The notes under the pieces are model-generated. The model did not search any database and was not told where the DNA came from. It saw only the letters and a program-made list of their open reading frames with translations. A stretch of 64,000 bases of DNA, from assembly GCA_016742275.1 (NCBI GenBank), contig JACVCD010000001.1, positions 186,001-250,000 of the forward strand, read 5' to 3'. This DNA comes from Gemmatimonadaceae bacterium (GTDB taxonomy: Bacteria; Gemmatimonadota; Gemmatimonadetes; Gemmatimonadales; Gemmatimonadaceae). Shown here in pieces: positions 1 to 64,000 of this stretch; positions within the stretch are counted from its first letter, which is position 1, and each line of letters begins with the position of its first letter. Position numbers and translations under genes: made by a program.

Positions 1-2
1 TG

Positions 3-1607
3 ATGGAAGTGCGACGCATAGCCATTCCTGGCGCGCTCGCACAGATCGCCGCCGCCACTGGTCTTGGCGCATTGGTCTCCGTGCTTTGGGGATGGTCGTG
101 GGCCAGCGGCATTGTATTCGGTCTCTCATTGTCCGTAGCCAGCACCGTCGTGCTGCTGCGCGCACTCGAGGATCGGGGTGCGCTCGATTCCATGGACGGT
201 CGTGTTGCCGTTGGCTGGCTGATCGTCGAAGACCTCGTCACCGTGGTCACGCTGGTCTTGCTACCGGCGCTCGCCAGCAGCATGGACCTGGGCACAGGTA
301 CGGCAGCGAGCAGCGCGGCCGCGCATGCGGCTCCCGCAGCGGGTGGCGGCTCCGTACTCACCATTCTCGGTCTCACGGCAATCAAGCTGGCGGGATTTCT
401 GGCAGTCATGTTGGTGGGTGGCCGTCGTGTCATCCCGTGGCTGCTCCGCCGTGTGGTCAACACCGGCTCACGCGAGCTCTTCACGCTTGCAGTACTGGCG
501 GTGGCTCTCGGTCTTGCCGTTGGCGCGGCCATGTTGTTCGACGTGTCATTTGCACTCGGCGCGTTCTTTGCTGGTGTGATCGTCAGCGAGTCCGACTTCA
601 GCCACGAGGCGGCCAACAACGCGTTGCCGCTGCAGGACGCATTTGCCGTGTTGTTCTTCGTGTCAGTCGGCATGCTGTTCGACCCCAGCATTCTTCTGCG
701 CAAACCGCTCGAAGTGATCACCGTGGTGTTGATCATTCTGATTGGCAAATCCGTGGCCGCGTTTGCGCTGGTCCGTTTGTTCGGATACACCAATCACACC
801 GCGCTCACGATTTCGGCGAGTCTCGCGCAAATCGGCGAATTCTCCTTCATTCTGGCAGCGTTGAGCGTTTCGCTTGGTCTACTTTCCATCGAATCGCAGA
901 GTCTCATCGTGGCGGGCGCTCTGCTGTCCATCACGCTGAACCCATTCGTGTTCCGCGCCGTCGACCCAATGTCACGCTGGCTCGATGAGCGATATCCCAC
1001 ACGACACACCGACAAGACGGCGCCGCCAAACGCTGTCGAACCGGTGCTTACCGCTGTGCAGGCGGCGGTACGTCGTCACACGGGCGAGATGCTCGCAGCC
1101 CCCGCTGGTCATGTCGTGATCATCGGCTCCGGTCGCGTGGGTTTCCCTGTGGTGCGTGAGTTGCACGCGCAGAACATTCCGTATCGCGTGATCGAAGCCA
1201 GCGGTGACATTGCGGAGCGACTTGCTGCCGCTGGCTATCATGTCGTACATGGTGATGCCACCACCCTTCCTGCTTTGCGTGAAGCTGGGCTTGCGGATGC
1301 ACGTCTGGTGTTGGTTGCGTCCCCTGATGCGTGGCAGGCGCGTACGGTGCTGGCGCGTGCGCACCAGCTCAACCCCGGTGTGGAAGTCCTCGTGCGCACG
1401 CACAGCGACGACGAACGTCAGTTCCTCGAAGACATGGGCGCCGCCCGCGCACTGTTTGCTGAACGAGAACTGGCCGTGAGCATGACACGCGAGGCACTCG
1501 AGCGTTTCCTGCCGAGTGTAGATCTTCCGGAACTCACCAAGCGCATTCTTCGGGGTGAGCCCATTCCGCCGCTGCCTGGCACCGCCGAAACACGCGCTGC
1601 GGTATAG
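3..1607 (+). CDS. Kef-type monovalent cation:proton antiporter with TrkA-N domain (5'-partial)
   Basis: The reading frame encodes 534 residues of a CPA2 (KefB/KefC-like) inner-membrane antiporter. About the first 330 residues are a run of hydrophobic helices with the family features LVEDLVTV-like acidic helix (IVEDLVTV) and the FALGAFFAGVIVSES segment. From about residue 368 a Rossmann-type TrkA-N regulatory domain begins (VVIIGSGRVG, then HGDATTLPALREAGL), which in the family binds NAD(H) and gates transport. The window begins only 2 bases before the first ATG, and family members normally have some 80 more residues upstream, so the true start is probably outside the window. It likely exchanges K+ or Na+ for H+; the ion cannot be read from sequence. 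Confidence 0.9.
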   Translation: MEVRRIAIPGALAQIAAATGLGALVSVLWGWSWASGIVFGLSLSVASTVVLLRALEDRGALDSMDGRVAVGWLIVEDLVTVVTLVLLPALASSMDLGTGTAASSAAAHAAPAAGGGSVLTILGLTAIKLAGFLAVMLVGGRRVIPWLLRRVVNTGSRELFTLAVLAVALGLAVGAAMLFDVSFALGAFFAGVIVSESDFSHEAANNALPLQDAFAVLFFVSVGMLFDPSILLRKPLEVITVVLIILIGKSVAAFALVRLFGYTNHTALTISASLAQIGEFSFILAALSVSLGLLSIESQSLIVAGALLSITLNPFVFRAVDPMSRWLDERYPTRHTDKTAPPNAVEPVLTAVQAAVRRHTGEMLAAPAGHVVIIGSGRVGFPVVRELHAQNIPYRVIEASGDIAERLAAAGYHVVHGDATTLPALREAGLADARLVLVASPDAWQARTVLARAHQLNPGVEVLVRTHSDDERQFLEDMGAARALFAERELAVSMTREALERFLPSVDLPELTKRILRGEPIPPLPGTAETRAAV

Positions 1608-1647
1608 GGGAGGAACAGATGCGCGACGCGTAGCGCGAACTCCGTCG

Positions 1648-2355
1648 CTACGCGTCGCGCATCAAGAGCTCTCGCACGGGAGCCAAACCTTCAAGCAGTT
1701 CGCCAACTGGCTGGACCAGCTGCACACGGCCACGATCCATGACCACCACCCGGTCGGCGATCTGCTGTACTTCGTCGAGGTCATGAGTTACCAGCACCAT
1801 CGGTGTGCCAACAGCCTCGTGCACCCGCCGCAGTTCTTCACGCAATCGCCGGCGCACGCCGAGGTCCACAGCAGCAAACGGCTCGTCGAGTAGCAAAAGA
1901 GCCGGCTGCGGCGCCAGCGCACGCGCCAACGCGACGCGCTGCTGCTGCCCGCCGGACAACGCGTCAGGATGGCGTGCATGGAACGAAGGAAGCCCAACCA
2001 GTTCGAGCAGTTCGCTGACTCGCGTCTCACGAGCGGCTGACGATATCCCGTGCAATCCATACGCTACGTTCTGCGCGACGCTCAAATGCGGGAACAGTGC
2101 GTATTGCTGAAACAGTACGCCAACGCTCCGGTCGCGAGCCGGTACATCGATGTGCGCTTCGGTATCGAGCAGCACACGCTCGTTGACAACAACCCGCCCT
2201 CGCGCAGGGTGCAGCAGGCCAGCGACGGCACGCAGCGTGAGTGTCTTGCCGGCGCCAGATGGTCCCACCAGCGCGGTGATTCCGTCGTCCACGGAGAAGT
2301 TCGGCTCGAGCGAAAAGCTTCCCTGGCGGTGTTGCAGTGTGACCCGAAGACTCAC
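1648..2355 (-). CDS. modC: Molybdate ABC transporter ATP-binding protein ModC (short form)
   Basis: A 235-residue ABC ATPase that energises molybdate import with ModB and ModA. Walker A (GPSGAGKT), Q-loop region, signature LSGGQQQRVALARAL, Walker B (LLLLDEPFAAVD) and switch His (VTHDLDEV) are all present. The frame is open further upstream, but I choose the GTG at 2355 because its TGA/GTG overlap with modB is 4 bases (GTGA) and a GGAGG sits about 6 bases before it. The protein lacks the C-terminal TOBE/molybdate-binding domain of E. coli ModC (352 residues), so it is a short variant. The substrate assignment rests on the adjacent modA and modB; tungstate is possible. Confidence 0.88.
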   Translation of the reverse strand: MSLRVTLQHRQGSFSLEPNFSVDDGITALVGPSGAGKTLTLRAVAGLLHPARGRVVVNERVLLDTEAHIDVPARDRSVGVLFQQYALFPHLSVAQNVAYGLHGISSAARETRVSELLELVGLPSFHARHPDALSGGQQQRVALARALAPQPALLLLDEPFAAVDLGVRRRLREELRRVHEAVGTPMVLVTHDLDEVQQIADRVVVMDRGRVQLVQPVGELLEGLAPVRELLMRDA

Positions 2356-3008
2356 CAGTGCCTCCGCGCGCCGGAGCGTGTCATGAGCCACAGCACTACT
2401 GCCGCAACCACAGAGAGCGCCAAGGACCACTGCAGTGCCGCGCTGTAGTTGAAGACCTGCACCGCGTCATAAATGGCAAGACTGGCCGTCTGGGTTCGGC
2501 CAGGGATATTGCCGGCAATCATGAGCGTGGCGCCGAATTCTCCAATGGCACGCGCAAAGCCCAAGCCGATTCCCGCCAGTACCGTGCGCCAGGCCAGCGG
2601 CAACGTGATCGTGAAAAAGATGCTGCGCTCCGTACGACCGAGCGTCCTCGCAGCTTCTTCATATACGGGATCCAGCTGCTCGAATCCGGCTTGAGCCGCA
2701 CGCACGATGAATGGTAAAGCCGCCACAAAGGCGGCAATCACGGCAGCAGTCGGCGTGAAGACCAAACGCCCCAGACCCATCGCCTCGACTGCTTGGCCCA
2801 CGGGTCCACGACGTCCGACCAGCAGCAACAGGTAATAACCGAGCACCGTGGGTGGCAGCACGAGCGGCAACAACACCACCACGCTCAATGCATCGCGAAA
2901 CGGGAAGCGTCGTCTGGCCAGCACCCATGCACAGGGCACTCCCACCAGCGTAGCCAATAGTGTGGCCAGCAGTGCAACCCAGGTGGAGAGCCAGAGCGGG
3001 CCGATCAT
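2352..3008 (-). CDS. modB: Molybdate ABC transporter permease ModB
   Basis: A 218-residue integral membrane permease with about five to six helices. The cytoplasmic EAA loop (YEEAARTLGRTERSIFFTITLP) contacts the ATPase, and PRAIGEFGATLMIAGN-type sequence (FARAIGEFGATLMIAG) is characteristic of ModB/CysT-type permeases. It is the middle gene of a minus-strand modA-modB-modC operon, starting 14 bases after modA and overlapping modC by 4 bases. Length matches the family. Molybdate specificity is inferred from the gene set. Confidence 0.92.
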   Translation of the reverse strand: MIGPLWLSTWVALLATLLATLVGVPCAWVLARRRFPFRDALSVVVLLPLVLPPTVLGYYLLLLVGRRGPVGQAVEAMGLGRLVFTPTAAVIAAFVAALPFIVRAAQAGFEQLDPVYEEAARTLGRTERSIFFTITLPLAWRTVLAGIGLGFARAIGEFGATLMIAGNIPGRTQTASLAIYDAVQVFNYSAALQWSLALSVVAAVVLWLMTRSGARRHW

Positions 3009-3022
3009 GCCCGCAATGCTAG

Positions 3023-3775
3023 TCAGCGGGGCGGGTCAAAGCCATGCCTGCGCAGAATGTCCTGCCCTGCGACACTCTGCACGAACGCGAGGAACGCCGC
3101 ACGATCGGGATGCTTGCTGGCGGAGACGGACGCGGCAGCCTGCAGCAGCGGAGGATATAACGAGGGATTGATGGGCAATGATCGTGCGGCAGCCTCATCA
3201 TCGATCACACTGCGTGCAACCAATCCGACATCCGCATTGCCTGACTGCACCAACTGCCAGGCGCCTGCGATGTTTTCGCCGTACACAATACGGGGCAGCA
3301 CCTGTGTCCAGAGCGCACTCGCCTGCAGGGCACTGCGCGCAGCCGCGCCATAGGGCGCCAGGTCAGGATTGGCCAGCGCAACAACGGCGAACCGGGGGTT
3401 GGTCAGATCCTGCAACGTGGCCGGCTGTGCGATCCCTGTACGCCACACCAGCGTCAACACACCGCGCGCGTAGATGATTCGCGAAGCCGAATCCAGTGTA
3501 CCGCGTGCGACAAGACGATCAACCGTTGCCTCATCGGCTGCGAAGAACAGATCCGCCGGCGCACCATTTTCGAGTTGCGCGGAAAGGCTGCCAGTTGCTC
3601 CGAGAATCACGGTTGCATCACGCTGATGGGTGCTCTTGTAAGCCTCCACCAACGCCGGCATTGCACGATTGAGCGAACCGGCGGCCATGATGAGCAGCGG
3701 GCTGCTGGGAGCTTCAGCCTTAGGCGAACACCCCAAAAGGCCAGCGAGAATACATGCAATGCCGAGTCGGCGCAT
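3023..3775 (-). CDS. modA: Molybdate-binding lipoprotein ModA
   Basis: A 250-residue periplasmic solute-binding protein. The N-terminus has a lipoprotein signal with lipobox LLGC around residue 16, so it is probably anchored rather than soluble as in E. coli. ModA-family features are the MAAGSLNRAMPAL start of the first lobe, GATGSLSAQLENGAPADLF and FFAADEATVDRLV. It delivers molybdate (or tungstate) to ModBC. It is separated by 5 bases from an upstream 140-residue membrane protein gene and is probably in the same transcript. Confidence 0.92.
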   Translation of the reverse strand: MRRLGIACILAGLLGCSPKAEAPSSPLLIMAAGSLNRAMPALVEAYKSTHQRDATVILGATGSLSAQLENGAPADLFFAADEATVDRLVARGTLDSASRIIYARGVLTLVWRTGIAQPATLQDLTNPRFAVVALANPDLAPYGAAARSALQASALWTQVLPRIVYGENIAGAWQLVQSGNADVGLVARSVIDDEAAARSLPINPSLYPPLLQAAASVSASKHPDRAAFLAFVQSVAGQDILRRHGFDPPR

Positions 3776-3780
3776 GTCGA

Positions 3781-4203
3781 TCAGGGATTGAAGGCCAGCA
3801 CAGCGAAGATCAGTGCGGTGAGAGCCGAAAGCGAAGCAATCGGGCCCACACGAGCCATGCGACCCATCGCGCCCGCGTCTCCCGCCTGCGCCTTTCTCTT
3901 CTGGCTATGCATGAAGCCAACAGAGAGGGTCAACAGGACTACCGCTGTAAGCTTGGCATGAAATTGCCAGGGCATGCCAGCGAACCCGTTGTATTTGGTG
4001 AACAACATGGCGGGACCTGTGGTCCACAACAGAACGAGTCCGATGTCACCCATGCGCATCATGGCAAACGGGAATCGACCGGGAACCTTCTTTTCCCGGT
4101 CAGGTGCGGCAGCAATCAGACCCGCCATGATGATGTGGGCAAACGAAACGGAGAAGCCCATGGCCAGGCCAATGAAGTGCAAGACGCGAAGCGTGGTATG
4201 CAT
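3781..4203 (-). CDS. Small four-helix membrane protein, first gene of the mod operon
   Basis: A 140-residue hydrophobic protein with about four predicted membrane helices and a histidine in the first (VLHFIGLAMGFSVSFAH). The general pattern resembles small CopD/SirB-like or DUF2214-like membrane proteins, but I cannot assign a family with confidence. It ends 5 bases before modA on the same strand, which suggests co-transcription with modABC; whether it takes part in molybdate metabolism or redox sensing is unknown. A pair of GATATC-containing repeats lies 57-83 bases upstream of its start. Confidence 0.65.
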   Translation of the reverse strand: MHTTLRVLHFIGLAMGFSVSFAHIIMAGLIAAAPDREKKVPGRFPFAMMRMGDIGLVLLWTTGPAMLFTKYNGFAGMPWQFHAKLTAVVLLTLSVGFMHSQKRKAQAGDAGAMGRMARVGPIASLSALTALIFAVLAFNP

Positions 4204-4259
4204 GGATATGATGTGCGGCGGGAGGTGGAGGCAGAGAAGCGCGAACCAATAGTCAGAGA

Positions 4260-4286
4260 GATATCTGAAACAGCGATATCCGATAC
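4260..4286. promoter_or_regulatory. Candidate operator: paired 12-bp direct repeats containing GATATC
   Basis: Two near-identical 12-mers, GATATCTGAAAC at 4260-4271 and GATATCCGATAC at 4275-4286, are spaced 15 bp start to start. Each contains the palindrome GATATC. They lie between the divergent mod-operon leader gene (start 4203) and the PAP2 gene (start 4352), where a regulator of either would bind. The regulator is unknown; this is a pattern observation only. Confidence 0.35.
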
Positions 4287-4351
4287 GATGTGCTTTCGCG
4301 CGGCGTTTCGTTACCCGCCAATGGGGGTCGAATGATGAAAAATCGTGCCGG

Positions 4352-4951
4352 GTGACGGAAAACGGTCCGACCCGTTACCTGACGGTCGCGCCGCGGTGGC
4401 TTTGGCGTCACACGATGAATCCACCTTATCCGTCCATGATGCCATGGCTACGAGGTCTCGACGCGCGCGACCACGCGCTGTTTGCCCGCTGTGCGCTGTC
4501 CCCATCCTGCGCCGTCATGTCCCGGCGATTCTGGATGAGCATCACCCATCTTGGTGGCGCCAGAGGTAGCATTGCCTGCTGCCTCTTGGCACTGGCCATC
4601 CCGGGCGTCACTCCACTGCTGGTGTGGCACACGCTGCTCCTGCTTGGTGCCTCGCATCTCGTGGTGCAGGTCGTGAAACGTACCGTGGGTCGTCCGCGTC
4701 CGACCGTGCGTCTGTCGATCGATGCCCTCATTCAGGTACCGGATCGATTCTCCTTCCCGAGCGGTCATGCCTGCGCTGCGATGGCTGTTGCCGTGGGATT
4801 TGCCAGCGCATTTCCAACGCTGGCCCTGCCACTGCTGGCTCTGGCCTGGACCGTCGGGTTCTCGCGCGTTGTCCTGGGCGTGCACTATCCCGGTGATGTA
4901 CTTGTAGGTCAGGTCATCGCACTGGCGTGCGCATGGCCGCTGATCGCGTAA
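4352..4951 (+). CDS. PAP2-family membrane phosphatase
   Basis: A phosphatidic-acid-phosphatase-type (PAP2) membrane enzyme of up to 199 residues. All three catalytic motifs are visible: KRTVGRPRP (C1), PSGHACA (C2, nucleophile-assisting His) and SRVVLGVHYPGD (C3, catalytic His). Such enzymes remove phosphate from lipid phosphates or undecaprenyl pyrophosphate on the periplasmic face. The GTG at 4352 gives the longest form; ATGs at 4415 or 4436 are realistic alternatives because the conserved part begins near MPWLRGLDARD. It lies 7 bases upstream of a GT4 glycosyltransferase and may share its transcript, suggesting a role in glycolipid or polysaccharide precursor metabolism. Confidence 0.85.
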   Translation: MTENGPTRYLTVAPRWLWRHTMNPPYPSMMPWLRGLDARDHALFARCALSPSCAVMSRRFWMSITHLGGARGSIACCLLALAIPGVTPLLVWHTLLLLGASHLVVQVVKRTVGRPRPTVRLSIDALIQVPDRFSFPSGHACAAMAVAVGFASAFPTLALPLLALAWTVGFSRVVLGVHYPGDVLVGQVIALACAWPLIA

Positions 4952-4958
4952 TGGCTGC

Positions 4959-6152
4959 TTGAGAGTGAATGAAGTGCCGGACCGACTCCGGCCGGCAGCT
5001 ACCATGGGTGTGCTGGATGTGACCGAGTGGTTCGGCGATACCAGTGGTGGCATCAAGACGTATCTGCTCGAAAAGGCCCGTTTCGTCGCTGCGCGACCAT
5101 GGCTGCGTCATGTCATGGTTGTTCCCGGTGATCGCGACAGCGTTCGGGATTCCGATGGCACGCGTATGTATCGCTTGCATGGTCCACCGATTCCGCGGCA
5201 GCGCCCGTATCGGTTCATGCTGGCCACGCGATCGATTACTCGCATCGTACAGCATGAGCGCCCAGATCTGATCGAGATCGGCAGTCCATTCATCGTACCG
5301 TGGATTGTTCGTCATGCCACGCGTGCGCTGGATGTACCGCTGGTCTGCTTTCATCATACGAATCTGCCGCACTATTTCGCCCCTGAACGATCGCGCTGGC
5401 CTGCTCTCAATCGCATCGTACATCGGTCGGCGTGGCAATACATGCGTCGACTCGATCGCCTGTTTCCGGTCACGATCGTTTCCACGGACGCGGCGGCGGC
5501 TGATCTCGCGCGCGAGGGAATCGATCGTGTGGCACGGGTTCCGCTTGGCGTAGACCTGGAGACCTTTACGCCAGATCGTCGTGCCCATGTGCAACTCACA
5601 CGGGCGTTGCACGGTCTGCCTGACGCTCCGCTTGTTGGATACGCCGGTCGTTTCGCGAGAGAGAAGGAAATTCATGTGGCACTCGACGCGTGGGCGGAAG
5701 TAGAGCGCACTACCGGTGCCCGTCTGGTGCTGGCTGGCGCGGGCCCCATGCGTGAGCGCTTTCTGGCGCACCCATATGGGCATCGCGTGATCATGCTGCC
5801 GTATCAGCGGTCGCGGGATGGCCTGGCGGACCTGCTGTCTGCGCTCGATGTGTATCTCGCGCCCGGACCAATCGAGACATTTGGCCTATCGGCGTTGGAA
5901 GCCATGAGTTGTGGCACACCGGTGTTGTCGTGCGACCAGGGCGGCGTGCCGGAACATGTGCGCAAGAGCGGCGGCGGTCGTTTGTATGTCACCGGCAACG
6001 CCGGTTCGCTGGCCGAAGAGGCCATTCAGCTTCTGCGAGACGACCTTATCGCGACTGGCCGACGGGCACGTCAGTTCGCCGAAGCCCATCACGCCTGGGA
6101 CGTGGTGTTCGAGCGTCTGTTTTCCGTGTACGAATCGGTGGTGAATGGGTAG
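4959..6152 (+). CDS. Glycosyltransferase family 4 (GT-B fold)
   Basis: A 397-residue cytoplasmic GT4-type retaining glycosyltransferase. The N-terminal half has the acceptor-side glycine-rich pattern (TEWFGDTSGGIKTYL) and a CFHHTNLPHYF segment. The C-terminal half has the donor-binding domain: VGYAGRFAREKEIHVAL, VLAGAGPMRER and the E-x7-E motif (ETFGLSALEAMSCGTPVL). The start is TTG at 4959; an internal ATG at residue 16 (MGVLDVTEW) is an attractive alternative. Donor and acceptor are unknown. Its end overlaps by 107 bases the convergent glycosyltransferase on the other strand. Confidence 0.88.
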   Translation: MRVNEVPDRLRPAATMGVLDVTEWFGDTSGGIKTYLLEKARFVAARPWLRHVMVVPGDRDSVRDSDGTRMYRLHGPPIPRQRPYRFMLATRSITRIVQHERPDLIEIGSPFIVPWIVRHATRALDVPLVCFHHTNLPHYFAPERSRWPALNRIVHRSAWQYMRRLDRLFPVTIVSTDAAAADLAREGIDRVARVPLGVDLETFTPDRRAHVQLTRALHGLPDAPLVGYAGRFAREKEIHVALDAWAEVERTTGARLVLAGAGPMRERFLAHPYGHRVIMLPYQRSRDGLADLLSALDVYLAPGPIETFGLSALEAMSCGTPVLSCDQGGVPEHVRKSGGGRLYVTGNAGSLAEEAIQLLRDDLIATGRRARQFAEAHHAWDVVFERLFSVYESVVNG

Positions 6153-7341
6153 GCGGCACTGCGGTGTGCTCTCGCAGCATTTGATCGAGGCGGTGCAGTT
6201 CCTGTCTCTCACCGAACTGCTCTGCATGTCGGCGTGCTCCGCAGCTTAAACGCACACGCAGCGCCTGATCATCTACGAGGCGTTCCATTTGTAGCGCGAG
6301 TGCGACCGCATCACCGGCAGCATACGCGAGACCATTCACTTCGTGATGCAGGTGCTCCGCCACACCGCCAGCTGGTACGGCAATCACGGGTGTGCCGGAG
6401 GCCATGGCTTCGAGCACGACCAGGCCGAGCGTTTCGGTAGTTGAGGCATACACAAATGCGTCGGCATTGGCATACAGCGCGGGCAATTCCCGCTCACGTG
6501 AGCATGCGCCAAGCCAGCGCACGTTTGGCGCTGATGAACTTCGCAGCGATTCAGCCATGGGCCCGTCGCCCACGATGTAGAGCTGCATCGGTATATCCGG
6601 GCGAGCAGTCTGCAGCGCGGCAAATGCTTCGAGCAGGACTGGCACATTCTTTTCCGGTGCCAATCGTCCTACATAAAGAAATGTGAATGGAGTGGTACCG
6701 CGCGCCAGATCATGCTTCTTGCGTGTACGCTGTTTCGGGTGAAAGCAATCGGTGTCGATACCCCGTCCCCAGACACTTACGCGCTCGAGTCCACGAGACA
6801 GCAACTCATCGCGTGCTGAGTTGGAAGGTGTAAGCGTGAGGGCCGCGTGCTGATGGCAGTGCGTCAGCCACTGCGTCACAGGACGTTTCAACCAACCGAT
6901 ACCGTAGCTTGCGGTATAGCGTGCAAAGTCCGTGTGATACGACGACGTGTAAGGCAGCGTACGCCGGCCCGCCTCGATACGCGCCATGCGCCCAATGATG
7001 AATTCTGTGGCGCAGTGCACGAGGTGCGGCGAAAAACGATCGAACACCGAACGCAACGTGCGCCATCTGGGCCATGCCACACGCACATCGGCATAGCCCG
7101 GAAGAGACAGGGAGTCGATCCAGGTGACATCGAGACTACCCGCCGCTTCGGCAAGTGCATCCGGCGACGCTTCTGCAGGTTTCGGCGCCAACACATGCAC
7201 GTTCCATCCGCGCTCTGTCAGCCCATGTACCATGCGGGCGGTCACGACGCTGACGCCATTGATCTGCGGCGCCCAGGAATCGGTGGCCATTAGCAGTCGT
7301 GGCGTTGTATGCTGCGGGGAGAGCAACAAATCGTGTGGCAC
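6046..7341 (-). CDS. Glycosyltransferase family 4, MgtA/PimB-like
   Basis: A 431-residue GT-B glycosyltransferase. The start region (MATDSWAPQINGVSVVTARM) is typical of the GT4 subgroup that includes mannosyl- and glucosyl-transferases acting on lipids. The donor domain has YVGRLAPEKNVPVLLEAF, LYIVGDGPMAE and ETLGLVVLEAMASGTPVIAV. The last 35-40 residues are Arg/Pro-rich, unlike the family, and lie in the 107-base tail overlap with the convergent neighbour, so this tail looks like read-through to the next chance stop. With the PAP2 gene and the other GT4 it suggests an envelope glycolipid or polysaccharide cluster. Confidence 0.88.
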   Translation of the reverse strand: MPHDLLLSPQHTTPRLLMATDSWAPQINGVSVVTARMVHGLTERGWNVHVLAPKPAEASPDALAEAAGSLDVTWIDSLSLPGYADVRVAWPRWRTLRSVFDRFSPHLVHCATEFIIGRMARIEAGRRTLPYTSSYHTDFARYTASYGIGWLKRPVTQWLTHCHQHAALTLTPSNSARDELLSRGLERVSVWGRGIDTDCFHPKQRTRKKHDLARGTTPFTFLYVGRLAPEKNVPVLLEAFAALQTARPDIPMQLYIVGDGPMAESLRSSSAPNVRWLGACSRERELPALYANADAFVYASTTETLGLVVLEAMASGTPVIAVPAGGVAEHLHHEVNGLAYAAGDAVALALQMERLVDDQALRVRLSCGARRHAEQFGERQELHRLDQMLREHTAVPPTHSPPIRTRKTDARTPRPRRDGLRRTDVPVGQSR

Positions 7342-7428
7342 ACTGAATGCAACTGCTCACACCCCGCGCAGACATCACCAGTTCGTCACGGCATGGTCAC
7401 GACGACAAGCCGTCATGCGCCGAACGAC

Positions 7429-8493
7429 CTAGCGTACCAACGGTCTTGTGAATCGCCACTGTGACAGCAGCGCCGCGAATGCCCAAGACAACAGGAATAC
7501 CATGGGAATGGTAAGGGCGTCTGCCGTCATGCCGCGCGGTTTGTGCAACAGCGGCAGCACGATATCAATGACGATCGGATGAATGGCGTAGATGCCGAGC
7601 ACCAACGGACCGATGGCCGCGAGACGCGACCACTGAAGCCAGCTCGGATTGCCAATGGCGACCAGCGCGGCGCCAACGCCAGTCAGCATGGTGGAGAACA
7701 CCGCATCCTGCCCGAGTGTGCGACCATAGCTCGTACGCAACCACGTCAACTCGACCCATGACAGTACAAGGCCGACAGCGAACACCGCGAGGCCTGCCCT
7801 CGTCCAGTTCGTGGCGGATGGCAGACGGAATCGATGGGAGAGCGCAATGCCGATCACAAAGGGAAGCAGGCCAAAGGCCGGACCATTTCGCGGATTGAAC
7901 CGCACGGGAATGCCGAATGGCAATTTCACATAGGGACGCATGAGCATGGCCAATGTGAAAAGAATGGCTCCAACGACCAGCAAGGATTGCCAACGTCCCC
8001 ACCGGAGCCACAGGGCGCTGATGACAACAGACATGGCCAGCGCCACCAGAAACCATAGGTGTGTTTCTGTGCCTTGCACCAGGACCAGCGCTTTGTGTGA
8101 CGAGATCCAGCGCAGATTGAACTGCAGCGCGTCTACAAACCCGCGCGGCGGGTTACGCAGAATGCGGCTCGTGTCGAATGGCAGGACGTAGATCACCGAC
8201 CATCCAACAAACAGGATGGCCAGCCGTCGCAACATGGCCATTGAGACAGCACGGGTGGACTCGGGAGTGGTGGCCCGCTCAGCCCAGAAGAACCCGGACA
8301 GCACGAAAAAACACGGTACGGCAAATCGTGCCAACTGATTGGCAATCGTGGCGAGATTCCACGTGAGCCCGATGCGCTCAGGTGGCGCGCCGTGTGTGAA
8401 TGGCGCCGCGTGAATGACGATCACAGCGACGATGGCCAGGACGCGCATGACGTCCACGGCCATCAATCGCGGATGACTCGCGGCGCTGCTCAC
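7429..8493 (-). CDS. Acyltransferase-3 family membrane protein (OafA/YrhL-like)
   Basis: A 354-residue polytopic membrane protein with about ten helices. The first helix region carries the family's conserved His (VIVIHAAPFTHG) and the next the ARFAVPCFFVLSGFFWA motif. These enzymes transfer O-acetyl or other acyl groups to surface sugars from the cytoplasmic donor. It lies 87 bases upstream (in transcription order) of the minus-strand GT4 gene, so O-acylation of the glycan made by these glycosyltransferases is a reasonable inference. Substrate unknown. Confidence 0.88.
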   Translation of the reverse strand: MSSAASHPRLMAVDVMRVLAIVAVIVIHAAPFTHGAPPERIGLTWNLATIANQLARFAVPCFFVLSGFFWAERATTPESTRAVSMAMLRRLAILFVGWSVIYVLPFDTSRILRNPPRGFVDALQFNLRWISSHKALVLVQGTETHLWFLVALAMSVVISALWLRWGRWQSLLVVGAILFTLAMLMRPYVKLPFGIPVRFNPRNGPAFGLLPFVIGIALSHRFRLPSATNWTRAGLAVFAVGLVLSWVELTWLRTSYGRTLGQDAVFSTMLTGVGAALVAIGNPSWLQWSRLAAIGPLVLGIYAIHPIVIDIVLPLLHKPRGMTADALTIPMVFLLSWAFAALLSQWRFTRPLVR

Positions 8494-8517
8494 TTCAAGG
8501 ATCCGCGGAGAAAGAAC

Positions 8518-9108
8518 TCAGGGTGCCGGGCGACGATAACGTCCCGTCAGTACGCCCTTTCCGCGAATGTGACCGGCCATGGCCTTGAGCACCGCTTCCT
8601 TGGTGGCGGCCGGTGCCAGCGCCGTTGGAGCAAACGGCAGCGTGATATCGAGCGCGTACAACTCGAACACGTAGTGATGATGCGGCCCGTTCGACGGCGC
8701 AGCCGGGCCACGATAGTACGGTCCGCTCACGCTGATCTGCCGCATCCCACCATCCAACTGCGCCCCACTAGGCACACCAGTCGGCAATGAGGTTGTGGTG
8801 GCCGGGATATTCCACACCAACCAGTGCAACTGCTCGTCAGTGCCATCGCCCACAGTGGCATCGAGATCGCGAACGATGAGTACAAAGCTGCGAGTCGAAT
8901 CGGGTACCCCGCTCCAGCTGAGCGGCGGTGACGCGTCACGGCCAGGCTGCGCATGCGCAGTGGGAATCAAATCGCCGTCATTGAACGCCGACGATGTGAG
9001 CGTAAGCACCGCACGTGCCGGCGCGCGCTGCGCCGATGCGGTGTGCGCTACGGCGCTGACAGACAAGAGTGCGGCGGCGGTGGCCAGCAGAATGCGACGC
9101 GTGGTCAT
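8518..9108 (-). CDS. YbhB/YbcL-family (PEBP-like) exported protein
   Basis: A 196-residue protein with a Sec signal peptide (start MTTRRILLATAAALL, cleavage near ASA-Q) and the phosphatidylethanolamine-binding-protein-like fold motifs: DASPPLSWSGVPDSTRSFVLIVRDLDA and the GPHHHYVFELYALD strand, with HWLVWNIP between. The frame is open for 79 more codons upstream, but that part lies within the neighbouring DUF1028 gene; the ATG at 9108 with the signal peptide is the credible start. The start lies 11 bases after the DUF1028 stop, so the two exported proteins are probably co-transcribed. Ligand unknown. Confidence 0.88.
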   Translation of the reverse strand: MTTRRILLATAAALLSVSAVAHTASAQRAPARAVLTLTSSAFNDGDLIPTAHAQPGRDASPPLSWSGVPDSTRSFVLIVRDLDATVGDGTDEQLHWLVWNIPATTTSLPTGVPSGAQLDGGMRQISVSGPYYRGPAAPSNGPHHHYVFELYALDITLPFAPTALAPAATKEAVLKAMAGHIRGKGVLTGRYRRPAP

Positions 9109-9119
9109 AGGTGCGCGCC

Positions 9120-9962
9120 TCACTTGAGCGAAGCCGGCTGCGTACGCCGCCATACGTTGTAACGCGCTCGCAGTGTCTTGACCGGATTGAGATTCTCTCC
9201 GGGTTTGATGGCGTTGGGGCCGCTCTGGTTGGGCTGCGCCACCGTCAGATACAGCGCGTACTTGCCATCGCTGTGCGACGTGCCCACGGCATCCGTTGGA
9301 TTCGACATGAGAATGTACGCGATGTACGAGGTGCGTCCTTCGCACGGATTGACCGGCTTGCTGTTGTCAGCCGGCAGCGGCGGACACACACACCGACTGT
9401 CTCCGCCGTATTGATCGGCCGTTTCGAGTGCCGCCATGACACGATCGGTGAGCGAACCCTGGGTCTGCACAAACGCACGCACCGCATTCGGAATTACATC
9501 GCCCGTGCGCAGGATGTTGCCCTGAATGGAATAGTAGATCTCCGTACCGGGGACCTGCCCCTGCATGTCCTGCGAGACATAGCCGTTGGACAAACCAGAG
9601 TGCCCCGCACGGCGCCCGGTGAGATCGAGAATGCCGAACTGCCGCGTCTGAAACGCCGGATCTGCACTCAGCATCTCGATGATGCGCTGCGGATCGGTGC
9701 CCTTCTGCAATTCGCGGTACACCAGCATCTGATTGGCATGAGTACCATCGACACCGGCTTGGCATGCGGCAACGCCCTTGCCCGGCACGACCACGGCTTG
9801 AATGCCGCTCAAGAACGCATCATCACGATCGACACAGGTGGCCGACGCGATCACCACGCGGCCGGTAGCCTTGTCGACGGCAATCACAGACCAGGTGGCG
9901 TATGCGGCCCTCGGGAGGAGGAGGATAAGGGCCAGTGCTAGGAGGGGGGATCTTAGGCGCAT
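9120..9962 (-). CDS. DUF1028 family exported protein
   Basis: A 280-residue protein beginning with a clear Sec signal peptide (MRLRSPLLALALILLLPRAA) followed directly by the DUF1028 start TWSVIAVDKATGRVVIASATC. Other family signatures are GKGVAACQAG, GHSGLSNGYVSQ and NILRTGDVI. DUF1028 proteins have an Ntn-hydrolase-like fold but no established activity. It lies 11 bases upstream of the PEBP-like gene on the same strand. A family-A palindromic repeat begins about 60 bases beyond its start codon, in its promoter region. Confidence 0.88.
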   Translation of the reverse strand: MRLRSPLLALALILLLPRAAYATWSVIAVDKATGRVVIASATCVDRDDAFLSGIQAVVVPGKGVAACQAGVDGTHANQMLVYRELQKGTDPQRIIEMLSADPAFQTRQFGILDLTGRRAGHSGLSNGYVSQDMQGQVPGTEIYYSIQGNILRTGDVIPNAVRAFVQTQGSLTDRVMAALETADQYGGDSRCVCPPLPADNSKPVNPCEGRTSYIAYILMSNPTDAVGTSHSDGKYALYLTVAQPNQSGPNAIKPGENLNPVKTLRARYNVWRRTQPASLK

Positions 9963-10020
9963 TGCTCGGTGGGATTGGGGGCATTGTGTTTATGCACTCC
10001 GGATCTCCTTGAGGCAACTG

Positions 10021-10158
10021 TGAGGATGGGAGGAACAGATGGCGTGAGGATGGGAGGATCTGAGGATATGAGGGCGGGCCCATGGGGGCACCGTTGGTGC
10101 CTCCATGGGCCCGCTCATGTCGCAGACCGCCATGCTCGCGTCATCATGGCACTGCGGT
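10021..10158. repeat. Palindromic repeat, copy A (intact left arm, degenerate right arm)
   Basis: The left arm runs from 10021: GAACAGATGGCGTGAGGAT, then GGAGGATCTGAGGATATGAG, then GCGGGCC. The central stem (about 10074-10113) pairs GCGGGCCCATGG...CACC with GGTG...CCATGGGCCCGC around a 3-base loop. The right arm, which in other copies reads back through CTCATATCCTCAGATCC, is present only in eroded form (CGCTCATGTCGCAGA...). The eroded arm faces the GxxExxY gene. It is one of four copies in the window (others at 10581, 15031 and 53769). Confidence 0.85.
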
Positions 10159-10194
10159 GACGTGGGGGTGACACGGCTCCACAGGTTGATCGGT

Positions 10195-10614
10195 ATGGAA
10201 ATCGACACGTTGACGGATCTGGTCATTGGTGAGGCTATCCGGGTACACCGTTCGCTGGGGCCGGGGCTTCTGGAGTCGAGCTACCGGCAGATTATGGCGG
10301 AGGTGCTGGTGCGTCGGGGCTGTGAGGTGCAGACCGAACTCGCGCTGGACTTGGCATTCGAGGGGATCATCATTCCGCGAGCCTACCGAGTGGATTTGCT
10401 GATCGACGGCGTGCTCGTCGTCGAAGTCAAACAGACCGAACGCATTGCGCCCGTGCATCGGCAGCAACTGCTGACATACTTGCGCTTGCTCGATCTCCCA
10501 CGCGGCCTGCTTCTCAACTTTGGGCTGGGCACCATGAAAGACGGCATCGCGCGTGTTTCCAATCCTCGAGTCCAAGACATGAAGGATTTGAGGGTCGATC
10601 GCGCGAGAGTTTGA
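10195..10614 (+). CDS. GxxExxY protein (PD-(D/E)XK nuclease-like)
   Basis: A 139-residue protein with the family's defining motif GLLESSY (G-x2-E-x2-Y) within GEAIRVHRSLGPGLLESSYRQ. A PD-(D/E)XK-like core follows: YRVDLLIDGVLVVEVKQTE gives the D...E-x-K pattern. I choose the ATG at 10195 (MEIDTLTDLVIGEA) because the family starts there; the frame opens further upstream within repeat copy A. The last dozen codons (from about 10581, DLRVDRARV) are encoded by the eroded left arm of repeat copy B, so its natural C-terminus seems altered or shared with the repeat. Function of the family is not established; nuclease activity is inferred from the fold. Confidence 0.85.
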   Translation: MEIDTLTDLVIGEAIRVHRSLGPGLLESSYRQIMAEVLVRRGCEVQTELALDLAFEGIIIPRAYRVDLLIDGVLVVEVKQTERIAPVHRQQLLTYLRLLDLPRGLLLNFGLGTMKDGIARVSNPRVQDMKDLRVDRARV

Positions 10615-10730
10615 GGTTTGAGGACATGAGCGCGCGGGCCGGCGAGACACCAGCTGTATCGGTGTCTCGCCGGCCCGCTCTCATATCCTCAGATCCTCCA
10701 ATCCTCACGCCATCTGTTCCTCAAAGCCTC
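10581..10730. repeat. Palindromic repeat, copy B (eroded left arm, intact right arm)
   Basis: The central stem pairs GCGGGCCGGCGAGACACC with GGTGTCTCGCCGGCCCGC around AGCTGTATC. The intact right arm reads CTCATATCCTCAGATCC, TCCAATCCTCACGCC, ATCTGTTCCTC to about 10730. The left arm (GAAGGATTTGAGGGTCGATC onward) is recognisable but eroded and encodes the C-terminal codons and stop of the GxxExxY gene. The stem core differs from that of copies A, C and D, yet pairing is complete. Confidence 0.85.
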
Positions 10731-10745
10731 CACCACTCTCGGATC

Positions 10746-12113
10746 CTAGAAGGCCGTCACCGCTTCAATCATGAACCCCCGGAATTTTCCTCCACTCCGG
10801 ATGTCCGTCCGAATGAAGCCGTTGTACTTCTGCTCCATGAGTTCCGCCTTGAGCAGCAGACTCTGTGTGATGAACCATCCACCGCCCACATTGCCGCGAG
10901 TCACGGTCACATCGCTGTTTCCACCACCCACGTCGCCAGTCACGCGATTCCAGCGTGCGCCAACGAAGAGTTTCTCGTTCGGCAGGAAGCGATACACACC
11001 CTCCGCCATGAGCTGATCGACTTCACGCAGCGCCGTTTCACTCGCACCGCGCCCCTTCGCCTGTTCGTACATGCCGAAGAACTCGGCGCCCTTCACCTTG
11101 ATGAACGGGTTCAACATGTACGCGCTGAGCTTGTCGCTGAATCCCGGGTTGATGCGGCCCGATGTGAACTGCGCTGACTCGGTCGCCTTGTCGTTTTCGA
11201 GCACGTAGTAGTAGCGCGATCCTGCGCGGTCGCCGCTGTAGAGCGTATTGCTGATGGCACTGCCTTGATTGCGCCACGAGCCGGAAAAGCGCACCCGTAC
11301 ATCATCCGTGAGCTGACGATCAAAACCGAGCTTCGCCATAACTGCCGGCGAACGGTCTGCCGGACGCGTGATGTTGCCGCGGATCTCACCATTGGTCAGC
11401 GCGACCACGCCAAACAGCCCCTGATGCTGCAGCACTGCCTCGGCGCCGATCTCGGTGGTGAATGCATCCATGATTGCGTTGCCAACGAACGGATTGAACA
11501 GCGCCTGCCCGTTGTCTGACCGCTTGAAGTGAAAGTCGCCGTAGTTGACTTCGAAGTGACCGATCTTGAGCGTCGTGTACTTCATCAGCGTGTTGAAAAG
11601 CGGCAGATCGATGGGTGATTCATCCATCTGTATGAAGCCGTCCTTCACCCACGTCTCGTTGTGGTGACGCGCCGACAGGTAACTCGTGAGCTGTACGCGA
11701 ATGCCCTTGGCCAGCTGCGCATTCATGTACAGGTTCGCGGTGGCGTTGTTGAAGCCGTTTGCAATTGGCATCAACTTGTTGCGGTTCGGATTCGCCGCAG
11801 CACCCGCATTGCCAGGCGAAGGTTGTACAGCCGGTACCGCGACGACGTCCGCCGAGTTCTCGTGCGACAGTCCCTGGAACTGTTGGGTGAAGGCCGCACC
11901 CCACGCGAGCTTGAATCCGTTGTACGGCGCGCCCGCGTCCTTCTTCGTTTCGAACACGTTGATACCGCGCTGATCCATCGGGCGTACGTACTGGATTTCA
12001 CGCGGCGGTTGTGTTTCGGACTTATCGGCCTGCTGTGCGCCGAGTGTCACGATCAGAGGTGCAATCGTCGCGCCCAGCGACGTCGCGAGCACCAGCCTAA
12101 GTGTGTTGTTCAT
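10746..12113 (-). CDS. Outer membrane beta-barrel protein, porin-like
   Basis: A 455-residue exported protein with signal peptide (MNNTLRLVLATSLGATIAPL, cleavage near LGA-Q). The mature part is rich in alternating amphipathic strands and ends in phenylalanine (IEAVTAF), as expected of an outer membrane barrel. Segments such as LKIGHFEVNYGDFHFKRSDNG and SGSWRNQGSAI resemble phosphate-selective porin O/P-type barrels, but specificity is not readable. The ATG at 12113 is chosen over the longer frame because the signal peptide begins there. It lies 46 bases downstream of the YceI gene on the same strand and they may form one transcript. Confidence 0.75.
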   Translation of the reverse strand: MNNTLRLVLATSLGATIAPLIVTLGAQQADKSETQPPREIQYVRPMDQRGINVFETKKDAGAPYNGFKLAWGAAFTQQFQGLSHENSADVVAVPAVQPSPGNAGAAANPNRNKLMPIANGFNNATANLYMNAQLAKGIRVQLTSYLSARHHNETWVKDGFIQMDESPIDLPLFNTLMKYTTLKIGHFEVNYGDFHFKRSDNGQALFNPFVGNAIMDAFTTEIGAEAVLQHQGLFGVVALTNGEIRGNITRPADRSPAVMAKLGFDRQLTDDVRVRFSGSWRNQGSAISNTLYSGDRAGSRYYYVLENDKATESAQFTSGRINPGFSDKLSAYMLNPFIKVKGAEFFGMYEQAKGRGASETALREVDQLMAEGVYRFLPNEKLFVGARWNRVTGDVGGGNSDVTVTRGNVGGGWFITQSLLLKAELMEQKYNGFIRTDIRSGGKFRGFMIEAVTAF

Positions 12114-12159
12114 ATGACGAATTCCGAAGAAGTGGAAGCTTGGTGGACGTTTCGTTGCC

Positions 12160-12780
12160 TCAGTTGAGCGCGACCGCACTGCCCTTCTGCAGCAGCAGAT
12201 CGAAGTGCACGGTGACCACGGGTCCGACTTTCATCGCACCGAGCATCAGCGTGGGCGGCTTGATGCCCCAGTCGGTCATCTTCACCGGCACCTTACCCGT
12301 AACACGCATCGCGCCGTCAGCTGCTGGCGCGAATTGCGCAGGAATGCTGATGGGCAGTGTCTGCCCAGCCAGTTGCAACGTGCCCTGCAGCGTACCGGTC
12401 ACCGATTCGCCTCGCGCGAGGTCGTAGCTATCGAGCGAGAAGTGGATGGTGGCGAATTCCTTGGCCTTGAGCGCCTTCAGCATGTGCTCGTTCATCGTGC
12501 CGTTCTTGCACTCGAGCTTTTGTACGGGGAAGTCGACCTGCACCTGACCAGCGACTTTCTTGCCATCCAGCACCGATGCGATCACGCCCTCGTCAGCGGC
12601 GGACAGCTTGGCGTCGATGCGATCTGCGGAGCAGTTCCACGAGCGTACCGTGGACGTGCCTTCAAACCAGAGTCGACTACCTTCACGCAGCGACAGGGTG
12701 CCCGGTATCGTGGCCGGGGTTGCCGCGATCAGCGTGATGACCGCGGTCAGCAATGCAAGATGCGAATGAGGGGCGCGCAT
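12160..12780 (-). CDS. YceI family exported protein
   Basis: A 206-residue protein with a signal peptide (start MRAPHSHLALLTAVITL) and a YceI-like lipocalin-type beta-barrel: LWFEGTSTVRSWNCSADRIDA at the front, FPVQKLECKNGTMNEHMLKALKAKEFATIHF in the middle, TGTLQGTLQLAGQTLPISIP and KVPVKMTDWGIKPP near the end. The family binds polyisoprenoids or similar lipids in the periplasm; the ligand here is unknown. It lies directly upstream of the porin-like gene. Confidence 0.88.
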   Translation of the reverse strand: MRAPHSHLALLTAVITLIAATPATIPGTLSLREGSRLWFEGTSTVRSWNCSADRIDAKLSAADEGVIASVLDGKKVAGQVQVDFPVQKLECKNGTMNEHMLKALKAKEFATIHFSLDSYDLARGESVTGTLQGTLQLAGQTLPISIPAQFAPAADGAMRVTGKVPVKMTDWGIKPPTLMLGAMKVGPVVTVHFDLLLQKGSAVALN

Positions 12781-12931
12781 CGTCGGAGTCTCCAGCAGAC
12801 GGAAGTCCAATCGATCATCGTGATCGAAAGCCTTTCAGGCCAAGCGCCTGTGGAGATGAGATTCGCCTCGGGACCGCGTACAGAAGGTCGGGTGTCTCTT
12901 GAACTTTCGTGCGGGTTGTGCGGCGCGCGTG

Positions 12932-13738
12932 TCAGGTGGAATCCGACATCGCGGTGCAGGTCCATGGTGCGGTGTGCCGTTGCCACATAAGTGTGAGCGT
13001 CGTAGTGCCCACGATTGGCATCTTGCTCACGATGCGTACCGGCAACCGACAATGCGACGTGTCGATATTGAGCCGGATCAAACCAATGCCCTTGAAGTGC
13101 TTGGGATCGCGCACGTGCATGACAACCACGCGTGTGTGAAACACGCCGGCATCTGTTTCCAGCGTTTCTTCCGCTCCCACGCTCACCATCGTGGGATTGC
13201 GTCGTTCGTCGAAATGACGATTGAATTGAAAGACACTATCGCGATCGAGTGGTAACGTGCGCACGAAGTACAGGAACGACAATTCGTCGAGCGGTGTCGT
13301 CGACCCAAGTGGCGACGAGGCGGTGTCGCCGACGGCACGCCATGTGCCGGTTCGAGTATCGATATCCACCCGTTCATCGGCACTTGAGAGCGGATGCCGT
13401 TCACGCTTTTCGAAGCGGGACATGGCCATGCGCTCCGGATCGAACCACGAGGTCGACTTGTCGGTGGCCTTGATGAAGCCGCGCTTGGCCTGCATCTCGC
13501 TCACGAATCGCCATGGCGCTCCAAGTGGACCACCGTCGTGCGGAGCGGTAGCCTCGATACGCATTTCGCCCTGACCAATGTTGCCGCCACGTGCGACGTT
13601 CACGCGGTAGCGCAGCACCTCACCGGGGCCAAAAGGCAGCGCCGACTGCGCGTCTACGGATTGCGCGTGCATCAACAGCACGGTCCCAAGGAGAACCGTG
13701 GTACGCTGCAGTATCGAACCTCTGGATCCGGCGACCAT
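12932..13738 (-). CDS. DUF3108-like exported protein
   Basis: A 268-residue protein with a hydrophobic N-terminus (MVAGSRGSILQRTTVLLGTV) that looks like a signal peptide ending near VDA-Q. The mature part begins FGPGEVLRYRVNVARGGNIGQGEMRIE, the typical opening of DUF3108 proteins, and ends with RLPVRIVSKMPIVGTTTLTL. Role unknown in the family; usually periplasmic. ATG 13738 is preferred to the longer frame. It runs on the minus strand in the same direction as the following YceI gene with a 151-base gap. Confidence 0.75.
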   Translation of the reverse strand: MVAGSRGSILQRTTVLLGTVLLMHAQSVDAQSALPFGPGEVLRYRVNVARGGNIGQGEMRIEATAPHDGGPLGAPWRFVSEMQAKRGFIKATDKSTSWFDPERMAMSRFEKRERHPLSSADERVDIDTRTGTWRAVGDTASSPLGSTTPLDELSFLYFVRTLPLDRDSVFQFNRHFDERRNPTMVSVGAEETLETDAGVFHTRVVVMHVRDPKHFKGIGLIRLNIDTSHCRLPVRIVSKMPIVGTTTLTLMWQRHTAPWTCTAMSDST

Positions 13739-13835
13739 GGCCTGCAGTGTCGCCTCACGACCGTCCACTCATCAGCGGGGGAACGCCGTGTCGGTGTCGG
13801 AATTCCCCCGACGACGGCGGATTGCGCCTGCCGCA

Positions 13836-13873
13836 AAGAAAAATGCCCGATCCCTCGGCGAGGGATCGGGCAT
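13836..13873 (-). terminator. Rho-independent terminator after the 60-residue membrane protein gene
   Basis: A perfect 15-bp inverted repeat (ATGCCCGATCCCTCG and its complement, 13843-13873) is followed on the minus strand by TTTTTCTTT. It lies 19 bases after the stop of the gene at 13892. Confidence 0.9.
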
Positions 13874-13891
13874 CAGAACAGCGCAGGCGAA

Positions 13892-14074
13892 TTATGCGCG
13901 CGCCGGACCCATCACGTTGCGGGCAAACAGTGCGATGACGATGGCGATGATCAGGATCTGTCCGATCGGCCCGGACGCCAAGATGCCCTGGAAGATCGCC
14001 GAGATCAGCAACAAGGGCAGCTTGATGATCGGGAGCAGGAAATCCGCGTTTGCGGGAGCGCTGAAAAACGGCAT
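13892..14074 (-). CDS. Small hydrophobic membrane protein (60 aa)
   Basis: A 60-residue protein whose middle is one or two membrane segments (LLPIIKLPLLLISAIFQGIL, then IGQILIIAIVIALFARNV). No family is recognised. It is supported as a gene by its position 38 bases after the oxidoreductase stop, a GAGG upstream, and a strong dedicated terminator right after it. Function unknown. Confidence 0.6.
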   Translation of the reverse strand: MPFFSAPANADFLLPIIKLPLLLISAIFQGILASGPIGQILIIAIVIALFARNVMGPARA

Positions 14075-14112
14075 CGGTTCGCTTGGCCTCAGATTTGGGT
14101 CAGAATAGAAAG

Positions 14113-15000
14113 TTAAGCGGTCGGCCGAGCCGAGGGGAAGGTTTCGGCCGACTCTCGCACGGCATCCTTGGCAATGACGCCGAAGTCCCGCTCACCGTGA
14201 CCTTCGGCGATCACGGCGTCCATGCGGGCGGCAATACCGGGCAGTGCGGCGAGAGGCCGGTCCCCCGCTGTTTCCAGCATGAGGCGGATGTCCTTTCGTG
14301 CCATAACCAGTTCGAAGCTGGGGTCGAATCGCGCCTGCGACATGTTGCGCCCACGATTCTGAAGCATCGAACCCGGATTGAAAAACTCGAGCAGCTTGAG
14401 GGCATCGGGCGCCGACACGCCGGTGCCGTTGGCCAACGTGAAAACATCGGACACCAACGCCCCGAGCCCAATGATGAACGCGTTGCCCATGAGCTTGTAG
14501 GCCGCCGCCAGATCCGCGCGTTCGCCCCAATACTCCACGCGCTGGGCCTGCTGTTCCAGCGCCGGCTTCACCTGCTCGAACAAGGCCTGCGGGCCCGACA
14601 CCATGATAATGCCCTGCGCCTGACGCGCCGCCGCCGGACCGATGAACACCGGACAATGCAGATATGGTACACCCTCTGCCAGCAGACGAGTGGCCCGTTC
14701 CGCCGTGAGCGCCGGCTGCGTCGTGGTGTGATCAACGATCACCGCACCCGGTTCGAGGCCCGGCCGCAGCGAGGCCACGATTTCCTCGACGACGGCGTCA
14801 TCCTTGAGCACCAGATGGATGCGAGCCGCGCCCTTCACCGCATCGGCCGGCGTATCGGCCACCTTCGCACCGAACGGGATCAGAGCCTCAGCTTTGGCTC
14901 TCGTGCGGTTCCATACCGTGACGGTGTCGCCGCGACCGAGCGCGGCTTCAACAAAGGCGCTCCCGAGGAGGCCTGTACCCAAATACGCGATTTGTGTCAT
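14113..15000 (-). CDS. NAD(P)-dependent beta-hydroxyacid dehydrogenase family oxidoreductase
   Basis: A 295-residue enzyme of the 6-phosphogluconate/3-hydroxyisobutyrate dehydrogenase superfamily. The N-terminal Rossmann motif is IAYLGTGLLGSAF, the substrate-binding segment HCPVFIGPAAARQAQGIIMVSG matches the family's DAPVSGG region, and the catalytic lysine is in AAAYKLMGNAFIIG. The missing canonical DAPVSGG form suggests an imine-reductase or glyoxylate-reductase-like branch; substrate unknown. The frame is open to 15153, but the extra 51 codons are palindromic repeat copy C, so ATG 15000 (MTQIAYLG) is the real start. The repeat lies between this gene and the RND gene and occupies its promoter region. 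Confidence 0.85.
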   Translation of the reverse strand: MTQIAYLGTGLLGSAFVEAALGRGDTVTVWNRTRAKAEALIPFGAKVADTPADAVKGAARIHLVLKDDAVVEEIVASLRPGLEPGAVIVDHTTTQPALTAERATRLLAEGVPYLHCPVFIGPAAARQAQGIIMVSGPQALFEQVKPALEQQAQRVEYWGERADLAAAYKLMGNAFIIGLGALVSDVFTLANGTGVSAPDALKLLEFFNPGSMLQNRGRNMSQARFDPSFELVMARKDIRLMLETAGDRPLAALPGIAARMDAVIAEGHGERDFGVIAKDAVRESAETFPSARPTA

Positions 15001-15030
15001 GCCACGAAATCTATCGGATTGGAGGGGATG

Positions 15031-15182
15031 GAGGATTTGAGCAACAGATGGCGCGAGGATCAGAGGATTTGAGGACAGGAGGTGCGGGCCCCGAGGGCAC
15101 CCGGTCGCGCAGGGTGCCCTCGGGGCCCGCTCTCTTATCCTCAGATCCTCCAATCCTCATGCCATCTGTTGCTCAGATCCTC
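15031..15182. repeat. Palindromic repeat, copy C (both arms intact)
   Basis: The best-preserved copy. Left arm from 15031 (GAGGATTTGAGCAACAGATG, then GCGCGAGGATCAGAGGATTT) and right arm to 15182 are inverted repeats of about 65-70 bases with only scattered mismatches. The centre pairs GCGGGCCCCGAGGGCACCC with GGGTGCCCTCGGGGCCCGC around a loop of about 9 bases. The element touches the stop codon of the RND subunit gene (15182-15184). Confidence 0.9.
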
Positions 15183-18100
15183 TAGCCCCCTCTCATCCGG
15201 CGAGCCATGAGAGCCGGCATCACAAACAAAACCCCGAGGGTAGCGGCCACCGTCCCACCCGCCGTGGCGAGTGCGATGGCACCGAACAGATTGTCCGTTC
15301 CCGTTCCCCACGAGAGTGGGATGAGGGAAGCCAATGCGGCGAAGGTCACGATCATGATCATGCCGACGCGATCGAGCAGGGCGCGCACGACCTGACCGGC
15401 ATGCACGCGGCCATTGCTGCGTCGATGTGGAAGCAGAGCGTCTACCAGCAGAATCGTCTGATTGACCGCGAGGCCGACGACCAGGATGACACCGACGGCG
15501 GCTTCGCGGGTGAATGGCGCCTTGGCAATCCAGAATGCCGCCGCAACACCGGCGAGTGCCAATGGCAGCGATATGAACACCATCACCGCGGCCCACACAC
15601 TGTCGAATACCAGCGCAACCGACAGAAGCACGAGTGTTACGCCAATCGCGAACACCAGCCACAAACCTTTGGCGCTTTCGTCGTTTCCGAAGGGCATGCC
15701 ACTGCTGATGTCTTCGATGCGATAGCCGGCCGGCGCCGAGACCGACTTCATGAATGCATCGTGTGTGCGCTTTGCCAGTCGGGCTGGGCCACGAAAGTCA
15801 TAGACCAATTGCCGCACGTATTGTTGGTCTTCGCGAACGACACTGCCGAGTGCTTCGCGTTCGGCGACCAGCGCCACATCACGAATGCGGATCGGTGCGC
15901 CTGTGGCGTTGGGGATGAGTGCATCCTGCAATTCGTCGACCGAACGCGCCGTGGCACCAACTGCTTTGACGGTAACGGGGAGTTCGTCGCCATCAATTTC
16001 GACTTGCTGCCGGCCCATCGGGCCACGCACTTCGCGGCTCACCGCCTGCACAAATTGCGCTGCATTGAGACCGTAGCGCGTGAGCGCACGACGATCGGGC
16101 TCCACCGTGACCTGTGAGCCGCGTTCGCTCGCATACCATCCACCACTGGTAATGCGGATATCGCGCACGCGGATATTGGTGGCGAGCCGCGTTGCCAGGT
16201 CTTCAGCGATACGCTGTACTCCGGCATAGTTGAAGCCCTTGAGTTGAATGCGGTACGACGCAAACGATCCGCCGCCACCTCCACTCGAAAAGGCCGGGCC
16301 TTCTCCCACCACACTGATGGATGCACCACCAACCAGCACCGCGCGCTGTGTAAGTATTTCCTGCATCTCGAGCGGTGCTGCCGTCAGTCCGCCCTCGCGC
16401 GTAAACACCACCACCATCTGCGCACTGGAGCCACCGTATGACGTGGCTCGCACCTGCTCCACTTCTGGTCTACCGACCGCAAGTGCCTCGAACTCCGTCA
16501 TGGCCTGATCGAGTGTGATCGGATCCGAACCGCGCGGAAACGAAATGTGCACACTCAATGTGGTACGTCGCTCACCCCAGAAGTTGAAATTCGAGCGCGG
16601 CACCTTCGCGACAAACCCATACACCATCACTCCCAATACCGTGACGGAGGCCAGGAGCGTCGCCCATCGCCAGCGAAGCAGCGCCATGCTTACATGTGCA
16701 AAGACGCGACGCAGTCGCCTGAACGGCCGCTTGGCAATACGCGCAGAATGAGCTGCCAGTCGTATGCGTGACACACGCCCAACGGCCGGAACCACCAGCA
16801 GCGCGGTGAATACACTCCACGCCAGCGCCAGCAAAAATGCGAGCGCGAAAGGCATGAACGCCGCTCGCGAGTTGCCCTGGAGGTAGAGAAAGGGGAACAA
16901 CACGACGGCAGTGGTGAGTGTGCCGCCAACAACAGCCGGTGCAATACGGCGCGTGGATTCAGCGCGCACTTCCGGCTCATCGGGAACTCTGGCCAATCGT
17001 TCGACGACCACGATGGCGTTCTGCACCAAAATGCCTACACCCATGCCAAGCCCGGCAAGTGTGAGCAAGTTGGCCGGAATACCAAACACGTACAGCGACA
17101 GTGCCGTCGCCGTGATGGCCACGGCGGTTGTACCCATTACCACCAGGACCGCCTGCCACTGCCGCATCAGCAACAGCAATACGGCACATACACTGGCAAA
17201 AGCCACGGCACCGCGCAGCATGAGATCACGCAAGTCGTCCGCGAGATCCTCACTCGAATCACTCGTCACGCGAAGCTGCACACCAATTGGCAATTGCGGT
17301 TCGAGCGCGGCTATCGCGCTGCGCAATGCCTTGGCGGTTTCAATGGCGTCTGCCCCTGCATGTCGCGACACATCGATTGCGACAGCAGGCCGGCCATCAA
17401 TACGAAAAAATCGTCCGCGTGCATCCTCATCCGCGCGAATGGTCGTCAATTCCGACAGACGAAACTGGCGTCCTCCTGGACCAATCACCGGCAGATCACC
17501 CAGCGCCTCGAGACTTTTCGGCTGATCCCGTAGCACCACATTGCGGACCAGCCCTGATCCTCGTGGTTCGAGCACACCGAGCGACTGCACAATGCGTGCA
17601 TTGGTCAGTGCATCGCTCAACTGCTGTGGGGCAATACCCAGACGCCGCAGTCGCGTGGCATCAAAACTGACCGACACGCCCAGGTCAGTACCACCGCGGA
17701 CCTGCACACCAGAAACCCCCGCTACGGATGACAGGCGTGGCGCCACATCCCGATCGAGAATGCGCTGGAGTGTACCTGGGGTGTACGGTCCGAAAATGGT
17801 AATGGAGAGCAGCGGTGCTTCCTGCAGTCCCTCCGGCACATAGTTGGACACCGTGGGCAGATAGGCACCCGGTGGCAGGTCTCTCCGAAAGAGTTCGAGG
17901 CGCTCGAGAATGCCGAGACGGACCATCTGCAGATCCGCCTGCGGTTCGAGCTCCACCGTGAGCATGGCGCTTTCGTCACGACTCGTACTGGAGACACGCT
18001 TTACTCCACGAACACCCTGAATGGCGGACTCTATGGGCGACGTGAGATAGGTCTCCATGACTTCAGGCGACGCGCCGGCCCAGTACGCATTCACCGAAAG

Positions 18101-18226
18101 ACGTGGCAATTCTACTGTCGTACGAGTGGCCAGCGGCAAGCGAGTGAATGCGAGCCCACCGGCCAGCAACAAGGCCACACACAGCGCCCACATGACGGCC
18201 GGGCGCGAGGTGGCAAAGCGTATCAT
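15182..18226 (-). CDS. RND efflux pump inner-membrane subunit, second (TM4 acid lost)
   Basis: A 1014-residue RND transporter with the usual 12-helix, two-large-periplasmic-loop organisation: TM1 near residue 15, helices 2-6 around 330-500, TM7 near 520, helices 8-12 after about 850. It overlaps the preceding RND gene by 4 bases, so the two are translationally coupled. In TM4, where AcrB has the proton-relay pair DD (LLVDDAIVV), this protein has ILVQNAIVV, lacking both acids. By analogy with MdtBC heterotrimers it may be a partner subunit that does not carry protons itself. Substrates unknown. Repeat copy C adjoins its stop codon. Confidence 0.9.
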   Translation of the reverse strand: MIRFATSRPAVMWALCVALLLAGGLAFTRLPLATRTTVELPRLSVNAYWAGASPEVMETYLTSPIESAIQGVRGVKRVSSTSRDESAMLTVELEPQADLQMVRLGILERLELFRRDLPPGAYLPTVSNYVPEGLQEAPLLSITIFGPYTPGTLQRILDRDVAPRLSSVAGVSGVQVRGGTDLGVSVSFDATRLRRLGIAPQQLSDALTNARIVQSLGVLEPRGSGLVRNVVLRDQPKSLEALGDLPVIGPGGRQFRLSELTTIRADEDARGRFFRIDGRPAVAIDVSRHAGADAIETAKALRSAIAALEPQLPIGVQLRVTSDSSEDLADDLRDLMLRGAVAFASVCAVLLLLMRQWQAVLVVMGTTAVAITATALSLYVFGIPANLLTLAGLGMGVGILVQNAIVVVERLARVPDEPEVRAESTRRIAPAVVGGTLTTAVVLFPFLYLQGNSRAAFMPFALAFLLALAWSVFTALLVVPAVGRVSRIRLAAHSARIAKRPFRRLRRVFAHVSMALLRWRWATLLASVTVLGVMVYGFVAKVPRSNFNFWGERRTTLSVHISFPRGSDPITLDQAMTEFEALAVGRPEVEQVRATSYGGSSAQMVVVFTREGGLTAAPLEMQEILTQRAVLVGGASISVVGEGPAFSSGGGGGSFASYRIQLKGFNYAGVQRIAEDLATRLATNIRVRDIRITSGGWYASERGSQVTVEPDRRALTRYGLNAAQFVQAVSREVRGPMGRQQVEIDGDELPVTVKAVGATARSVDELQDALIPNATGAPIRIRDVALVAEREALGSVVREDQQYVRQLVYDFRGPARLAKRTHDAFMKSVSAPAGYRIEDISSGMPFGNDESAKGLWLVFAIGVTLVLLSVALVFDSVWAAVMVFISLPLALAGVAAAFWIAKAPFTREAAVGVILVVGLAVNQTILLVDALLPHRRSNGRVHAGQVVRALLDRVGMIMIVTFAALASLIPLSWGTGTDNLFGAIALATAGGTVAATLGVLFVMPALMARRMRGG

Positions 18227-21200
18227 GATTCTTTCACCGCTGCGGCAGACGACTGCATTGCAGCCGTCCGGCGTTCACTGCGCCCTTCGAGCATCGCGTA
18301 CACTGTGGGCAGCAGGAAGAACGTCACCAGCAATGCGCTGATACTGCCTCCAATGATGCCCGCAGCCAACGGCTGATACAGTGCCCCACCGCTCCCCCAG
18401 CCAAACACCAGTGGCAGCACACCAGTAACCGTGGTAATGCTGGTCATGGCGATGGCGCGCAAGCGCTGTGCCCCGCCCTGCACAATGGCTTCGTGTATTG
18501 GCAATCCTTGCTCACGCAGCGAGCGAATGGCATCGAGCTTCACCACGGCTTCGTTGTCGGCCATACCGATCATGACCACGATGCCAATGAGACTGACCGC
18601 ATTCAGCGATTGTCCCGTAAGCCACAGAAAGACGATCGCACCGGCACCGGCCAGCGGCACGGTAAGCATGACGACGAACGGGATTGTGAAACTCGCGAAC
18701 TCTCCGGCCAGCACGAGAAACATCAACGCCGCAGCCAACACCAATACCAAAGTGAGCTCATCGCTCGTGCGCTTACGCTCGGCGTCCGCACCAGCCACCT
18801 GCCATGTTACGCTGGGCGGCAAAGTGACGGCACGCATCACCCGTTGCACGTCGTCGGTCGCACGAGCAGTTCCACCCTCTTCCACGAGTCCTTCCACCAT
18901 GGACACCGGCCGCTGATTGACGCGCACCACTTCGAGCGGCGCGCGAGTTTCCGCAACGCGCACCAACTGCCCCAGTGGCACGCCGCGTATGGGCGTGCGC
19001 AGCGCCGTGGTGAGATCTTCATTGCTGGCGCCTGCGTATCGCACGGCGATTGGCGTGCGCCTATCGGTCTCACGCAGTTCGCTTGCCGCGACACCACCCA
19101 AAGCACCGGCCAAAGCACTCGATACCGCGATCGGCGCAATACCACGATCGGCCATCCGCGCACGTTCGAGCGATATCTCCACGACCGGTTGCGTGGCCGC
19201 GTAGGCTTCCCGCACATCAGAAAGTGAGGGTATGGTGCGCAGCAGTGCTCGCACCGTATCTGCCCAACGCTGTGACTCCGCCGGATTGGTGCCCGACAGC
19301 TCCACTCGCACCAATCGCCCTTCACGTCCGATCAATGAGCCGAATTCGGATTGCCCCGCAAGATCGATGGCCAGAGCGCCCGCTGCGAGATCGGGAAGCT
19401 GCGCACGCAGACGCTGTGCAAACGGTGCCGCCGGTTCACCTTCGGGGATGCGCACGATGAGCTGCGCCGTGGCACTCGATCCCGGATCAGCACCGCCCAG
19501 CACCTCTTCGTCGGTGGCCTTGCCCACGCGCGCATACACATCGCGAGCGCCGAGCTTACGTGCTTCTGTCTCGATGCGCGCTACCTGCTGCGTCGTTGCT
19601 TCGATCGCCGTGCCTTCCGGTAGTGCCAACTGCGCCACCAACACGCCTTCATCCACACGCGGTAAAATTTCCTTCGGCAAGCGAACAATGAGCAGCACAG
19701 TGACAATGAGTGTGACCACCGCTGCTCCACACACCGCCAGCGGGTGCGTCAACGACCACCGCATCCCGTGTTCGTAGATGCCGGCGAGACGAGAACCAAC
19801 ACGATCCAGCCAGGCTCCCACCCGCCCGCTCGCTTCCGCTTGTTTTGCTTCCGTCCCCTTCGCTTCCGCCTTTCGCGCTTCCGCCGTTCGCTTTCTTCTG
19901 CCCACGATCATTACCGGCATCAACGTCAACGCCAACAGCAAACTCGCCGCCACCGTCGTCACCACACTGAGCGACAGATCGCGGAACAAGGCTGCCGCCA
20001 ATCCGCGTACGAAGATGATGGGTCCGAATACCAGCACCGTGGTAAGCGTTCCCGCAAACAGCGGCGCTGCCACTTCGTCCGTGCCTTGAATGGCCGCTTC
20101 TCTAAGCGGCATGCCTTCACGCCGCTTCCTCCCCACCGACTCAGCCACCACAATCGCCGTATCCACAAGCAAACCGGTGCCAAGCGCCAATCCGCCGAGT
20201 GACAGCACATTGATGGAGACATCGAGTGCCTGCAACGCGACCAGTGCCATGAGTACCGAAAGCGGCACTGTAAGCCCGATGGCCAGCGACAATCGCCAGT
20301 CGCGCAGAAAAACAAAGATGACCAGCAGCGACAGTAAGCCGCCGGCCACGATTTCCTGTCCGAGATTGGACAGTGCGTCAACCACGAAATCCGCCTGCGC
20401 GGCCACCACGGTCATGGGCAGTGCGGGGAATTCCTGCTCCAGTTGCCCCACCGATTCCATCATGCGGCGTGTAACAGCCACCGTGTTGGATCCGGCGTCC
20501 TTGTAGACCACCAGACCAATGGCTTCACCGCCATCGAGTCGCGTGAGCGTCTTGGGATCAGCGAGACCGAGTTCCACGGTGCCCACATCGCGCAGCGCAA
20601 TGCCTCGACCCACTGGCCCCACCGGTGTATCGAGCAACTCCGATGGCGTGCGGAACTCCGTGAGCGTGCGCAATGAAAAGCGGAACTGTCCGCGGCGGAT
20701 AGTTCCACCCGCACCAGTGACGTTCTGCGTGCGAATGGCGGCAGCTACGTCTTCCGGTGTGAGATCAAGTCCACGCAATCGTTCGGCATCGAGCGACACG
20801 CGAATTTCATCTTCAGGAGCGCCGACGACAGCGACACTGGCCACACCTTCGATTTGCTCGATGCGTCGGGCATGCACTTCGGCCGCGGTGCGAGACAGTG
20901 TGCGCAAATCCCCACCGCCCTTGGCACGATCTGAACGCACGGCCAGTACCGCAATGGGACGTTCACCCGGATCGCTGGTCAGCAGCGTTGGGCGATCGGC
21001 ACGTTCAGGCAATTGACCTCGGGTCGCATCGAGGCGTTCGCGCATGGCCAGCACGGTGCTTCGCATATCCGTGCCCCAGGCAAAGCGTGCCGTGGTGGTG
21101 ACTTCATTGTTGCGACTGACACTGCGCAACTCCACCAATCCCGGTGTCGCAGCAATGGCCTGCTCAATCGGCTCAGCCACAAACCGCGAAACTTCAGGAG

Positions 21201-21366
21201 CTGCGGCGCCCTGATACACCGTGCGGATGGTGAGCACCGGCAACGAAACATCAGGCAGCAGCGAGACCGGCAGACGTGTCAGTGAAACGGAGCCGAGCAA
21301 CAATACGGCGAGAATGGCCGCCACCGTGGCAACGGGGCGGCGGACGGCAGCAGCAGCGAGCGACAT
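18223..21366 (-). CDS. RND efflux pump inner-membrane subunit, first
   Basis: A 1047-residue RND transporter. TM4 reads LLVDTAIVVAES, keeping one of AcrB's two aspartates; TM10 reads MIGMADNEAVVKLD in place of AcrB's lysine region, so the proton relay differs from HAE1 pumps. A cytoplasmic linker near residue 500 has an unusual Lys/Glu/Ala run (AEARKAEAKGTEAKQAEAS) coded by short DNA repeats. It starts 6 bases after the adaptor gene and overlaps the second RND gene by 4 bases: the order adaptor-RND-RND is that of mdtABC. No outer membrane channel gene is adjacent. Confidence 0.92.
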   Translation of the reverse strand: MSLAAAAVRRPVATVAAILAVLLLGSVSLTRLPVSLLPDVSLPVLTIRTVYQGAAAPEVSRFVAEPIEQAIAATPGLVELRSVSRNNEVTTTARFAWGTDMRSTVLAMRERLDATRGQLPERADRPTLLTSDPGERPIAVLAVRSDRAKGGGDLRTLSRTAAEVHARRIEQIEGVASVAVVGAPEDEIRVSLDAERLRGLDLTPEDVAAAIRTQNVTGAGGTIRRGQFRFSLRTLTEFRTPSELLDTPVGPVGRGIALRDVGTVELGLADPKTLTRLDGGEAIGLVVYKDAGSNTVAVTRRMMESVGQLEQEFPALPMTVVAAQADFVVDALSNLGQEIVAGGLLSLLVIFVFLRDWRLSLAIGLTVPLSVLMALVALQALDVSINVLSLGGLALGTGLLVDTAIVVAESVGRKRREGMPLREAAIQGTDEVAAPLFAGTLTTVLVFGPIIFVRGLAAALFRDLSLSVVTTVAASLLLALTLMPVMIVGRRKRTAEARKAEAKGTEAKQAEASGRVGAWLDRVGSRLAGIYEHGMRWSLTHPLAVCGAAVVTLIVTVLLIVRLPKEILPRVDEGVLVAQLALPEGTAIEATTQQVARIETEARKLGARDVYARVGKATDEEVLGGADPGSSATAQLIVRIPEGEPAAPFAQRLRAQLPDLAAGALAIDLAGQSEFGSLIGREGRLVRVELSGTNPAESQRWADTVRALLRTIPSLSDVREAYAATQPVVEISLERARMADRGIAPIAVSSALAGALGGVAASELRETDRRTPIAVRYAGASNEDLTTALRTPIRGVPLGQLVRVAETRAPLEVVRVNQRPVSMVEGLVEEGGTARATDDVQRVMRAVTLPPSVTWQVAGADAERKRTSDELTLVLVLAAALMFLVLAGEFASFTIPFVVMLTVPLAGAGAIVFLWLTGQSLNAVSLIGIVVMIGMADNEAVVKLDAIRSLREQGLPIHEAIVQGGAQRLRAIAMTSITTVTGVLPLVFGWGSGGALYQPLAAGIIGGSISALLVTFFLLPTVYAMLEGRSERRTAAMQSSAAAVKES

Positions 21367-21372
21367 GTCGCC

Positions 21373-22509
21373 TTACGCGTCCGGCTTGCGCACGCTCACC
21401 GGAGCGTCGTGCGTGAGCGTGAGATGTCCTTCGATGATGACCGGATCGCCTTTCTTGACGGGGATCTCGCCGGTCACCGAATCGGGCAACACTTCCGTGA
21501 ACATGCCGTTGGTACGACCGGGCAGAATGTAGGTCCACTGTGCGCGCCCATCGCGCACCACAAACACAAGCGGTCGTCCATCGCGTTCAATGACCGCACG
21601 CGCGGGAACAAGGCGCCTGTTGCGAAGACGCGCCGCTTCGAGCGATACATCGGCGTACATACCGGGTCTCAGGGCACCGTCGCCCGCCACACGTACGATG
21701 GCCCGTCCGGCGCGGGTGACGCTGTCCACCAGCGGCAAAACTGCGTCTATGCGGCCACGCAGTGTCTTGCCTCCCGTCGCGGCGCTCGAGACAATGGCTT
21801 CACCGCCGGCCCGGATGAGCGGCATGTCATGCTCAAGGACCTGCGCCTCGACACGCAGGTTCCGGGTATCCACTACCGTGAGCAGTTGCTGTCCGGTTGA
21901 GAGTTTTTCACCGACGGCTATGTCGATAGCATCGATTGTACCAGCCACCGGGCTGCGAATGACGGCACGTTCCTGTTCGTACTTGGCGCGCTCGAGCACC
22001 AATCGCGCCCCACTCAGTCCCGCCTTGTTCATGAGTGCGCGGCGCTGTTCGGGCGTGGGGCCGCGACCAGTGACCAGTGACTCGGGCACGTAGCTCTCGA
22101 GAAACCGCTGTTCCGCCTCATCACTGCGGGCCGCTGCTTCGCGCACCGCGAGTTCGAAGGGGTATGGTTCGAAGCGAATCAGCTCCTGTCCCTGGGTGAC
22201 CGCCTGGCCTGGGCGCACCAGCACCCTTCCAACCGTGCCCGTAACCTCCGCTCGCAGTTTGACCACCGCGTCACTGCGCACTTGTCCTGTCGTGCTCACA
22301 CGCAGGACCAGATCGCCATCGAGGGCATCTTCCGCTGACACGGGAAGCGCGAGCGCAGGTCTTGCGGCATCTGCCGAGTCAACCGAAGCCGATGTAGTGC
22401 TATCGCCGCTGCCGTCCGCCCCGGACGCCTTGGAGCAGCCGACCAGAGCGGCGATATAAATGGCACCGACGAGCAGAAGCCTTGGAATGGAATGCGAATT
22501 GTCAGGCAT
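21373..22509 (-). CDS. RND pump periplasmic adaptor (membrane fusion lipoprotein)
   Basis: A 378-residue HlyD/AcrA-type adaptor. It begins MPDNSHSIPRLLLVGAIY with lipobox ALVGC, so it is anchored in the inner membrane. The lipoyl-like halves are seen in LRAEVTGTVGRVLVRPGQAVTQGQEL and SPVAGTIDAIDIAVGEKLSTGQ, with an alpha-hairpin between them and a beta-barrel after (VEAQVLEHDMPLIRAG). The longer frame to 22671 is rejected because the lipoprotein signal starts at 22509. It is the first gene of the pump operon and serves both RND subunits. Confidence 0.92.
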   Translation of the reverse strand: MPDNSHSIPRLLLVGAIYIAALVGCSKASGADGSGDSTTSASVDSADAARPALALPVSAEDALDGDLVLRVSTTGQVRSDAVVKLRAEVTGTVGRVLVRPGQAVTQGQELIRFEPYPFELAVREAAARSDEAEQRFLESYVPESLVTGRGPTPEQRRALMNKAGLSGARLVLERAKYEQERAVIRSPVAGTIDAIDIAVGEKLSTGQQLLTVVDTRNLRVEAQVLEHDMPLIRAGGEAIVSSAATGGKTLRGRIDAVLPLVDSVTRAGRAIVRVAGDGALRPGMYADVSLEAARLRNRRLVPARAVIERDGRPLVFVVRDGRAQWTYILPGRTNGMFTEVLPDSVTGEIPVKKGDPVIIEGHLTLTHDAPVSVRKPDA

Positions 22510-22761
22510 GGACACGATCAGAATGAAAAATGGGGATCGGCACTTCAAATGCAGCCATCGCCCCCTAGAATCTTTGCCAGCATAACGCCTAGACGAGACA
22601 TTTGCACCATCTTGAGAACGCATTTGGTAGTCGGTGGCATGAACTATTGGTTGGCCACCTCCCAATAGCATGAACTAGAACCGGCGATACCGTGCATCCG
22701 TACAACTGGTACGGCAAATCGTTGCGCGATGCCATTCGAATCAGATCCTGCTCACAACTAA
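22510..22761. other. AT-richer intergenic region with nested repeats
   Basis: A 252-base region between the divergent adaptor and propeller genes, visibly richer in A and T than its left flank. GCATGAACTA occurs twice (near 22637 and 22669), with CTATTGG and its complement CCAATAG between the copies, a nested direct and inverted pattern suited to regulator binding. No gene and no convincing sigma-70 promoter was identified. Confidence 0.4.
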
Positions 22762-23895
22762 ATGACGACGCAACTTAGAGCTCTGGTCTATGGCTGCATG
22801 TCCCTTCTAGCCCTGGGCTGCGGATCAGATCGTTCCCCGCATTCTCCCGCACCCGTATACAATGGGACGCAACTCATCGCCAAGAACTCGAGCGGGGGCC
22901 CACTTGAGATCGACAGACCGTCCTGCGCCGTGTTCACCTCATCCGGTCACGCGATCATCTGCAACGGTGCCGAGCATGAAATTGTGGTACTCGACTCCAA
23001 TGGCATCGAACAATGGCGGTTGGGTCGAGAAGGGAGAGGTCCGGGTGAGTTTCGTGAGATAAGTTCGGTATCAGATGAGGGCACGGATAGAATCGGCATT
23101 TTTGACGCACGCTCAAAGAAGTTCGTTTTGGTCAACACCAGAGGAGAGCTGATCAGCGATCAGTCAACGAAGTTTCTTCGCGGATGGATGCCGCTGTACC
23201 TGGGAAGCTTGAACGATGGTCGTTTGGTTTTTCTCCACTCGACGTCCGGCGCCCCACCGTTGGGGGTATCCAACGCCATCGTCCCACTGCGTACTGCGAT
23301 TGAACTTATTGACACCTCCGGGAATTCCACTGTCGCCATTGATACGATCACCCTGTATGAACGATTCGTGATGGGCCAAGGAGTTGGTGGAATCACCATC
23401 GGCCTTCCACTATCGGCGGGAGGGAAAGCTGTAGTCGGTGCCGGGCAGCTTGTAACAGCTTTCAGTGCCGACAGTTTCGTAGTCAAAAGGTCTCTAGCGA
23501 CATCAATCGCCGAGACGCTCGCGGTAAGCCTCCCCGCACATCCGGTCAGCCAGTCAGAATGGGACCTGGCAATACGCAACAGAATGGCCACGACGGCCTC
23601 GGACTTTCGGGATCGAGTCTCTAAGGCGCTATCCATGGTAGCTCGCCCAAAAACACATCCCAGATTCCGCAGCATGCATGTCTCACCGAGAGGGAGCATT
23701 GCCCTATTGGCGCCAAGTAACGGAGACATGAAAACGTATTCAATCAGCTGTGTCACCATTGTCGATGATGACATCTGCCCGGATGGCATTCTAGGATCTG
23801 GCGATGAGTTGTTGGCGATATCCTCAGGCAGGGCACTCGTCGCTAGAGAACTAGAAGAGGGCAACTACCGAATCGAAATGTGGGTCAGACGTTAA
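22762..23895 (+). CDS. 6-bladed beta-propeller-like lipoprotein
   Basis: A 377-residue protein with a lipoprotein signal (lipobox LALGC near residue 20). The following sequence has NHL/6-bladed-propeller features: IVVLDSNGIEQWRLGREG followed by GRGPGEFREISSV, then IGIFDARSKKFVLVNTRG. The GRGPGEF motif is shared with the convergent gene at 23936, so the two are paralogues. No Shine-Dalgarno sequence is evident before the ATG. Base composition is lower in G+C than neighbouring genes and codon choice is relaxed, a possible sign of transfer or weak selection. Ligand and role unknown. Confidence 0.7.
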   Translation: MTTQLRALVYGCMSLLALGCGSDRSPHSPAPVYNGTQLIAKNSSGGPLEIDRPSCAVFTSSGHAIICNGAEHEIVVLDSNGIEQWRLGREGRGPGEFREISSVSDEGTDRIGIFDARSKKFVLVNTRGELISDQSTKFLRGWMPLYLGSLNDGRLVFLHSTSGAPPLGVSNAIVPLRTAIELIDTSGNSTVAIDTITLYERFVMGQGVGGITIGLPLSAGGKAVVGAGQLVTAFSADSFVVKRSLATSIAETLAVSLPAHPVSQSEWDLAIRNRMATTASDFRDRVSKALSMVARPKTHPRFRSMHVSPRGSIALLAPSNGDMKTYSISCVTIVDDDICPDGILGSGDELLAISSGRALVARELEEGNYRIEMWVRR

Positions 23896-23935
23896 GCGCC
23901 ACATCGGACCAGCGAGATCTAGCAGTCCTGAGAGC

Positions 23936-24979
23936 CTAGTGGCTGGAGTGTGCATGAAACTCCAGCCGATACAGATCATCCGGCCCTTTTTGAGCGATGT
24001 AGACACCGCTCCGAGTAACCGCCAGCACATCCTGATCGCGACTGGTTGTTCGCGTGACATGCCGACCATTCGCTGGTGCCACTACATCCCACACACGAAT
24101 CTTGGCATCCTGCGCCCGATAGCGCGGAATCCAGACCGACCCATCCGTGCCCGATACGATTGAACTCGCGACAAAAGGTGGTTTGTAGCGCGGCATCGAA
24201 TCACGCACGGCTGGTATGAAGTTGCTCCGCTCCGAAGCAGCGACTGGAACCTGCGGAGCGCGAATTGATACTCGGGTGAGTGTGCCATCAGACGCGCGCG
24301 TTTCGACTCCATAAGGGTTGGCTCGAATGGTGACAATGCGATCGTCCTGGAGCAGTGCCCAGCCATCCTCCACCCGGTACGGCAAGGCGTATCGAACAAT
24401 GAGGGTGTCTGCCACTCGGACTGGCCGTGTCATTGGTGGATAAAGCAGCGTGGCAAGGGTATCAACTCGTCGACTCCCAGGCACCCAACGCACAACAGCC
24501 GACCGCGGCGTAGTCTGCGCGTGAAAGAAGGTCGCAAATATCAATCGCCCGCGACTGTCAGCACGAGTAAGCTTGTTGGGTCCCATCTCCGACATCTCGG
24601 GAAACAGAGCCGTACGACCGAACGTCAGATTGCCGGCGATATACTGCACACGCTGCAACCCCCTATCGATCACGACGGTGGAGTCGCCAGGCATCGCCAC
24701 CAACCCCAATGGCTCCTGAAATTCGCCGGGCCCTGCTCCAATCCTGCCAATCTCGCGTAGCGGCTTGCCCGTCGACGCAAGCACATGCAGTCGTCTCTCT
24801 CGCCCATCGAGGAGCAGCACGCGCCCGTCAGACAACACACGAAGTGCAGAGATTTCCGAGTATTCCCAATCAGTCGTCCAGACGGGCTTCGAGAACTCTG
24901 GTTGCTGACTTGAAAGCGGCGAGATAGTCAGCGACGTCCCACACAACCAGGAAACGATCAATGATCGTACAATTTTCAT
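23936..24979 (-). CDS. 6-bladed beta-propeller-like exported protein
   Basis: A 347-residue protein with a Sec signal (MKIVRSLIVSWLCGTSLTIS) and propeller blades: ISALRVLSDGRVLLLDGRER, EIGRIGAGPGEFQEPLGLV, DSTVVIDRGLQRVQYI. The GAGPGEF motif matches the convergent paralogue. ATG 24979 is chosen because the signal peptide starts there. Like its neighbour it lies in lower-GC DNA. The two genes end 40 bases apart. Function unknown. Confidence 0.72.
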   Translation of the reverse strand: MKIVRSLIVSWLCGTSLTISPLSSQQPEFSKPVWTTDWEYSEISALRVLSDGRVLLLDGRERRLHVLASTGKPLREIGRIGAGPGEFQEPLGLVAMPGDSTVVIDRGLQRVQYIAGNLTFGRTALFPEMSEMGPNKLTRADSRGRLIFATFFHAQTTPRSAVVRWVPGSRRVDTLATLLYPPMTRPVRVADTLIVRYALPYRVEDGWALLQDDRIVTIRANPYGVETRASDGTLTRVSIRAPQVPVAASERSNFIPAVRDSMPRYKPPFVASSIVSGTDGSVWIPRYRAQDAKIRVWDVVAPANGRHVTRTTSRDQDVLAVTRSGVYIAQKGPDDLYRLEFHAHSSH

Positions 24980-25241
24980 CGCTTGATTCGTCGGAATGTC
25001 GAACAATCACGGCCAAGATAGCATCGGCGCGCGAAAAGACGGCTCGCCAGAGTTGCGGACCAATACTGAAGTCGCACCGAATATTGATCCCACCCCCGAG
25101 CAAGCCAGAACCCGACCGTCCCGACACTTTTCCTTGCCCCCGCCCCCGCACCCGGTTTAGGTTCCCCGGTCTGGTAGTCCGGTCGCACCGGCTGCCAGGC
25201 GGTCCTCCCCGGCAGTTCCTGCTGGTCCGGGCAGCCGCAAT

Positions 25242-25315
25242 GCGCGCGTAGCTCAGTTGGATAGAGCGTCTGCCTCCGGAGCAGAAGGTCGCAGGTTCGA
25301 GTCCTGCCGCGCGCG
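25242..25315 (+). tRNA. tRNA-Arg (anticodon CCG)
   Basis: A 74-base cloverleaf: acceptor stem GCGCGCG/CGCGCGC with discriminator G, D-arm GCTC...GAGC, anticodon stem TCTGC/GCAGA with loop CTCCGGA (anticodon CCG at 25276-25278, reads CGG), variable loop AGGTC, T-arm GCAGG-TTCGAGT-CCTGC. CCA is not encoded. It lies 60 bases upstream of the rho start. Confidence 0.97.
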
Positions 25316-25375
25316 TGGCTTGGCCCTTCGGCCGTGGTCCCATTGGCCTCGCCCTCCTCATGGTCTCCTTGCCTA

Positions 25376-26629
25376 GTGCACGTCGCCGAGCTGAAGCGAA
25401 AGTCGGTCCCTGAACTCCTGGCGCTCGCAGAGTCCCTGCAGCTCACCAGTGTTACGGGCCTTCGCAAGCAGGAGCTCATTTTCCGCATCGAGCAGGCCCT
25501 GCTCGAAACGGATACGACGCTCTACGGAGAAGGCGTCCTCGAAGTCCTCCCCGAAGGCTACGGCTTCCTTCGCGCCCAGGACTTCAACTACCTGCACGGC
25601 CCCGACGACATCTACGTCTCTCCCTCCCAGGTCAAGCGCTTCGATCTCCGCACCGGTGACACGGTGATGGGCGAAGTCCGCCCGCCCAAGGAATGGGAAC
25701 GATATCTCGCGCTCCTCAAGGTGGAGCGCATCAACGGTGGTGACCCCGAGCAGTCGAAATTGCGAAGCGCTTTTGACAACCTGACCGCCAAGTATCCCGA
25801 CGAGCGCATCAACCTCGAACGGAAGAACGGCGAAGTCGCGACCCGCGTCTGCGACATCATCGCCCCTCTCGGCAAGGGCCAGCGTGCGCTGATCGTGGCC
25901 CCTCCCAAGGGTGGCAAGACGATCCTGCTGCAGCAGCTCGCCAACTCCATCGTCGAGAATCACCCGGAAGTCACGCTCATCATTCTGCTGATCGATGAGC
26001 GTCCCGAAGAAGTGACCGACATGCAGGCCAACTGCCCGCAGGCGGAGGTGATCTGCTCCACATTCGACGAATCGGCAGACCGCCACGTGCAGGTCGCCGG
26101 CATGGTGCTCGAAAAGGCCAAGCGTCTCGTGGAAAGCGGCAAGGATGTGGTCATCCTACTCGACTCGATCACCCGCCTGGCCCGCGCGCATAACGCTGTG
26201 GCCCCGCAGGGTGGCAAGCTGATGTCGGGTGGTATGGAAGCCACGGCGATGCAGAAGCCCAAGGCGTTCTTCGGCGCTGCCCGCAAGCTCGTGGAAGGCG
26301 GTTCACTCACCATCGTCGCCACCGCCCTCATCGAAACCAACTCGCGCATGGACGAGTTGATCTTTGAAGAGTTTAAGGGCACCGGCAATATGGAATTGGT
26401 GCTCGATCGCAAGCTGGCCGAGAAGCGCATCTTCCCCGCCATCGACATCAACAAGTCGGGCACACGTCGCGAGGAACTGCTGCTCTCGCCATTCGAACAG
26501 CAGCGCATCTTCCTGCTGCGCACATTCCTGGCCGACATGCCAAGCGACGAAGCCATGCTTTTCCTGCTCAAGCGCATGGAACTGGCTGAAAACAATCAGG
26601 AATTCTTCAAGCAGATGGCGGAAGGGTGA
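25376..26629 (+). CDS. rho: Transcription termination factor Rho
   Basis: A 417-residue hexameric RNA-dependent ATPase that ends transcription. The N-terminal Rho-N domain begins [20 protein letters not shown], the RNA-binding cold-shock-like domain has [19 protein letters not shown] and [19 protein letters not shown], and the ATPase domain has Walker A (APPKGGKT), Walker B ([16 protein letters not shown]) and the Q/R-loop region. I choose the GTG at 25376 because known Rho proteins start at this alignment point; an in-frame GTG at 25334 would add 14 non-conserved residues. No clear Shine-Dalgarno is seen. ruvX follows after 7 bases. Confidence 0.97.
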
Positions 26630-26636
26630 GCCGAGC

Positions 26637-27110
26637 ATGACACACCCGGCAGGACGGTTGTTCGCCGTGGATTGGGGCGACAAACGCATTGGTCTTGCCG
26701 TGAGTGATGAGCTGGGGATGCTGGCATCCCCGGCGGGAGTGATCGCCCGACGTGCGGGCAAGCGCCCTCCCATTGCCGAGATCATGCGGCAGGCGGAATC
26801 ACTCGGCGCCACGGGCTATGTGTTTGGTCTTCCGCTCGATCCGAGTGGTGATGAAACCGATCGTTCGCGTGAAGTGCGTGAGGTTGCCGGCAAGTTGGCT
26901 TCGCGCCAGTCGCTTCCCGTGCGATTGGTGGACGAACGATTCACCACGTCGGCTGCGCTACGCAGCATTCGGGAACAAGGCGGCTCCACGCGTGGTCGCA
27001 AAGGAGATGTAGACGCGTTCGCGGCCTGTGTGTTGCTCGAGAGTGTGCTTCGGGCCACCGCTCAAGGGGTGGAGATGGGAGAACGCGTGGAACCAGGCGA
27101 ACCGACATGA
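26637..27110 (+). CDS. ruvX: RuvX/YqgF family putative Holliday junction resolvase
   Basis: A 157-residue RNase-H-fold protein. The start FAVDWGDKRIGLAVSDE carries the first catalytic Asp, GYVFGLPLDPSGDETDRS is the family's G-L-P segment, LVDERFTTSAA carries the second acid, and KGDVDAFAACVLLE the last. In E. coli YqgF is essential and linked to 16S rRNA 5' processing; in other bacteria Holliday cleavage has been reported. ATG 26637 follows rho by 7 bases; the stop overlaps mltG by 4 bases (ATGA), so rho-ruvX-mltG is probably one operon. Confidence 0.92.
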   Translation: MTHPAGRLFAVDWGDKRIGLAVSDELGMLASPAGVIARRAGKRPPIAEIMRQAESLGATGYVFGLPLDPSGDETDRSREVREVAGKLASRQSLPVRLVDERFTTSAALRSIREQGGSTRGRKGDVDAFAACVLLESVLRATAQGVEMGERVEPGEPT

Positions 27111-28165
27111 CGCCAAAGCGAAACAGAAAACGCTCGCGTACAACACGTTTGATCCTGCTGGCCGCCGGCATAGTGCTTGGAGCCGGTCTCATGCGTGAAG
27201 TCCGCGGATCAAACACGCCCGATGGCTCCGCCACGCGGGTCGTGATTCCGCGCGGAGCAAGCATGCGTGCCGCGGCTGATTCGCTTGCAGCGCACGACGT
27301 GATCGGTTCCACGCGCATGTTCCGCTGGTATGCGTCACTCACGGGCAATGCGCGCGATATCAAACCGGGTACGTATCTGCTGCCGCCAGGCGCGGGCTAC
27401 GCCACCGTACTCGACGCGCTCGTGAACGGGAAAGGCGTGATGGCAACGGTGGTCATTCCCGAAGGATTTGATCTTCGGGATATCGCACCGGCGTTGGCCA
27501 AGGCGCTCGACGTTCCGGAAGATTCAGTACAGGCCGCAGTGACCGACACGGCGTGGGTGAATCAGCTCAACATTCCCGTGCCGTCACTCGAGGGCTATCT
27601 GTTCCCGGCTACGTATTCGTTCCCGGAAGGCACCACGGCACGCGAAGCGGTCAACGCCATGGTGGAGCGTTTCCTTGAGATGTGGAAGCCGGAGTACGAC
27701 ATCCGCCTGCAAGCCATGTCCATCTCGCGACATGATGCCATGGCCATGGCCAGCATCGTGGAGAAGGAAGCGCGCAAGCCGGAAGAGCGTGCCATCATTT
27801 CCGCGGTGTACTGGAATCGTGTGAAAGCCGGCATGCTGCTGCAAGCCGATCCCACGGTGCAGTATGCGTTGCCTCGCCATGTGGGACGGGTGTTGTACAA
27901 GGATCTCGAAGTCGAATCCAAATACAACACGTACAAACATGTCGGCCTGCCGCCCGGCCCGATTGCGTCACCCGGTGTGGCCAGTATCGAAGCCGCGTTG
28001 TCTCCGGCAGATGTGCCATACCTCTTTTTCGTGGCACGAGCCGATGGTGGACATGAGTTCACGCGGACGTTCGAGGAGCACACGAAAGCGATCGCGCAGA
28101 TCAAGGCGGATGCAAGAGCGCAACGTCGTGCCAGTGGCAGCGCAGAACCCAAGGGTAGCCGCTGA
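27107..28165 (+). CDS. mltG: Endolytic murein transglycosylase MltG
   Basis: A 352-residue YceG-like protein anchored by one N-terminal helix (LILLAAGIVLGAGLM). The catalytic domain has LEGYLFPATYSFPEGTT and MASIVEKEARKPEERAIISAVYWNR (catalytic Glu in IVEKEA), then ADPTVQYAL and YNTYKHVGLPPGPIASPG, all family hallmarks. It cleaves nascent glycan strands and so limits their length, acting in the periplasm with PBPs. Start ATG overlaps the ruvX stop. Confidence 0.95.
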   Translation: MTPKRNRKRSRTTRLILLAAGIVLGAGLMREVRGSNTPDGSATRVVIPRGASMRAAADSLAAHDVIGSTRMFRWYASLTGNARDIKPGTYLLPPGAGYATVLDALVNGKGVMATVVIPEGFDLRDIAPALAKALDVPEDSVQAAVTDTAWVNQLNIPVPSLEGYLFPATYSFPEGTTAREAVNAMVERFLEMWKPEYDIRLQAMSISRHDAMAMASIVEKEARKPEERAIISAVYWNRVKAGMLLQADPTVQYALPRHVGRVLYKDLEVESKYNTYKHVGLPPGPIASPGVASIEAALSPADVPYLFFVARADGGHEFTRTFEEHTKAIAQIKADARAQRRASGSAEPKGSR

Positions 28166-28188
28166 GCGGCGTGACGGGAGCCCGTGAC

Positions 28189-29019
28189 ATGCGCGTGTCA
28201 TTGCTCGTGGCCACCTATAACTGGCCGAGTGCTCTGGCATTGGTGCTGGACGCCGTGCGCGCGCAGCATGAGCTCCCCAATGAAGTCCTCATTGCCGACG
28301 ACGGTTCCGGTACTCCGACACGCGATTTAATTGCGCGCGTGCAGTCAGATTTTCCAGTGCCACTGCACCACGTGTGGCACGAGGATCGTGGGTTCCGCGC
28401 TGGAGCCATTCGCAATCGAGCCATCGCTCGTGCCACCGGTGAATACGTGCTGCAGATCGATGGAGACATCGTGCTGCACCCCGGTGCAGTCGCGGCCCAC
28501 AAGCGTCGTGCGAAACGTGGCACATTTGTTCAGGGATCGCGTGCGCTCCTTTCAGAGGAACGCACAGCCGCGTTGATGCAAACGGGGCTCACATCACTGG
28601 GCCCGTTCTCCGCTGGGCTATCGCACCGATTGAACGCGTGGTATGCGCCGGGGCTGGCGTCGCTGTCCGGCGGAACTCGCGATACCATCAAACGCATTCG
28701 CGGTTGCCATATTGCCTTCTGGCGCGATGACCTCGTGCGAGTGAACGGTTACGATGAGACGTACGAGGGCTGGGGCCGCGAGGACAGCGACCTGACGTTG
28801 CGACTCGGCCATGCAGGGGTCATACGCCGCAATCTCAAGTTTTCTGCGGTGGCATTTCATTTGTGGCATGCGCAGAACAGTCGTGACGCGCTCGATCGCA
28901 ACAGTGCCCGGCTCGAGGAAGCGCGGCGTGAACGGCGCGTACGTGCGACGAAGGGGCTCGATCAGTATTTGCATTCCACGTTGTCCTCCACTCCCGCACC
29001 GGCGACGCCGGAGGGTTGA
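28189..29019 (+). CDS. Glycosyltransferase family 2
   Basis: A 276-residue GT-A enzyme. The donor-binding start is VSLLVATYNWPSALALVLDA, ADDGSG follows, and the DxD motif is QIDGDIVLHPG. The C-terminal part RGCHIAFWRDDLVRVNGYDE then EGWGREDSDLTLR is the galactosyltransferase-C-type acceptor/catalytic segment (ED). ATG 28189 is preferred to GTG 28171 because GGGAG lies about 10 bases before it and the domain begins immediately. It follows mltG by 23 bases and its TGA overlaps the next gene's ATG by one base. Acceptor unknown. Confidence 0.87.
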   Translation: MRVSLLVATYNWPSALALVLDAVRAQHELPNEVLIADDGSGTPTRDLIARVQSDFPVPLHHVWHEDRGFRAGAIRNRAIARATGEYVLQIDGDIVLHPGAVAAHKRRAKRGTFVQGSRALLSEERTAALMQTGLTSLGPFSAGLSHRLNAWYAPGLASLSGGTRDTIKRIRGCHIAFWRDDLVRVNGYDETYEGWGREDSDLTLRLGHAGVIRRNLKFSAVAFHLWHAQNSRDALDRNSARLEEARRERRVRATKGLDQYLHSTLSSTPAPATPEG

Positions 29020-30275
29020 TGTCTTCCGGTTCTCACAGGCGCGGCGGACGTCCGCCTGAGCGCAAGCCGCAACGAAAGTCCCACGCACCCCATGTCGCTT
29101 CAACGACCGGTGGCGACATCGCGATCGTGAATCGCCGCGGCGCGCAGCGACTGCGTCGTGGTCATCCGTGGGTATTCCGCAGTGATGTGGAACGCTTCCC
29201 TGCACTACCCGCCGGTGTGGTGCGAGTAGAAGAATCCAACGGCGCTCCGTTGGGTTGGGCGCTCTGGAGTCCACAATCGGAAATTTCGCTGCGACGCATC
29301 GAAGCGAACACCAGTGTGCAGCCCGATGAGGCGTGGTGGTTTGCGCAACTTCGGTCGGCACTCTCGCGACGGGATCATCTCAATGCCGATGCCAACGCGT
29401 ATCGTCTCGTGCACGGCGAAGGCGATGGATTGCCATCGTTGGTGGTGGACCGCTACGACGAGTGGTTGGTCGTGCAGCTGCTTTCGGCCGGACTCGATGC
29501 GCAGCAGGAGGTGATCGTATCCGCACTGCGTGAGCTCACCGGCTGCCGCGGTATTCTGGCGCGCAACGATCCCGCCGCGCGTGATCGTGAGGGATTGCCG
29601 CGTGAGGTAAAGCTGCTGCACGGTGATGTGCCGCGCACGGTGGAGGTAATGGAACATGGAGTGCGCTACATCGCCGCCCCATGGGATGGACAGAAGACCG
29701 GGGCGTTTCTCGACCAACGCGAGAATCGTGTACTGGTTGGTTCACTGGCGCGGGGGCGAGCACTCGACTGCTTTGCCTATCACGGTTCATTTGCGTTGCA
29801 TCTCGCTCGCCGCGCCGATCACGTATGTGCGCTCGATATTTCCGCTCCCGCTCTTGCGCGGGTGGAGGCACACGCCGAGCGCAATGGACTCACGAATATC
29901 GAGCCGGTGGAAGGCGACGCGTTTGACGTTCTGCGTGCGTGGCATCGTGAAGGACGACAGTTCGATACCATCGTGGTGGATCCACCAGCATTTGCAAAAA
30001 CCCGCGGCGCATTGGACGGCGCGCTCAGGGGATACAAAGACATCAATCTGCAAGCAATGAAGCTGTTGGCGCCGGGCGGATTGTTGTTCACGGCGTCATG
30101 CAGTTTTCATTTGTCTCGCGGATTGTTTTTTGATGTAGTGCAGGAGGCGGTGGCAGACAGCGGGCGGAGATTTGCACTGCGCGCAATGACGGGGCAGCCG
30201 ATAGATCATCCGGAGGTTATTGGGATTCCGGAGACGGGGTATCTCAAGGGCGCGGTGCTTGAGGCGATGAACTGA
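29019..30275 (+). CDS. RlmI-like class I SAM-dependent rRNA (cytosine-C5) methyltransferase
   Basis: A 418-residue protein with a basic N-terminal extension of about 30 residues, then a PUA domain (IVNRRGAQRLRRGHPWVF), the RlmI central domain (YRLVHGEGDGLPSLVVDRYDEWLVVQ) and the Rossmann methyltransferase (GQKTGAFLDQRENR, DCFAYHGSFALHLA, DTIVVDPPAFAK and FTASCSFHLS, where the Cys is the expected nucleophile). RlmI methylates C1962 of 23S rRNA in E. coli; the same target is inferred. TGATG overlap couples it to the GT2 gene. Confidence 0.9.
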   Translation: MSSGSHRRGGRPPERKPQRKSHAPHVASTTGGDIAIVNRRGAQRLRRGHPWVFRSDVERFPALPAGVVRVEESNGAPLGWALWSPQSEISLRRIEANTSVQPDEAWWFAQLRSALSRRDHLNADANAYRLVHGEGDGLPSLVVDRYDEWLVVQLLSAGLDAQQEVIVSALRELTGCRGILARNDPAARDREGLPREVKLLHGDVPRTVEVMEHGVRYIAAPWDGQKTGAFLDQRENRVLVGSLARGRALDCFAYHGSFALHLARRADHVCALDISAPALARVEAHAERNGLTNIEPVEGDAFDVLRAWHREGRQFDTIVVDPPAFAKTRGALDGALRGYKDINLQAMKLLAPGGLLFTASCSFHLSRGLFFDVVQEAVADSGRRFALRAMTGQPIDHPEVIGIPETGYLKGAVLEAMN

Positions 30276-30313
30276 TCTGTTGTGAGTTTGGGGCTCGCGA
30301 CTTGCTGTGGGCT

Positions 30314-31111
30314 TTACGCCTTTTGGCAGCGACGACAGAAGTATGTACTTCTCGCTGCCTGAACAATCCGCGCGATAGCTGAACCACAGCGAATGCATTC
30401 CTCTCCCTCTCGGTCGTACACTCGCCATCTCGCTTCGCTTGTGTTGTTTGGATCTTGCTGTGTTCCATAGTACCTCGCCTCACCTGCGGCGTTCAACACT
30501 TCACGAATCGCGTCGCGTAGTCTTGTCAATCGTGCTTTTGTGATTGTGTTGGCGATTGTGTTTGGATTGATCTTCGCTACCCACAATGCTTCCGAAGCGT
30601 AGATGTTTCCGACACCGGATACGACGCGCTGATCGAGCAGTACGGGTTTGATTGGCGCGCGTCGCGATGCGAGGGCGCGCTGCAATGATTCGACAGTGAA
30701 GTGTTCGGTGAGCGGTTCCGGGCCGAGTGGAGGCAGGATGTACTCACCGGGCGCGTGCCATCTCACGACTCCGAGAGCACGGGAATCCACGAAGCTCACC
30801 ACCGCCCCTTCCTGCGTTTCCAACCGTACGCGTTCGAAGCGTGGCGCTTCGTCGCCAGGCGTGCTGAACTCCCAATCGCCGGTCATGCGGAAATGCACTT
30901 CCAGTACGCTGCCGTCGTCCAGGTGAACCAGTTGGATCTTGGCGCGGCGTTCGATCCTGTCCACCCGGCGTCCCACCAAGGCCCGGACGGCCGCCGGCGT
31001 CAGGTACTTGGCGGTGGCCGGATGAAGCACCCGGACCCGATTCAGGGTGTGGCCGAGGACGGCGGTCTTCAGGCGCTGGGCAGCGTATTCGACTTCGGGG
31101 AGTTCGGGCAC
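30314..31111 (-). CDS. mutM: Formamidopyrimidine-DNA glycosylase (Fpg/MutM)
   Basis: A 265-residue base-excision repair enzyme that removes 8-oxoguanine and formamidopyrimidines. The N-terminus PELPEVE gives the catalytic Pro and Glu after Met removal; the beta-hairpin lysine is in AKIQLVHLDDGS; the helix-two-turn-helix has VSGVGNIYASEALWVAKINP; the C-terminal zinc finger is CIRCGSAIARIV...CRRC with four Cys. Length matches the family. It is convergent with the RlmI-like gene, 38 bases away. Confidence 0.95.
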   Translation of the reverse strand: MPELPEVEYAAQRLKTAVLGHTLNRVRVLHPATAKYLTPAAVRALVGRRVDRIERRAKIQLVHLDDGSVLEVHFRMTGDWEFSTPGDEAPRFERVRLETQEGAVVSFVDSRALGVVRWHAPGEYILPPLGPEPLTEHFTVESLQRALASRRAPIKPVLLDQRVVSGVGNIYASEALWVAKINPNTIANTITKARLTRLRDAIREVLNAAGEARYYGTQQDPNNTSEARWRVYDREGEECIRCGSAIARIVQAARSTYFCRRCQKA

Positions 31112-31238
31112 TTTGGCCGGGTGGTATTGGAGTTGGGGTGAACTACGTAAAGAAGCTGCAGGCGTAAGGTGAACGGCGTAAAGAGATTCAAATAATGGGC
31201 AGATTTGAGTTTACGCTCAGCAACATCACAAAAACTAC

Positions 31239-32078
31239 TTGCGGAATTCTCCATCGGCCGTAAGTTGTCCACATTCTTCCACACTTCTGAGGCGTATTCC
31301 CATCAGCTCGCCACGGTCCCTCAAGTACGAGTACGAGCTCTACGTCGAAAGTGAGATCGAGGACTACAAGGACTCGGTGTCGCGTGGCGCGCTGCTCAAG
31401 ATCGGCGACGAGGCCGTGGAATCGCTCCGCAAAGCGGATCAGATCGCGCTGACGGAGATCCTGGTGTGGCAGGAAGTCGACCGCCTCATTGCGCGTCGTC
31501 TACGGCTCCCGACATACGCTACGTGGAAGCGCCGCCGCCTCAAGATGCTCGAGGAGTTCCGGAAGCCGGAGCATTGGGGCATTGCCCCCGACGAGGCACT
31601 GGTGCGCGAGCTCGCCGACTCGGGTGACTGCCACGTTCTCGTGGCGGGCGCCGAGCGTGAGGGACCGGCGCTGTACCTCGCGGCGCGTGGCGCGGCAGTC
31701 ACGGCCCTTGAGTCGGCTGAAGACCATGTGGAACGGGTGGTGAAGGCGGCGCACGCGGCCGGGCTCACCGAGCGGGTCCGAGGCTATTGTGCCGACTTGG
31801 GCGGTTGGTCTCCGGATGTGGCGCTGCATGCCGTCGTCTGCTCCCCCAGCGCCTTTGCGGGTCTGGACGCCAGCGATCGGGCCCGCGTGATCGAAGTGCT
31901 GCAGTCGGCCACGGTGGACGGAGGTGTACACCTTGTCGACACCATCGCGGCAGGAAGCGACCGGTTGCCGATCGAGGAGCTTCAGACGCGCTATCGGGGG
32001 TGGACAATCTCGGTGGAGCGGACGGGGGCGAGCCGGGAAACATTCATGGCGCGAAAGGCAACCGTGAGCGCGGCTTAG
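31239..32078 (+). CDS. Methyltransferase-like protein of unknown function
   Basis: Up to 279 residues. An N-terminal helical part (LKYEYELYVESEIEDYKDSV then DQIALTEILVWQEVDRLIARRL) precedes a Rossmann-like part: HVLVAGAEREGPALYLAARG with VTALESAEDHVERVVKAA, which looks like motifs I and II of a SAM methyltransferase but with a degenerate glycine loop (AGAEREG). VHLVDTIAAG and GWTISVERT follow as in the later strands. The TTG start at 31239 is uncertain; no ATG or Shine-Dalgarno is seen and the conserved-looking part begins near SLKYEYELY. A good terminator follows. Activity is unproven and the protein may be a non-catalytic relative. Confidence 0.6.
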   Translation: MRNSPSAVSCPHSSTLLRRIPISSPRSLKYEYELYVESEIEDYKDSVSRGALLKIGDEAVESLRKADQIALTEILVWQEVDRLIARRLRLPTYATWKRRRLKMLEEFRKPEHWGIAPDEALVRELADSGDCHVLVAGAEREGPALYLAARGAAVTALESAEDHVERVVKAAHAAGLTERVRGYCADLGGWSPDVALHAVVCSPSAFAGLDASDRARVIEVLQSATVDGGVHLVDTIAAGSDRLPIEELQTRYRGWTISVERTGASRETFMARKATVSAA

Positions 32079-32125
32079 GCTAACGACAGTTCTGAGTGGT
32101 CAGTTTTCAAGTTTGGAGTTGGAGT

Positions 32126-32159
32126 AGCGTGTCTCACAAGGACACGCTTTTTCATTTTT
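32126..32159 (+). terminator. Rho-independent terminator after the methyltransferase-like gene
   Basis: An 8-bp stem AGCGTGTC/GACACGCT (32126-32148) with a 7-base loop is followed by TTTTTCATTTTT. It lies 48 bases after the stop at 32078. Confidence 0.9.
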
Positions 32160-32164
32160 GTGAC

Positions 32165-32192
32165 GTGTCAGGAGGACACCCAGTGGTCTGGG
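32165..32192. promoter_or_regulatory. Candidate activator-binding palindromes upstream of a sigma-54 promoter
   Basis: GTGTC-AGGAG-GACAC (32165-32179) abuts CCCA-GTGGTC-TGGG-type symmetry (32178-32192). The same GTGTC...GACAC half-sites also form the preceding terminator stem. They lie 60-90 bp upstream of the -24 element at 32254, where an enhancer-binding protein would act. The assignment is inference from position and symmetry. Confidence 0.35.
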
Positions 32193-32253
32193 TCACATTG
32201 GTGAAATTCGATCAAACCGTTTTCGCATAATGACTTACAAACTGTGATCAATT

Positions 32254-32269
32254 TGGCACTGTCCCTGCT
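32254..32269 (+). promoter_or_regulatory. Sigma-54-type promoter (-24/-12)
   Basis: TGGCAC-TGTCC-CTGCT matches the RpoN consensus TGGCAC-N5-TTGCW with one substitution and the invariant GG-N10-GC spacing. Transcription would begin about 32281. The leader then holds a small hairpin (ACCGC-AATTC-GCGGT, 32284-32298) and a GGAGGG ribosome-binding site before the 60-residue gene at 32336. Confidence 0.65.
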
Positions 32270-32335
32270 ACATATGGGGCGACACCGCAATTCGCGGTAA
32301 CACTTACGAAATCCATCGGGTGGAGGGTCACCCTC

Positions 32336-32518
32336 ATGCGTATCAAGCATCTCTTGCAGGAACTCGCCAACGAACAGGAAGCGATCGGCATCGTGATTGC
32401 CGACGGTGGTCGCGGCGATTCCAATACCACGCGGTTCAGCGCTTTCGTGTGGGGCCCGGTGCCCGACGACGCGGATGTGCCGAGCGAAGCGGCAGAACTG
32501 GTCGCTGCTACGGCGTAA
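32336..32518 (+). CDS. Small protein of 60 residues, unknown function
   Basis: A soluble, acidic 60-residue protein (begins MRIKHLLQELANEQEAIGIV, ends in AAELVAATA). It has a Gly/Asn/Thr-rich middle (DGGRGDSNTTRF) and an aromatic segment FSAFVWGP. No family is recognised. Several signals support a real and well-expressed gene: a very strong Shine-Dalgarno (GGAGGG, 8 bases before the ATG), a sigma-54-type promoter 67 bases upstream, and a perfect 14-bp hairpin downstream. Regulation by an NtrC-type activator is inferred. Confidence 0.65.
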   Translation: MRIKHLLQELANEQEAIGIVIADGGRGDSNTTRFSAFVWGPVPDDADVPSEAAELVAATA

Positions 32519-32595
32519 ACGGCTCGGACGGCGTTTTTCGCGTCGTCCGTTCAGCAGGAACCGCCCGTGCGTGGCCCAGAAGGCCCCTGAAACGT

Positions 32596-32627
32596 GAAAG
32601 GCGTCGGCAGACATGCCGACGCCTTTC
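32596..32627. terminator. Bidirectional terminator hairpin between convergent genes
   Basis: A perfect 14-bp stem GAAAGGCGTCGGCA / TGCCGACGCCTTTC with loop GACA. It starts with A-rich and ends with T-rich bases in either direction, and lies between the 60-residue gene (stop 32518) and the histone-like gene on the other strand (stop 32657). Confidence 0.85.
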
Positions 32628-32656
32628 GCGTGTATACGGGTTCGCTGACGAGCGAA

Positions 32657-32980
32657 TTACGCCGCGGCCGGAGCCGGAGCCGCCGGAGCCTTCTTGGCAC
32701 GCTTGGTCGCCTTGCGGGCGCCCTTCTTCGCGGCCTTCTTGGCACCCTTCTTGGCAGCCTTCTTCGCACCCTTCTTGGCAGCCTTCTTCGCGCCCTTCTT
32801 GGCAGCCTTGCGGACCGTCTTCTTCACGGCCTTCTTCGCGCCCTTCTTGGCAGCCTTCTTTGCGCCCTTCTTGGCGGCCTTCTTCGCAGCCTTCTTCACG
32901 GTCTTGCGCGCGGCCTTCTTCGCGACCTTGCGGCCACCCTTCTTCGCCGCCTTCTTAGCGGCCTTCTTGGCAGGAGCCAT
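32657..32980 (-). CDS. Histone H1-like lysine/alanine-rich DNA-binding protein
   Basis: A 107-residue, extremely basic protein built from repeats such as KKAAKKGAKKAAKKG, starting MAPAKKAAKKAAKK and ending in a neutral APAAPAPAAA tail. This is the composition of eukaryotic H1 C-terminal tails and of bacterial H1-like proteins (chlamydial Hc1/Hc2, AlgP-type tails), which bind and condense DNA. ATG 32980 is chosen because the repeat starts there and GAGGG lies about 9 bases upstream. The codons form a DNA repeat (CTTCTTGGC/CGCC units), so copy number may vary between strains. Confidence 0.8.
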   Translation of the reverse strand: MAPAKKAAKKAAKKGGRKVAKKAARKTVKKAAKKAAKKGAKKAAKKGAKKAVKKTVRKAAKKGAKKAAKKGAKKAAKKGAKKAAKKGARKATKRAKKAPAAPAPAAA

Positions 32981-33077
32981 TTGAACAACCCTCTCACGAG
33001 AGGTGGAAATGCTCACTTTCCCCCGGTGGAAAGGTGAGCACACATCCGTGGCGGCGCATGCACCGCGCTCGGATGCG

Positions 33078-33383
33078 CTACGCGGCCTCCAGGAGGCGCG
33101 CGCAGGTGGGAGTCCAGGACGACAAGTCGGCGCCTACAGCACCGGTCGACGAGGACGGAAATGCGGGGGAGACGCTGGCGTGCCCGGCCAGTTGGGCGGC
33201 ACCGACAACAGCGCGCGCCATCGTTCCGCGCCACAGCGCGATCAACGACGGCGAAGGGGAGGTCGGCGCGGACTCAGCGCTGATCTCGATTTCTGTGGTC
33301 GACTGTGCGACCTGGACCTGCGGGTGGAACTCGTGCCGGAAAATCGCCACGCGTTGCCAGTGAGGATTGCGCGTCCCGATCAT
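33078..33383 (-). CDS. Hypothetical protein (101 aa), strand uncertain
   Basis: A possible gene of 101 codons starting at the ATG at 33383 (MIGTRNPHWQRVAIFRHEFH) with high G+C at third codon positions and a weak GGTGAG upstream. No family or domain is recognised. An overlapping plus-strand frame (33034-33363) also has high third-position G+C, so which strand, if either, is coding cannot be settled by eye. Confidence 0.3.
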   Translation of the reverse strand: MIGTRNPHWQRVAIFRHEFHPQVQVAQSTTEIEISAESAPTSPSPSLIALWRGTMARAVVGAAQLAGHASVSPAFPSSSTGAVGADLSSWTPTCARLLEAA

Positions 33384-33641
33384 GCACTCACCGCAGGATC
33401 GAGATTGATTGTGGATATCACGCGCAAGTCGTTGAATTGACGCGAATATACGCGTGGATAATTCCATCGCGCAATAGCGCGTATAAAGAACGCGCGCGAT
33501 TACAGAACGCAACATTCCCAAAACGCCATTTTTTAACGTCCTTTGCGCTCAGTTGGCGCTTGGCGGACACGGTGTAGCTTTGTCGGTTCCACTGCCTGAA
33601 CCATTCACGTCGGTTTCCAACCGACGTTTCCCTGGAGTGAC
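33384..33641. other. Leader region of tdh, AT-richer, with GCGCG-type inverted repeats
   Basis: About 260 bases before tdh without a gene. Between 33420 and 33500 several CGCG/GCGCG palindromes alternate with AT tracts (for example CGCGC-AATA-GCGCG, followed by TATAAAG), which could hold a promoter. A perfect hairpin at 33607-33627 ends 14 bases before the tdh ATG. Confidence 0.4.
33607..33627 (+). promoter_or_regulatory. Hairpin in the tdh leader
   Basis: ACGTCGGTT-TCC-AACCGACGT is a perfect 9-bp stem with a 3-base loop followed by TTTCCC, then the GGAG ribosome-binding site and the tdh ATG at 33642. It could attenuate transcription, protect the mRNA end or bind a regulator as DNA; nothing here tells which. 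Confidence 0.5.
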
Positions 33642-34667
33642 ATGAAAGCGTTGGTGAAGCAGACCGCGGCCCGCGGACTCACGCTGACCGAAGTGCCCGA
33701 GCCGTCCATCCGCGACGACGAAGTGTTGATTCGCGTGCGGAGCGCCGGTGTCTGCGGCACCGATGTGCACATTTACGAATGGGACGCCTGGGCGGCCGGT
33801 CGTTGCAAGCCGCCGTTCATCTGCGGCCACGAATTTGCCGGCGACGTGGTGCAGGTCGGTGCTCTCGTCGAGAGTGTGAAGGTCGGCGACCGGGTAACCG
33901 CTGAAGGACACATTGTCGACGACCGCTCACTGTTCAGTCGCACCGGTAACGCGCACGTCGACCCGTCCACCCGCATCATCGGTGTCGATCGCGACGGCTG
34001 TTTCGCGGAATACATCGCGATGCCGGCCACCAACGTCTGGCACCTCGACGACGCGATCAGCTATGACATCGGCGGCATCCACGATCCGATGGGCAACGCG
34101 TTCCATACCGCACTTACCGCCGACATTCCCGGCAGTGTGGTACTCATCACCGGTTGTGGTCCCATCGGTGCATTTGCGGTGGGCATCTGCAAGGCCGCCG
34201 GGGCGGCGCGCATCATCGCTACCGATGTGAACCCGCGTCGCCTCGAGCTCGCGCGCACGATGGGCGCGCACGATGCCGTGCATCCCGACCAGGCACGCGA
34301 TGCCGTCATGGCGGCCAGTGACGGACACGGCGCCGATGTGGTGCTCGAAATGAGCGGTGTGCCGAGTGCGGTGCATCAGGCATTTGCGCTCGCGCGGCCG
34401 GCCGGTCGCGTCAACATGCTCGGCATTCCGTCCAAAACGATCGATATCGATTTCGCGACCGAGATCATCTTCAAGGGTCTGACCATCTACGGTGTGGTCG
34501 GCCGCCGGATGTATGACACGTGGCACCAGATGTCGCGCTTCGTGCGCTCTGGCGCCTTCGATCCGACTCCGGTGATCACGCATCGTTTGCCGCTCGAAGC
34601 GGTGGACGAGGCGATGCATTTGATCAAATCCGGCGAGGCGGGGAAGATCATTTTTACGATCAGTTGA
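33642..34667 (+). CDS. tdh: L-threonine 3-dehydrogenase
   Basis: A 341-residue zinc-type medium-chain dehydrogenase, the same length as E. coli Tdh. It oxidises L-threonine to 2-amino-3-ketobutyrate with NAD+, which Kbl (next gene) splits to glycine and acetyl-CoA. Catalytic zinc ligands are in GVCGTDVHIYEWD and CGHEFAGDV; the cofactor site is ITGCGPIGAFAVGI with TDVNPRRLELARTMGAH. Where E. coli Tdh has the four-cysteine structural-zinc loop, this protein has DDRSLFSRTGNAHVD with no Cys, so that zinc site is lost. GGAG precedes the ATG by 6 bases. Confidence 0.93.
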   Translation: MKALVKQTAARGLTLTEVPEPSIRDDEVLIRVRSAGVCGTDVHIYEWDAWAAGRCKPPFICGHEFAGDVVQVGALVESVKVGDRVTAEGHIVDDRSLFSRTGNAHVDPSTRIIGVDRDGCFAEYIAMPATNVWHLDDAISYDIGGIHDPMGNAFHTALTADIPGSVVLITGCGPIGAFAVGICKAAGAARIIATDVNPRRLELARTMGAHDAVHPDQARDAVMAASDGHGADVVLEMSGVPSAVHQAFALARPAGRVNMLGIPSKTIDIDFATEIIFKGLTIYGVVGRRMYDTWHQMSRFVRSGAFDPTPVITHRLPLEAVDEAMHLIKSGEAGKIIFTIS

Positions 34668-35075
34668 ACGGCAACTGCAGTTGAGGGAACCACGACTGCA
34701 GTTGGGGGATGCAACTGCAGTCGGGGGTACTGCTACCGCAGTTCGGGCGACATCAACGGCGGTTAAGGCTACTGCACGTGCGGTTGGGGACTGCAACCAC
34801 AGTTCAACTGCAACCGCGGTTCTGGACTGCCGCTGCCGTCTGGGGACTGCAGTCGAGGTTCACCGCAGTCAACCGCAGTTGGCCCAGACCGCGTTCCCCA
34901 AACGGCAGTTGCTCCCCCAAGCCGCAGCAGCAGTTCAACCGTGGTTGCAGTCACCAACCGCATGTGCAGTAGCCCCAACCGCCATTGAAGTCTCCCCGAC
35001 TGCGGTTGCAGTGACCCGAACCGCCGTTGCAATCCCGAACTGCAGTTGCAGTTCCCCCAACCGCAGTTGTGCCCC
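34668..35075. repeat. Head-to-head inverted array of degenerate ~20-bp units between tdh and kbl
   Basis: The whole 408-base gap is built from units close to ACTGCAACCGCGGTTGGGG. Units in the left half point one way and those in the right half are their reverse complement, meeting near 34870. The symmetry extends beyond the units: GGCTACTGCACGTGCGGTTGG at 34767-34787 pairs with 34954-34974 with one mismatch, and further matches continue on both sides, so the region is one long imperfect palindrome with arms of about 200 bases. Open frames across it (TAV/AVA-rich) are by-products of the repeat. A second array is at 60889-61340. Confidence 0.9.
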
Positions 35076-36278
35076 ATGACCGCTATGTCTCTCTCTCAAG
35101 ATCTCCAATCCGAACTCGACGCCCTTAAAGCGGCCGGCACCTACAAACGCCTCAATCATCTTGAGTCGCCGCAGGGTCCCCGCGTCCGCATGGAAGGCCG
35201 CGGCGAAGTCATCGTGCTGTCGTCCAACAACTACCTCGGCCTCGCCAATGAGCCCGCCGTAGTGAAGGCCGGTATCGAGGCGCTCGAACATTACGGTGCG
35301 GGAACGGCCAGTGTGCGCTTCATCTGCGGCACCTTCACCGTGCATCGCGAACTCGAAGCGGCGCTTGCCCGCTTCGTCGGCACGGAAGCCAGCATGAGCT
35401 ATGTGTCGGCGTGGAATGCCAACGAAGCGCTCACGCCGACCATCGCGCGCGAAGGGGATTTCGTCATTTCCGACGCGCTGAACCATGCGTCGATCATCGA
35501 CTCGGTGCGTCTCGCCAAGGCCATTACCAAGTGCACCACGGCTGTGTACAAACACGCCGACATGGATGACCTGCGGGAAAAGCTGCGCGCCAACAAGGAC
35601 GCCAAACGCAAGATCATCTGGACCGACGGTGTCTTCAGCATGGAAGGCGCCATCGCGAAGCTGCCGGAAATTCTCCAGATCGCGCGTGAAGAAGGCGCGA
35701 TCGTCGTCATGGACGATTCGCACGCCACTGGAGTACTCGGCGCTACCGGACGTGGAACGGCCGAGCATTTTGGCGTTGTCGGCGAGGTCGACATCATTAC
35801 TTCGACACTCGGAAAAGCACTGGGTGGTGCGGCTGGCGGCTTCATCGCTGGCTCGTCGGCACTCTGCGATATCATGACGCAGCGTTCGCGCCCGCAGCTG
35901 TTCAGCAACGCGTTGCCGCCAACCGTGGCAGCGAGTGCGCTGGCTGCCGTTGAGCACACGGAGCGCCACCCGGAACTGGTCACGCGTCTTCGCGACAACG
36001 CCAACTACTTCCGCAGCGCCATTCAGGAAGCGGGCTTCAAGCCGCTCCCGGGTGAAACGCCGATCGTGCCGATCATCGTGGGAGAAACGGCCCTCGCCAT
36101 TCGCATGAGCGATCTTATGCTCGAGCGCGGTGTGTTCGTGACCGGTTTTGGATTCCCGGTCGTTCCCAAGGGTGAAGCGCGTGTGCGTTGCCAGGTGAGC
36201 GCGGCGCATACACGCGACGACCTCGACGCAGTCGTGGCTGCATTCAAGGACGCGGGCCGCGTGGCCGGCCTTCTATAG
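35076..36278 (+). CDS. kbl: Glycine C-acetyltransferase (2-amino-3-ketobutyrate CoA ligase)
   Basis: A 400-residue PLP enzyme of the alpha-oxoamine synthase family that completes threonine breakdown started by Tdh. Features: SSNNYLGLANEPAVVKAGIEALEHYGAGTASVRFICGT, MDDSHATGVLG, and the PLP lysine in STLGKALGGAAGGF. The ATG at 35076 (or the one at 35085, MSLSQDLQ) is at the very edge of the palindromic array; the upstream bases are C-rich and no Shine-Dalgarno is visible. A downstream hairpin marks the transcript end. Usually tdh and kbl are adjacent; here 408 bases of repeat separate them. Confidence 0.95.
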   Translation: MTAMSLSQDLQSELDALKAAGTYKRLNHLESPQGPRVRMEGRGEVIVLSSNNYLGLANEPAVVKAGIEALEHYGAGTASVRFICGTFTVHRELEAALARFVGTEASMSYVSAWNANEALTPTIAREGDFVISDALNHASIIDSVRLAKAITKCTTAVYKHADMDDLREKLRANKDAKRKIIWTDGVFSMEGAIAKLPEILQIAREEGAIVVMDDSHATGVLGATGRGTAEHFGVVGEVDIITSTLGKALGGAAGGFIAGSSALCDIMTQRSRPQLFSNALPPTVAASALAAVEHTERHPELVTRLRDNANYFRSAIQEAGFKPLPGETPIVPIIVGETALAIRMSDLMLERGVFVTGFGFPVVPKGEARVRCQVSAAHTRDDLDAVVAAFKDAGRVAGLL

Positions 36279-36291
36279 AAGTGCGACACAT

Positions 36292-36321
36292 GCTCCCCAT
36301 CGGCCAATGCCGTTGGGGAGC
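36292..36321. terminator. Stem-loop after kbl
   Basis: A 13-bp stem GCTCCCCATCGGC / GCCGTTGGGGAGC with one mismatch and loop CAAT, 14 bases after the kbl stop. There is no T-run, so it may be a Rho-assisted end or an mRNA-stabilising structure. Confidence 0.6.
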
Positions 36322-36359
36322 GTGCATAGACGCTCAGTTCATCATTGCCGATCTTCTCT

Positions 36360-36944
36360 ATGCATTTGCGCGCTGAACTACGAAAATTTGTCGCCCTCTG
36401 TGCGATACTCATCCCGCTACCGGGAATGGTCGCGTGCGGGGAATCTTCTGCTCCTTCACTGACACCGGAGCCGCGATTCACACGCGCCGTACGCAGTGCT
36501 GACGGCCACAACACGGAAAGCAGTTGGGCGTCGGTAGTCCACAATCATCGCATCACGAGCATTCGCGAAGTGCAAGGCCGCCTCGGACATGTGCGTGTTC
36601 GCGTCTATCAATACGACAGCACCGGCCGGCTTCGCGACTTCAGCGAACGCGCATTCACCGCGCCGCGGAATCAACCCGTCGTGGCGCGTGAACTGACGGA
36701 TTCGCTTCCATTGCCCATCGACTCCGTGGAGTTCGTGAATCGTCAGCGCGACTACCTGCGCACCGCTGTCCTGTTCCGCGCCGATATGGCAGTTCTCGCG
36801 GCTGGTCGTTCGGGCAATGCACCCGTGACCTATTCCCGTCGTGAATTGCTCAAGATTCTCGATCGTGCCGGACGATTGTACGATGCGGCCATTCGTGGAG
36901 GATCTGTCGTGCCACGTGTGCCTATTCCTTCCCCCTCGCGCTGA
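36360..36944 (+). CDS. Putative lipoprotein of unknown function
   Basis: A 194-residue protein starting MHLRAELRKFVALCAILIPL with a probable lipobox (MVAC-G) near residue 26. The mature part has alternating strand-like segments (ASVVHNHRITSIREVQGRLG, VRVRVYQYDSTGRLRDFSE) and a helical end (YSRRELLKILDRAGRLYDAA). No family is recognised. There is no clear Shine-Dalgarno; TTG at 36345 would add five residues. Its last 23 bases overlap the convergent glycosylase gene. Confidence 0.6.
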   Translation: MHLRAELRKFVALCAILIPLPGMVACGESSAPSLTPEPRFTRAVRSADGHNTESSWASVVHNHRITSIREVQGRLGHVRVRVYQYDSTGRLRDFSERAFTAPRNQPVVARELTDSLPLPIDSVEFVNRQRDYLRTAVLFRADMAVLAAGRSGNAPVTYSRRELLKILDRAGRLYDAAIRGGSVVPRVPIPSPSR

Positions 36945-37512
36945 GCACAAATCGCAGCGGCCACTCAACCGCGCGCGAAATACCAATACGTGGTGTGATC
37001 AGCACCTCGTGATCGGGTGCGGGCAGTCCCGCGACAATCGTGAGAGGAGAACCGCCAGTCAGCGATGCACCATCACGCGTGCGATCGATGCCGAGCGCGG
37101 CGCACAGCTTGCCCGGTCCATTGCACAAATCGCGGTCTGCGAGTGGACGTACACGCGGTTTGATACCGGAGCGATTCCGGCGCATGTGCTCGATACCACG
37201 CAGCGGTTCGAGGGCCCGAATCAATACCGCCGCACCATACCCATCTTCACGGGTCACGGCATTCACACACCAGTGCATGCCATAGATGAAGTACACATAG
37301 GCCGTGCCCGGTGGCCCGAACATGTGCCAAGTACGGGGCGTTCGACCAACGGCCGAATGCGAAGCCGGATCGTGAGGACCAAGGTACGCCTCGGTCTCCA
37401 CGATCCGGCCACTAATCACGCCATCAGGCGTGTCATGCTGTAACTCGGCGCCCAGCAGCTCCCGCGCCACCACATCGGCTTCGCGATCGAAGAACGAAGC
37501 CGGCAATGACAC
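36922..37512 (-). CDS. DNA-3-methyladenine glycosylase, AAG/MPG type
   Basis: A 196-residue base-excision repair glycosylase of the mammalian AAG fold. FDREADVVARELLGAEL begins the family domain, GRIVETEAYLGPHDPASHS holds the catalytic Glu, GTAYVYFIYGMHWCVNAV is the base-intercalating region, and LCNGPGKLCAALGIDRTRDG is the conserved late motif. It removes alkylated purines. It is the first gene after the NYN-domain gene on this strand but 28 bases separate them in the order NYN then glycosylase. Confidence 0.93.
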   Translation of the reverse strand: MSLPASFFDREADVVARELLGAELQHDTPDGVISGRIVETEAYLGPHDPASHSAVGRTPRTWHMFGPPGTAYVYFIYGMHWCVNAVTREDGYGAAVLIRALEPLRGIEHMRRNRSGIKPRVRPLADRDLCNGPGKLCAALGIDRTRDGASLTGGSPLTIVAGLPAPDHEVLITPRIGISRAVEWPLRFVLSARGKE

Positions 37513-37539
37513 GAGAGACGTGGTCGTCGAGCCTCGCCG

Positions 37540-39705
37540 TTACTTCTTTGCCGCCTTCTTGGCTGGCGCCTTGGCCGGAGCCTTGGCCGCGCTCTTCTTA
37601 GCTGCAGGAGCCGCCTTCTTGGCCGGAGCCTTGGCCGCCTTGGCTGGAGCGGATTTGGCCGCTGGCGCCGCCTTCTTTGCGGGTGCCTTGGCCGGGGCCT
37701 TGGCCGCGCTCTTCTTGGCCGGTGCCTTCGCGGGTGCCTTGGCAGCTCCCTTCTTGGCCGCCGCCTTCGGCGCAGCCACCGCCGTTTCCGCAGCAGGTGC
37801 TTCCGCCGTCACAGCTTCCGCCGTCACAGCTTCCGCCCCCTTCGCTTCCGTAGTCACCGCTACCGCAGTTTGCTGTTCCGCCACCACGCGAGCCGGCGCC
37901 ACCACACCCACCATCAGCAGATCGGGCGGCACAATGCCCTTGCCACGCACGGCCGCACCACGGCCGCTGATTCCACGGGCACCCATACCACGCGGCGCGG
38001 CCGGCATGGCCGCCGCCTGTGCAGCAGCCACGGCCTTCTGTGCTTCGTCGGCCACCTTGAGCTGTTCCACAATGCTGGCGGCATCGGCAGCACGCGCCAC
38101 TTCCCAATCGTCTCCCCGACGACGGAGATCGATCATGTTGGCATCGTGCGCATCCTGAAGAACACGCTCGAACATGCGCGTGCTCAGCGACTCGCTGTCA
38201 CGACCCAGCAGCTCGAACGCCTTCTGACGCGCGGCGCTCGCACTCGTGACCGCATCACCTTGCACCAGTGCCTGTACGGCGCGCTGTACGAGATCAAAGG
38301 CATCGCTGCGCGTCAGGCGTTCACCTGAACGGCCCACCGTATCGGCAACAGTCGCGCTTGTGAACGACGGCTCGACTGCCGCTGCTGCAGGCGCATCGCG
38401 ACGCTCGCCACGATCATCGCGATCACGACCACGTCCGCGACCACGACGACGGCCACGATCCCGGCCACGACCTTCGTGCCGCGATTCATCCGCCGAACCC
38501 TCGGCCGCGTCGGCGATATCACTGGGCAACGGGCGAATACCAAGTGCGGAGACGACGGCGTCCGGGTCTTCAACAATGGCAGCGGCGTCGACCACTGGGA
38601 GTTCTGCCGTCTCGGACAGCGACGAACCCGACGGTCCATCGAACGCGGCATCATAGATGCTCGTGTTCGCGGCACCACTTTCCGCGCGCTCTTCTTCCGT
38701 GCTTTCACCACGATCCCGATCGTAGCGATCACGTCCGCGGCCACGACGACCACGACGACCACGACGGTCATCGCGATCGCCACGATCACTGCGATCGCTG
38801 CTTTCACGACGCGGTTCGTCGTCGACCACCGCAGCAGCCGATGTACTGGCAACAGCCGGCGCACCATCGGGCGCGTCGACTTCCATTTGACCGCTTTCGA
38901 GCTTCGTGACCTTGAGCAATCCGCGCTGCTGCGCTTCGGTCACGAAACGCGAGAACTTGGAGTGACCGAGGTTCTTTTCGTCGAACGACGAGTCAATTTC
39001 CTGCATCACCTGCTTGAGGCGATCGGAGCGCATGACATCGCCATTGCGCTTCATGCGACCCACGGACTCGGTCACGAGCTCCCACGGATCCCAGCGCGTG
39101 ACTTCATCTTCGCCCGTCTTCACCAGACCGGCGAGCGCATTGTAGGAGTAATACTCGTCGCAATTCATGACGAGCAAATCGCTCGACGACTCACGAATGC
39201 CGACACCGATCACGTACTTGCCGTACTCCTTGAGCTTGATGACCATGCTCGAGAAGTCAGAGTCACCCGAGAGCAATACAAAGGTGCCGATTTCGGGGCG
39301 CGTGAACACCAGTTCGAGCGCGTCGATCGCGAGGCGGATGTCCGTCGCATTCTTCTTGGCCGAGCCATAGGCCGGCGCGAAGATGAGATCGATGGACGCC
39401 TCGGTGAGCGGCACGATGTACTGTGGATAGCGGCGCCAGTCAGCGTAGGCGCGACGCACCGCCACCTTGCCTTTGATGATGTCCGACGAGAGGAGATTCT
39501 TCAGCTCCTCCTGCAGATCGGAGCGAATACCCATCGTGACATTGTCGAAGTCGATGAGCATCGCCGCATTGGGCGCATGAGCCGGCGGCGCGGCATTGGG
39601 CTGCGCGACGGGCGCCAGCGGAGCAATGGCCGACGGACTGCGGTGAAACGGTGCAATGGTGCGGGCCGGGGCGGAACCGCCCGACCGGGGAAGATGACGA
39701 CTCAT
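37540..39705 (-). CDS. NYN-domain/LOTUS RNA-binding fusion protein with RG-rich and H1-like tails
   Basis: A 721-residue multidomain protein. Residues about 46-190 form a NYN (PIN-like) nuclease domain: MLIDFDNVTMG, IRLAIDALELV and LLSGDSDFSSMVIKLKEYG supply the acidic metal-binding residues. A helical LOTUS/OST-HTH-like domain follows at about 210-275 (HSKFSRFVTEAQQRGLLKV) and a second helical unit of the same kind near 465-545 (STRMFERVLQDAHDANMIDL). Two Arg/Gly/Asp-rich low-complexity segments (RGRRGRRGRGRDRYDRDRG) lie between, and the last 80 residues are AKAPAKK repeats like histone H1. NYN-LOTUS proteins act on RNA (compare eukaryotic MARF1); RNA processing is inferred. Confidence 0.8.
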   Translation of the reverse strand: MSRHLPRSGGSAPARTIAPFHRSPSAIAPLAPVAQPNAAPPAHAPNAAMLIDFDNVTMGIRSDLQEELKNLLSSDIIKGKVAVRRAYADWRRYPQYIVPLTEASIDLIFAPAYGSAKKNATDIRLAIDALELVFTRPEIGTFVLLSGDSDFSSMVIKLKEYGKYVIGVGIRESSSDLLVMNCDEYYSYNALAGLVKTGEDEVTRWDPWELVTESVGRMKRNGDVMRSDRLKQVMQEIDSSFDEKNLGHSKFSRFVTEAQQRGLLKVTKLESGQMEVDAPDGAPAVASTSAAAVVDDEPRRESSDRSDRGDRDDRRGRRGRRGRGRDRYDRDRGESTEEERAESGAANTSIYDAAFDGPSGSSLSETAELPVVDAAAIVEDPDAVVSALGIRPLPSDIADAAEGSADESRHEGRGRDRGRRRGRGRGRDRDDRGERRDAPAAAAVEPSFTSATVADTVGRSGERLTRSDAFDLVQRAVQALVQGDAVTSASAARQKAFELLGRDSESLSTRMFERVLQDAHDANMIDLRRRGDDWEVARAADAASIVEQLKVADEAQKAVAAAQAAAMPAAPRGMGARGISGRGAAVRGKGIVPPDLLMVGVVAPARVVAEQQTAVAVTTEAKGAEAVTAEAVTAEAPAAETAVAAPKAAAKKGAAKAPAKAPAKKSAAKAPAKAPAKKAAPAAKSAPAKAAKAPAKKAAPAAKKSAAKAPAKAPAKKAAKK

Positions 39706-39708
39706 GAG

Positions 39709-41337
39709 TTACTGGCCTGGATACGAAACCGGGTGATCGAGCGCGTTCGCGTGGAGCGCCGAAGCGCTCATGGTGTTCGCACTCAGCGCGATCGCACGCG
39801 CGAGCTCTCGCCTGCGCACCTTGCCGCTCCCCGTCATGGGGAACGTATCGAAGAAGCGCACGAGATCGGGAACCTTGTCGGCCGACATCGTATCACGGGC
39901 GAAACGCTTGATTTCGTCTCCCGTGATGACGGCCCCCTCCACTGCCACGATGCACGCGCAGACCAGTTCCCCCATGACGTCATGGGGCACGCCGATCACG
40001 CAGACATCGTCGACAGCCGGATGCGCACGCAAACGATCTTCGAGGTCCCGCGGGTAGAGCTGCTGCCCACCGCGGGTGATCGTTTCCTGGCGACGTCCGA
40101 GAATCCGCACCGTGCCATCCTCGTCGATCATGCCGAGGTCACCGGTGAGGAAGAATCCGTCCGGCGTGAGCACCTTGGCGGTCTCGGCCGGCATGCGGAG
40201 ATACCCCCGCATGAGATTGGGGCCGCGGACGGCGAGCTCGCCGACCGATTCTGCCCCGTGCAGCTGACCCGTCATGAGGTCCATGGCCATCACTTCCACG
40301 CCGGGCAACGGTGCCCCAACGCTGTGGCAACGAATGTCGTCGTTGTCACCGAAGCGGGTGATCGATACCACCGCGCCGGTCTCCGTGAGACCGTAGGCCA
40401 CCAGCACGTCGCACCAGCGACGCACTTTGCGCACAAGCGCTTCGCCTACGGCGGTGCCGGCCATGAGACCGGTGCGCACCGAACGCAGACGTGACGGGTT
40501 GAACGCCTCCTCACGCATGAGGAGGTGGTACTGCGTGGGCACGCCGTGCAGCACCGTGACCTGCGTATCGGCCATGAGCGCGAGTGCGCCGGCCGCATCG
40601 AAGGCGGGTTGCAACACGAGTGTGGCACCACTCGCCATCGTGCCCAGCATCGCGCTGAAGCCGAAGATGGCGGAAAACGACACCGCCGTCAGCACGCGAT
40701 CCTCGTGAGACAACGCGAGGGTGTGGGCGGTGCGGACGGCGTTCTCAACCAGTGCACGATGCGACAGGGCGACCCCTTTGGGTTTGCCCATCGTGCCCGA
40801 CGTATACAACACCGCGAGATCCTGCGTGTCGTCATCGGGAACCGCCGGAATACTGCGACCGGCCCCACTCGAGATCAGATCTTCGAACTGAAAGATCCGG
40901 TCGTCGTACCACAGATCCTCGTCACCCACCGTGACCACGTACTGCAGGTCAGGGAGATCGCCGAGCAGCTCCTCGAAGCGCTGCAGAAAATCGACGGTGC
41001 CCCACTGTTCGATGGTGACGACGCAGCTGACTTCGGCATGGCGCAACTGATAGCGCAGATCGTGCACGCTGAGTTGCGGACTCACCGGCACGAGCACCGC
41101 ACCCAGTCGGGCAGCGGCCAATGTGGCGATGATCCATTCGATGCCGTTGGGGAGATTCACGGCGATGCGATCGCCGCGACCCAAGCCAAGTTCGGACAAC
41201 GCGGCTGCCAGGCTGGACGCATCGGCGTCCACCTGCTGGTATGTCCATGTCCGCTCACCTGTCGTGGCCAACACACGCGTGGGATGTTCCTGCGCGCGCT
41301 GGGCTACGAGAGGGGCAAGGGACCACGAGGCTGCCAT
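39709..41337 (-). CDS. AMP-dependent synthetase/ligase (acyl-CoA synthetase-like)
   Basis: A 542-residue ANL-superfamily adenylating enzyme. The ATP-binding motif is LYTSGTMGKPKGVALSH, the adenylate motif YGLTETGAV, the hinge TPDGFFLTGDLGMIDEDG followed by GRRQETITRGGQQLYP, and the C-terminal catalytic lysine MTGSGKVRRRELA. It activates a carboxylic acid as acyl-AMP, most likely transferring it to CoA; chain length is unknown. ATG 41337 (MAASWSLAPLVAQRA) is chosen; the longer frame runs into the divergent kinase gene 40 bases away. It lies 3 bases upstream of the NYN gene and is probably co-transcribed. Confidence 0.88.
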   Translation of the reverse strand: MAASWSLAPLVAQRAQEHPTRVLATTGERTWTYQQVDADASSLAAALSELGLGRGDRIAVNLPNGIEWIIATLAAARLGAVLVPVSPQLSVHDLRYQLRHAEVSCVVTIEQWGTVDFLQRFEELLGDLPDLQYVVTVGDEDLWYDDRIFQFEDLISSGAGRSIPAVPDDDTQDLAVLYTSGTMGKPKGVALSHRALVENAVRTAHTLALSHEDRVLTAVSFSAIFGFSAMLGTMASGATLVLQPAFDAAGALALMADTQVTVLHGVPTQYHLLMREEAFNPSRLRSVRTGLMAGTAVGEALVRKVRRWCDVLVAYGLTETGAVVSITRFGDNDDIRCHSVGAPLPGVEVMAMDLMTGQLHGAESVGELAVRGPNLMRGYLRMPAETAKVLTPDGFFLTGDLGMIDEDGTVRILGRRQETITRGGQQLYPRDLEDRLRAHPAVDDVCVIGVPHDVMGELVCACIVAVEGAVITGDEIKRFARDTMSADKVPDLVRFFDTFPMTGSGKVRRRELARAIALSANTMSASALHANALDHPVSYPGQ

Positions 41338-41377
41338 CTCACTCCTGGATCGGGTACAGCCACGTAAATTACTGACT

Positions 41378-42676
41378 ATGAACGAGATGCGGAAGCAGAC
41401 CGACGAGTGGCCGACACCGGGCGCACCGATGGGGACGCGTGCATCCCGGGAGAGCGCGACGCGGGGTCGTTCGCGTGCTCCTTTTCGTACGCGCTTGTTC
41501 GCCATGCTGTTGCTGTTCGCGGTGATTCCCACGGTCGTGGTCACGCTGATCTGGGCCGGCGCAGCGTCGCGTGCGCTCTCCCTGTTCTCCGCCCGTTCGG
41601 CGTGGGAACGCATCGCCGTGAGTGGCGAAGCGGCGATGCGCAGTGTGGATCGCGCGTCGCTCAGTCCCGCGCAGCGCAGCGCGCTCGACCAGCACGAACA
41701 GGAACTCCGCGAATCCGCACAGTTGGCCCGTCGCTTCGATTATGTCGCGGGACGATCGATGCGACTGGTGGTGATTGGCGCACTGGTGGTCGTCGTGCTG
41801 ATTGCCGTTGGTGCCTCGCGTGTGGCCGGTCACCTCAGTCGACAACTCAGTCGTCCGCTCGACGAATTGGTGGGTTGGACAGGGCTCATTCGCCTGGGCC
41901 GTCCCATTCCTGCGCAACCCGAACGCGAAGGCGCGCCGGAATTCGAGGTGTTACGAAGCGGCATGCGCACCATGGCCCGCGAACTCGAAGTGGGACGTCT
42001 TCGTGCACTCGAAGCGGAGCGTGCCGAAGCATTTCGTGAATCGGCTCGCCGCTTTGCCCATGAGCTCAAGAATCCGCTGACGCCCATCCGCTTTGCTGTG
42101 GACCGACTGCGCCGCGGCGCCCCGCCGGAGCTGGCCGATACGGTGGAAGTGCTGGCTGAAGAGGCGGCGCGGCTCGAGACCATGGCCAAGAGCTTTGCAC
42201 AGTTCGGCCGTCTGCCGGATGGCCCGCCGGCCGAAGTGGATATGGCCGAATTGGTGACGCGTGTCGCACGCAGCACCGTGCCGGAGCGTCTCACGCTCGA
42301 TCTCGAGTGCAGCGATGGACTGCCATTGGTGACCGGCTTCCATGAACCGCTGGTGCGCGCGGTGACCAATGTGCTGCTCAACGCGGCGGATGCCTGCGGT
42401 CATTCAGGGACGATCGGCGTACGGGTCTTTCTGACATCGCTCGAAGACCAAGCCACCGTGGCGGTGGATATCCGTGATACCGGCCCCGGTATTCCGTCCG
42501 ACACCCTGCCCCGCATCTTCGACCCCTATGTGACGACCAAGCCTGGGGGGACCGGTCTGGGCCTCGCCATCGCGGCGCAAACCGTGCGTGCCCACAACGG
42601 ACACATTTTTGCCCAAAGCGCCGTAGGGGTTGGCACGACCATGTGCCTGCGCATCCCGGTCCACGGGATCCGGTGA
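41378..42676 (+). CDS. Sensor histidine kinase (NtrY-like)
   Basis: A 432-residue membrane sensor. Two helices (LFAMLLLFAVIPTVVVTLIW near residue 45, VVIGALVVVVLIAVGA near 135) bracket a periplasmic domain of about 70 residues; a HAMP-like linker follows. The H-box is RRFAHELKNPLTPI (His about 228), then N-box NVLLNAADACG, G1 DTGPGIPS and G2 GGTGLGLAIA. The HELKNPLTPI box is the NtrY type. It forms an operon with two small membrane proteins and a sigma-54 response regulator. Signal unknown. Confidence 0.92.
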   Translation: MNEMRKQTDEWPTPGAPMGTRASRESATRGRSRAPFRTRLFAMLLLFAVIPTVVVTLIWAGAASRALSLFSARSAWERIAVSGEAAMRSVDRASLSPAQRSALDQHEQELRESAQLARRFDYVAGRSMRLVVIGALVVVVLIAVGASRVAGHLSRQLSRPLDELVGWTGLIRLGRPIPAQPEREGAPEFEVLRSGMRTMARELEVGRLRALEAERAEAFRESARRFAHELKNPLTPIRFAVDRLRRGAPPELADTVEVLAEEAARLETMAKSFAQFGRLPDGPPAEVDMAELVTRVARSTVPERLTLDLECSDGLPLVTGFHEPLVRAVTNVLLNAADACGHSGTIGVRVFLTSLEDQATVAVDIRDTGPGIPSDTLPRIFDPYVTTKPGGTGLGLAIAAQTVRAHNGHIFAQSAVGVGTTMCLRIPVHGIR

Positions 42677-42717
42677 CTTTTTGTTCGCGCTGAGCTGATC
42701 CACCATTGAGGGACGTC

Positions 42718-43302
42718 ATGAAGGAAGCCATGCAGAGCTCCAACGCCGACATCGCCGCGCGCGACGCTGCTCGCCAGGCGGCCCGTGATGCCGCGGAGGC
42801 GGCTCGGGACGCTGCCCGAGCGGCCAAGGATGCCGCTACGGCGCAGGTCGACCGTCTTCGGAACCTGAAGGAGATCCGCACTGGTGATGGAGGCCGGATC
42901 ATCATGATTCCCAACGCCAACGGTGAAGAGACACGGATCGTCATCGGCGAGGACGGCTCGGTCCTTTCGACCAATGAACATGGGGTTGCTGTGACCGCGC
43001 CTGCAGCGCCAGCTGCTCCGCACCGCAAGGAACTGCCGGGCGGATTGGTGGACATGATCACCGTGATTTTCGGTTTCGTAGCGCTGACCAGCATTGGCAC
43101 GCCATTGGCCAAGGCATTTGCCCGCCGATGGGAGCGTAAGGGCGAGCGTGAGCAACAGGTGCAACTGACGCAGCGGTTGGAGGCGATCGAACAGGCCATC
43201 GAAACCGTGGCGATCGAGGTCGAACGTATCAGCGAAGGTCAGCGCTTCACGTCGAAGCTGCTGGCGGAGAGAGCACCGAGTGAGATGGAGCGTGTGCGAT
43301 GA
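42718..43302 (+). CDS. Membrane-anchored coiled-coil protein (paralogue 1) in a two-component operon
   Basis: A 194-residue protein. The first 45 residues are an Ala/Arg/Asp-rich helix (DAARQAARDAAEAARDAARA), then a strand-like section (RIIMIPNANGEETRIVIGED), one membrane helix (VDMITVIFGFVALTSIG) and a C-terminal coiled coil ending TVAIEVERISEGQRFTSKLL. The C-terminal half matches the next gene's product (TVAIEMEKLSEAQRFTTKLL), so they are tandem paralogues. ATG 42718 is supported by GAGGGA 6 bases upstream. Family unknown; position suggests a role in signalling between kinase and regulator. Confidence 0.7.
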   Translation: MKEAMQSSNADIAARDAARQAARDAAEAARDAARAAKDAATAQVDRLRNLKEIRTGDGGRIIMIPNANGEETRIVIGEDGSVLSTNEHGVAVTAPAAPAAPHRKELPGGLVDMITVIFGFVALTSIGTPLAKAFARRWERKGEREQQVQLTQRLEAIEQAIETVAIEVERISEGQRFTSKLLAERAPSEMERVR

Positions 43303-43838
43303 GACAGCAAACGACGGAGCGAACACTTTCGCCAGCAGAGCTGGAACGCGAGATCACGCAGCAGGTGCAGAAGGCCGTGGAATCGGCCGTGCAGACCGAA
43401 CGCGTGGTCAGCGGTCAGCCGGCACGCGGCAACTCGCCCATCGTCATTTCTGAAAGCAATGGGGAAACCGTCACGATCGATTTTCGCGACGGCAACCTGG
43501 TGATTTCACAGGATGGCAACACGAAGGAAATCCCATGGCGCACCGCGGTGCCGCAGGGCGCCGTGGACATCGCACAGGCCATGGCCGCAATCGTCTTCTT
43601 CCTCGTGATTGGCTGGCCCATCGCACGGGCCATTGCCCGTTACATCGGCCGGCGTGGTTCGGCGCAAGCGCAGGAGTCCGCGCTCAGACAGCAATTCGAG
43701 GCGCGCTTTGACGCCATGGAACGCAATCTCGACACCGTGGCCATCGAGATGGAGAAGTTGTCGGAAGCCCAACGCTTCACGACCAAGCTGCTGGCCGAAC
43801 GCGGTGACCGTGTGACGGCCGACCTGACTCCCCGCTGA
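43299..43838 (+). CDS. Membrane-anchored coiled-coil protein (paralogue 2) in a two-component operon
   Basis: A 179-residue protein overlapping paralogue 1 by 4 bases (ATGA). It has an N-terminal amphipathic helix (LEREITQQVQKAVESAVQ), a strand-like middle (VISESNGETVTIDFRDGNLV), one membrane helix (IAQAMAAIVFFLVIGWPIA) and a C-terminal coiled coil ending LSEAQRFTTKLLAE. No family is recognised. It ends 7 bases before the response-regulator gene. Confidence 0.7.
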   Translation: MRQQTTERTLSPAELEREITQQVQKAVESAVQTERVVSGQPARGNSPIVISESNGETVTIDFRDGNLVISQDGNTKEIPWRTAVPQGAVDIAQAMAAIVFFLVIGWPIARAIARYIGRRGSAQAQESALRQQFEARFDAMERNLDTVAIEMEKLSEAQRFTTKLLAERGDRVTADLTPR

Positions 43839-43845
43839 GCCGCCT

Positions 43846-45240
43846 GTGCCCAATGTGTTGATCGTGGACGACGAGCCCAACATCCGACGGATGGTGGGCG
43901 CGTTGCTTGGGGCAGAAGGCTATGACGTACGTGATGCGGCTGACGGCGTAACCGGACTCGCGCTCGCCGAGACAAGCGAGCCCGACGTGGCACTGGTCGA
44001 TCTCATGATGCCGGGTGAGATGGATGGACTGGCACTGCTCGAAAAGCTGCGTGAGCGCCGTCCCGATGTACCGGTGGTGATGATGAGCGGCCGCGCCGCA
44101 CTCACTGATGCGGTGCGCGCCACCAAGCTTGGCGCCTTCACGTTCCTCGAAAAGCCGCTCACACCTGAGGGTGTGCTGCTCGCATTGGCATCGGCGTTTG
44201 AACTTCGGCAGGCGCGGCGGGCAGCAGCCGCCCTTCGCGAAGATCTCGGCATCTCCGGTGAAATGATTGGCGAGTCGCCAGTCATGAAGGATGTGCGCGC
44301 ACTCATTGCCCGCGTCGGGCCAACCGATGCGCGCGTGCTCATCACCGGCGAATCGGGTACGGGCAAGGAACTCGTGGCGGCGGCGCTCCATCTGGCGAGC
44401 CCGCGTCGTGATCGTCCCTTTGTGCGCGTGAACTGTGCGGCCATTCCACGCGATCTCGTGGAAAGCGAAATGTTTGGCCACGAGCGCGGTGCATTCACCG
44501 GTGCTACCGATCGTCGCATTGGCCGCTTTGAACTCGCACACACGGGTACGCTGTTTCTCGACGAAGTCGGTGACCTTGGCGCCGAAGCGCAGGCCAAGCT
44601 GCTTCGTGCCATTGAAGCGCGAGAAATCGAGCGCGTGGGTGGTGGCAAGTCTATCAAAATTGATGTGCGTATTCTGGCCGCCACCAACAAGGATCTCGCA
44701 CGCGCTGTGGCCGACGGATCGTTCCGCGAAGATCTCTTCTTCCGACTGAATGTCATCCCCATTCAGTTGCCGCCACTGCGTGATCGCCCCGGTGACCTGC
44801 CCGCCCTCGTGCGGCATTTTTCGGCGCGCCATCGCACCCGCACTGGTCGTCCGCTCGTGTCCTGGCGCGACGATGCCCTGGGTGCGCTCAGCGCCTACCA
44901 CTGGCCCGGCAACGTGCGCGAGCTCGCCAATGTGGTCGAGCGTCTCGCCATTCTGCATGCCGGCAGTGAGGTGACGCAGCGCGATGTACAGCAGGTGGTG
45001 CCGGCCGCATCGCTTGGCACAGACATGACGACACCGTCTGAAACTGGCGTCCCTGCTGGTTTATCGGGCGACCCGCTTCCACTCAGCGATGCGTTGGATG
45101 CCTACGAACGCCGTCTGATCTCGGCTGCGTTGGCGCAGGCCGATGGTAACGTGGCGGAAGCCGCGCGTCGTCTGCAGACCGACCGGCCCAATCTCTACCG
45201 ACGCATGCGCCGCCTGGGACTTTCGTCCGACGTGAGCTGA
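43846..45240 (+). CDS. NtrC-family sigma-54-dependent response regulator
   Basis: A 464-residue activator. Receiver domain residues 1-120 with phospho-acceptor Asp52 (VDLMMPG) and the DDEPNIRR acidic pocket; AAA+ domain from about 140 with Walker A GESGTGKE, the sigma-54 contact loop GAFTGA (ERGAFTGATD), Walker B TLFLDEVGDL and arginine finger FREDLFFRLNVIPI; C-terminal Fis-type HTH (GNVAEAARRLQTDRPNLYRRM). GTG start at 43846. It is the output of the kinase encoded three genes upstream and should act at sigma-54 promoters such as those at 32254 or 45463 (inference). Confidence 0.95.
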   Translation: MPNVLIVDDEPNIRRMVGALLGAEGYDVRDAADGVTGLALAETSEPDVALVDLMMPGEMDGLALLEKLRERRPDVPVVMMSGRAALTDAVRATKLGAFTFLEKPLTPEGVLLALASAFELRQARRAAAALREDLGISGEMIGESPVMKDVRALIARVGPTDARVLITGESGTGKELVAAALHLASPRRDRPFVRVNCAAIPRDLVESEMFGHERGAFTGATDRRIGRFELAHTGTLFLDEVGDLGAEAQAKLLRAIEAREIERVGGGKSIKIDVRILAATNKDLARAVADGSFREDLFFRLNVIPIQLPPLRDRPGDLPALVRHFSARHRTRTGRPLVSWRDDALGALSAYHWPGNVRELANVVERLAILHAGSEVTQRDVQQVVPAASLGTDMTTPSETGVPAGLSGDPLPLSDALDAYERRLISAALAQADGNVAEAARRLQTDRPNLYRRMRRLGLSSDVS

Positions 45241-45325
45241 AATCGGGCGTAGGGTTTTAGGAAAAATCCGTGTTCAAACGGTTTGCCCCTGTGTAGCTGT
45301 CGCGGTGCGTTCACCGTCTCGTATG

Positions 45326-45345
45326 GACACGGGTGTGTCTTTTTT
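45326..45345 (+). terminator. Weak terminator-like stem with T-run after the response regulator
   Basis: GACAC-GGGT-GTGTC (45326-45339) is followed by TTTTTT. The stem is only 5 bp, so it could instead be a regulator site; similar GTGTC/GACAC half-sites lie before the sigma-54 promoter at 32254. Confidence 0.45.
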
Positions 45346-45462
45346 GTGACGGCACGCACGGGCTCGCAGAGCCTCCACCCCAGTCGCGCGGGAGATGGTT
45401 AAACGGTGATATTGCCAGCGCTTGCGTCTTTTCATTCGTGAGTCGCCGGGGCCTTGCCACCG

Positions 45463-45478
45463 TGGTACGGCACCTGCC
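45463..45478 (+). promoter_or_regulatory. Sigma-54-like promoter before the Omp85-like gene
   Basis: TGGTAC-GGCAC-CTGCC keeps the GG-N10-GC spacing but departs from the consensus at two or three positions. It lies 34 bases before the ATG at 45512 and directly downstream of the sigma-54 activator gene. Confidence 0.35.
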
Positions 45479-45511
45479 TTCCCGGCTCGCGAACCCTTGC
45501 AGGAGCTCTCC

Positions 45512-47353
45512 ATGATTTCAGCCATGACCAGCGTCGGTCATGCCCCAGCCGCTCGTGTTGTCCGGATTCATCGTGCGCATCGTGCCCTGTTGGCTGTCGT
45601 CGCCTTTGCCGGCGCGATCGCCACTCCCACGCAGGCCGAAGCGCAGCGTGACCGACGACTCGGTGGTGTCCCACGGGATGTCGCACTTGAGGTTACGCGC
45701 ATTTTCAATGCGCCCACCACGCGGAAAGTCCGCGGTGACTTCACACTGGCAGCCAGCGACACCGTGCGTGGCGATCTCGCCATTCTGAACGGCAACGCGC
45801 GCCTGGCCGGTGTGGTGTACGGCGAAGTGGTTGTGCTCAACGGCGATGCCTTTCTGAGCGAAGGCGCGAGACTCGAACGGTCGCTCACTGTTCTTGGTGG
45901 CACCTTTGAATCGCCGGAACGCCCACAGGTCCTGGGCGATATCCGTGTCTGGAGTTCGCGCTATCGCTACAAGGAAGAGGCGGACACGCTGGTCGCGGAG
46001 ACGGACTTCTTTGCGCGCTGGTCGCGGTGGGTACGCGACGATGACAACAGTGGCACGGAAAGCCAGCTCTTCGTCACCACGGCACATACGTACAATCGTG
46101 TGGAAGGCCTGCCCATTCTCGTTGGGCCGCGCTTCCGGGCGCGCGCCGGTGACACCCGTGTGCGCGCGGAGCTGTTCGGCATCTTCCGGACTGGCGATGG
46201 CATCGAATGGGAACGCGAAAACCTTGGTCATCGCGCGCTGCTGGAGTTGCGTCAGGGTAATCGCACCGGTGTCGCCGTTGGCGGACGATTGTTCGACGAA
46301 GTCGACGCCATGGAGAAGTGGCAGCTCTCCGATACCGAAATCGGTCTCAACAGCTTCCTCTTCACCCGCGACTACCGGGATTACTGGCAGCGTCATGGTG
46401 GACAGGGTTATGTGGCGCTGTTCGCGGGCCGTGGCAGCGAACTGCGCGCGTCGTACGGTGAAGAGCGCTGGATCTCACGTCGTGCCCGCGACCCATGGAC
46501 ACTGTTCAACAGTGATCTGCGCTGGCGCCGCAACCCGGTGGCCGACGAGGGCGTGCTCAAGCTGTTCACGCTGAGCGGCACGCTGGATACACGCACCAAT
46601 GCCGAGAATCCGCGGAGTGGCTGGTATCTGCGCGGCGAGTTCGAACGGGGTACGGGCGTGTTTGATACGATGGGCGAACTGACACCGGGCGTGCGGTTCC
46701 AGCCGGCTGGCGCACAAACGCCACTCAATCAGGGTATCGAGTACTCGCGCGCATTCTTCGATCTGCGTCGCTACAACCGCCTTGGCCCCAATGCACAGCT
46801 CAATTTCCGCGCGGTGTTCGGTGGGTGGGTGGATGGTGACGCACTTCCCGTACAGCGACGGTTGGCGGTAAGCGGTCTCGATGCACTGCCGGGCTTCGAC
46901 TTCCGTCGCATGCAGGGCACCAGCGATATCGGCACCTGTGCCACTGGCGACGAAAACGCGTACGAACTGCTCGGTCGTCCAGCGCAGTGCGAGCGCATGG
47001 CACTCGTGCAGGTCGAGTGGAAGGGAGACTTCCGCTTCAATCTGTTCGGCGATGACTCGGACTACGGTGATCGTCGCTGGGGTGTGGGTCGGGTGCGCGC
47101 CGATGGTACGTGGGTGGTGTTCGCCAACACGGGACGTGGCTGGTTGATCGATCGTCCGTCGCCGATCTCGGCGCCACAGCCGGATCTGGGCGGTCTCGTA
47201 TTCGGCAAGAATGAGATCCCGGGCTTCGATACCTGGCGCACCGATATCGGTGGCGGCTTCGACTTCGGCAACTTCGGCGTGTACATCGCGCAGGCTGTGT
47301 CGCAGAGCGGATTGTCGCCCAACGTGTACGTGCGACTCTCGCGACGCTTCTAA
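45512..47353 (+). CDS. Omp85/BamA-like outer membrane barrel with bactofilin-like N-terminal domain
   Basis: A 613-residue outer membrane protein with a long signal peptide (hydrophobic LLAVVAFAGAIATPTQA, cut near AEA-Q). Residues about 75-130 repeat the pattern VRGDLAILNGNARL, VYGEVVVLNGDAFLSEGA, SLTVLGGTFE, which resembles a short bactofilin-type (polymer-forming) beta-helix instead of POTRA domains. The rest is a barrel in the Omp85/surface-antigen style with SGWYLRGEFERG and SGLDALPGFDFRRMQG, ending in VYVRLSRRF with terminal Phe. AGGAG is well placed before ATG 45512. Role in envelope assembly or adhesion is not readable. Confidence 0.75.
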   Translation: MISAMTSVGHAPAARVVRIHRAHRALLAVVAFAGAIATPTQAEAQRDRRLGGVPRDVALEVTRIFNAPTTRKVRGDFTLAASDTVRGDLAILNGNARLAGVVYGEVVVLNGDAFLSEGARLERSLTVLGGTFESPERPQVLGDIRVWSSRYRYKEEADTLVAETDFFARWSRWVRDDDNSGTESQLFVTTAHTYNRVEGLPILVGPRFRARAGDTRVRAELFGIFRTGDGIEWERENLGHRALLELRQGNRTGVAVGGRLFDEVDAMEKWQLSDTEIGLNSFLFTRDYRDYWQRHGGQGYVALFAGRGSELRASYGEERWISRRARDPWTLFNSDLRWRRNPVADEGVLKLFTLSGTLDTRTNAENPRSGWYLRGEFERGTGVFDTMGELTPGVRFQPAGAQTPLNQGIEYSRAFFDLRRYNRLGPNAQLNFRAVFGGWVDGDALPVQRRLAVSGLDALPGFDFRRMQGTSDIGTCATGDENAYELLGRPAQCERMALVQVEWKGDFRFNLFGDDSDYGDRRWGVGRVRADGTWVVFANTGRGWLIDRPSPISAPQPDLGGLVFGKNEIPGFDTWRTDIGGGFDFGNFGVYIAQAVSQSGLSPNVYVRLSRRF

Positions 47354-47367
47354 TCCAGAATCATCAC

Positions 47368-48006
47368 GTGACAGTGCTCGCGCGGCTCGTGTTGACGCTG
47401 TGGCTGCTGCTGGGAATTCCAGCAGCAGCTGCGGCGCAGTCACGTCCCGAAATCGAGATCCGTGTCACGCCGACATCGTATCCGCCTCTCGTCGCGGTTC
47501 GCGGTGTGCTCACCGAGCGGGAATTCGAGCCACTGCTCCGCAACGGTTTTCCCACGCGCATTCATGTGCGCACGGAAATCTGGACCGAGGGTCGCTGGTT
47601 CGATGATGTGCGAGGACGCGCCGAATGGGACGTGATCGTGCAGTACGATGTGGTGGATCGCAGCTACAATGTGGCGCGTCTGGTTGGTGATCGCGTCATC
47701 AATCTTGGCAGCTATCTCCGGTTTGCCGATGCGCGTGCGGCCAGTGAGCTGGCCTATCTCCCCAACCTTCCCGTGCCCCGTCGTGGGCAGAAGGGCTACA
47801 TCCTTGTGCAGGCCGAGGTCGGCGCGCTCGAGGTCAGTGATCTGGACGAACTCGAGCGATGGCTCAAAGGCGAAGCCAATCCGGCGGTGCGAGGCAAACG
47901 CAGCCCGGCTTCGGCGATCACGCGCGGTATGCGAACCTTGGCGTCACGCATCCTTGGCGGAGAAATCCGGCGCCTCGAAGCGCGCACCGCCAAGATGCAG
48001 TTCTGA
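47368..48006 (+). CDS. DUF4390-like exported protein
   Basis: A 212-residue protein starting at GTG 47368 with a signal peptide (VLARLVLTLWLLLGIPAAAA, cut near AAA-Q). The mature part has VRGVLTEREFEPLLRNGFPTRIHVRTEIW, WDVIVQYDVVDRSYNV and LVQAEVGALEVSDLDELERWL, the usual pattern of DUF4390 (beta-rich domain then helical end). It follows the Omp85-like gene by 14 bases and is probably its operon partner in the periplasm. Confidence 0.65.
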   Translation: MTVLARLVLTLWLLLGIPAAAAAQSRPEIEIRVTPTSYPPLVAVRGVLTEREFEPLLRNGFPTRIHVRTEIWTEGRWFDDVRGRAEWDVIVQYDVVDRSYNVARLVGDRVINLGSYLRFADARAASELAYLPNLPVPRRGQKGYILVQAEVGALEVSDLDELERWLKGEANPAVRGKRSPASAITRGMRTLASRILGGEIRRLEARTAKMQF

Positions 48007-48051
48007 TATCGCGGTATAGCGGATCGGACGCGGATCGGACGCGGTGGGGAC

Positions 48052-48630
48052 TCAGGCGCGAGTCCCGACCGCCTCGATCTTCTCCAGCTCGCGCAGTGTC
48101 TCTTCGCCATAGAACGTACGAATGTACTGCGCCTGAATGGGCGTGAGCCGTCGTACGGCCCACGACAGATGCACGAAGTGCGGTTCGGTTGGCACGTGCA
48201 TGGGCTGCATGCCGATTTCCTGTGGCATGCGATTGGCCTTGCGCGTATTGCAGCTGCTGCATGCCGTGACCACGTTGCTCCACTCATTCGTGCCGCCACG
48301 CGACATCGGAATGAGGTGATCGCGCGTCAGTGATTCGCGCGGCTTGAGTTCGTTGGCCTTGCGACCACAGTACTGACACTGGTAGTCGTCACGCGCAAAC
48401 AGAAACGTGTTGGTGACCTGCCGGCGGAACCGGCGCGGGACATGCACGTACCGTGTGAGCCGAATGACCGCCGGTCGCACGAAGTTGCGCTTCTCCGAGC
48501 GAACAGGTGCACCGGTGTCGGCTTCGACGATTTCAGCTTTGCCGTCAATGACGAGACGAAGGGCCCGTCTCAACGGGACCATCGTCAGTGGTTCGTACGA
48601 CGCATTCAGTGCGAGACATCCGGCGATCAC
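48052..48630 (-). CDS. HNH endonuclease
   Basis: A 192-residue protein starting at GTG 48630. An N-terminal region (LALNASYEPLTMVPLRRALRLVIDGKAE) is typical of the widespread free-standing chromosomal HNH family. The HNH core has CQYCGRK, RDHLIPMSRGGTNEWSN and CSSCNTRK, that is, the catalytic His and a zinc-binding set of four Cys. Family members are common housekeeping-context nucleases of unknown biological role; no restriction or phage neighbours are seen. Confidence 0.92.
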   Translation of the reverse strand: MIAGCLALNASYEPLTMVPLRRALRLVIDGKAEIVEADTGAPVRSEKRNFVRPAVIRLTRYVHVPRRFRRQVTNTFLFARDDYQCQYCGRKANELKPRESLTRDHLIPMSRGGTNEWSNVVTACSSCNTRKANRMPQEIGMQPMHVPTEPHFVHLSWAVRRLTPIQAQYIRTFYGEETLRELEKIEAVGTRA

Positions 48631-48832
48631 GCCCTACCCTCCGATAAAGAGTGGCGAAAATCAGAATCCCCGCCGGCGACGTCGACATGAAAGCCGACCA
48701 ACGCACAGCGGGGATGAGAGACGACTCAGCGAGACGGACACCGATAGAGAGCCGCGTGTCCCCCGCCTATCCAGCGGGTTCTCCTGCACCTCTGAAAGGC
48801 AGCGGGTCGTCCGTGTCGCATACTGAATTTTA

Positions 48833-50203
48833 TCACGCCGGAGCGCCCGCACGCCACTGTTCGAGCGCATTGGCAATACGCTGGCCGATATTTTGTCCGC
48901 GGTTTTGCCATGCGGCGTCACCGGTGGTCACGATTCCGTCACGCACGAGTTCGCGGCCAGCGACACAGACCAGCGTGGCCTCAGCGCGGCCAGCCATTGC
49001 GTGCACCAGTGCGACGGCAGGGTCGTATACCGGCCCGAGTGATTCCGGCAGCGGAAACGCCGCGAGATCCGCCGCCTTCCCCGCCTCGAGTGTTCCAATC
49101 TGGTCCGCGAGTCCGAGCGCATTCGCACCGCCGTGCGTTGCCAGCGCGAGCGCCTCGTGCGAAGTGAGCGAGTCCGGCACGCCAGCGCGCAACGCGTGTT
49201 GTAGAACGGCCTGACGTGCTTCCTCAAGCAAATGCATGCGGTTGTTGCTGGCGACGGAATCGCTCCCCAGTCCCGTGGGAATGCTCCGCGCAAGCATGCG
49301 ATCCAACGGCGCGACACCCTGTCCGAGTTTGGCGTTGGAAATAGGGCAATGCACAATCGACGCGCCATGCGAGACGACTCGATCAAGATCCGCATCGCTC
49401 ACATGAATGGCGTGAACGAGCAAGGGTCGCGCAGCCAGCAGTCCGGTGGCCTCGAGCAACGCTATTGGCGACTCGGCCATCGGTCCAACGGCAATGCCGC
49501 GTGTGCGGAGACGATCGGCAAATGGCCCGGCACCTTCACGCACGAATGTGACTTCTGCCACACTCTCGGCCACGTGCACGGCCACCGGCAATGCTTCGTG
49601 GCGTGCGTAGTCAGCCACCGCGCCAAAGAGTGGCGACGAGACTGTGTAGGGCGCGTGCGGCGATACGCCGGTGCGCACGAGCAGCGTGTCCTCCGTCCGC
49701 AGCACCGACACACGAGCACGCAGCGCTCGCATGGACTCATCCCGCTGTGCGGGATCGGGGCCAAACACCTCGACGTAACCAATGCCGCGCACACCAAGCT
49801 CTCGCATAGCAGTCAGTGGAGCGGCAGAGTCGGTGGCGTCGGCGTACGTGGTGATGCCGTGCCGCAACCCTTCGACAAGACCGAGCCGCGACGAGTCGAG
49901 AAGGTCGTCGACAGTGAGCACATCCCGGCGGATGGCCGTGAGCGTACGCAGCCACTCGCGGAAATCGAGCCCTTCGAGACACCCCCGCAGGATGGTGAGC
50001 TCAAGATGCGAATGCGCATTCACGAGTCCGGGCATGAGGGCGCAACGTCCCAGCGCAACCGTGCGAATTTGCTCGCCAGTCGGGGCACTGGTGGCAGCCC
50101 CGACCCATGCAATACGTCCATCCTCAACCAACACCGCACCGTGCCGAATCGGTGGCGCTGCAATGGGCAGCAGCCAATCGGCGGTATACAGAATCATGTG
50201 CAA
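48833..50203 (-). CDS. Amidohydrolase of the TrzA/SsnA deaminase family
   Basis: A 456-residue metal-dependent hydrolase. The metal site is formed by NAHSHLEL (His-x-His), VAVHVAES and HAIHVSD, and the final Asp in LGSDSVASNN. The N-terminal strand domain (WLLPIAAPPIRHGAVLVEDGRIAWVG) and C-terminal LEAGKAADLAAF complete the fold. Related enzymes deaminate S-adenosylhomocysteine, methylthioadenosine or aminofutalosine (menaquinone pathway); which substrate applies here cannot be told. It lies 44 bases downstream of the PBP1A gene on the same strand. Confidence 0.85.
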   Translation of the reverse strand: MHMILYTADWLLPIAAPPIRHGAVLVEDGRIAWVGAATSAPTGEQIRTVALGRCALMPGLVNAHSHLELTILRGCLEGLDFREWLRTLTAIRRDVLTVDDLLDSSRLGLVEGLRHGITTYADATDSAAPLTAMRELGVRGIGYVEVFGPDPAQRDESMRALRARVSVLRTEDTLLVRTGVSPHAPYTVSSPLFGAVADYARHEALPVAVHVAESVAEVTFVREGAGPFADRLRTRGIAVGPMAESPIALLEATGLLAARPLLVHAIHVSDADLDRVVSHGASIVHCPISNAKLGQGVAPLDRMLARSIPTGLGSDSVASNNRMHLLEEARQAVLQHALRAGVPDSLTSHEALALATHGGANALGLADQIGTLEAGKAADLAAFPLPESLGPVYDPAVALVHAMAGRAEATLVCVAGRELVRDGIVTTGDAAWQNRGQNIGQRIANALEQWRAGAPA

Positions 50204-50247
50204 CTCACGTGTGACTCACGTGCCACTCACGCGTTGCTCACGGGCAA

Positions 50248-52401
50248 TCACGCCGGTGGCAGCTTGAACGGATTGGACGTGTCGCGCTGCACGCGTGCCC
50301 GTGCGCTGTCCATGTTGAATGGCGACGACGGCGGCGTGTCGGTGCAGGTGGTGGTAGGCTCGTAGCCCTGCACAAAAAACTCCGTCACCACGTCAGTCAT
50401 GCAGCTGCTGTTGGCCAGTCGGCCAGTGTGCGCATCGATCTGCCGCACGACGACACCATCGGGACGCGGCCAGTCGGGAGGCTGCGGCTTGCGACGATAC
50501 ACCTCGGTCATGAACGCAGCCCACGCCGGAGCGGCCAGTTCACCACCCTGCGCATTGGCCTTGATCTTCTGCGGCTTGTCGAAACCCATCCACACGCCGG
50601 CAACAAGGTCGGCCGTGTATCCGATGAACCACACGTCGGCGCCATCGTTGGTGGTTCCGGTCTTGCCACCCGCCGGTACACGGAAGCCGCTACTCCACAC
50701 GCGCGCGCCTGAGCCACGGATCACCACGTCCTTCATCATGCTCACCATGAGCCAGGACTCCTCGGGCGACAGCACCGGCTCACGTACCAGCTTGGGCTTC
50801 CACACCACTTCACCCTTGGCGTCTTCCACCCGCACGATGGCGTGCGGTGTTGTGCGAAGACCGAGATTGGCGAACACGCTATACGAGCCGACCATCTGCA
50901 CCGGATACACATCGGCAGCGCCGATGTACATGGCCGGATACGGAGGAATCGGCGTGGTAAGACCAAATCGACGCGCCATCGAGGTGACGGCGTCTGGACC
51001 GATGGCGATACCGGTGCGGATGGCCGGCAGATTGCGCGATTGATACAACGCTTTGCGCAGCGACATGCCGCCCTGGAACTTCATGTCGTAGTTCTGCGGC
51101 GTCCACGTTTCGCCGCTCATCTGCTCCATGGAGATGGGCGAGTCGTCCACCACCGACGCTGGACTGAAGCCTTCATGAATGGCGGCCGCGTAGACGAGTG
51201 GCTTGAATGTGGACCCGGGCTGACGCAGCGCCTGCACGGCGCGATTGAACTTGGAGTCGCCAAAGTCACGACCACCCACCATGGCGCGCACAGCACCACT
51301 GCGCGGATCAACCGCGACGAACGCGCCTTGCAGATACGGCGAGTTGGCCGCGCCGCGCTCACCACCCTCGGCGCTACGCGCGAGATAGGCTTCGTATGAG
51401 AGATGCTTGTACTGCCCGTGCCGTCCCGCTTCGATGGCCTGCAGTTGATTCTCGAGCGCGCGCTCAGCCGCTGTCTGCATGTCCACGTCGAGCGACGTGT
51501 AGACCTTGAAGCCTTCGTTGTAGAGACGTGTGCCCAGCTCTTCCTCGAGCACCTGACGCACCCACTCCACGAAATACGGGGCCACATCACCCGACTCGGT
51601 GCGTTCGGCCAACTGCAGCGGATACGCCTTGGCCAACGAGGCATCGGCGGTGCTGATGGCGCCGGCGCGACGCATCAGCTCGAGCACCGTATTACGGCGC
51701 TGGATGGCACGATCCGGAAAGCGGCGCGGATTGTAGCGCTCCGGACCCTTGAGCAAACCGGCGAGCACGGCCGCTTCGGCAACTGTGACATCGCGCACAC
51801 TCTTGCCGAAATAGCGCTGCGACGCCGTCTCTACACCGTACGCGCCATTGCCGAGGTAGACCTGATTCAGATACAGCTCGAGGATCTTGTCCTTGCTGTA
51901 ACGCTTCTCGATGGCCGTGGCGACACGACCTTCCTTGATCTTCCGCAGCAGTGTCTTCTCGCGCGAAATGCGATCGGAGAAGACATTGCGCGCGAGCTGC
52001 ATGGTGATGGTGGAAAAACCCTGCACATAACTTCCCGCCTTCAGATTTCGCGCGAGTGCGCCGAAGATGCGGATGAAGTCGATACCGTTGTGACTGTAGA
52101 AGCGCTTGTCTTCGGTGATGACAATGGCGTCGCGGACATGTTTTGGAATGTCCTGCAGTCGCACGAGCGTCCGACGCTCGAGCCCCAGTTCGGTGATGAA
52201 GCGTCCGTCTGCCGCGTAGACCTTGGACGTCTGCCGCGGGACATACGCCTCGAGCGACGCGATCGAGGGGCAACGCCCACTGCGGCAAATGACCGCCCAC
52301 GCGCCAGCCAAAGCGCCGGCGCCGATGGCGCTACCGAGAGCGCCCACCACGAGCAGCCATCCAATCCACGGACGGCGGGAAAGAATCGAAGACAGTGCCA
52401 T
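50248..52401 (-). CDS. Penicillin-binding protein 1A (bifunctional transglycosylase/transpeptidase)
   Basis: A 717-residue class A PBP with one N-terminal membrane helix (WIGWLLVVGALGSAIGAGAL). The GT51 domain has AIVITEDKRFYSHNGIDFIR (catalytic Glu), GFSTITMQLARNVF and LELYLNQVYLGNGAYGVE. The transpeptidase has the SxxK motif RQPGSTFKPLVY, SRN in YQSRNLPAIR, and KTG in GGKTGTTNDGADVWF. It polymerises and crosslinks peptidoglycan in the periplasm. It is divergent from tyrS with a 66-base gap. Confidence 0.95.
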   Translation of the reverse strand: MALSSILSRRPWIGWLLVVGALGSAIGAGALAGAWAVICRSGRCPSIASLEAYVPRQTSKVYAADGRFITELGLERRTLVRLQDIPKHVRDAIVITEDKRFYSHNGIDFIRIFGALARNLKAGSYVQGFSTITMQLARNVFSDRISREKTLLRKIKEGRVATAIEKRYSKDKILELYLNQVYLGNGAYGVETASQRYFGKSVRDVTVAEAAVLAGLLKGPERYNPRRFPDRAIQRRNTVLELMRRAGAISTADASLAKAYPLQLAERTESGDVAPYFVEWVRQVLEEELGTRLYNEGFKVYTSLDVDMQTAAERALENQLQAIEAGRHGQYKHLSYEAYLARSAEGGERGAANSPYLQGAFVAVDPRSGAVRAMVGGRDFGDSKFNRAVQALRQPGSTFKPLVYAAAIHEGFSPASVVDDSPISMEQMSGETWTPQNYDMKFQGGMSLRKALYQSRNLPAIRTGIAIGPDAVTSMARRFGLTTPIPPYPAMYIGAADVYPVQMVGSYSVFANLGLRTTPHAIVRVEDAKGEVVWKPKLVREPVLSPEESWLMVSMMKDVVIRGSGARVWSSGFRVPAGGKTGTTNDGADVWFIGYTADLVAGVWMGFDKPQKIKANAQGGELAAPAWAAFMTEVYRRKPQPPDWPRPDGVVVRQIDAHTGRLANSSCMTDVVTEFFVQGYEPTTTCTDTPPSSPFNMDSARARVQRDTSNPFKLPPA

Positions 52402-52467
52402 AGCGTCTGGAAGCTACACCCCACCCCTGCCTTCGGTACCACGCCCGATCCCCGTTATCTTCCCGGG

Positions 52468-53760
52468 ATGTCCACGCTTCCTGCCCCGCTTTCCGAACTC
52501 GCCTGGCGCGAGCTGATCTCCCAGCACACCGAAGGCCTTCCGGCCACCTTTGCCGCCGGTCCGGTCTCCGCATATGTGGGATTCGACCCGACAGCATCGA
52601 GTCTGCACGTGGGGAACCTCGTGCCCATCATGGGGCTAATGCACCTGCAGCGCGCGGGTCATCGCCCGATTGGGCTGGTGGGCGGCGCCACGGGCATGAT
52701 CGGTGATCCGAGCGGACGCAGCTCGGAGCGCAACCTGCAGGACATCGACACCATTCATGCCAACGCCGCCGCCATTCGCGAGCAGCTGGCGCGATTCCTC
52801 GATTTCGACGGACCGCGCGGCGCGAAGCTGGTCAACAATCTCGACTGGCTCGGCAAGCTGTCGATGCTCGATTTCCTGCGCGACACCGGCAAGCATTTTT
52901 CCGTGAACTACATGCTGGCCAAGGATTCGGTGAAGTCCCGTATGGAAACGGGCATTTCCTACACCGAGTTCACGTACATGCTGCTGCAGTCGCATGACTA
53001 TCTCGAGCTGAATCGGCGCGAAGGCGTCACGCTGCAGATGGGCGGCAGTGATCAGTGGGGCAACATCACGGCAGGTCTTGAGCTGATCCGGCGTGCCGAC
53101 GGCAAGGAAGCGCATGCGCTGACCTTCCCGCTCATCACCAACGCCGATGGCACCAAGTTCGGCAAGAGCACGGGCGGTGGCTCGGTGTGGCTCGATGCCG
53201 AACGCACGTCGCCGTACGCGTTCTACCAGTTCTGGATCGGCGCAGATGATCGCGATGTGTCGCGCTACATCCGCTACTACACGTTGCTGTCACTGGACGA
53301 GGTTACGGCACTCGACGAGCAGGTGCGCACAACGCCCGAGAAGCGGGTGGCACAGCGCACACTGGCGGCTGAGGTCACCACGCGCGTGCATGGAGCAGAT
53401 GCAGCGCGTGTAGCGCAGGAAGTGTCGGCACTGCTATTCGAGAAGGCGGATCCGAACGGTTTGTCGGATGCGGCCCTCGCCGCGCTGGCAAAGGAAATCC
53501 CTTTTGCCGACTACGTGCCGCCTGCAGAGAATGCGCCTGTCGATGGTATCGACATTTTCGAAGCGCTGGTGCAGCTCGGTATCGCCGCGTCACGCGGTGC
53601 CGCCAAGCGTCTGCTCGAGCAGGGTGGCATCAGTGTGAACGGTGCGAAGCTCTCGGCCGCCGACAAGTCGGTGGGATATGAGCGACTGCTGCGTGGTCAG
53701 TACCTCCTTCTCCGGAAAGGACAGAGGGAATTTGGGCTCCTTCGCGTCGCGAGAGGATAG
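52468..53760 (+). CDS. tyrS: Tyrosyl-tRNA synthetase
   Basis: A 430-residue class I synthetase. The HIGH-type motif is SSLHVGN, the tyrosine pocket includes YMLLQSHDYLEL and QMGGSDQWGNIT, and the KMSKS-type motif is KFGKST. The C-terminal S4-like RNA-binding domain is visible in LGIAASRGAAKRLLEQGGISVNG. ATG 52468 (MSTLPAPLSELAWREL) is the right start; the long open frame upstream is antisense to the PBP1A gene. Its stop is directly followed by palindromic repeat copy D. Confidence 0.97.
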   Translation: MSTLPAPLSELAWRELISQHTEGLPATFAAGPVSAYVGFDPTASSLHVGNLVPIMGLMHLQRAGHRPIGLVGGATGMIGDPSGRSSERNLQDIDTIHANAAAIREQLARFLDFDGPRGAKLVNNLDWLGKLSMLDFLRDTGKHFSVNYMLAKDSVKSRMETGISYTEFTYMLLQSHDYLELNRREGVTLQMGGSDQWGNITAGLELIRRADGKEAHALTFPLITNADGTKFGKSTGGGSVWLDAERTSPYAFYQFWIGADDRDVSRYIRYYTLLSLDEVTALDEQVRTTPEKRVAQRTLAAEVTTRVHGADAARVAQEVSALLFEKADPNGLSDAALAALAKEIPFADYVPPAENAPVDGIDIFEALVQLGIAASRGAAKRLLEQGGISVNGAKLSAADKSVGYERLLRGQYLLLRKGQREFGLLRVARG

Positions 53761-53768
53761 GAGAACAG

Positions 53769-53910
53769 CGAACAGATGGCGCGAGGATCAGAGGATTTGA
53801 GGATATGAGTGCGGGCCCCGAGGGCACCCGATCGTACAGGGTGTCCTCGGGGCCCGCTCTCTTATCCTCAGATCCTCCCATCCTCACGCCATCTTTTCCC
53901 TCACATCCTC
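53769..53910. repeat. Palindromic repeat, copy D (both arms present)
   Basis: Left arm GAACAGATGGCGCGAGGATC, AGAGGATTTGAGGATATGAG; centre GCGGGCCCCGAGGGCACCC paired with GGGTGTCCTCGGGGCCCGC; right arm CTCTTATCCTCAGATCC onward. It fills the space between convergent tyrS (stop 53760) and the aminotransferase gene, whose TGA (53909-53911) overlaps the repeat end. Stem sequence is almost the same as copy C, with one G-T pair. Confidence 0.9.
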
Positions 53911-55057
53911 ACGAATCGAGGACGGCAAGCGCCCGCTTCATCTCCTCGCTTGTGTTATAGAGGTGGGGGGAGAAACGGATGGCCCCCTCCCGCACGGTGT
54001 GCACGACATGCGCGGCGCGCAATCGATCGTGCATGGCGGGCAGATTGTCTGGCGTGAACGCGAATACGCCGGCGCGGCGTGCGGGATCGGCGGGAGTTAC
54101 CAACCGCACATCCTTGCGGCTTTGGACCCACTGCACCACCTGATCGCCGAGTGCTTCGATATGCGCGGCGATATTGGCAACACCGGCTTCCAGCATCACA
54201 CCGGTCGCCGCGTTGGCGACAGCAAAGTCCTGATACGCCAGTGTCACCACTTCAAAGCGACGTGCGTCGTCGAAGAAGTCATACTCGTAGTCAGTGAGGC
54301 GCGTGTAGTCGGTGCTGCTCTTCATGCACGCCCAACCCACATCATGCGGTTCGATGGCGGTGATCAGTTCCTTCCGCACGTACACGAATCCCGTGCCCCA
54401 GGGACTCAGCTGCCACTTCTGCGCACCGCTGGCAAACATGTCGATGGGCAGGGCATGCACATCGATCGGGCGCACGCCACATCCCTGAATGCCGTCCACG
54501 ATGAAGAACACACCTTTCGCGCGGCAGGCATTGCCGATGCGTTCCAGATCGGCCACAAAGCCCGTCGCGAACTGCACCCAGCTTACGACCACGGCGACGA
54601 CATCATCCCGCTGCTCAATGGCCTGCACGAGCGTGTCTTCGTCCGGGAGGCCATTCACGCGCGGGATCAGATCGAGCGTGATACCACGCGACCCGAGCGC
54701 CTGAAAAGGATACACACAGCTCGGGAACTCCCCGTCGAAGGTGAGGATGGTGCCAGGCCGGAGCGGCAGTGCACGAGCCGCGAGGTTGAGCCCATACGTG
54801 GTATTGGGCATGAGGGCGATCTCGTCTGCGTCAGCCCCAATGAGCGCACCGAACTGCGCGCGCGCCGTGGCCGCAGCGCCCTGCATGAGCGCGAGCGGAA
54901 TGTGCTGCGGTCGCTCCCGAAGCCTGGCCCACTCCTGTGTCGCAGCGACGGCGGCCGCGGGCAACGGGCCCACGGACGCTGCATTGAAGTAGATGGACGG
55001 ATCCTGATCCATCCACGCGTACTCACGGGCGCGCAACGCTGTCGGGAAATTCGTCAT
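53909..55057 (-). CDS. Class V aminotransferase (NifS-like fold)
   Basis: A 382-residue PLP enzyme. PLP-binding residues appear in ALMPNTTYGLNLAARAL, FFIVDGIQGCGVRPIDV (Asp) and the Schiff-base lysine in ASGAQKWQLSPWGTGFVYV. It resembles the isopenicillin-N-epimerase/selenocysteine-lyase-like branch more than cysteine desulfurases, because no active-site cysteine loop is evident. Substrate unknown. Its start overlaps the following gene's stop in the order glycosyltransferase then aminotransferase by 4 bases (55054-55057). Confidence 0.85.
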   Translation of the reverse strand: MTNFPTALRAREYAWMDQDPSIYFNAASVGPLPAAAVAATQEWARLRERPQHIPLALMQGAAATARAQFGALIGADADEIALMPNTTYGLNLAARALPLRPGTILTFDGEFPSCVYPFQALGSRGITLDLIPRVNGLPDEDTLVQAIEQRDDVVAVVVSWVQFATGFVADLERIGNACRAKGVFFIVDGIQGCGVRPIDVHALPIDMFASGAQKWQLSPWGTGFVYVRKELITAIEPHDVGWACMKSSTDYTRLTDYEYDFFDDARRFEVVTLAYQDFAVANAATGVMLEAGVANIAAHIEALGDQVVQWVQSRKDVRLVTPADPARRAGVFAFTPDNLPAMHDRLRAAHVVHTVREGAIRFSPHLYNTSEEMKRALAVLDS

Positions 55058-56166
55058 ACGGATGCAGTGGATGAAGAGCGGGAATTGGGAGAAGCAACAC
55101 GAGCGAGTCGTGCTTCAAGTTCGTTGAGCATGCCTTCGGACGAAAAATGGCGACGGGCGCGGAGTTGTGCGGCGCGACTCATGGTGGCATGCCAGGACAC
55201 ATCACCAATCAGACGCGCAAGATCGGACAGTACGGCCGGCGCATGCAGCCCCGTCGCCAATGGGACCACGAGTGAGGCGAGTGGGCTTTCGGCGGCAACG
55301 ATCACAGGGATGCCGCGGTGCATGGCAGCCAATGCGGCGAATGCTCCCGCGTCACCACCGTCGACGATCCAGCATGCCGTCGCCGCTCCGCCCAGTCCGT
55401 CCATCCATTGATCGAGCGAAAGCACGTCCAGTGCATGTGCCAGCCCCACCGCCGCCGCATGCACTCGTGTGTCCTGGATAGTTGGCACGACCAGCGGTTC
55501 CACTGATTCCGCGACAAGAGTAACGCGGAGTTCTGGATGTCGCTCATGCAGTGTCCCCAGTGCGCGCAGTGCGCTTGCTGTAGGACTGTCATGCACCGGA
55601 GGAACGGTCAGCACGACGTGCGGAATCGCCAAGGGCAATCGTGGCGGTGGATCGGACTCAACGTCCGTTGCGTTTTCTGCGGCGATTGCGGGCCAGATTA
55701 CCGTCTCAACTGCGGGGCCCCACGACACGACATGACTGCGAGACAGGGCCGTACGATGACGCCACCCCTGCGCCTTCACGTCCGTATCAGCGTGACCATC
55801 GACCGTTGGCCTCAAGTCAGGTGGCAACGGGATACGGTGCACCACGCCGCCTCGCGAGCCCATCGCCAGTGCCGCTGCGGCTGCGTCATCGTCGTTGCCC
55901 ACCAGCATCGCATCAGGGCGCAACGCCTGCACTACATCACGAACGGTTGAGGCCCGTCGCCACCAACCGTCTCCGCGCACATCACGTACCGACAGCCGTG
56001 GCCAGCGCTCCCTGATCGCACGGGCAACCGGTCCACCTGCCACGCAGCCTATCGCCACGACATGGCCACGCACCGCCAAGGACTGCGCCGCCATGCCGAG
56101 TGCCAGTGCCGACGCACTCCACCGATGATCGGTGATGAGCACGAGCACACGCAGGCGCTCGGCCAT
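55054..56166 (-). CDS. Glycosyltransferase-like protein (GT-B, divergent)
   Basis: A 370-residue protein with a GT-B outline: an N-terminal Rossmann part (VLVLITDHRWSASALALGM, PDAMLVGNDDDAAAAAL) and a C-terminal part with VVLTVPPVHDSPTASALRAL, LRVTLVAES, and GDAGAFAALAAMHRGIPVIVA in place of the usual E-x7-E segment. The canonical second glutamate region is weak, so activity is uncertain. It lies 2 bases after the ABC exporter gene and is coupled to the aminotransferase gene; the three form one operon. Confidence 0.6.
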   Translation of the reverse strand: MAERLRVLVLITDHRWSASALALGMAAQSLAVRGHVVAIGCVAGGPVARAIRERWPRLSVRDVRGDGWWRRASTVRDVVQALRPDAMLVGNDDDAAAAALAMGSRGGVVHRIPLPPDLRPTVDGHADTDVKAQGWRHRTALSRSHVVSWGPAVETVIWPAIAAENATDVESDPPPRLPLAIPHVVLTVPPVHDSPTASALRALGTLHERHPELRVTLVAESVEPLVVPTIQDTRVHAAAVGLAHALDVLSLDQWMDGLGGAATACWIVDGGDAGAFAALAAMHRGIPVIVAAESPLASLVVPLATGLHAPAVLSDLARLIGDVSWHATMSRAAQLRARRHFSSEGMLNELEARLARVASPNSRSSSTASV

Positions 56167-56168
56167 GA

Positions 56169-58013
56169 TCAGTCGAGTTGCACGCTGCGATCAAACTGCA
56201 GCGCATGCAGACGCGCGTACGCACCACCACTGGCCAGCAGTTCTGCGTGCGTGCCCTGCTCGACCAATTGCCCGCCATCGAGCACCAGGATGCGATTGGC
56301 ATGCTGAATGGTGGCAAGACGGTGCGCGATCACAAACACCGTACGTCCGAGCAGCAACCGGTCGATGGCTTCCTGCACGAGGCGCTCGCTCTCCACGTCG
56401 AGTGCCGACGTGGCTTCATCGAGAATGAGCAGCGGTGGGTCGCTGAGCAGTGCACGCGCGATGGCCAGGCGCTGACGCTGTCCACCGGAGAGACGCGTAC
56501 CACGTTCGCCAAGATTGGTGTCCCATCCTTCGGGGAGCGCTTCGATGAAGCCCAGCGCGTTGGCCGCCTGGGCTGCGGCATCGAGCTGCGCCTGCGTTGC
56601 ATCCGGTCTCCCGAAGGCCACATTGGCGCGCACGGTGTCATTGAACAACACCGTATCCTGACTCACGATGCCCGTGAGCGAGCGCAGCGCATCGAGCTTG
56701 ATGTCGCGAAGATCCACACCATCGAGACGGATAGTGCCGCCGGTAGGATCGATGAAACGCGGCAACAGGTCGACCAGTGTACTCTTACCGGCACCGCTGG
56801 CGCCCACAAGCGCGACCACTTCGCCCTTTCGCGCCGTGAAGGTCACATCGCGCAGAGCGTAGGCATCGGAATCGTAAGCAAAGCTGACGCCTTCAAACGC
56901 GAGCGTCGAGTTGAACTCGGCCGTCGCACGGGTTCCACGATCGCGCGCCGTTTCGGCGTCGGCGTCGAGCACTTCAAAAATGCGTTCGGCGCTGGCCAGC
57001 GACTGCTGCGCAGCGGCCGGTGCCTGCGACAGCTGCTTGAGCGGCTGCAGCAGGCGCATGACCTGAATGAGAAACACCAGCAGTTCCGCACCGTCCATGG
57101 TGCCTTCCACCAGCACCAGTCGGGCACCAAACCACAGGATGGCGACGGCCGTAAACGTGCCTAGGGTTTCGGTGACCGGCCCCGAGAGCAAGGCGAGTCG
57201 ACCGACCTTCACAAAACCCTTGGCAAATGCGCCGTTTCTCTCGGTAAACCGGCGCTCCTCGCGCGATTCGGCGCGATACGACTTGACCAGTCGTACGCCG
57301 CTCACCACTTCCTGCACGAGGCTGGTGATCTCACCCTGCTCGTTGCCCAGGCGGCGATAGCCTTTGCGCAGCTTGCGAAGAACCGGCTGAATAGCACCAA
57401 CGGTTACCGGTGCAATCACAAGGGCAGCGAGCGACAGCTCCCATGACAGTGTGAACATGGCCACCAGCGTGGCCACGACCTGCGCCGCGCTCCAGAGCGA
57501 CCGCGTCACGAGCTCCGTCACCACCGTCTTGGCGTTGGCGGTGTCACTGAGCACACGCGAAATGACTTGCCCGACCTTGTTGCGCGTGAACCAGGGCAGC
57601 GGAAGGCGCAGCAAGTGGGCATAGAGTGCGTCACGCAGGTCGCGCACCACGAATTCCTGCAGCTTCACACCGACCTGGCCACTCGACCAGATCAAGGTGT
57701 TCTTGAGCGTGACGGCACCAATCACGATCAGCATCACGCGCATCAGGGATCCCATCTTGTCCTGCTCGTCGAGCAGGAAGCCGATGGTGGCCTGCAGCAC
57801 CTGCCCTATCGTTCCCGAGGCCGGCAGCAGCTGATCGGACTTGAACAGTGCATTCAGAAACGGGATCAGCAGCGTAAACGAAAACACATCGGCAAACGCC
57901 GCTGCCGCATTGAGCAGCACCACGGCGACCAGCTTGCCCTTGTGCGGCCCCACGTAGCGCCAGAGTCGGCGCCAGAGCTGTGATGCGGGCGTTCGGTAAG
58001 TTCCGGTACTCAC
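56169..58013 (-). CDS. ABC exporter, MsbA-like (fused membrane and ATPase domains)
   Basis: A 614-residue half-transporter that would dimerise. Six helices span residues 25-330; the ATPase domain has Walker A VGASGAGKST, signature LSGGQRQRLAIARAL, Walker B LLILDEATSALD and the switch His VIAHRLATI. This type flips lipids (lipid A core, glycolipids) or exports peptides and drugs. The glycosyltransferase neighbour favours a lipid-linked glycan substrate; this is inference. It starts 6 bases from the PorX-like gene end. Confidence 0.92.
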   Translation of the reverse strand: MSTGTYRTPASQLWRRLWRYVGPHKGKLVAVVLLNAAAAFADVFSFTLLIPFLNALFKSDQLLPASGTIGQVLQATIGFLLDEQDKMGSLMRVMLIVIGAVTLKNTLIWSSGQVGVKLQEFVVRDLRDALYAHLLRLPLPWFTRNKVGQVISRVLSDTANAKTVVTELVTRSLWSAAQVVATLVAMFTLSWELSLAALVIAPVTVGAIQPVLRKLRKGYRRLGNEQGEITSLVQEVVSGVRLVKSYRAESREERRFTERNGAFAKGFVKVGRLALLSGPVTETLGTFTAVAILWFGARLVLVEGTMDGAELLVFLIQVMRLLQPLKQLSQAPAAAQQSLASAERIFEVLDADAETARDRGTRATAEFNSTLAFEGVSFAYDSDAYALRDVTFTARKGEVVALVGASGAGKSTLVDLLPRFIDPTGGTIRLDGVDLRDIKLDALRSLTGIVSQDTVLFNDTVRANVAFGRPDATQAQLDAAAQAANALGFIEALPEGWDTNLGERGTRLSGGQRQRLAIARALLSDPPLLILDEATSALDVESERLVQEAIDRLLLGRTVFVIAHRLATIQHANRILVLDGGQLVEQGTHAELLASGGAYARLHALQFDRSVQLD

Positions 58014-58019
58014 GATTCC

Positions 58020-59570
58020 TCAGCGCCGCGGTGTGAGCAGCGACACCGGGAGAATGCACTCCTCCGGCGACACGCCCCCATGCAGGAACGAGCCGCGATA
58101 GCGCCCTTGGTATTCGCGCAGTTTCGTGGGATACACAAAGAACGTGTCACCCGCGGCAAGCAGTGTATTGGTTCCCGGCGCCCGATGGGGCAGACGGAGA
58201 TCGTCGGGATTGGCGAACAGCAGTGCGTGCTCCGGCCGTTCAGCACGAATGTCTTCACCAAACTTGTAGCGCAGATTGGCCGTGGCATCGCGTTTGGCAA
58301 ACACGGTCGCGGGCGTGTTGCAATGCAGCGCGCCGTGATCACTGGTTACCACGACGGAGATATTGCGCCGCGAGGCTTCCTTGAGGAGCGAGAAAAGTGA
58401 GGAGCGTTCGAACCACTGCCGCGTGAGGGCACGCAGCGCCATCTCGTCACGCGCCACTTCGTACAGAATCATGGACTCCGAACGTCCATGTGTGAGCATG
58501 TCGACAAAGTTGAATACGAACGCGTGTACACCATCACCGGCAATCGCGGCGGGCAGGTGGCGTTCGAGATCATCCGAATCGGCGGCGGTCGTAATTTTCT
58601 GATAGCGCACCGGCACCGGTTGCTGCAGCGCCTGAAGTTGCGCCACGAGCAGGTCCCTTTCGTGCGCATTCAGTGCTTCGTCGTCACGTTCGCCCCACCA
58701 GTCGGGGAAGCGCGCGGCGATTTCCCCCGGGAACAGTCCGCTGAACAGCGCATTGCGCGCATAGGGCGTGGCTGTGGGAAGGATGGAGTAGTAGTGCGAC
58801 GTCTCGACTTCGAAGTACGGCGCGAGCAGCGGCTCGAGCACGCGCCAGTGATCGAGCCGCAGACAATCGATGACCACAAAAATCACCTTGCGGTCGCGCG
58901 AGAGCACTGGCTGTACGAATTCACCGAACACGTCGACAGACAGGGGCGGGCGATCGCCCTCTTCATCCCGCAGCCAGCGGGGATACTCCGTACGCATGAA
59001 CGTGGCGAACTCACGATGCATGTCGGGATAGAGCCCGCGCAACGATTCATGCAAACCGAGTTCGCCCGCTTCCGCGAGATCCACATCCCACTGCATCAGC
59101 TCCGCAAACCGCTCGATCCATCCACGCCAATCGAGCCCGGCATACCGTTCCGATTCGATGGCCCGAAACCGTTCCACGAAGGCACGGGCCATGGCCTGGG
59201 AACGAATGAGCGGGCCGTCGAGGATCTTCGTGATGACGGACAGTACCTGGCGCGGCGTGACTGGCTTGACGAGATAGTCACGGATATTGGCGCCAATGGC
59301 CTCCTTGAGCGTGGCATCTTCCTCGCTCTTGGTGACCATCACTACCGGCAGAGTGGGCGACAGTTCACGGATGTCCCGGTAGGCATCGAGTCCGCGCGTG
59401 CCGGGCATCTGTTCGTCGAGCAATACGAGGTCGTACGGGTGGCGGCGCAGCAATTCGAGGGCGTCGTCGGCATTGGTGGCCGTTTGCACCTCGAAACCCT
59501 TGTCGCCCAGCAGCAACCGATGCGGTTCCAGCAGCTCCGCTTCGTCATCCACCCACAGAATCATCTTCAT
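58020..59570 (-). CDS. PorX-like response regulator with PglZ phosphatase-fold domain
   Basis: A 516-residue protein, the length of Porphyromonas PorX. The receiver (residues 1-120) has DDEAELLEP, phospho-acceptor Asp in VLLDEQMPG and the late Lys in YLVKPVTP. A helical linker follows, then a PglZ alkaline-phosphatase-fold domain: FVVIDCLRLDHWRVLEP (metal-binding Asp, with Cys in place of the usual Thr), SILPTATPYARNALFSG, FNFVDMLTHGR and VVTSDHGALHC. PorX controls type IX secretion genes in Bacteroidota; no such genes are seen here. ATG 59570 is chosen over the longer frame. Confidence 0.88.
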   Translation of the reverse strand: MKMILWVDDEAELLEPHRLLLGDKGFEVQTATNADDALELLRRHPYDLVLLDEQMPGTRGLDAYRDIRELSPTLPVVMVTKSEEDATLKEAIGANIRDYLVKPVTPRQVLSVITKILDGPLIRSQAMARAFVERFRAIESERYAGLDWRGWIERFAELMQWDVDLAEAGELGLHESLRGLYPDMHREFATFMRTEYPRWLRDEEGDRPPLSVDVFGEFVQPVLSRDRKVIFVVIDCLRLDHWRVLEPLLAPYFEVETSHYYSILPTATPYARNALFSGLFPGEIAARFPDWWGERDDEALNAHERDLLVAQLQALQQPVPVRYQKITTAADSDDLERHLPAAIAGDGVHAFVFNFVDMLTHGRSESMILYEVARDEMALRALTRQWFERSSLFSLLKEASRRNISVVVTSDHGALHCNTPATVFAKRDATANLRYKFGEDIRAERPEHALLFANPDDLRLPHRAPGTNTLLAAGDTFFVYPTKLREYQGRYRGSFLHGGVSPEECILPVSLLTPRR

Positions 59571-59604
59571 CCCGAAAGCTACCATGGCGTGGTAGTTTTG
59601 TGCC

Positions 59605-59997
59605 GTGCAAACACTCCCGTACGCCCTCGATCCGCTGCGTTTTCCGTTTCCGGCGCTCGCCGCTCTCTCCGGCCGGCTCCCCTTGGGCGGAGGCCGGGAA
59701 GTGGCCCTGGCCGCGCTGCTGGTGGCCCGTCTGACGCAGGGTGTCCTGCCAGATGATGGTTTGAATCCCGGCGATCGTACGGCACGAGCGGCGGCCGCCA
59801 AGGTGTGGCTGGCCTCTCTCGCATTGCCGGCCCCCACACGCGTGCCATTTGTCCGCTGCGTGGACGCCACTGTTGGGACACCACTCGTGGCGGCTGGCGC
59901 ACTGCGCTCGCTCGTGGCTGCCATCAGTGCGCATCTCGATGGCGCCGCGGTGCAGGAACTCGAACGTCTCGCCCGCCAGTTGGCGGCTGTCTCCTGA
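59605..59997 (+). CDS. Hypothetical protein (130 aa)
   Basis: A 130-residue, Ala/Leu-rich protein starting at GTG 59605 (MQTLPYALDPLRFPFPALAA), divergent from the PorX-like gene with 34 bases between. It is mainly helical (REVALAALLVARLTQGVL, GAALRSLVAAISAHL-like end) with no membrane segment or known motif. It lies 14 bases before the DnaB-like ATPase gene and is probably co-transcribed; a helper role for that ATPase is possible. Confidence 0.6.
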   Translation: MQTLPYALDPLRFPFPALAALSGRLPLGGGREVALAALLVARLTQGVLPDDGLNPGDRTARAAAAKVWLASLALPAPTRVPFVRCVDATVGTPLVAAGALRSLVAAISAHLDGAAVQELERLARQLAAVS

Positions 59998-60011
59998 CTG
60001 CTCAATAGCGG

Positions 60012-60869
60012 GTGTCCATGCACGACAGCGACATCTCCCCATTGACGCGCCTCGTGGCGCGCCTGGATGGCACGTATCCGGACAGCGCCGCGCGTGATGC
60101 CACGAATGCGGGACGCATGCCAACACACTTCGGGTCACTCGACAGAGCGCTGGGCGGTGGGGTACGCCGCGGTGATCTGGTGGTGCTGGGCGGTGATGTG
60201 GGCTCCGGTTGCAGTGCATTGGCCCTCGCCTTCGCCTTGCGGTGCACTACGCGTGCCCTCGTCCTGAGCACCGAGCAATCGGCCTACCGCATTTACGAAC
60301 GCGCCCTGGCATCGAAGGCCCGCGTCCCGATGACATCGCTGCGATTTGCGATGGTCAGTGAAGACGAACGTGTGCGTCTCGCAACAGCAGCGCTGTCACT
60401 CCGCGATCAGGCACCGGTTGTCGAAACACTTACGCACGGCGGCCTCGATGCAGTCGAGCGGGCTCTGGACGCCAGCCCCGATGCGCAACTCGTGATCGTG
60501 GATTCGCTCGACGGTCTTGTCGTACGTGACCACGCCATGGACGAGGCGCTGGCGTTTGCCGTGCTCGCCCTCAAGCGCCTCGCGCTTGCACGCCAAGTGG
60601 TCATCGTGCTCACCACCCATCTGCCAGCGCTGGATCGCACGCGGCGCGATCGTCGTCCGCAACTGGTGGACTTCGGTGTCCGCGGTGCCATCGGACTCCA
60701 CGCCGATGTCGTGCTCGGCCTCTACCGGGAGGAGTTGTACGAAGCCGATCTCGGAGTGGCCGGTGCAGCCGAGCTGTCACTGCTCAAGCATCGGGAAGGA
60801 GCGACGGGGTATGTCGATCTGTACTTCGATGCGAGATATGTGGAGTTCTCGGATTTGCAGGATGAATGA
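60012..60869 (+). CDS. DnaB/RecA-fold ATPase-like protein with degenerate Walker A
   Basis: A 285-residue protein resembling the C-terminal ATPase domain of DnaB helicase. HFGSLDRALGGGVRRGDLVVLGG aligns with the DnaB entry to the P-loop, but the P-loop is GDVGSGCSA: the catalytic Lys of GKT/S is replaced by Cys. Later motifs look kept: ALVLSTEQSAYRIYERAL, Walker B VIVDSLDGL, and VVIVLTTHLPALDR with RAIGLHADVVLGLYREE-type sequence (GAIGLHADVVLGLYREE). ATP hydrolysis is therefore doubtful. No primase or N-terminal helicase domain is present. A palindromic array starts 20 bases after the stop. Confidence 0.7.
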   Translation: MSMHDSDISPLTRLVARLDGTYPDSAARDATNAGRMPTHFGSLDRALGGGVRRGDLVVLGGDVGSGCSALALAFALRCTTRALVLSTEQSAYRIYERALASKARVPMTSLRFAMVSEDERVRLATAALSLRDQAPVVETLTHGGLDAVERALDASPDAQLVIVDSLDGLVVRDHAMDEALAFAVLALKRLALARQVVIVLTTHLPALDRTRRDRRPQLVDFGVRGAIGLHADVVLGLYREELYEADLGVAGAAELSLLKHREGATGYVDLYFDARYVEFSDLQDE

Positions 60870-60888
60870 ACAGCGGTCCTGTTCAGCA

Positions 60889-61340
60889 GCGGCAGTTAAG
60901 GGAACTGCTACTGCGGTTTTGGACGGCAACTGCGGTCTTTGGGAATGGCCACCACAGTTGGGGGGACTGCCACTGCGGTTAGGGCTACAGCAACCGCGGT
61001 CGGGGAAAGCCACTGCGGTTTGGGGAAGCCACTGCGGTCGCGGAAAGCAACTGCCGTCTGGGGGACTGCGGGGGTGGCCAACTGCGGTTGAGGTTTGCTG
61101 CAGTTGACGCCAACTGCAGTTAGCCCCAACTGCAGTCCCCCAAACGGCAGTGGCTGCCCCAGACTGCCGTTGCAGTCCACAACTGCGGTTGCAGTCCCCA
61201 AACCGCAGGTGCGGTAGCCTCAACCGCAGTGGCTGTCCCCCAACTGCAGCGGCTCTTCCCCCCGACCGCAGTGGCAGCCCCCAACTGCAGTGGCAGTTCC
61301 CGCAACTGCAGTGGCAGCCCCAGACTGCAGTTCACCGTCC
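60889..61340. repeat. Second head-to-head inverted array of degenerate ~20-bp units
   Basis: About 450 bases between the DnaB-like gene and yebC consist of units close to GACTGCCACTGCGGTTGGGG on the left and their complement on the right. The centre is a perfect hairpin CTGCAGTTG-ACGC-CAACTGCAG at 61098-61119. About ten units lie on each side. Unit sequence and geometry match the array before kbl. The array ends some 50 bases before the yebC ATG and fills almost all of the 522-base gap. Confidence 0.9.
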
Positions 61341-61391
61341 AGAACCCGCTAGATTGCCCCCGTATCCTGTACCCTGAAGCACGAGGATTCG

Positions 61392-62135
61392 ATGGCTGGC
61401 CATAGTAAATGGAAAACGATCAAGCGAGCGAAGGCCGCGACTGACAAGAAGCGGAGCTCGCTCTTCACGCGTCTCATCCGGGAAATCACCATGGCCGCCA
61501 AGCTTGGCGGGGGTGATCCCGGCGGCAATCCACGTCTGCGTACGGCAATCGACAACGCCAAAGCCGAGTCGATGCCCAAGGACAACATCGAGCGCGCCAT
61601 CAAGAAGGGCACCGGCGAACTCGAGGGCGCGGACTATGTGGAAGTGCTGTACGAAGCGTACGGCCCAGGCGGTGTGGCCATCATGATCCAGGCGCTCACC
61701 GACAACCCGACGCGCACCGTAGCCGACGTGCGTCACAAGCTGTCGCGCAATAGCGGCAACATGGGCACCACCAACTCGGTGGCCTTCATGTTCGATCGCA
61801 AGGGACAGATGACCGTGCCTGCCGAGGGCGTGAACGAGGACGCGCTCATCGAAGTGGCGCTGGAAGCGGGCGCCGATGACGTGGCCAATGAAGGCGAGGT
61901 GTTCATCATCACCACCGAGCCCGCCGCGCTGCATGCCGTCAAGGAAGGACTCGAGGCGAAAAAGTACAGCGTCGGTGACGCGGAACTCGCATGGGTACCG
62001 AAGAACACGGTGAAGGTGGAAGGTGAAAACGCCACCACCTTGATCAAGCTCCTCGAAGCCCTCGAAGAACTCGACGACGTGCAGAAGGTCGATGCGAACT
62101 TCGAGATGGACGAAAGCGCGATGGCCGACGCGTGA
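61392..62135 (+). CDS. YebC/PmpR family protein
   Basis: A 247-residue protein starting with the family hallmark MAGHSKWKTIKRAKAATDKK. Other conserved parts are NPRLRTAIDNAKAESMPKDNIERAIKKG, YEAYGPGGVAIMIQALTDN and VEGENATTLIKLLEALEELDDVQ. YebC proteins have been described as DNA-binding regulators and, more recently, as helping ribosomes translate proline stretches. Its TGA overlaps the ruvC GTG by 4 bases; the yebC-ruvC-ruvA order is widespread. Confidence 0.96.
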   Translation: MAGHSKWKTIKRAKAATDKKRSSLFTRLIREITMAAKLGGGDPGGNPRLRTAIDNAKAESMPKDNIERAIKKGTGELEGADYVEVLYEAYGPGGVAIMIQALTDNPTRTVADVRHKLSRNSGNMGTTNSVAFMFDRKGQMTVPAEGVNEDALIEVALEAGADDVANEGEVFIITTEPAALHAVKEGLEAKKYSVGDAELAWVPKNTVKVEGENATTLIKLLEALEELDDVQKVDANFEMDESAMADA

Positions 62136-62707
62136 CCCGCGCGGTTGGCCGGCCCTCGCTGGTGCTCGGGATCGATCCGGGCACCGCGGTGACCGGTTAT
62201 GGCGTCGTCGCGTTCGATGGACGCGCATCGACGCTGGTGGAGTGCGGTGTCATTCGCACCACGGCACGTGATCCACTGCCGACACGATTGCAGGAGATCC
62301 ATGAGGGCGTGCGCGAACTCATGGAGCGTCACCGCCCAGATACGCTCGCCATTGAAGACGTGTTCTACGCGCGCAATGTGCGTACGACAGTGGTGTTGGG
62401 TCATGCCCGCGGCGTGATTCTGCTGGCCGCGCAGCAGGCGGCGCTCACCATTCACGAATTCGCGCCGACCGAAATCAAAAAGGCTATCACGGGCCGCGGT
62501 GGCGCCACAAAGGAACAGGTACAGTTCATGGTCGCACGATTGCTGCGACTCAAACATGCGCCTGAGCCATCCGACGCCGCTGACGGAGTAGCCGCCGCGT
62601 TGTGCGTCTGTCTGCAGGCGTCCCTTCCCCGCATTGCCGCGCCGGCACTCCCGACGCTCAAGGCACTCAAGACTCCCAAGCCACTCACTCCCAGGCGACG
62701 CGCATGA
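62132..62707 (+). CDS. ruvC: Holliday junction endonuclease RuvC
   Basis: A 191-residue RNase-H-fold resolvase. Catalytic acids are in LGIDPGTAVTGYGVV (Asp), LAIEDVFYARN (Glu) and EPSDAADGVAAAL (two Asp). EIKKAITGRGGATKEQVQFMV is the DNA-contacting region. It cuts four-way junctions brought by RuvAB. GTG start overlapping yebC; ATGA overlap with ruvA. The last 20 residues are a Pro/Lys-rich tail. Confidence 0.95.
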   Translation: MTRAVGRPSLVLGIDPGTAVTGYGVVAFDGRASTLVECGVIRTTARDPLPTRLQEIHEGVRELMERHRPDTLAIEDVFYARNVRTTVVLGHARGVILLAAQQAALTIHEFAPTEIKKAITGRGGATKEQVQFMVARLLRLKHAPEPSDAADGVAAALCVCLQASLPRIAAPALPTLKALKTPKPLTPRRRA

Positions 62708-63303
62708 TTGCTCAGGTCACCGGCACCCTCGTCCATCGTGAGCTCGAACGCGTCGAGATTCTCACCGCCGGCGGCGTTGCCTACGAGTGTCTGATTCCGC
62801 TTGGTGTCTTTGAGGCGCTACCGGGGGAGAACGCGTCGATCACGCTGCATACGCACCTCATCGTGCGCGAAGACGCATGGCACCTGTACGGATTTCTGCA
62901 GCCGTATGAGCGCGCCGTTTTTCAGAAGCTTCTCGTCGCCAAGGGCGTGGGTCCCGCGCTCGCACTCGGCATTCTTTCTGCGCTCACGCCAGATCGTGTC
63001 GTGCGCGCGTTGCGCGAGAAGGATGTAACGACGCTGATGCGTGTGCCGCGCGTAGGGCGCAAGAAGGCCGAGCAGATCATTCTCGATCTCGCGGACAAGA
63101 TCGACAGTGTTGGCAGTGGCCCGGCGAATGCGACCGGTGCCGGTGCCTCACCGGTTGGCGATGACGCGGTACGCGCCCTCGTGGCATTGGGCTACAACCA
63201 AACCGAAGCGGATCGCGCAGTGCGCGCCGTGATGGATTCTGGATCGGCGCGCGAGGTCAGTACTGTGGTGCGCGCGGCGCTGGGAATGCTGACGGGGAAA
63301 TAG
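62704..63303 (+). CDS. ruvA: Holliday junction branch-migration protein RuvA
   Basis: A 199-residue protein that binds four-way junctions and loads RuvB. Domain I (IAQVTGTLVHRELERVEILTAGGVAYE) is the OB fold; domain II has helix-hairpin-helix motifs LLVAKGVGPALALGIL and LMRVPRVGRKKAEQII; domain III (VRALVALGYNQTEADRAV) contacts RuvB. ruvB itself is not in this window: a palindrome and a convergent peptidase gene follow. Confidence 0.96.
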   Translation: MIAQVTGTLVHRELERVEILTAGGVAYECLIPLGVFEALPGENASITLHTHLIVREDAWHLYGFLQPYERAVFQKLLVAKGVGPALALGILSALTPDRVVRALREKDVTTLMRVPRVGRKKAEQIILDLADKIDSVGSGPANATGAGASPVGDDAVRALVALGYNQTEADRAVRAVMDSGSAREVSTVVRAALGMLTGK

Positions 63304-63306
63304 AAA

Positions 63307-63399
63307 AACTCGAGACTCACAACTCTTACTCAAAGCTCAAAGCTGACCGGATGTTCGGTGAGCTCTGAGCTTTGAGTGAAAGTTTGTGAGTTACGAGTT
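63307..63399. repeat. 93-bp near-perfect palindrome between ruvA and the peptidase gene
   Basis: Two arms of about 43 bases (63307-63349 and 63356-63399) pair with about six mismatches around a 6-base loop; key blocks are AACTCG, ACTCACAA, ACTCAAAGCTCA and ACCG. It occupies nearly all of the 108 bases between the convergent stops (63303 and 63412). It differs in sequence from the other two palindrome families. It could act as a bidirectional terminator. Confidence 0.85.
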
Positions 63400-63411
63400 C
63401 ATTGGCTCCCG

Positions 63412-64000
63412 TTACCGCCGATAGTTCGTCGATTCACGCTGCGGACGACCGCAATTCGGGATCGTCGTCGGTTGACCATTCGGTCCGTTCGGCAGCGGAT
63501 TCATGAGCGTACGCGAGCTGGCCTGCGCATCCTCACTCGCCAGATACGCGAACATCGCCGTCAGCGTCGCATTGTGCTTGAGGTCATCCTGAATGACCTT
63601 GTCGTACGAATCGCGATTGGTGTGCCACGTGGTATTGCTGTAATCCCACGATAGCGCGCCCAGGCTTGCCGCCGGCGCACCATGGCAGAGGAAGCTCGCA
63701 TGGTCGGAGCCACCGCCCACACCACTCGGGCCACTGAGACGGACGTACTGCGTGAGCTGCGACGGCATCTGCGACATGTACTGCGCGAGACGCGGGCCAT
63801 TCTCCGGCAGGATGCTCGGGCCCGTTCCCACGACACGGCCCGTACCGTTGTCCTGATTGAAGAGGAACTGAAGACCCTTCACGACTTCCGGATGATCTGC
63901 GGCAAAGGCGCCAGAGCCGTTGAGACCCTGTTCTTCACCACTCCAGTGACCCACGAGAATCGTGCGCGACGGATTCGGCAGCACCGTCTTCAGGATGCGC
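63412..64000 (-). CDS. M28-family metallopeptidase (N-terminal part outside the window)
   Basis: The last 196 or so residues of a zinc aminopeptidase/carboxypeptidase-like M28 enzyme. HWSGEEQGLNGS contains the catalytic and metal-binding glutamates, LFNQDNGTG a metal-binding Asp region, GGGSDHASFLCHGAPA and TWHTNRDSYDKV the final His. The C-terminus is Pro/Asn-rich. The gene starts beyond base 64000. Such enzymes in diderms are usually exported; the signal peptide cannot be seen here. Confidence 0.88.
   Translation of the reverse strand, partial: RILKTVLPNPSRTILVGHWSGEEQGLNGSGAFAADHPEVVKGLQFLFNQDNGTGRVVGTGPSILPENGPRLAQYMSQMPSQLTQYVRLSGPSGVGGGSDHASFLCHGAPAASLGALSWDYSNTTWHTNRDSYDKVIQDDLKHNATLTAMFAYLASEDAQASSRTLMNPLPNGPNGQPTTIPNCGRPQRESTNYRR

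Follow-up and report, generated by a model that had tools for sequence, protein, structure and literature searches.

The window, by which we mean the whole 64,000-nucleotide stretch analysed here, comes from a Gemmatimonadaceae bacterium (assembly GCA_016742275.1, contig JACVCD010000001.1, positions 186,001–250,000). It contains a GxxExxY gene bracketed by two copies, A and B, of a palindromic repeat (Table 1), and this arrangement was confirmed at the positions given in the original prediction. The outer arms, previously described as intact and inverted relative to each other, are indeed so and lie 591 nt apart, and each copy has one separate GC stem. The repeat copies of the window are located between protein-coding ORFs, and the PF13366 protein is the only gene product encoded between the two outer arms, with no HUH (Y1) or DDE transposase there. 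Erosion of the gene-facing inner arms, also predicted, was found in both window copies but is not a general feature, since these arms are intact in the sister genome (G001), which shares the unit with the genome of the window (G000). In G001, the two palindromes flanking the gene (L230, 19–120 and 585–710) have identical stems and different loops, as if homogenised within the element. The two gene-free copies with both arms intact, expected elsewhere in the window, were recovered as well.

Table 1. Features of the GxxExxY locus and of two gene-free repeat copies in the window
Feature	Position	Strand	Basis
Outer arm, copy A (GAGGATNN units; GAACAGATGGCGTGAGGAT...)	10022–10080	+	Inverted match to 10672–10730, 59 nt, 92% complementary
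Central GC stem-loop, copy A	10074–10114	+	19-nt arms, 95% complementary
Eroded gene-facing side, copy A	10115–10194	+	No arm of normal length; 13-nt remnant at 10109–10121
GxxExxY gene, 139 aa, predicted PD-(D/E)XK nuclease of Cas4/RecB type	10195–10614	+	PF13366, TIGR04256, motifs, fold model
Eroded inner arm, copy B; overlaps the ORF at its 3' end	10580–10633	-	Palindrome at about 10579–10731, 74–76%
Central GC stem-loop, copy B	10634–10678	+	18-nt arms, 100% complementary
Outer arm, copy B	10672–10730	-	Inverted match to 10022–10080
Gene-free copy, both arms intact	15024–15189		Arm-pattern search; orthologous place in G001 also filled
Gene-free copy, both arms intact	53767–53901		Arm-pattern search

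Profile searches matched the window protein to PF13366 (E 5e-33; 114.5 bits against a curated cut-off of 22) and TIGR04256 (E 3e-32; 111.6 bits against 35). Six residues (E27, D67, E77, K79, Q91 and Y95) are invariant in 51 homologues, and the last five make up the pattern D...ExK...QxxxY, which is the active-site pattern of RecB/Cas4-type nucleases. An AlphaFold2 model (pLDDT 91) had Cas4 SSO0001 (4ic1) as its best PDB fold match (E 3.5e-4), with TM-scores of only 0.41–0.50 for the top matches; the next ones, with modest TM-scores, include MGME1, a Holliday junction resolvase and lambda exonuclease. PADLOC returned a match to Cas4 (E 6e-4), a sequence search of the PDB gave no match, and a search of PHROGs gave weak matches only. 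None of the invariant or nearly invariant columns of the 51 sequences contains a cysteine, so there is no sign of an Fe-S cluster. The protein is predicted to be a compact Cas4/RecB-like nuclease, of the PD-(D/E)XK type that had been proposed. Compared with its positional counterpart in G001, the window gene has a dN of 0.31 and a saturated dS, against 0.08 and 0.99 for the neighbouring gene; these values show purifying selection on a gene that nevertheless diverges faster than its neighbour. GxxExxY genes are present in 83 of 118 genomes of the family to which the window belongs, at 1–9 copies per genome. The literature searched, 5.39 million papers, contained nothing on these repeats and named GxxExxY in two papers, one of which refers to the domain in passing and does not comment on its function.

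The arm pattern matched 10 times in the window (0.01 expected from shuffles) and 77 times across the whole genome of 4.57 Mb, where a reversed-pattern control gave 0. These 77 matches correspond to about 24 places, nearly all of them full palindromes of about 130–185 bp with the layout GGATNNGAGG..GAACAGATGGCGYGAGGATNNGAGGATCTGAGGATAAGAG, GC stem and mirror image, and about 22 gene-free copies are found elsewhere in the genome. Their spread is uneven, with at least 8 of the roughly 24 copies on one 322-kb contig (C4) and many contigs without any. Two copies on this contig, L024 (C4: 4880–5064) and L028 (C4: 103648–103829), combine normal arms with unrelated central stems (AAGGAAAGGGGCGGGGATGCG and GAACAAAAGGGTGGGGGCG, respectively), suggesting that the centre is swappable. 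In the search of relatives, the family was also detected in the same-genus genomes G001 and G137, and by arm pattern it was absent from 11 other genomes of the genus. One arm position reads GGC in all 46 arms of G000 and GGT in all 23 arms of G001, so the arms of the two genomes differ despite at least three common sites, and arms within a genome evolve in concert.

To examine GxxExxY genes more widely, 80 loci with flanks of up to 10 kb were collected from named genomes across phyla, and 75 were scored by the best local alignment between the 350 bp upstream and the reverse complement of the 350 bp downstream; all other ORFs of the fetched loci (n=680; small ORFs, n=255) were scored alike as controls. 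A score of at least 20 was reached by 42/75 GxxExxY genes versus 17/680 controls (Fisher p 1.5e-34), and a score of at least 25 by 28/75 versus 3/680 (p 1.5e-27), and by 0/255 of the small ORFs. Bracketing is therefore about 20 times commoner for GxxExxY genes than for controls. The arm-positive loci belong to Pseudomonadota, Planctomycetota, Verrucomicrobiota, Bacteroidota, Balneolaceae, Acidobacteriota, Cyanobacteria, Chloroflexota, relatives of Desulfobacterota, Gemmatimonadota, KSB1 and a methanosarcinal archaeon. In an independently drawn sample of the family to which the window belongs, 17 of 32 GxxExxY loci scored at least 20, compared with 6 of 357 ORFs of same-genus regions; three of these six belong to this type of repeat. 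By the same measure, 33 of the 75 loci (about 45%), including most Sphingomonas loci, have no flanking arms. Some low-scoring arms of GC-rich alphaproteobacterial loci (L094, L099 and L103) resemble coding sequence and have probably been called falsely, an error to which the controls are equally prone. Genome-wide, arm words were mostly well above the reversed-pattern control (275 versus 79 in Anabaena catenula, 40 versus 4 in Parasphingorhabdus), and in a few genomes the excess was small or absent. The association of inverted unit arms with GxxExxY genes is general and extends over about 12 phyla.

The GxxExxY arms, 25–40 bp or longer and often only 1–20 bp from the ORF, consist of quasi-tandem units, each formed by a word such as CACAGAG, CGCAGAG, CGCAAAG, CACGAAG, CACTAAG or CACGGAG plus 1–2 bases. 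The unit variant is largely constant within an element, through all units of both arms, and different between elements. A period of 8–9 bp was found in 47 of 59 cases (8 bp in 29, 9 bp in 18). Protein similarity correlates with arm similarity (Mantel r 0.41, p 0.0005), which suggests, with shared ancestry as a possible confounder, that the nuclease may read its own arms. Heptameric repeats are known from cyanobacteria as STRR. In the same family of genomes, four-helix-bundle genes (TIGR02436, S23p/IVP) also have inverted arms, at 19 of 30 loci (L159–L188), and their units are 7 bp long (best lag 7 in 15 of the 19). These units (AGGTATC, GGGCGAC, TTGGGAG, TTGAGAG and others) resemble the heptamers of the 23S rRNA intervening sequence (IVS) of Coxiella, in which tandem copies of GACAGAT lie just upstream of the S23p ORF (PMC4990558); the two findings fit each other.

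Genomes G117 and G004 (about 92% identity, with about 150 kb of synteny) differ by four gene-free palindromes of 104–124 bp, each an exact presence/absence indel with no consistent target duplication at the junctions, which shows that palindromes are gained or lost as units. All empty junctions resolved to the base belong to gene-free palindromes; the comparison of gene-bearing sites was at 80–87% identity. For the latter, the sites of the other two GxxExxY genes of G000 (L001 and L002) were traced through 30 same-genus genomes and then inspected. At the L001 site, the gene is present in G000, G001, G137, G005 and G141, and by position also in G042; G003 has neither gene nor palindrome (96 bp), and G004 and G117 have a short palindrome only. 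At the L002 site, the gene is present in G000, G001, G137, G105, G145 and others, and missing from G139, G042, G068, G010 and G011 (219–306 bp); G141 and G005 have a long palindrome only. One and the same intergenic site can therefore be empty, palindrome-only or gene-bearing. The empty sites looked for in relatives were thus obtained at these two sites but not at the window locus itself, where G042 and G068 were rejected as empty because unrelated genes fill the interval. A candidate empty site of a gene-bearing copy (G004 C75/G117 C17) was also rejected as not clean, and at the L216 site in G004 the contig ends fall within repeats.

Occupied sites have also exchanged alleles. At the C6 site of G117 and G004, the flanks are about 95% identical and the edges sharp, whereas the proteins share 66% amino acid identity (dS 1.28) and the arms differ too. 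At the L001 site, the G001 allele (L260) has 53% amino acid identity between flanks of about 85%, and the G137 allele there has 77%. Conversely, the C14/C20 allele (L214 9399–9972 in G117, L217 in G004) is 100% identical over 400 bp in genomes averaging 92%, the most conserved of 2579 such windows in about 150 kb, suggesting recent transfer or conversion. Allele replacement together with one near-identical allele is suggestive of homing. In G004, three palindromes of about 137 bp stand in tandem beside a GxxExxY gene (L217 9890–10165), and G117 has a single one there (L214 9971), which indicates a change in the copy number of whole palindromes. The presence of the gene at all three sites in both G000 and G001 indicates that it often stays put for a long time.

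These comparisons support mobility of the element as a unit, and the original proposal of a gene-bearing parent with mobile gene-free derivatives agrees with the palindrome indels and with the empty and palindrome-only sites. We consider it probable (roughly 60%) that positions 10020–10730 of the window are a selfish cassette, in which a Cas4/RecB-like GxxExxY gene lies between inverted unit arms, and that the gene-free palindromes are its non-autonomous derivatives. The main rival, which we regard as unlikely, is that host processes or another transposase move the palindromes, while GxxExxY and four-helix-bundle genes are only carried along within them or establish themselves at intergenic sites that are rich in palindromes and tolerate insertion. 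Such passengers would fit a layout common to two unrelated protein families, gene-free copies far outnumbering gene-bearing ones, and the re-occupation of the same intergenic sites by different palindromes, but would not be expected to show a unit length specific to the protein family (8–9 bp in GxxExxY arms, 7 bp in those of four-helix-bundle genes) or arms whose similarity tracks that of the proteins; moreover, conservation of the active site together with purifying selection implies that the nuclease activity is put to use.

For the selfish cassette, we infer that the nuclease may take part in moving the repeats, in the following way: i) the GxxExxY nuclease would recognise its own arms, or a hairpin or cruciform formed by them, ii) it would then cut or process DNA at the arms, iii) repair would place a copy of the unit at a new site or at one that already has arms, in a homing-like manner, and iv) snap-back or template-switch synthesis would re-copy one half of a palindrome from the other. 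The last step would explain the state of the central stems, which vary between copies yet remain almost fully paired (95.5% Watson-Crick over 16 positions in 28 distinct copies). Up to four Watson-Crick pair types occur per position in these copies and G-U pairs are few, which suggests that one half is re-copied at the DNA level. Alternatively, the palindromes could shield small selfish genes as bidirectional terminators or as hairpins for RNA processing, with pairing selected in RNA. Strong GC stems with two-sided changes and intergenic placement are compatible with this, and the hairpins of 23S IVS elements are excised by RNase III (PMC4990558). However, selection on RNA would tolerate G-U pairs, which are rare among the stem variants, the tandem-unit arms reach far past the stem, and the unit-wise gain and loss and the switching of alleles would be left unexplained, so that we find a purely structural role quite improbable. 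That two ordinary dispersed-repeat copies merely landed on either side of an unrelated gene is hardly credible: this repeat family brackets only one of three GxxExxY genes in G000 (and one of three in G001), and repeat copies also enclose two other genes on contig C4, but the roughly 20-fold excess across phyla already contradicts it, and the other two GxxExxY genes of G000 each adjoin a palindrome of their own, of a different family. The predicted link between repeats and GxxExxY genes accordingly stands for inverted arms as a class and not for this particular repeat.

The arrangement is real and general and appears to be undescribed. Somewhat more tentatively, at a little under even odds, GxxExxY genes (8–9-bp units) and S23p genes (7-bp units) between inverted unit arrays may form a joint, hitherto unrecognised class of selfish elements in bacteria and archaea that spread by hairpin copying, with 23S IVSs as landings in rRNA and many intergenic palindromes as gene-free derivatives. 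The inverted unit arms give GxxExxY proteins a testable function, that of an arm-specific nuclease of a selfish element, and may account for large families of intergenic palindromes which are usually left unexplained. They also provide a connection to the rise and spread of 23S IVSs, the origin of which was termed unclear (PMC4990558).

As these systems are defined, the GxxExxY cassette is not a REP/RAYT system, an IVS or Cas4 proper. It resembles the 23S IVS with S23p (four-helix bundle, TIGR02436) as a short selfish element whose small ORF occupies the loop between inverted repeats and has short tandem repeats beside it, as in Coxiella (GACAGAT; PMC4990558). It differs in encoding a putative PD-(D/E)XK nuclease instead of a helical bundle, in having units of 8–9 bp and not 7, in the location of the present copies between genes and not in rRNA, and in the abundance of gene-free palindromes. 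REP sequences and REPINs with RAYT are dispersed intergenic palindromes with a rare gene-bearing copy, and RAYTs are HUH/Y1 transposases. The distribution found here is the same, whereas the only gene is Cas4/RecB-like and the arms are quasi-tandem units that vary freely between elements. With Cas4/RecB nucleases, the GxxExxY proteins share the D, ExK and QxxxY motifs and the best fold match (4ic1); unlike Cas4 proper, they have only about 125–140 aa and no invariant cysteines. Homing endonucleases and MITE/parent pairs likewise combine a nuclease gene with gene-less copies, replacement of alleles at fixed sites, and empty and filled sites, but no intron or intein was seen here and there is no DDE transposase between the arms; the four exact palindrome indels show no consistent target duplication.

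Follow-up and report, generated by a model that had tools for sequence, protein, structure and literature searches.

The element at positions 15031 to 15182 raises the question of how the hairpin at the center of a repeat can keep its pairing from copy to copy while its sequence changes. The copy lies in a 64,000-nucleotide stretch of a Gemmatimonadaceae genome (the window, by which we mean the whole stretch analyzed) and is one member of a family of dispersed imperfect palindromes of ~150 nt. Its outer arms (15024 to 15081 and 15132 to 15189) are 83% complementary and enclose a perfect central stem of 19 bp (for coordinates of all features, see Table 1). On one side of this copy is the stop codon of an RND transporter gene, and on the other is the start of a dehydrogenase gene.

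Table 1. Features of the window that bear on the palindromic element
Feature	Position	Strand	Remarks
Palindromic element, copy A	10022..10114	.	Left arm and hairpin intact, right arm decayed; left of the predicted nuclease gene
GxxExxY gene, 139 aa (PF13366/TIGR04256)	10195..10614	+	Predicted PD-(D/E)XK nuclease fold; from profiles and a structure model
Palindromic element, copy B	10583..10730	.	Left arm decayed; hairpin present; right arm intact
Dehydrogenase gene, neighbor	14113..15000	-	Name from sequence reading; anchor for finding the site in relatives
Palindromic element, copy C	15031..15182	.	Core AACAG..CTGTT at 15043-15170
Central covarying stem, left side	15084..15102	.	100% complementary to right side
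Central covarying stem, right side	15112..15130	.	9-nt loop separates the two sides
RND-type transporter gene, neighbor	15182..18226	-	Name from sequence reading; stop codon abuts element
Palindromic element, copy D (locus L007)	53771..53910	.	Core at 53771-53897

A dispersed palindrome with conserved arms and a variable hairpin

The sister copies in the window differ in their hairpins. The hairpin of copy A is 95% complementary over 19 positions, and that of copy B is a perfect 18-bp stem. Copy D, which is flanked by convergent genes for a tyrosyl-tRNA synthetase and an aminotransferase, has the stem type of copy C with one mismatch, and the window thus contains three stem types. In the genome to which the window belongs (G000; 4.57 Mb in 33 contigs), a two-strand search with the element yields 51 matches, which fall at about 25 places, with E values down to 1e-74. 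The outer arms of each copy consist of degenerate 8-nt units (GAGGATNN) and begin with AACAGATGGCGYGAGGAT, and the central hairpin is GC-rich, is usually 18 to 19 bp long, and opens with GCGGGC. The two arms, inverted and conserved in sequence (AACAGATGGCGYGAGGATNNGAGGATNNGAGGATNNGAG), enclose a hairpin of free sequence. The preliminary description assigned all copies a common frame, GCGGGCC...CACC, around a changing stem. This is correct within the window but too narrow for the genome, where stems of the GCGGGCG and GCGGCC types also exist and where two copies (C4:4895 and C4:103769) combine the same outer arms with wholly different central stems.

The two sides of the stem covary and the outer arms do not

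According to the preliminary description, the two sides of the stem change together and stay complementary. We compared the left side of each stem with its own right side and with the right sides of other copies, and we treated the outer arms separately. Of 49 copies from G000 itself and two genomes of the same genus (G001 and G022), 46 entered the comparison; the 3 copies that lack the GCGG[GC]C anchor were omitted. Over stem nucleotides 7 to 17, the match of a left side to its own right side is 0.923 and the cross-copy match is 0.562 (46 copies), and none of 10,000 permutations reached the own-side value. The same difference is found in G000 alone (0.918 versus 0.656; n = 20) and in G001 and G022 together (0.927 versus 0.523; n = 26), which bears out the described behavior of the stem. 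In contrast, nucleotides 11 to 38 of the arms have an own match of 0.792 and a cross-copy match of 0.806, and hence the GAGGATNN units do not covary. The first ten bases of the arms do covary, both in the pooled genomes (0.907 versus 0.799) and in G001 and G022 (0.888 versus 0.836), although not in G000 by itself. In fact, the two arms of a G000 copy are less alike than arms from different copies (0.82 versus 0.86; the permutation probability of a value as low as the own match is 5e-5), a deficit that is absent in G001 and G022.

Since the stem covaries and the arms do not, the element consists of two modules that follow different rules, with sequence conserved on the outside and pairing conserved on the inside. 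Gene conversion between arms, which had been suggested as a source of the paired changes, is rejected for the outer arms, which do not covary and in G000 are less alike within than between copies; for the stem alone, it may still apply.

Same-site comparisons reveal replacement of whole hairpins

We compared G000 with its relatives using 24 queries, of which 23 were palindrome copies and one was the GxxExxY unit described below. The flanks of 13 of the 24 match loci of G001 or G022 copies at 66 to 82% identity, which indicates that recent movement is rare. For the copies at these shared sites, identity between G000 and the relatives is 0.69 in the stem and 0.79 in the arms (14 pairs), and the values for unrelated sites are equal (0.70 and 0.79). 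Within a genome, arm identity is 0.89 (G000) or 0.86 (G001). Arms at shared sites are therefore no closer to each other than arms at unrelated sites; they are uniform within each genome and have no memory of the site.

The genomes G001 and G022 are closer to each other, and 7 same-site pairs from these two were aligned. Five of the pairs, one of them clipped by a contig end, have near-identical stems in which point changes are one-sided only. In the other two (the second copy of L174/L032, and L024/L186), the whole hairpin has been replaced, and the arms and at least one flank are alike. This replacement of an entire hairpin at a fixed site was not foreseen in the preliminary description. At the second copy of L174/L032, the G022 stem equals that of a neighboring copy 1.25 kb away, which suggests hairpin copying. 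At one shared site (L034/L026), the 9-nt loops of the two genomes are exact reverse complements of each other, with the flank and the left arm unflipped. Opening and rejoining of a hairpin or cruciform would give this result, although the G022 contig ends in the element and an assembly fault is possible.

Comparisons between sites within G000 gave two further cases. The 47-nt hairpin of copy D is identical to that of L004, and the two sites are unrelated. L002 and L013 have an identical 9-nt loop, beneath which there are three two-sided stem changes, all of them transitions, and one one-sided change. Based on these cases, we conclude that transfer of whole hairpins and true two-sided change both occur.

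No clean empty site with a target duplication was found at the three sites checked (L029, L007, and L004). The G022 contig breaks at the element of the L029 site, the L007 site is occupied in G001 and G022 by a different palindrome, and the flanks of L004 have no match outside elements. No transposition or cleavage was observed in this analysis. The different long palindrome that is the counterpart of copy D in G001 and G022 (L232 to L235) has its halves on separate contigs and was possibly split by an inserted element.

Copies A and B bracket a gene of the GxxExxY family

Copies A and B lie on either side of a GxxExxY gene, and the arms that span it (10022 to 10080 and 10672 to 10730) are 92% complementary. 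The reading frame opens at 10105, and its final codons overlap copy B. The product scores 113.6 bits against PF13366 (cutoff, 22) and 110.7 bits against TIGR04256 (cutoff, 35), and residues E27, Y30, D67, E77, K79, Q91, and Y95, which make up the motifs E, D, ExK, and QxxxY, are invariant in 20 sequences. The gene is thus a member of the GxxExxY family, above the curated cutoffs and with the active site conserved. This family is little studied and is present in many phyla.

The model of the window protein (pLDDT, 94) has a predicted PD-(D/E)XK-like fold. Its nearest structure is SSO0001 (Foldseek E value, 2e-4; Z score, 9.4; rmsd, 4.0 over 102 residues), which is a Cas4 protein. The Z score of the model against Hjc is 7.2, and structural alignments (VIA-align) with a Z score of <8, which include restriction enzymes, Hjc, and others, are read as a common fold only. 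A sequence search of solved structures gave no clear match; the best E value was 0.41, for an unrelated protein, and that for SSO0001 was 0.65. The likeness to Cas4/RecB-type and Hjc nucleases therefore lies in the predicted fold and not in sequence, and the nuclease function of the window protein is likewise a prediction.

The nearest relative of this protein, in G001, is 67% identical and is encoded beside the same palindrome family, and none of the other matches among 395 genomes of the phylum exceeds 53% identity. All 10 genomes of the genus that were searched contain GxxExxY genes. The G022 assembly, a draft of 430 contigs, contains GAGGAT palindromes, and a cognate GxxExxY gene was not found in it. 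In some genomes, an in-frame stop interrupts the GxxExxY frame (L055, L255, and L270); one of these is G022 (L055), where dispersed palindromes of the adjacent type are still present. Elsewhere in the set, close pairs of copies 1.2 to 1.5 kb apart (L029, L035, and L015) enclose genes that, judged from their translations alone, look like ordinary host genes, and we rejected the idea that neighboring copies bracket a mobile gene other than GxxExxY. In the literature searched, no paper was found that links GxxExxY to palindromes, and the passages that name GxxExxY concern no repeats.

Inverted repeats accompany GxxExxY genes in many bacteria

Among the 53 predicted genes of the window, only the GxxExxY gene is bracketed by an inverted repeat with a score of at least 20. 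For a wider comparison, we used 80 of 583 confirmed GxxExxY loci, from named genomes of many phyla among the matches listed. An inverted repeat with a score of at least 20 across the 250-nt flanks is found at 47 of 73 GxxExxY loci among the matches listed, compared with none of 63 control windows located farther away. A best-of-three statistic for the adjacent inverted repeat is at least 25 at 80 of 131 loci overall, the wide set being drawn from the matches listed. By set, these are 21 of 30 loci from the genus, 20 of 21 from the phylum, and 39 of 80 from the wide set among the matches listed; the shifted controls gave 5 of 120 and 12 of 117. Only part of the phylum matches was entered (22 loci, of which L245 was omitted since it has no motif match). 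A palindrome downstream is found at 13 of 29 genus GxxExxY genes and at 12 of 53 window genes, a difference of about twofold. Strong downstream palindromes are thus common, and they are a weaker measure than the bracketing repeat.

The repeats beside GxxExxY genes elsewhere consist of 2 to 4 degenerate units of 8 to 10 nt. A search for such a pattern found it dispersed in all 15 host genomes examined (3 to 42 matches; reversed control, 0 to 2). Within the genus, one other palindrome that adjoins a GxxExxY gene is dispersed in G000, G001, and G022 and has 0 or 1 match in five other genomes, and a second is dispersed in G001 and G022, the rest having 5, 4, and 0 matches. The similarity of arms tracks that of the proteins (Mantel r = 0.43, P = 0.0005, 97 loci; r = 0.38 for distant pairs), and shared descent may be a partial source of this correlation. 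Taken together, these results suggest that a partnership of repeat and enzyme recurs in many kinds of bacteria. At many loci, draft contigs end within palindromes or beside GxxExxY genes; it is probable that the repeats cause assembly breaks and are hence undercounted.

A REPIN-like element with a candidate cognate nuclease

The explanation that we favor, with a probability of roughly 0.6, takes the element to be a dispersed palindrome that resembles a REPIN, the arms of which are likely to be recognition sites of a cognate GxxExxY nuclease encoded between inverted copies. The nuclease would bind the arms and then cut the extruded DNA hairpin or cruciform, and repair from another copy would overwrite the hairpin or the whole element. 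Repair of this kind would change both sides of the stem at once and would keep the arms uniform within a genome. Selection for a foldable form would keep point changes paired, and rare copying to new gene ends would spread the element. We infer both the mobility of the element and the action of the nuclease. A broader proposal, to which we would give somewhat less than even odds, is that GxxExxY nucleases and palindromes with arms of tandem units form a widespread, undescribed class of repeat and enzyme that is convergent with REP/RAYT. In such a class, the arms would be recognized, the hairpin would be cut, and homing-like repair would overwrite or flip hairpins at gene-end sites, so that stems would stay paired without stepwise compensatory mutation.

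The comparison with REPINs made in the preliminary description fits the architecture. As in REPINs and RAYTs (PMC3116915, PMC2817692, and PMC3733652), inverted conserved sequences surround a variable pairing hairpin, the copies are extragenic and multiple, and an enzyme gene lies between two inverted repeats; compensatory changes around the hairpin are also reported for REPINs (PMC3116915). In contrast, the enzyme here is a predicted PD-(D/E)XK nuclease and not a Y1 HUH transposase, the arms are longer and are made of degenerate 8- to 10-nt tandem units, and the GTAG (or GTRG) head at the base of the palindrome is absent. Since both a RAYT and the GTAG head are lacking, the element is not a member of the REP/REPIN family; by analogy, it would work like REPIN/RAYT with an unrelated enzyme.

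If this explanation is true, a little-studied nuclease family found in many phyla would gain a candidate partner and a substrate that can be tested, dispersed inverted repeats of the CGCAGAG/CGCGGAG type in many bacteria would be explained, and there would be a second, independent case of a palindromic repeat population tied to a cognate enzyme. Whole-hairpin swaps can produce paired changes, and this matters wherever covariation is read as RNA function.

Location at gene ends and alternative explanations

The main alternative, which we regard as unlikely, is that the palindromes serve the host at 3' ends, as two-way terminators or stabilizers of mRNA ends under selection for RNA folding, and that the link to GxxExxY is incidental. 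The location fits. Based on gene calls from our own codon-usage script (9 of 10 proteins checked matched Pfam), the genes on either side are codirectional for 12 of the 23 G000 copies, convergent for 10, and divergent for 1, and 22 of the 23 have a predicted stop codon no more than about 35 nt from the core. The convergent excess is significant (10 of 23 versus 18% of window intergenic bases; P = 0.005), as is the divergent deficit (P = 0.02); the sole divergent copy (L011) depends on a gene to its right that has no Pfam match. In G001, the last codons and the stop codon of the transporter gene fall inside an arm of the element. As in intrinsic terminators and other 3'-end palindromes, a GC-rich hairpin is present right after stop codons, often of convergent genes, and two copies have terminator-like stems (AAAAGG/CCTTTT or GGAAAGG/CCTTTCC). 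The two-sided transitions beneath one loop in L002/L013 also favor this alternative, as does an intergenic site that holds different palindrome families in different relatives. The site of copy C itself has the same palindrome family in G001 and G022, a different palindrome in G043, apparent partial palindromes in G019 and G045, and none in G010.

However, unlike that of intrinsic terminators, the T-tract is weak, with 3.2 to 3.4 T in the 8 nucleotides 3' of the stem, and long conserved arms lie outside the hairpin. On the transcribed strand, GU is not in excess among stem mismatches (5 GU and 7 AC in 15 codirectional copies, a small sample in which no preference for wobble pairs is seen). A 3'-end role also leaves the conserved 8-nt arm units and the two-sided inverted repeats at GxxExxY genes unexplained. 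A structured-RNA family was considered and rejected, since all 24 Rfam matches with an E value of up to 1 in positions 9900 to 15400 of the window are under the gathering score. The earlier suggestion of selection on a folded DNA or RNA form is consistent with the retained pairing, but the mismatches in the codirectional copies do not point to a constraint specific to RNA. Copies at gene ends probably persist in part because a hairpin there is harmless or useful, and a nuclease partnership and a 3'-end RNA role may be true together.

It is improbable that the pairing is a by-product of replication in which template switching between the sides of the hairpin fixes mismatches without selection. 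Such correction would account for the scarcity of stem mismatches (40 of 782), and the shared loop and two-sided stem changes of L002/L013 could also come from it. However, the outer arms are inverted too and are left uncorrected, as the deficit of within-copy likeness in G000 indicates, and close relatives show one-sided point changes, with larger change taking the form of whole-hairpin replacement. Still less probable is a family of MITE-like derivatives of a transposon that has no remaining transposase, with the GxxExxY gene as a passenger. Terminal inverted repeats, dispersal, and a gene inside some copies are what this would predict, but the GxxExxY family is found within inverted repeats across many phyla, and target duplications were not found, with no clean empty site for comparison. 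Lastly, a RAYT transposase as the mover of true REP/REPIN elements, which the architecture would fit (PMC3116915), is refuted here, barring a RAYT hidden in a gap of the assembly, since PF01797 has 0 matches (the control search was positive in 5 of 14 genomes) and the arms start with AACAG and have no GTAG head.

Other palindromes near predicted genes

The window also contains a large palindrome of another unit type (CTCAAAG-like) at 63304 to 63410, with arms AACTCGAGACTCACAA and TTGTGAGTTACGAGTT, which directly follows a predicted gene at 62704 to 63303. A hairpin at 1610 to 1660 that opens with GGAACAGATGCGCGACGCGTAGCG adjoins the end of a predicted gene, and its start resembles the arm start AACAGATG. 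In G012 (L049:1161-2544), a GxxExxY gene lies between long inverted arrays of tandem units of the ACGGAGG type.
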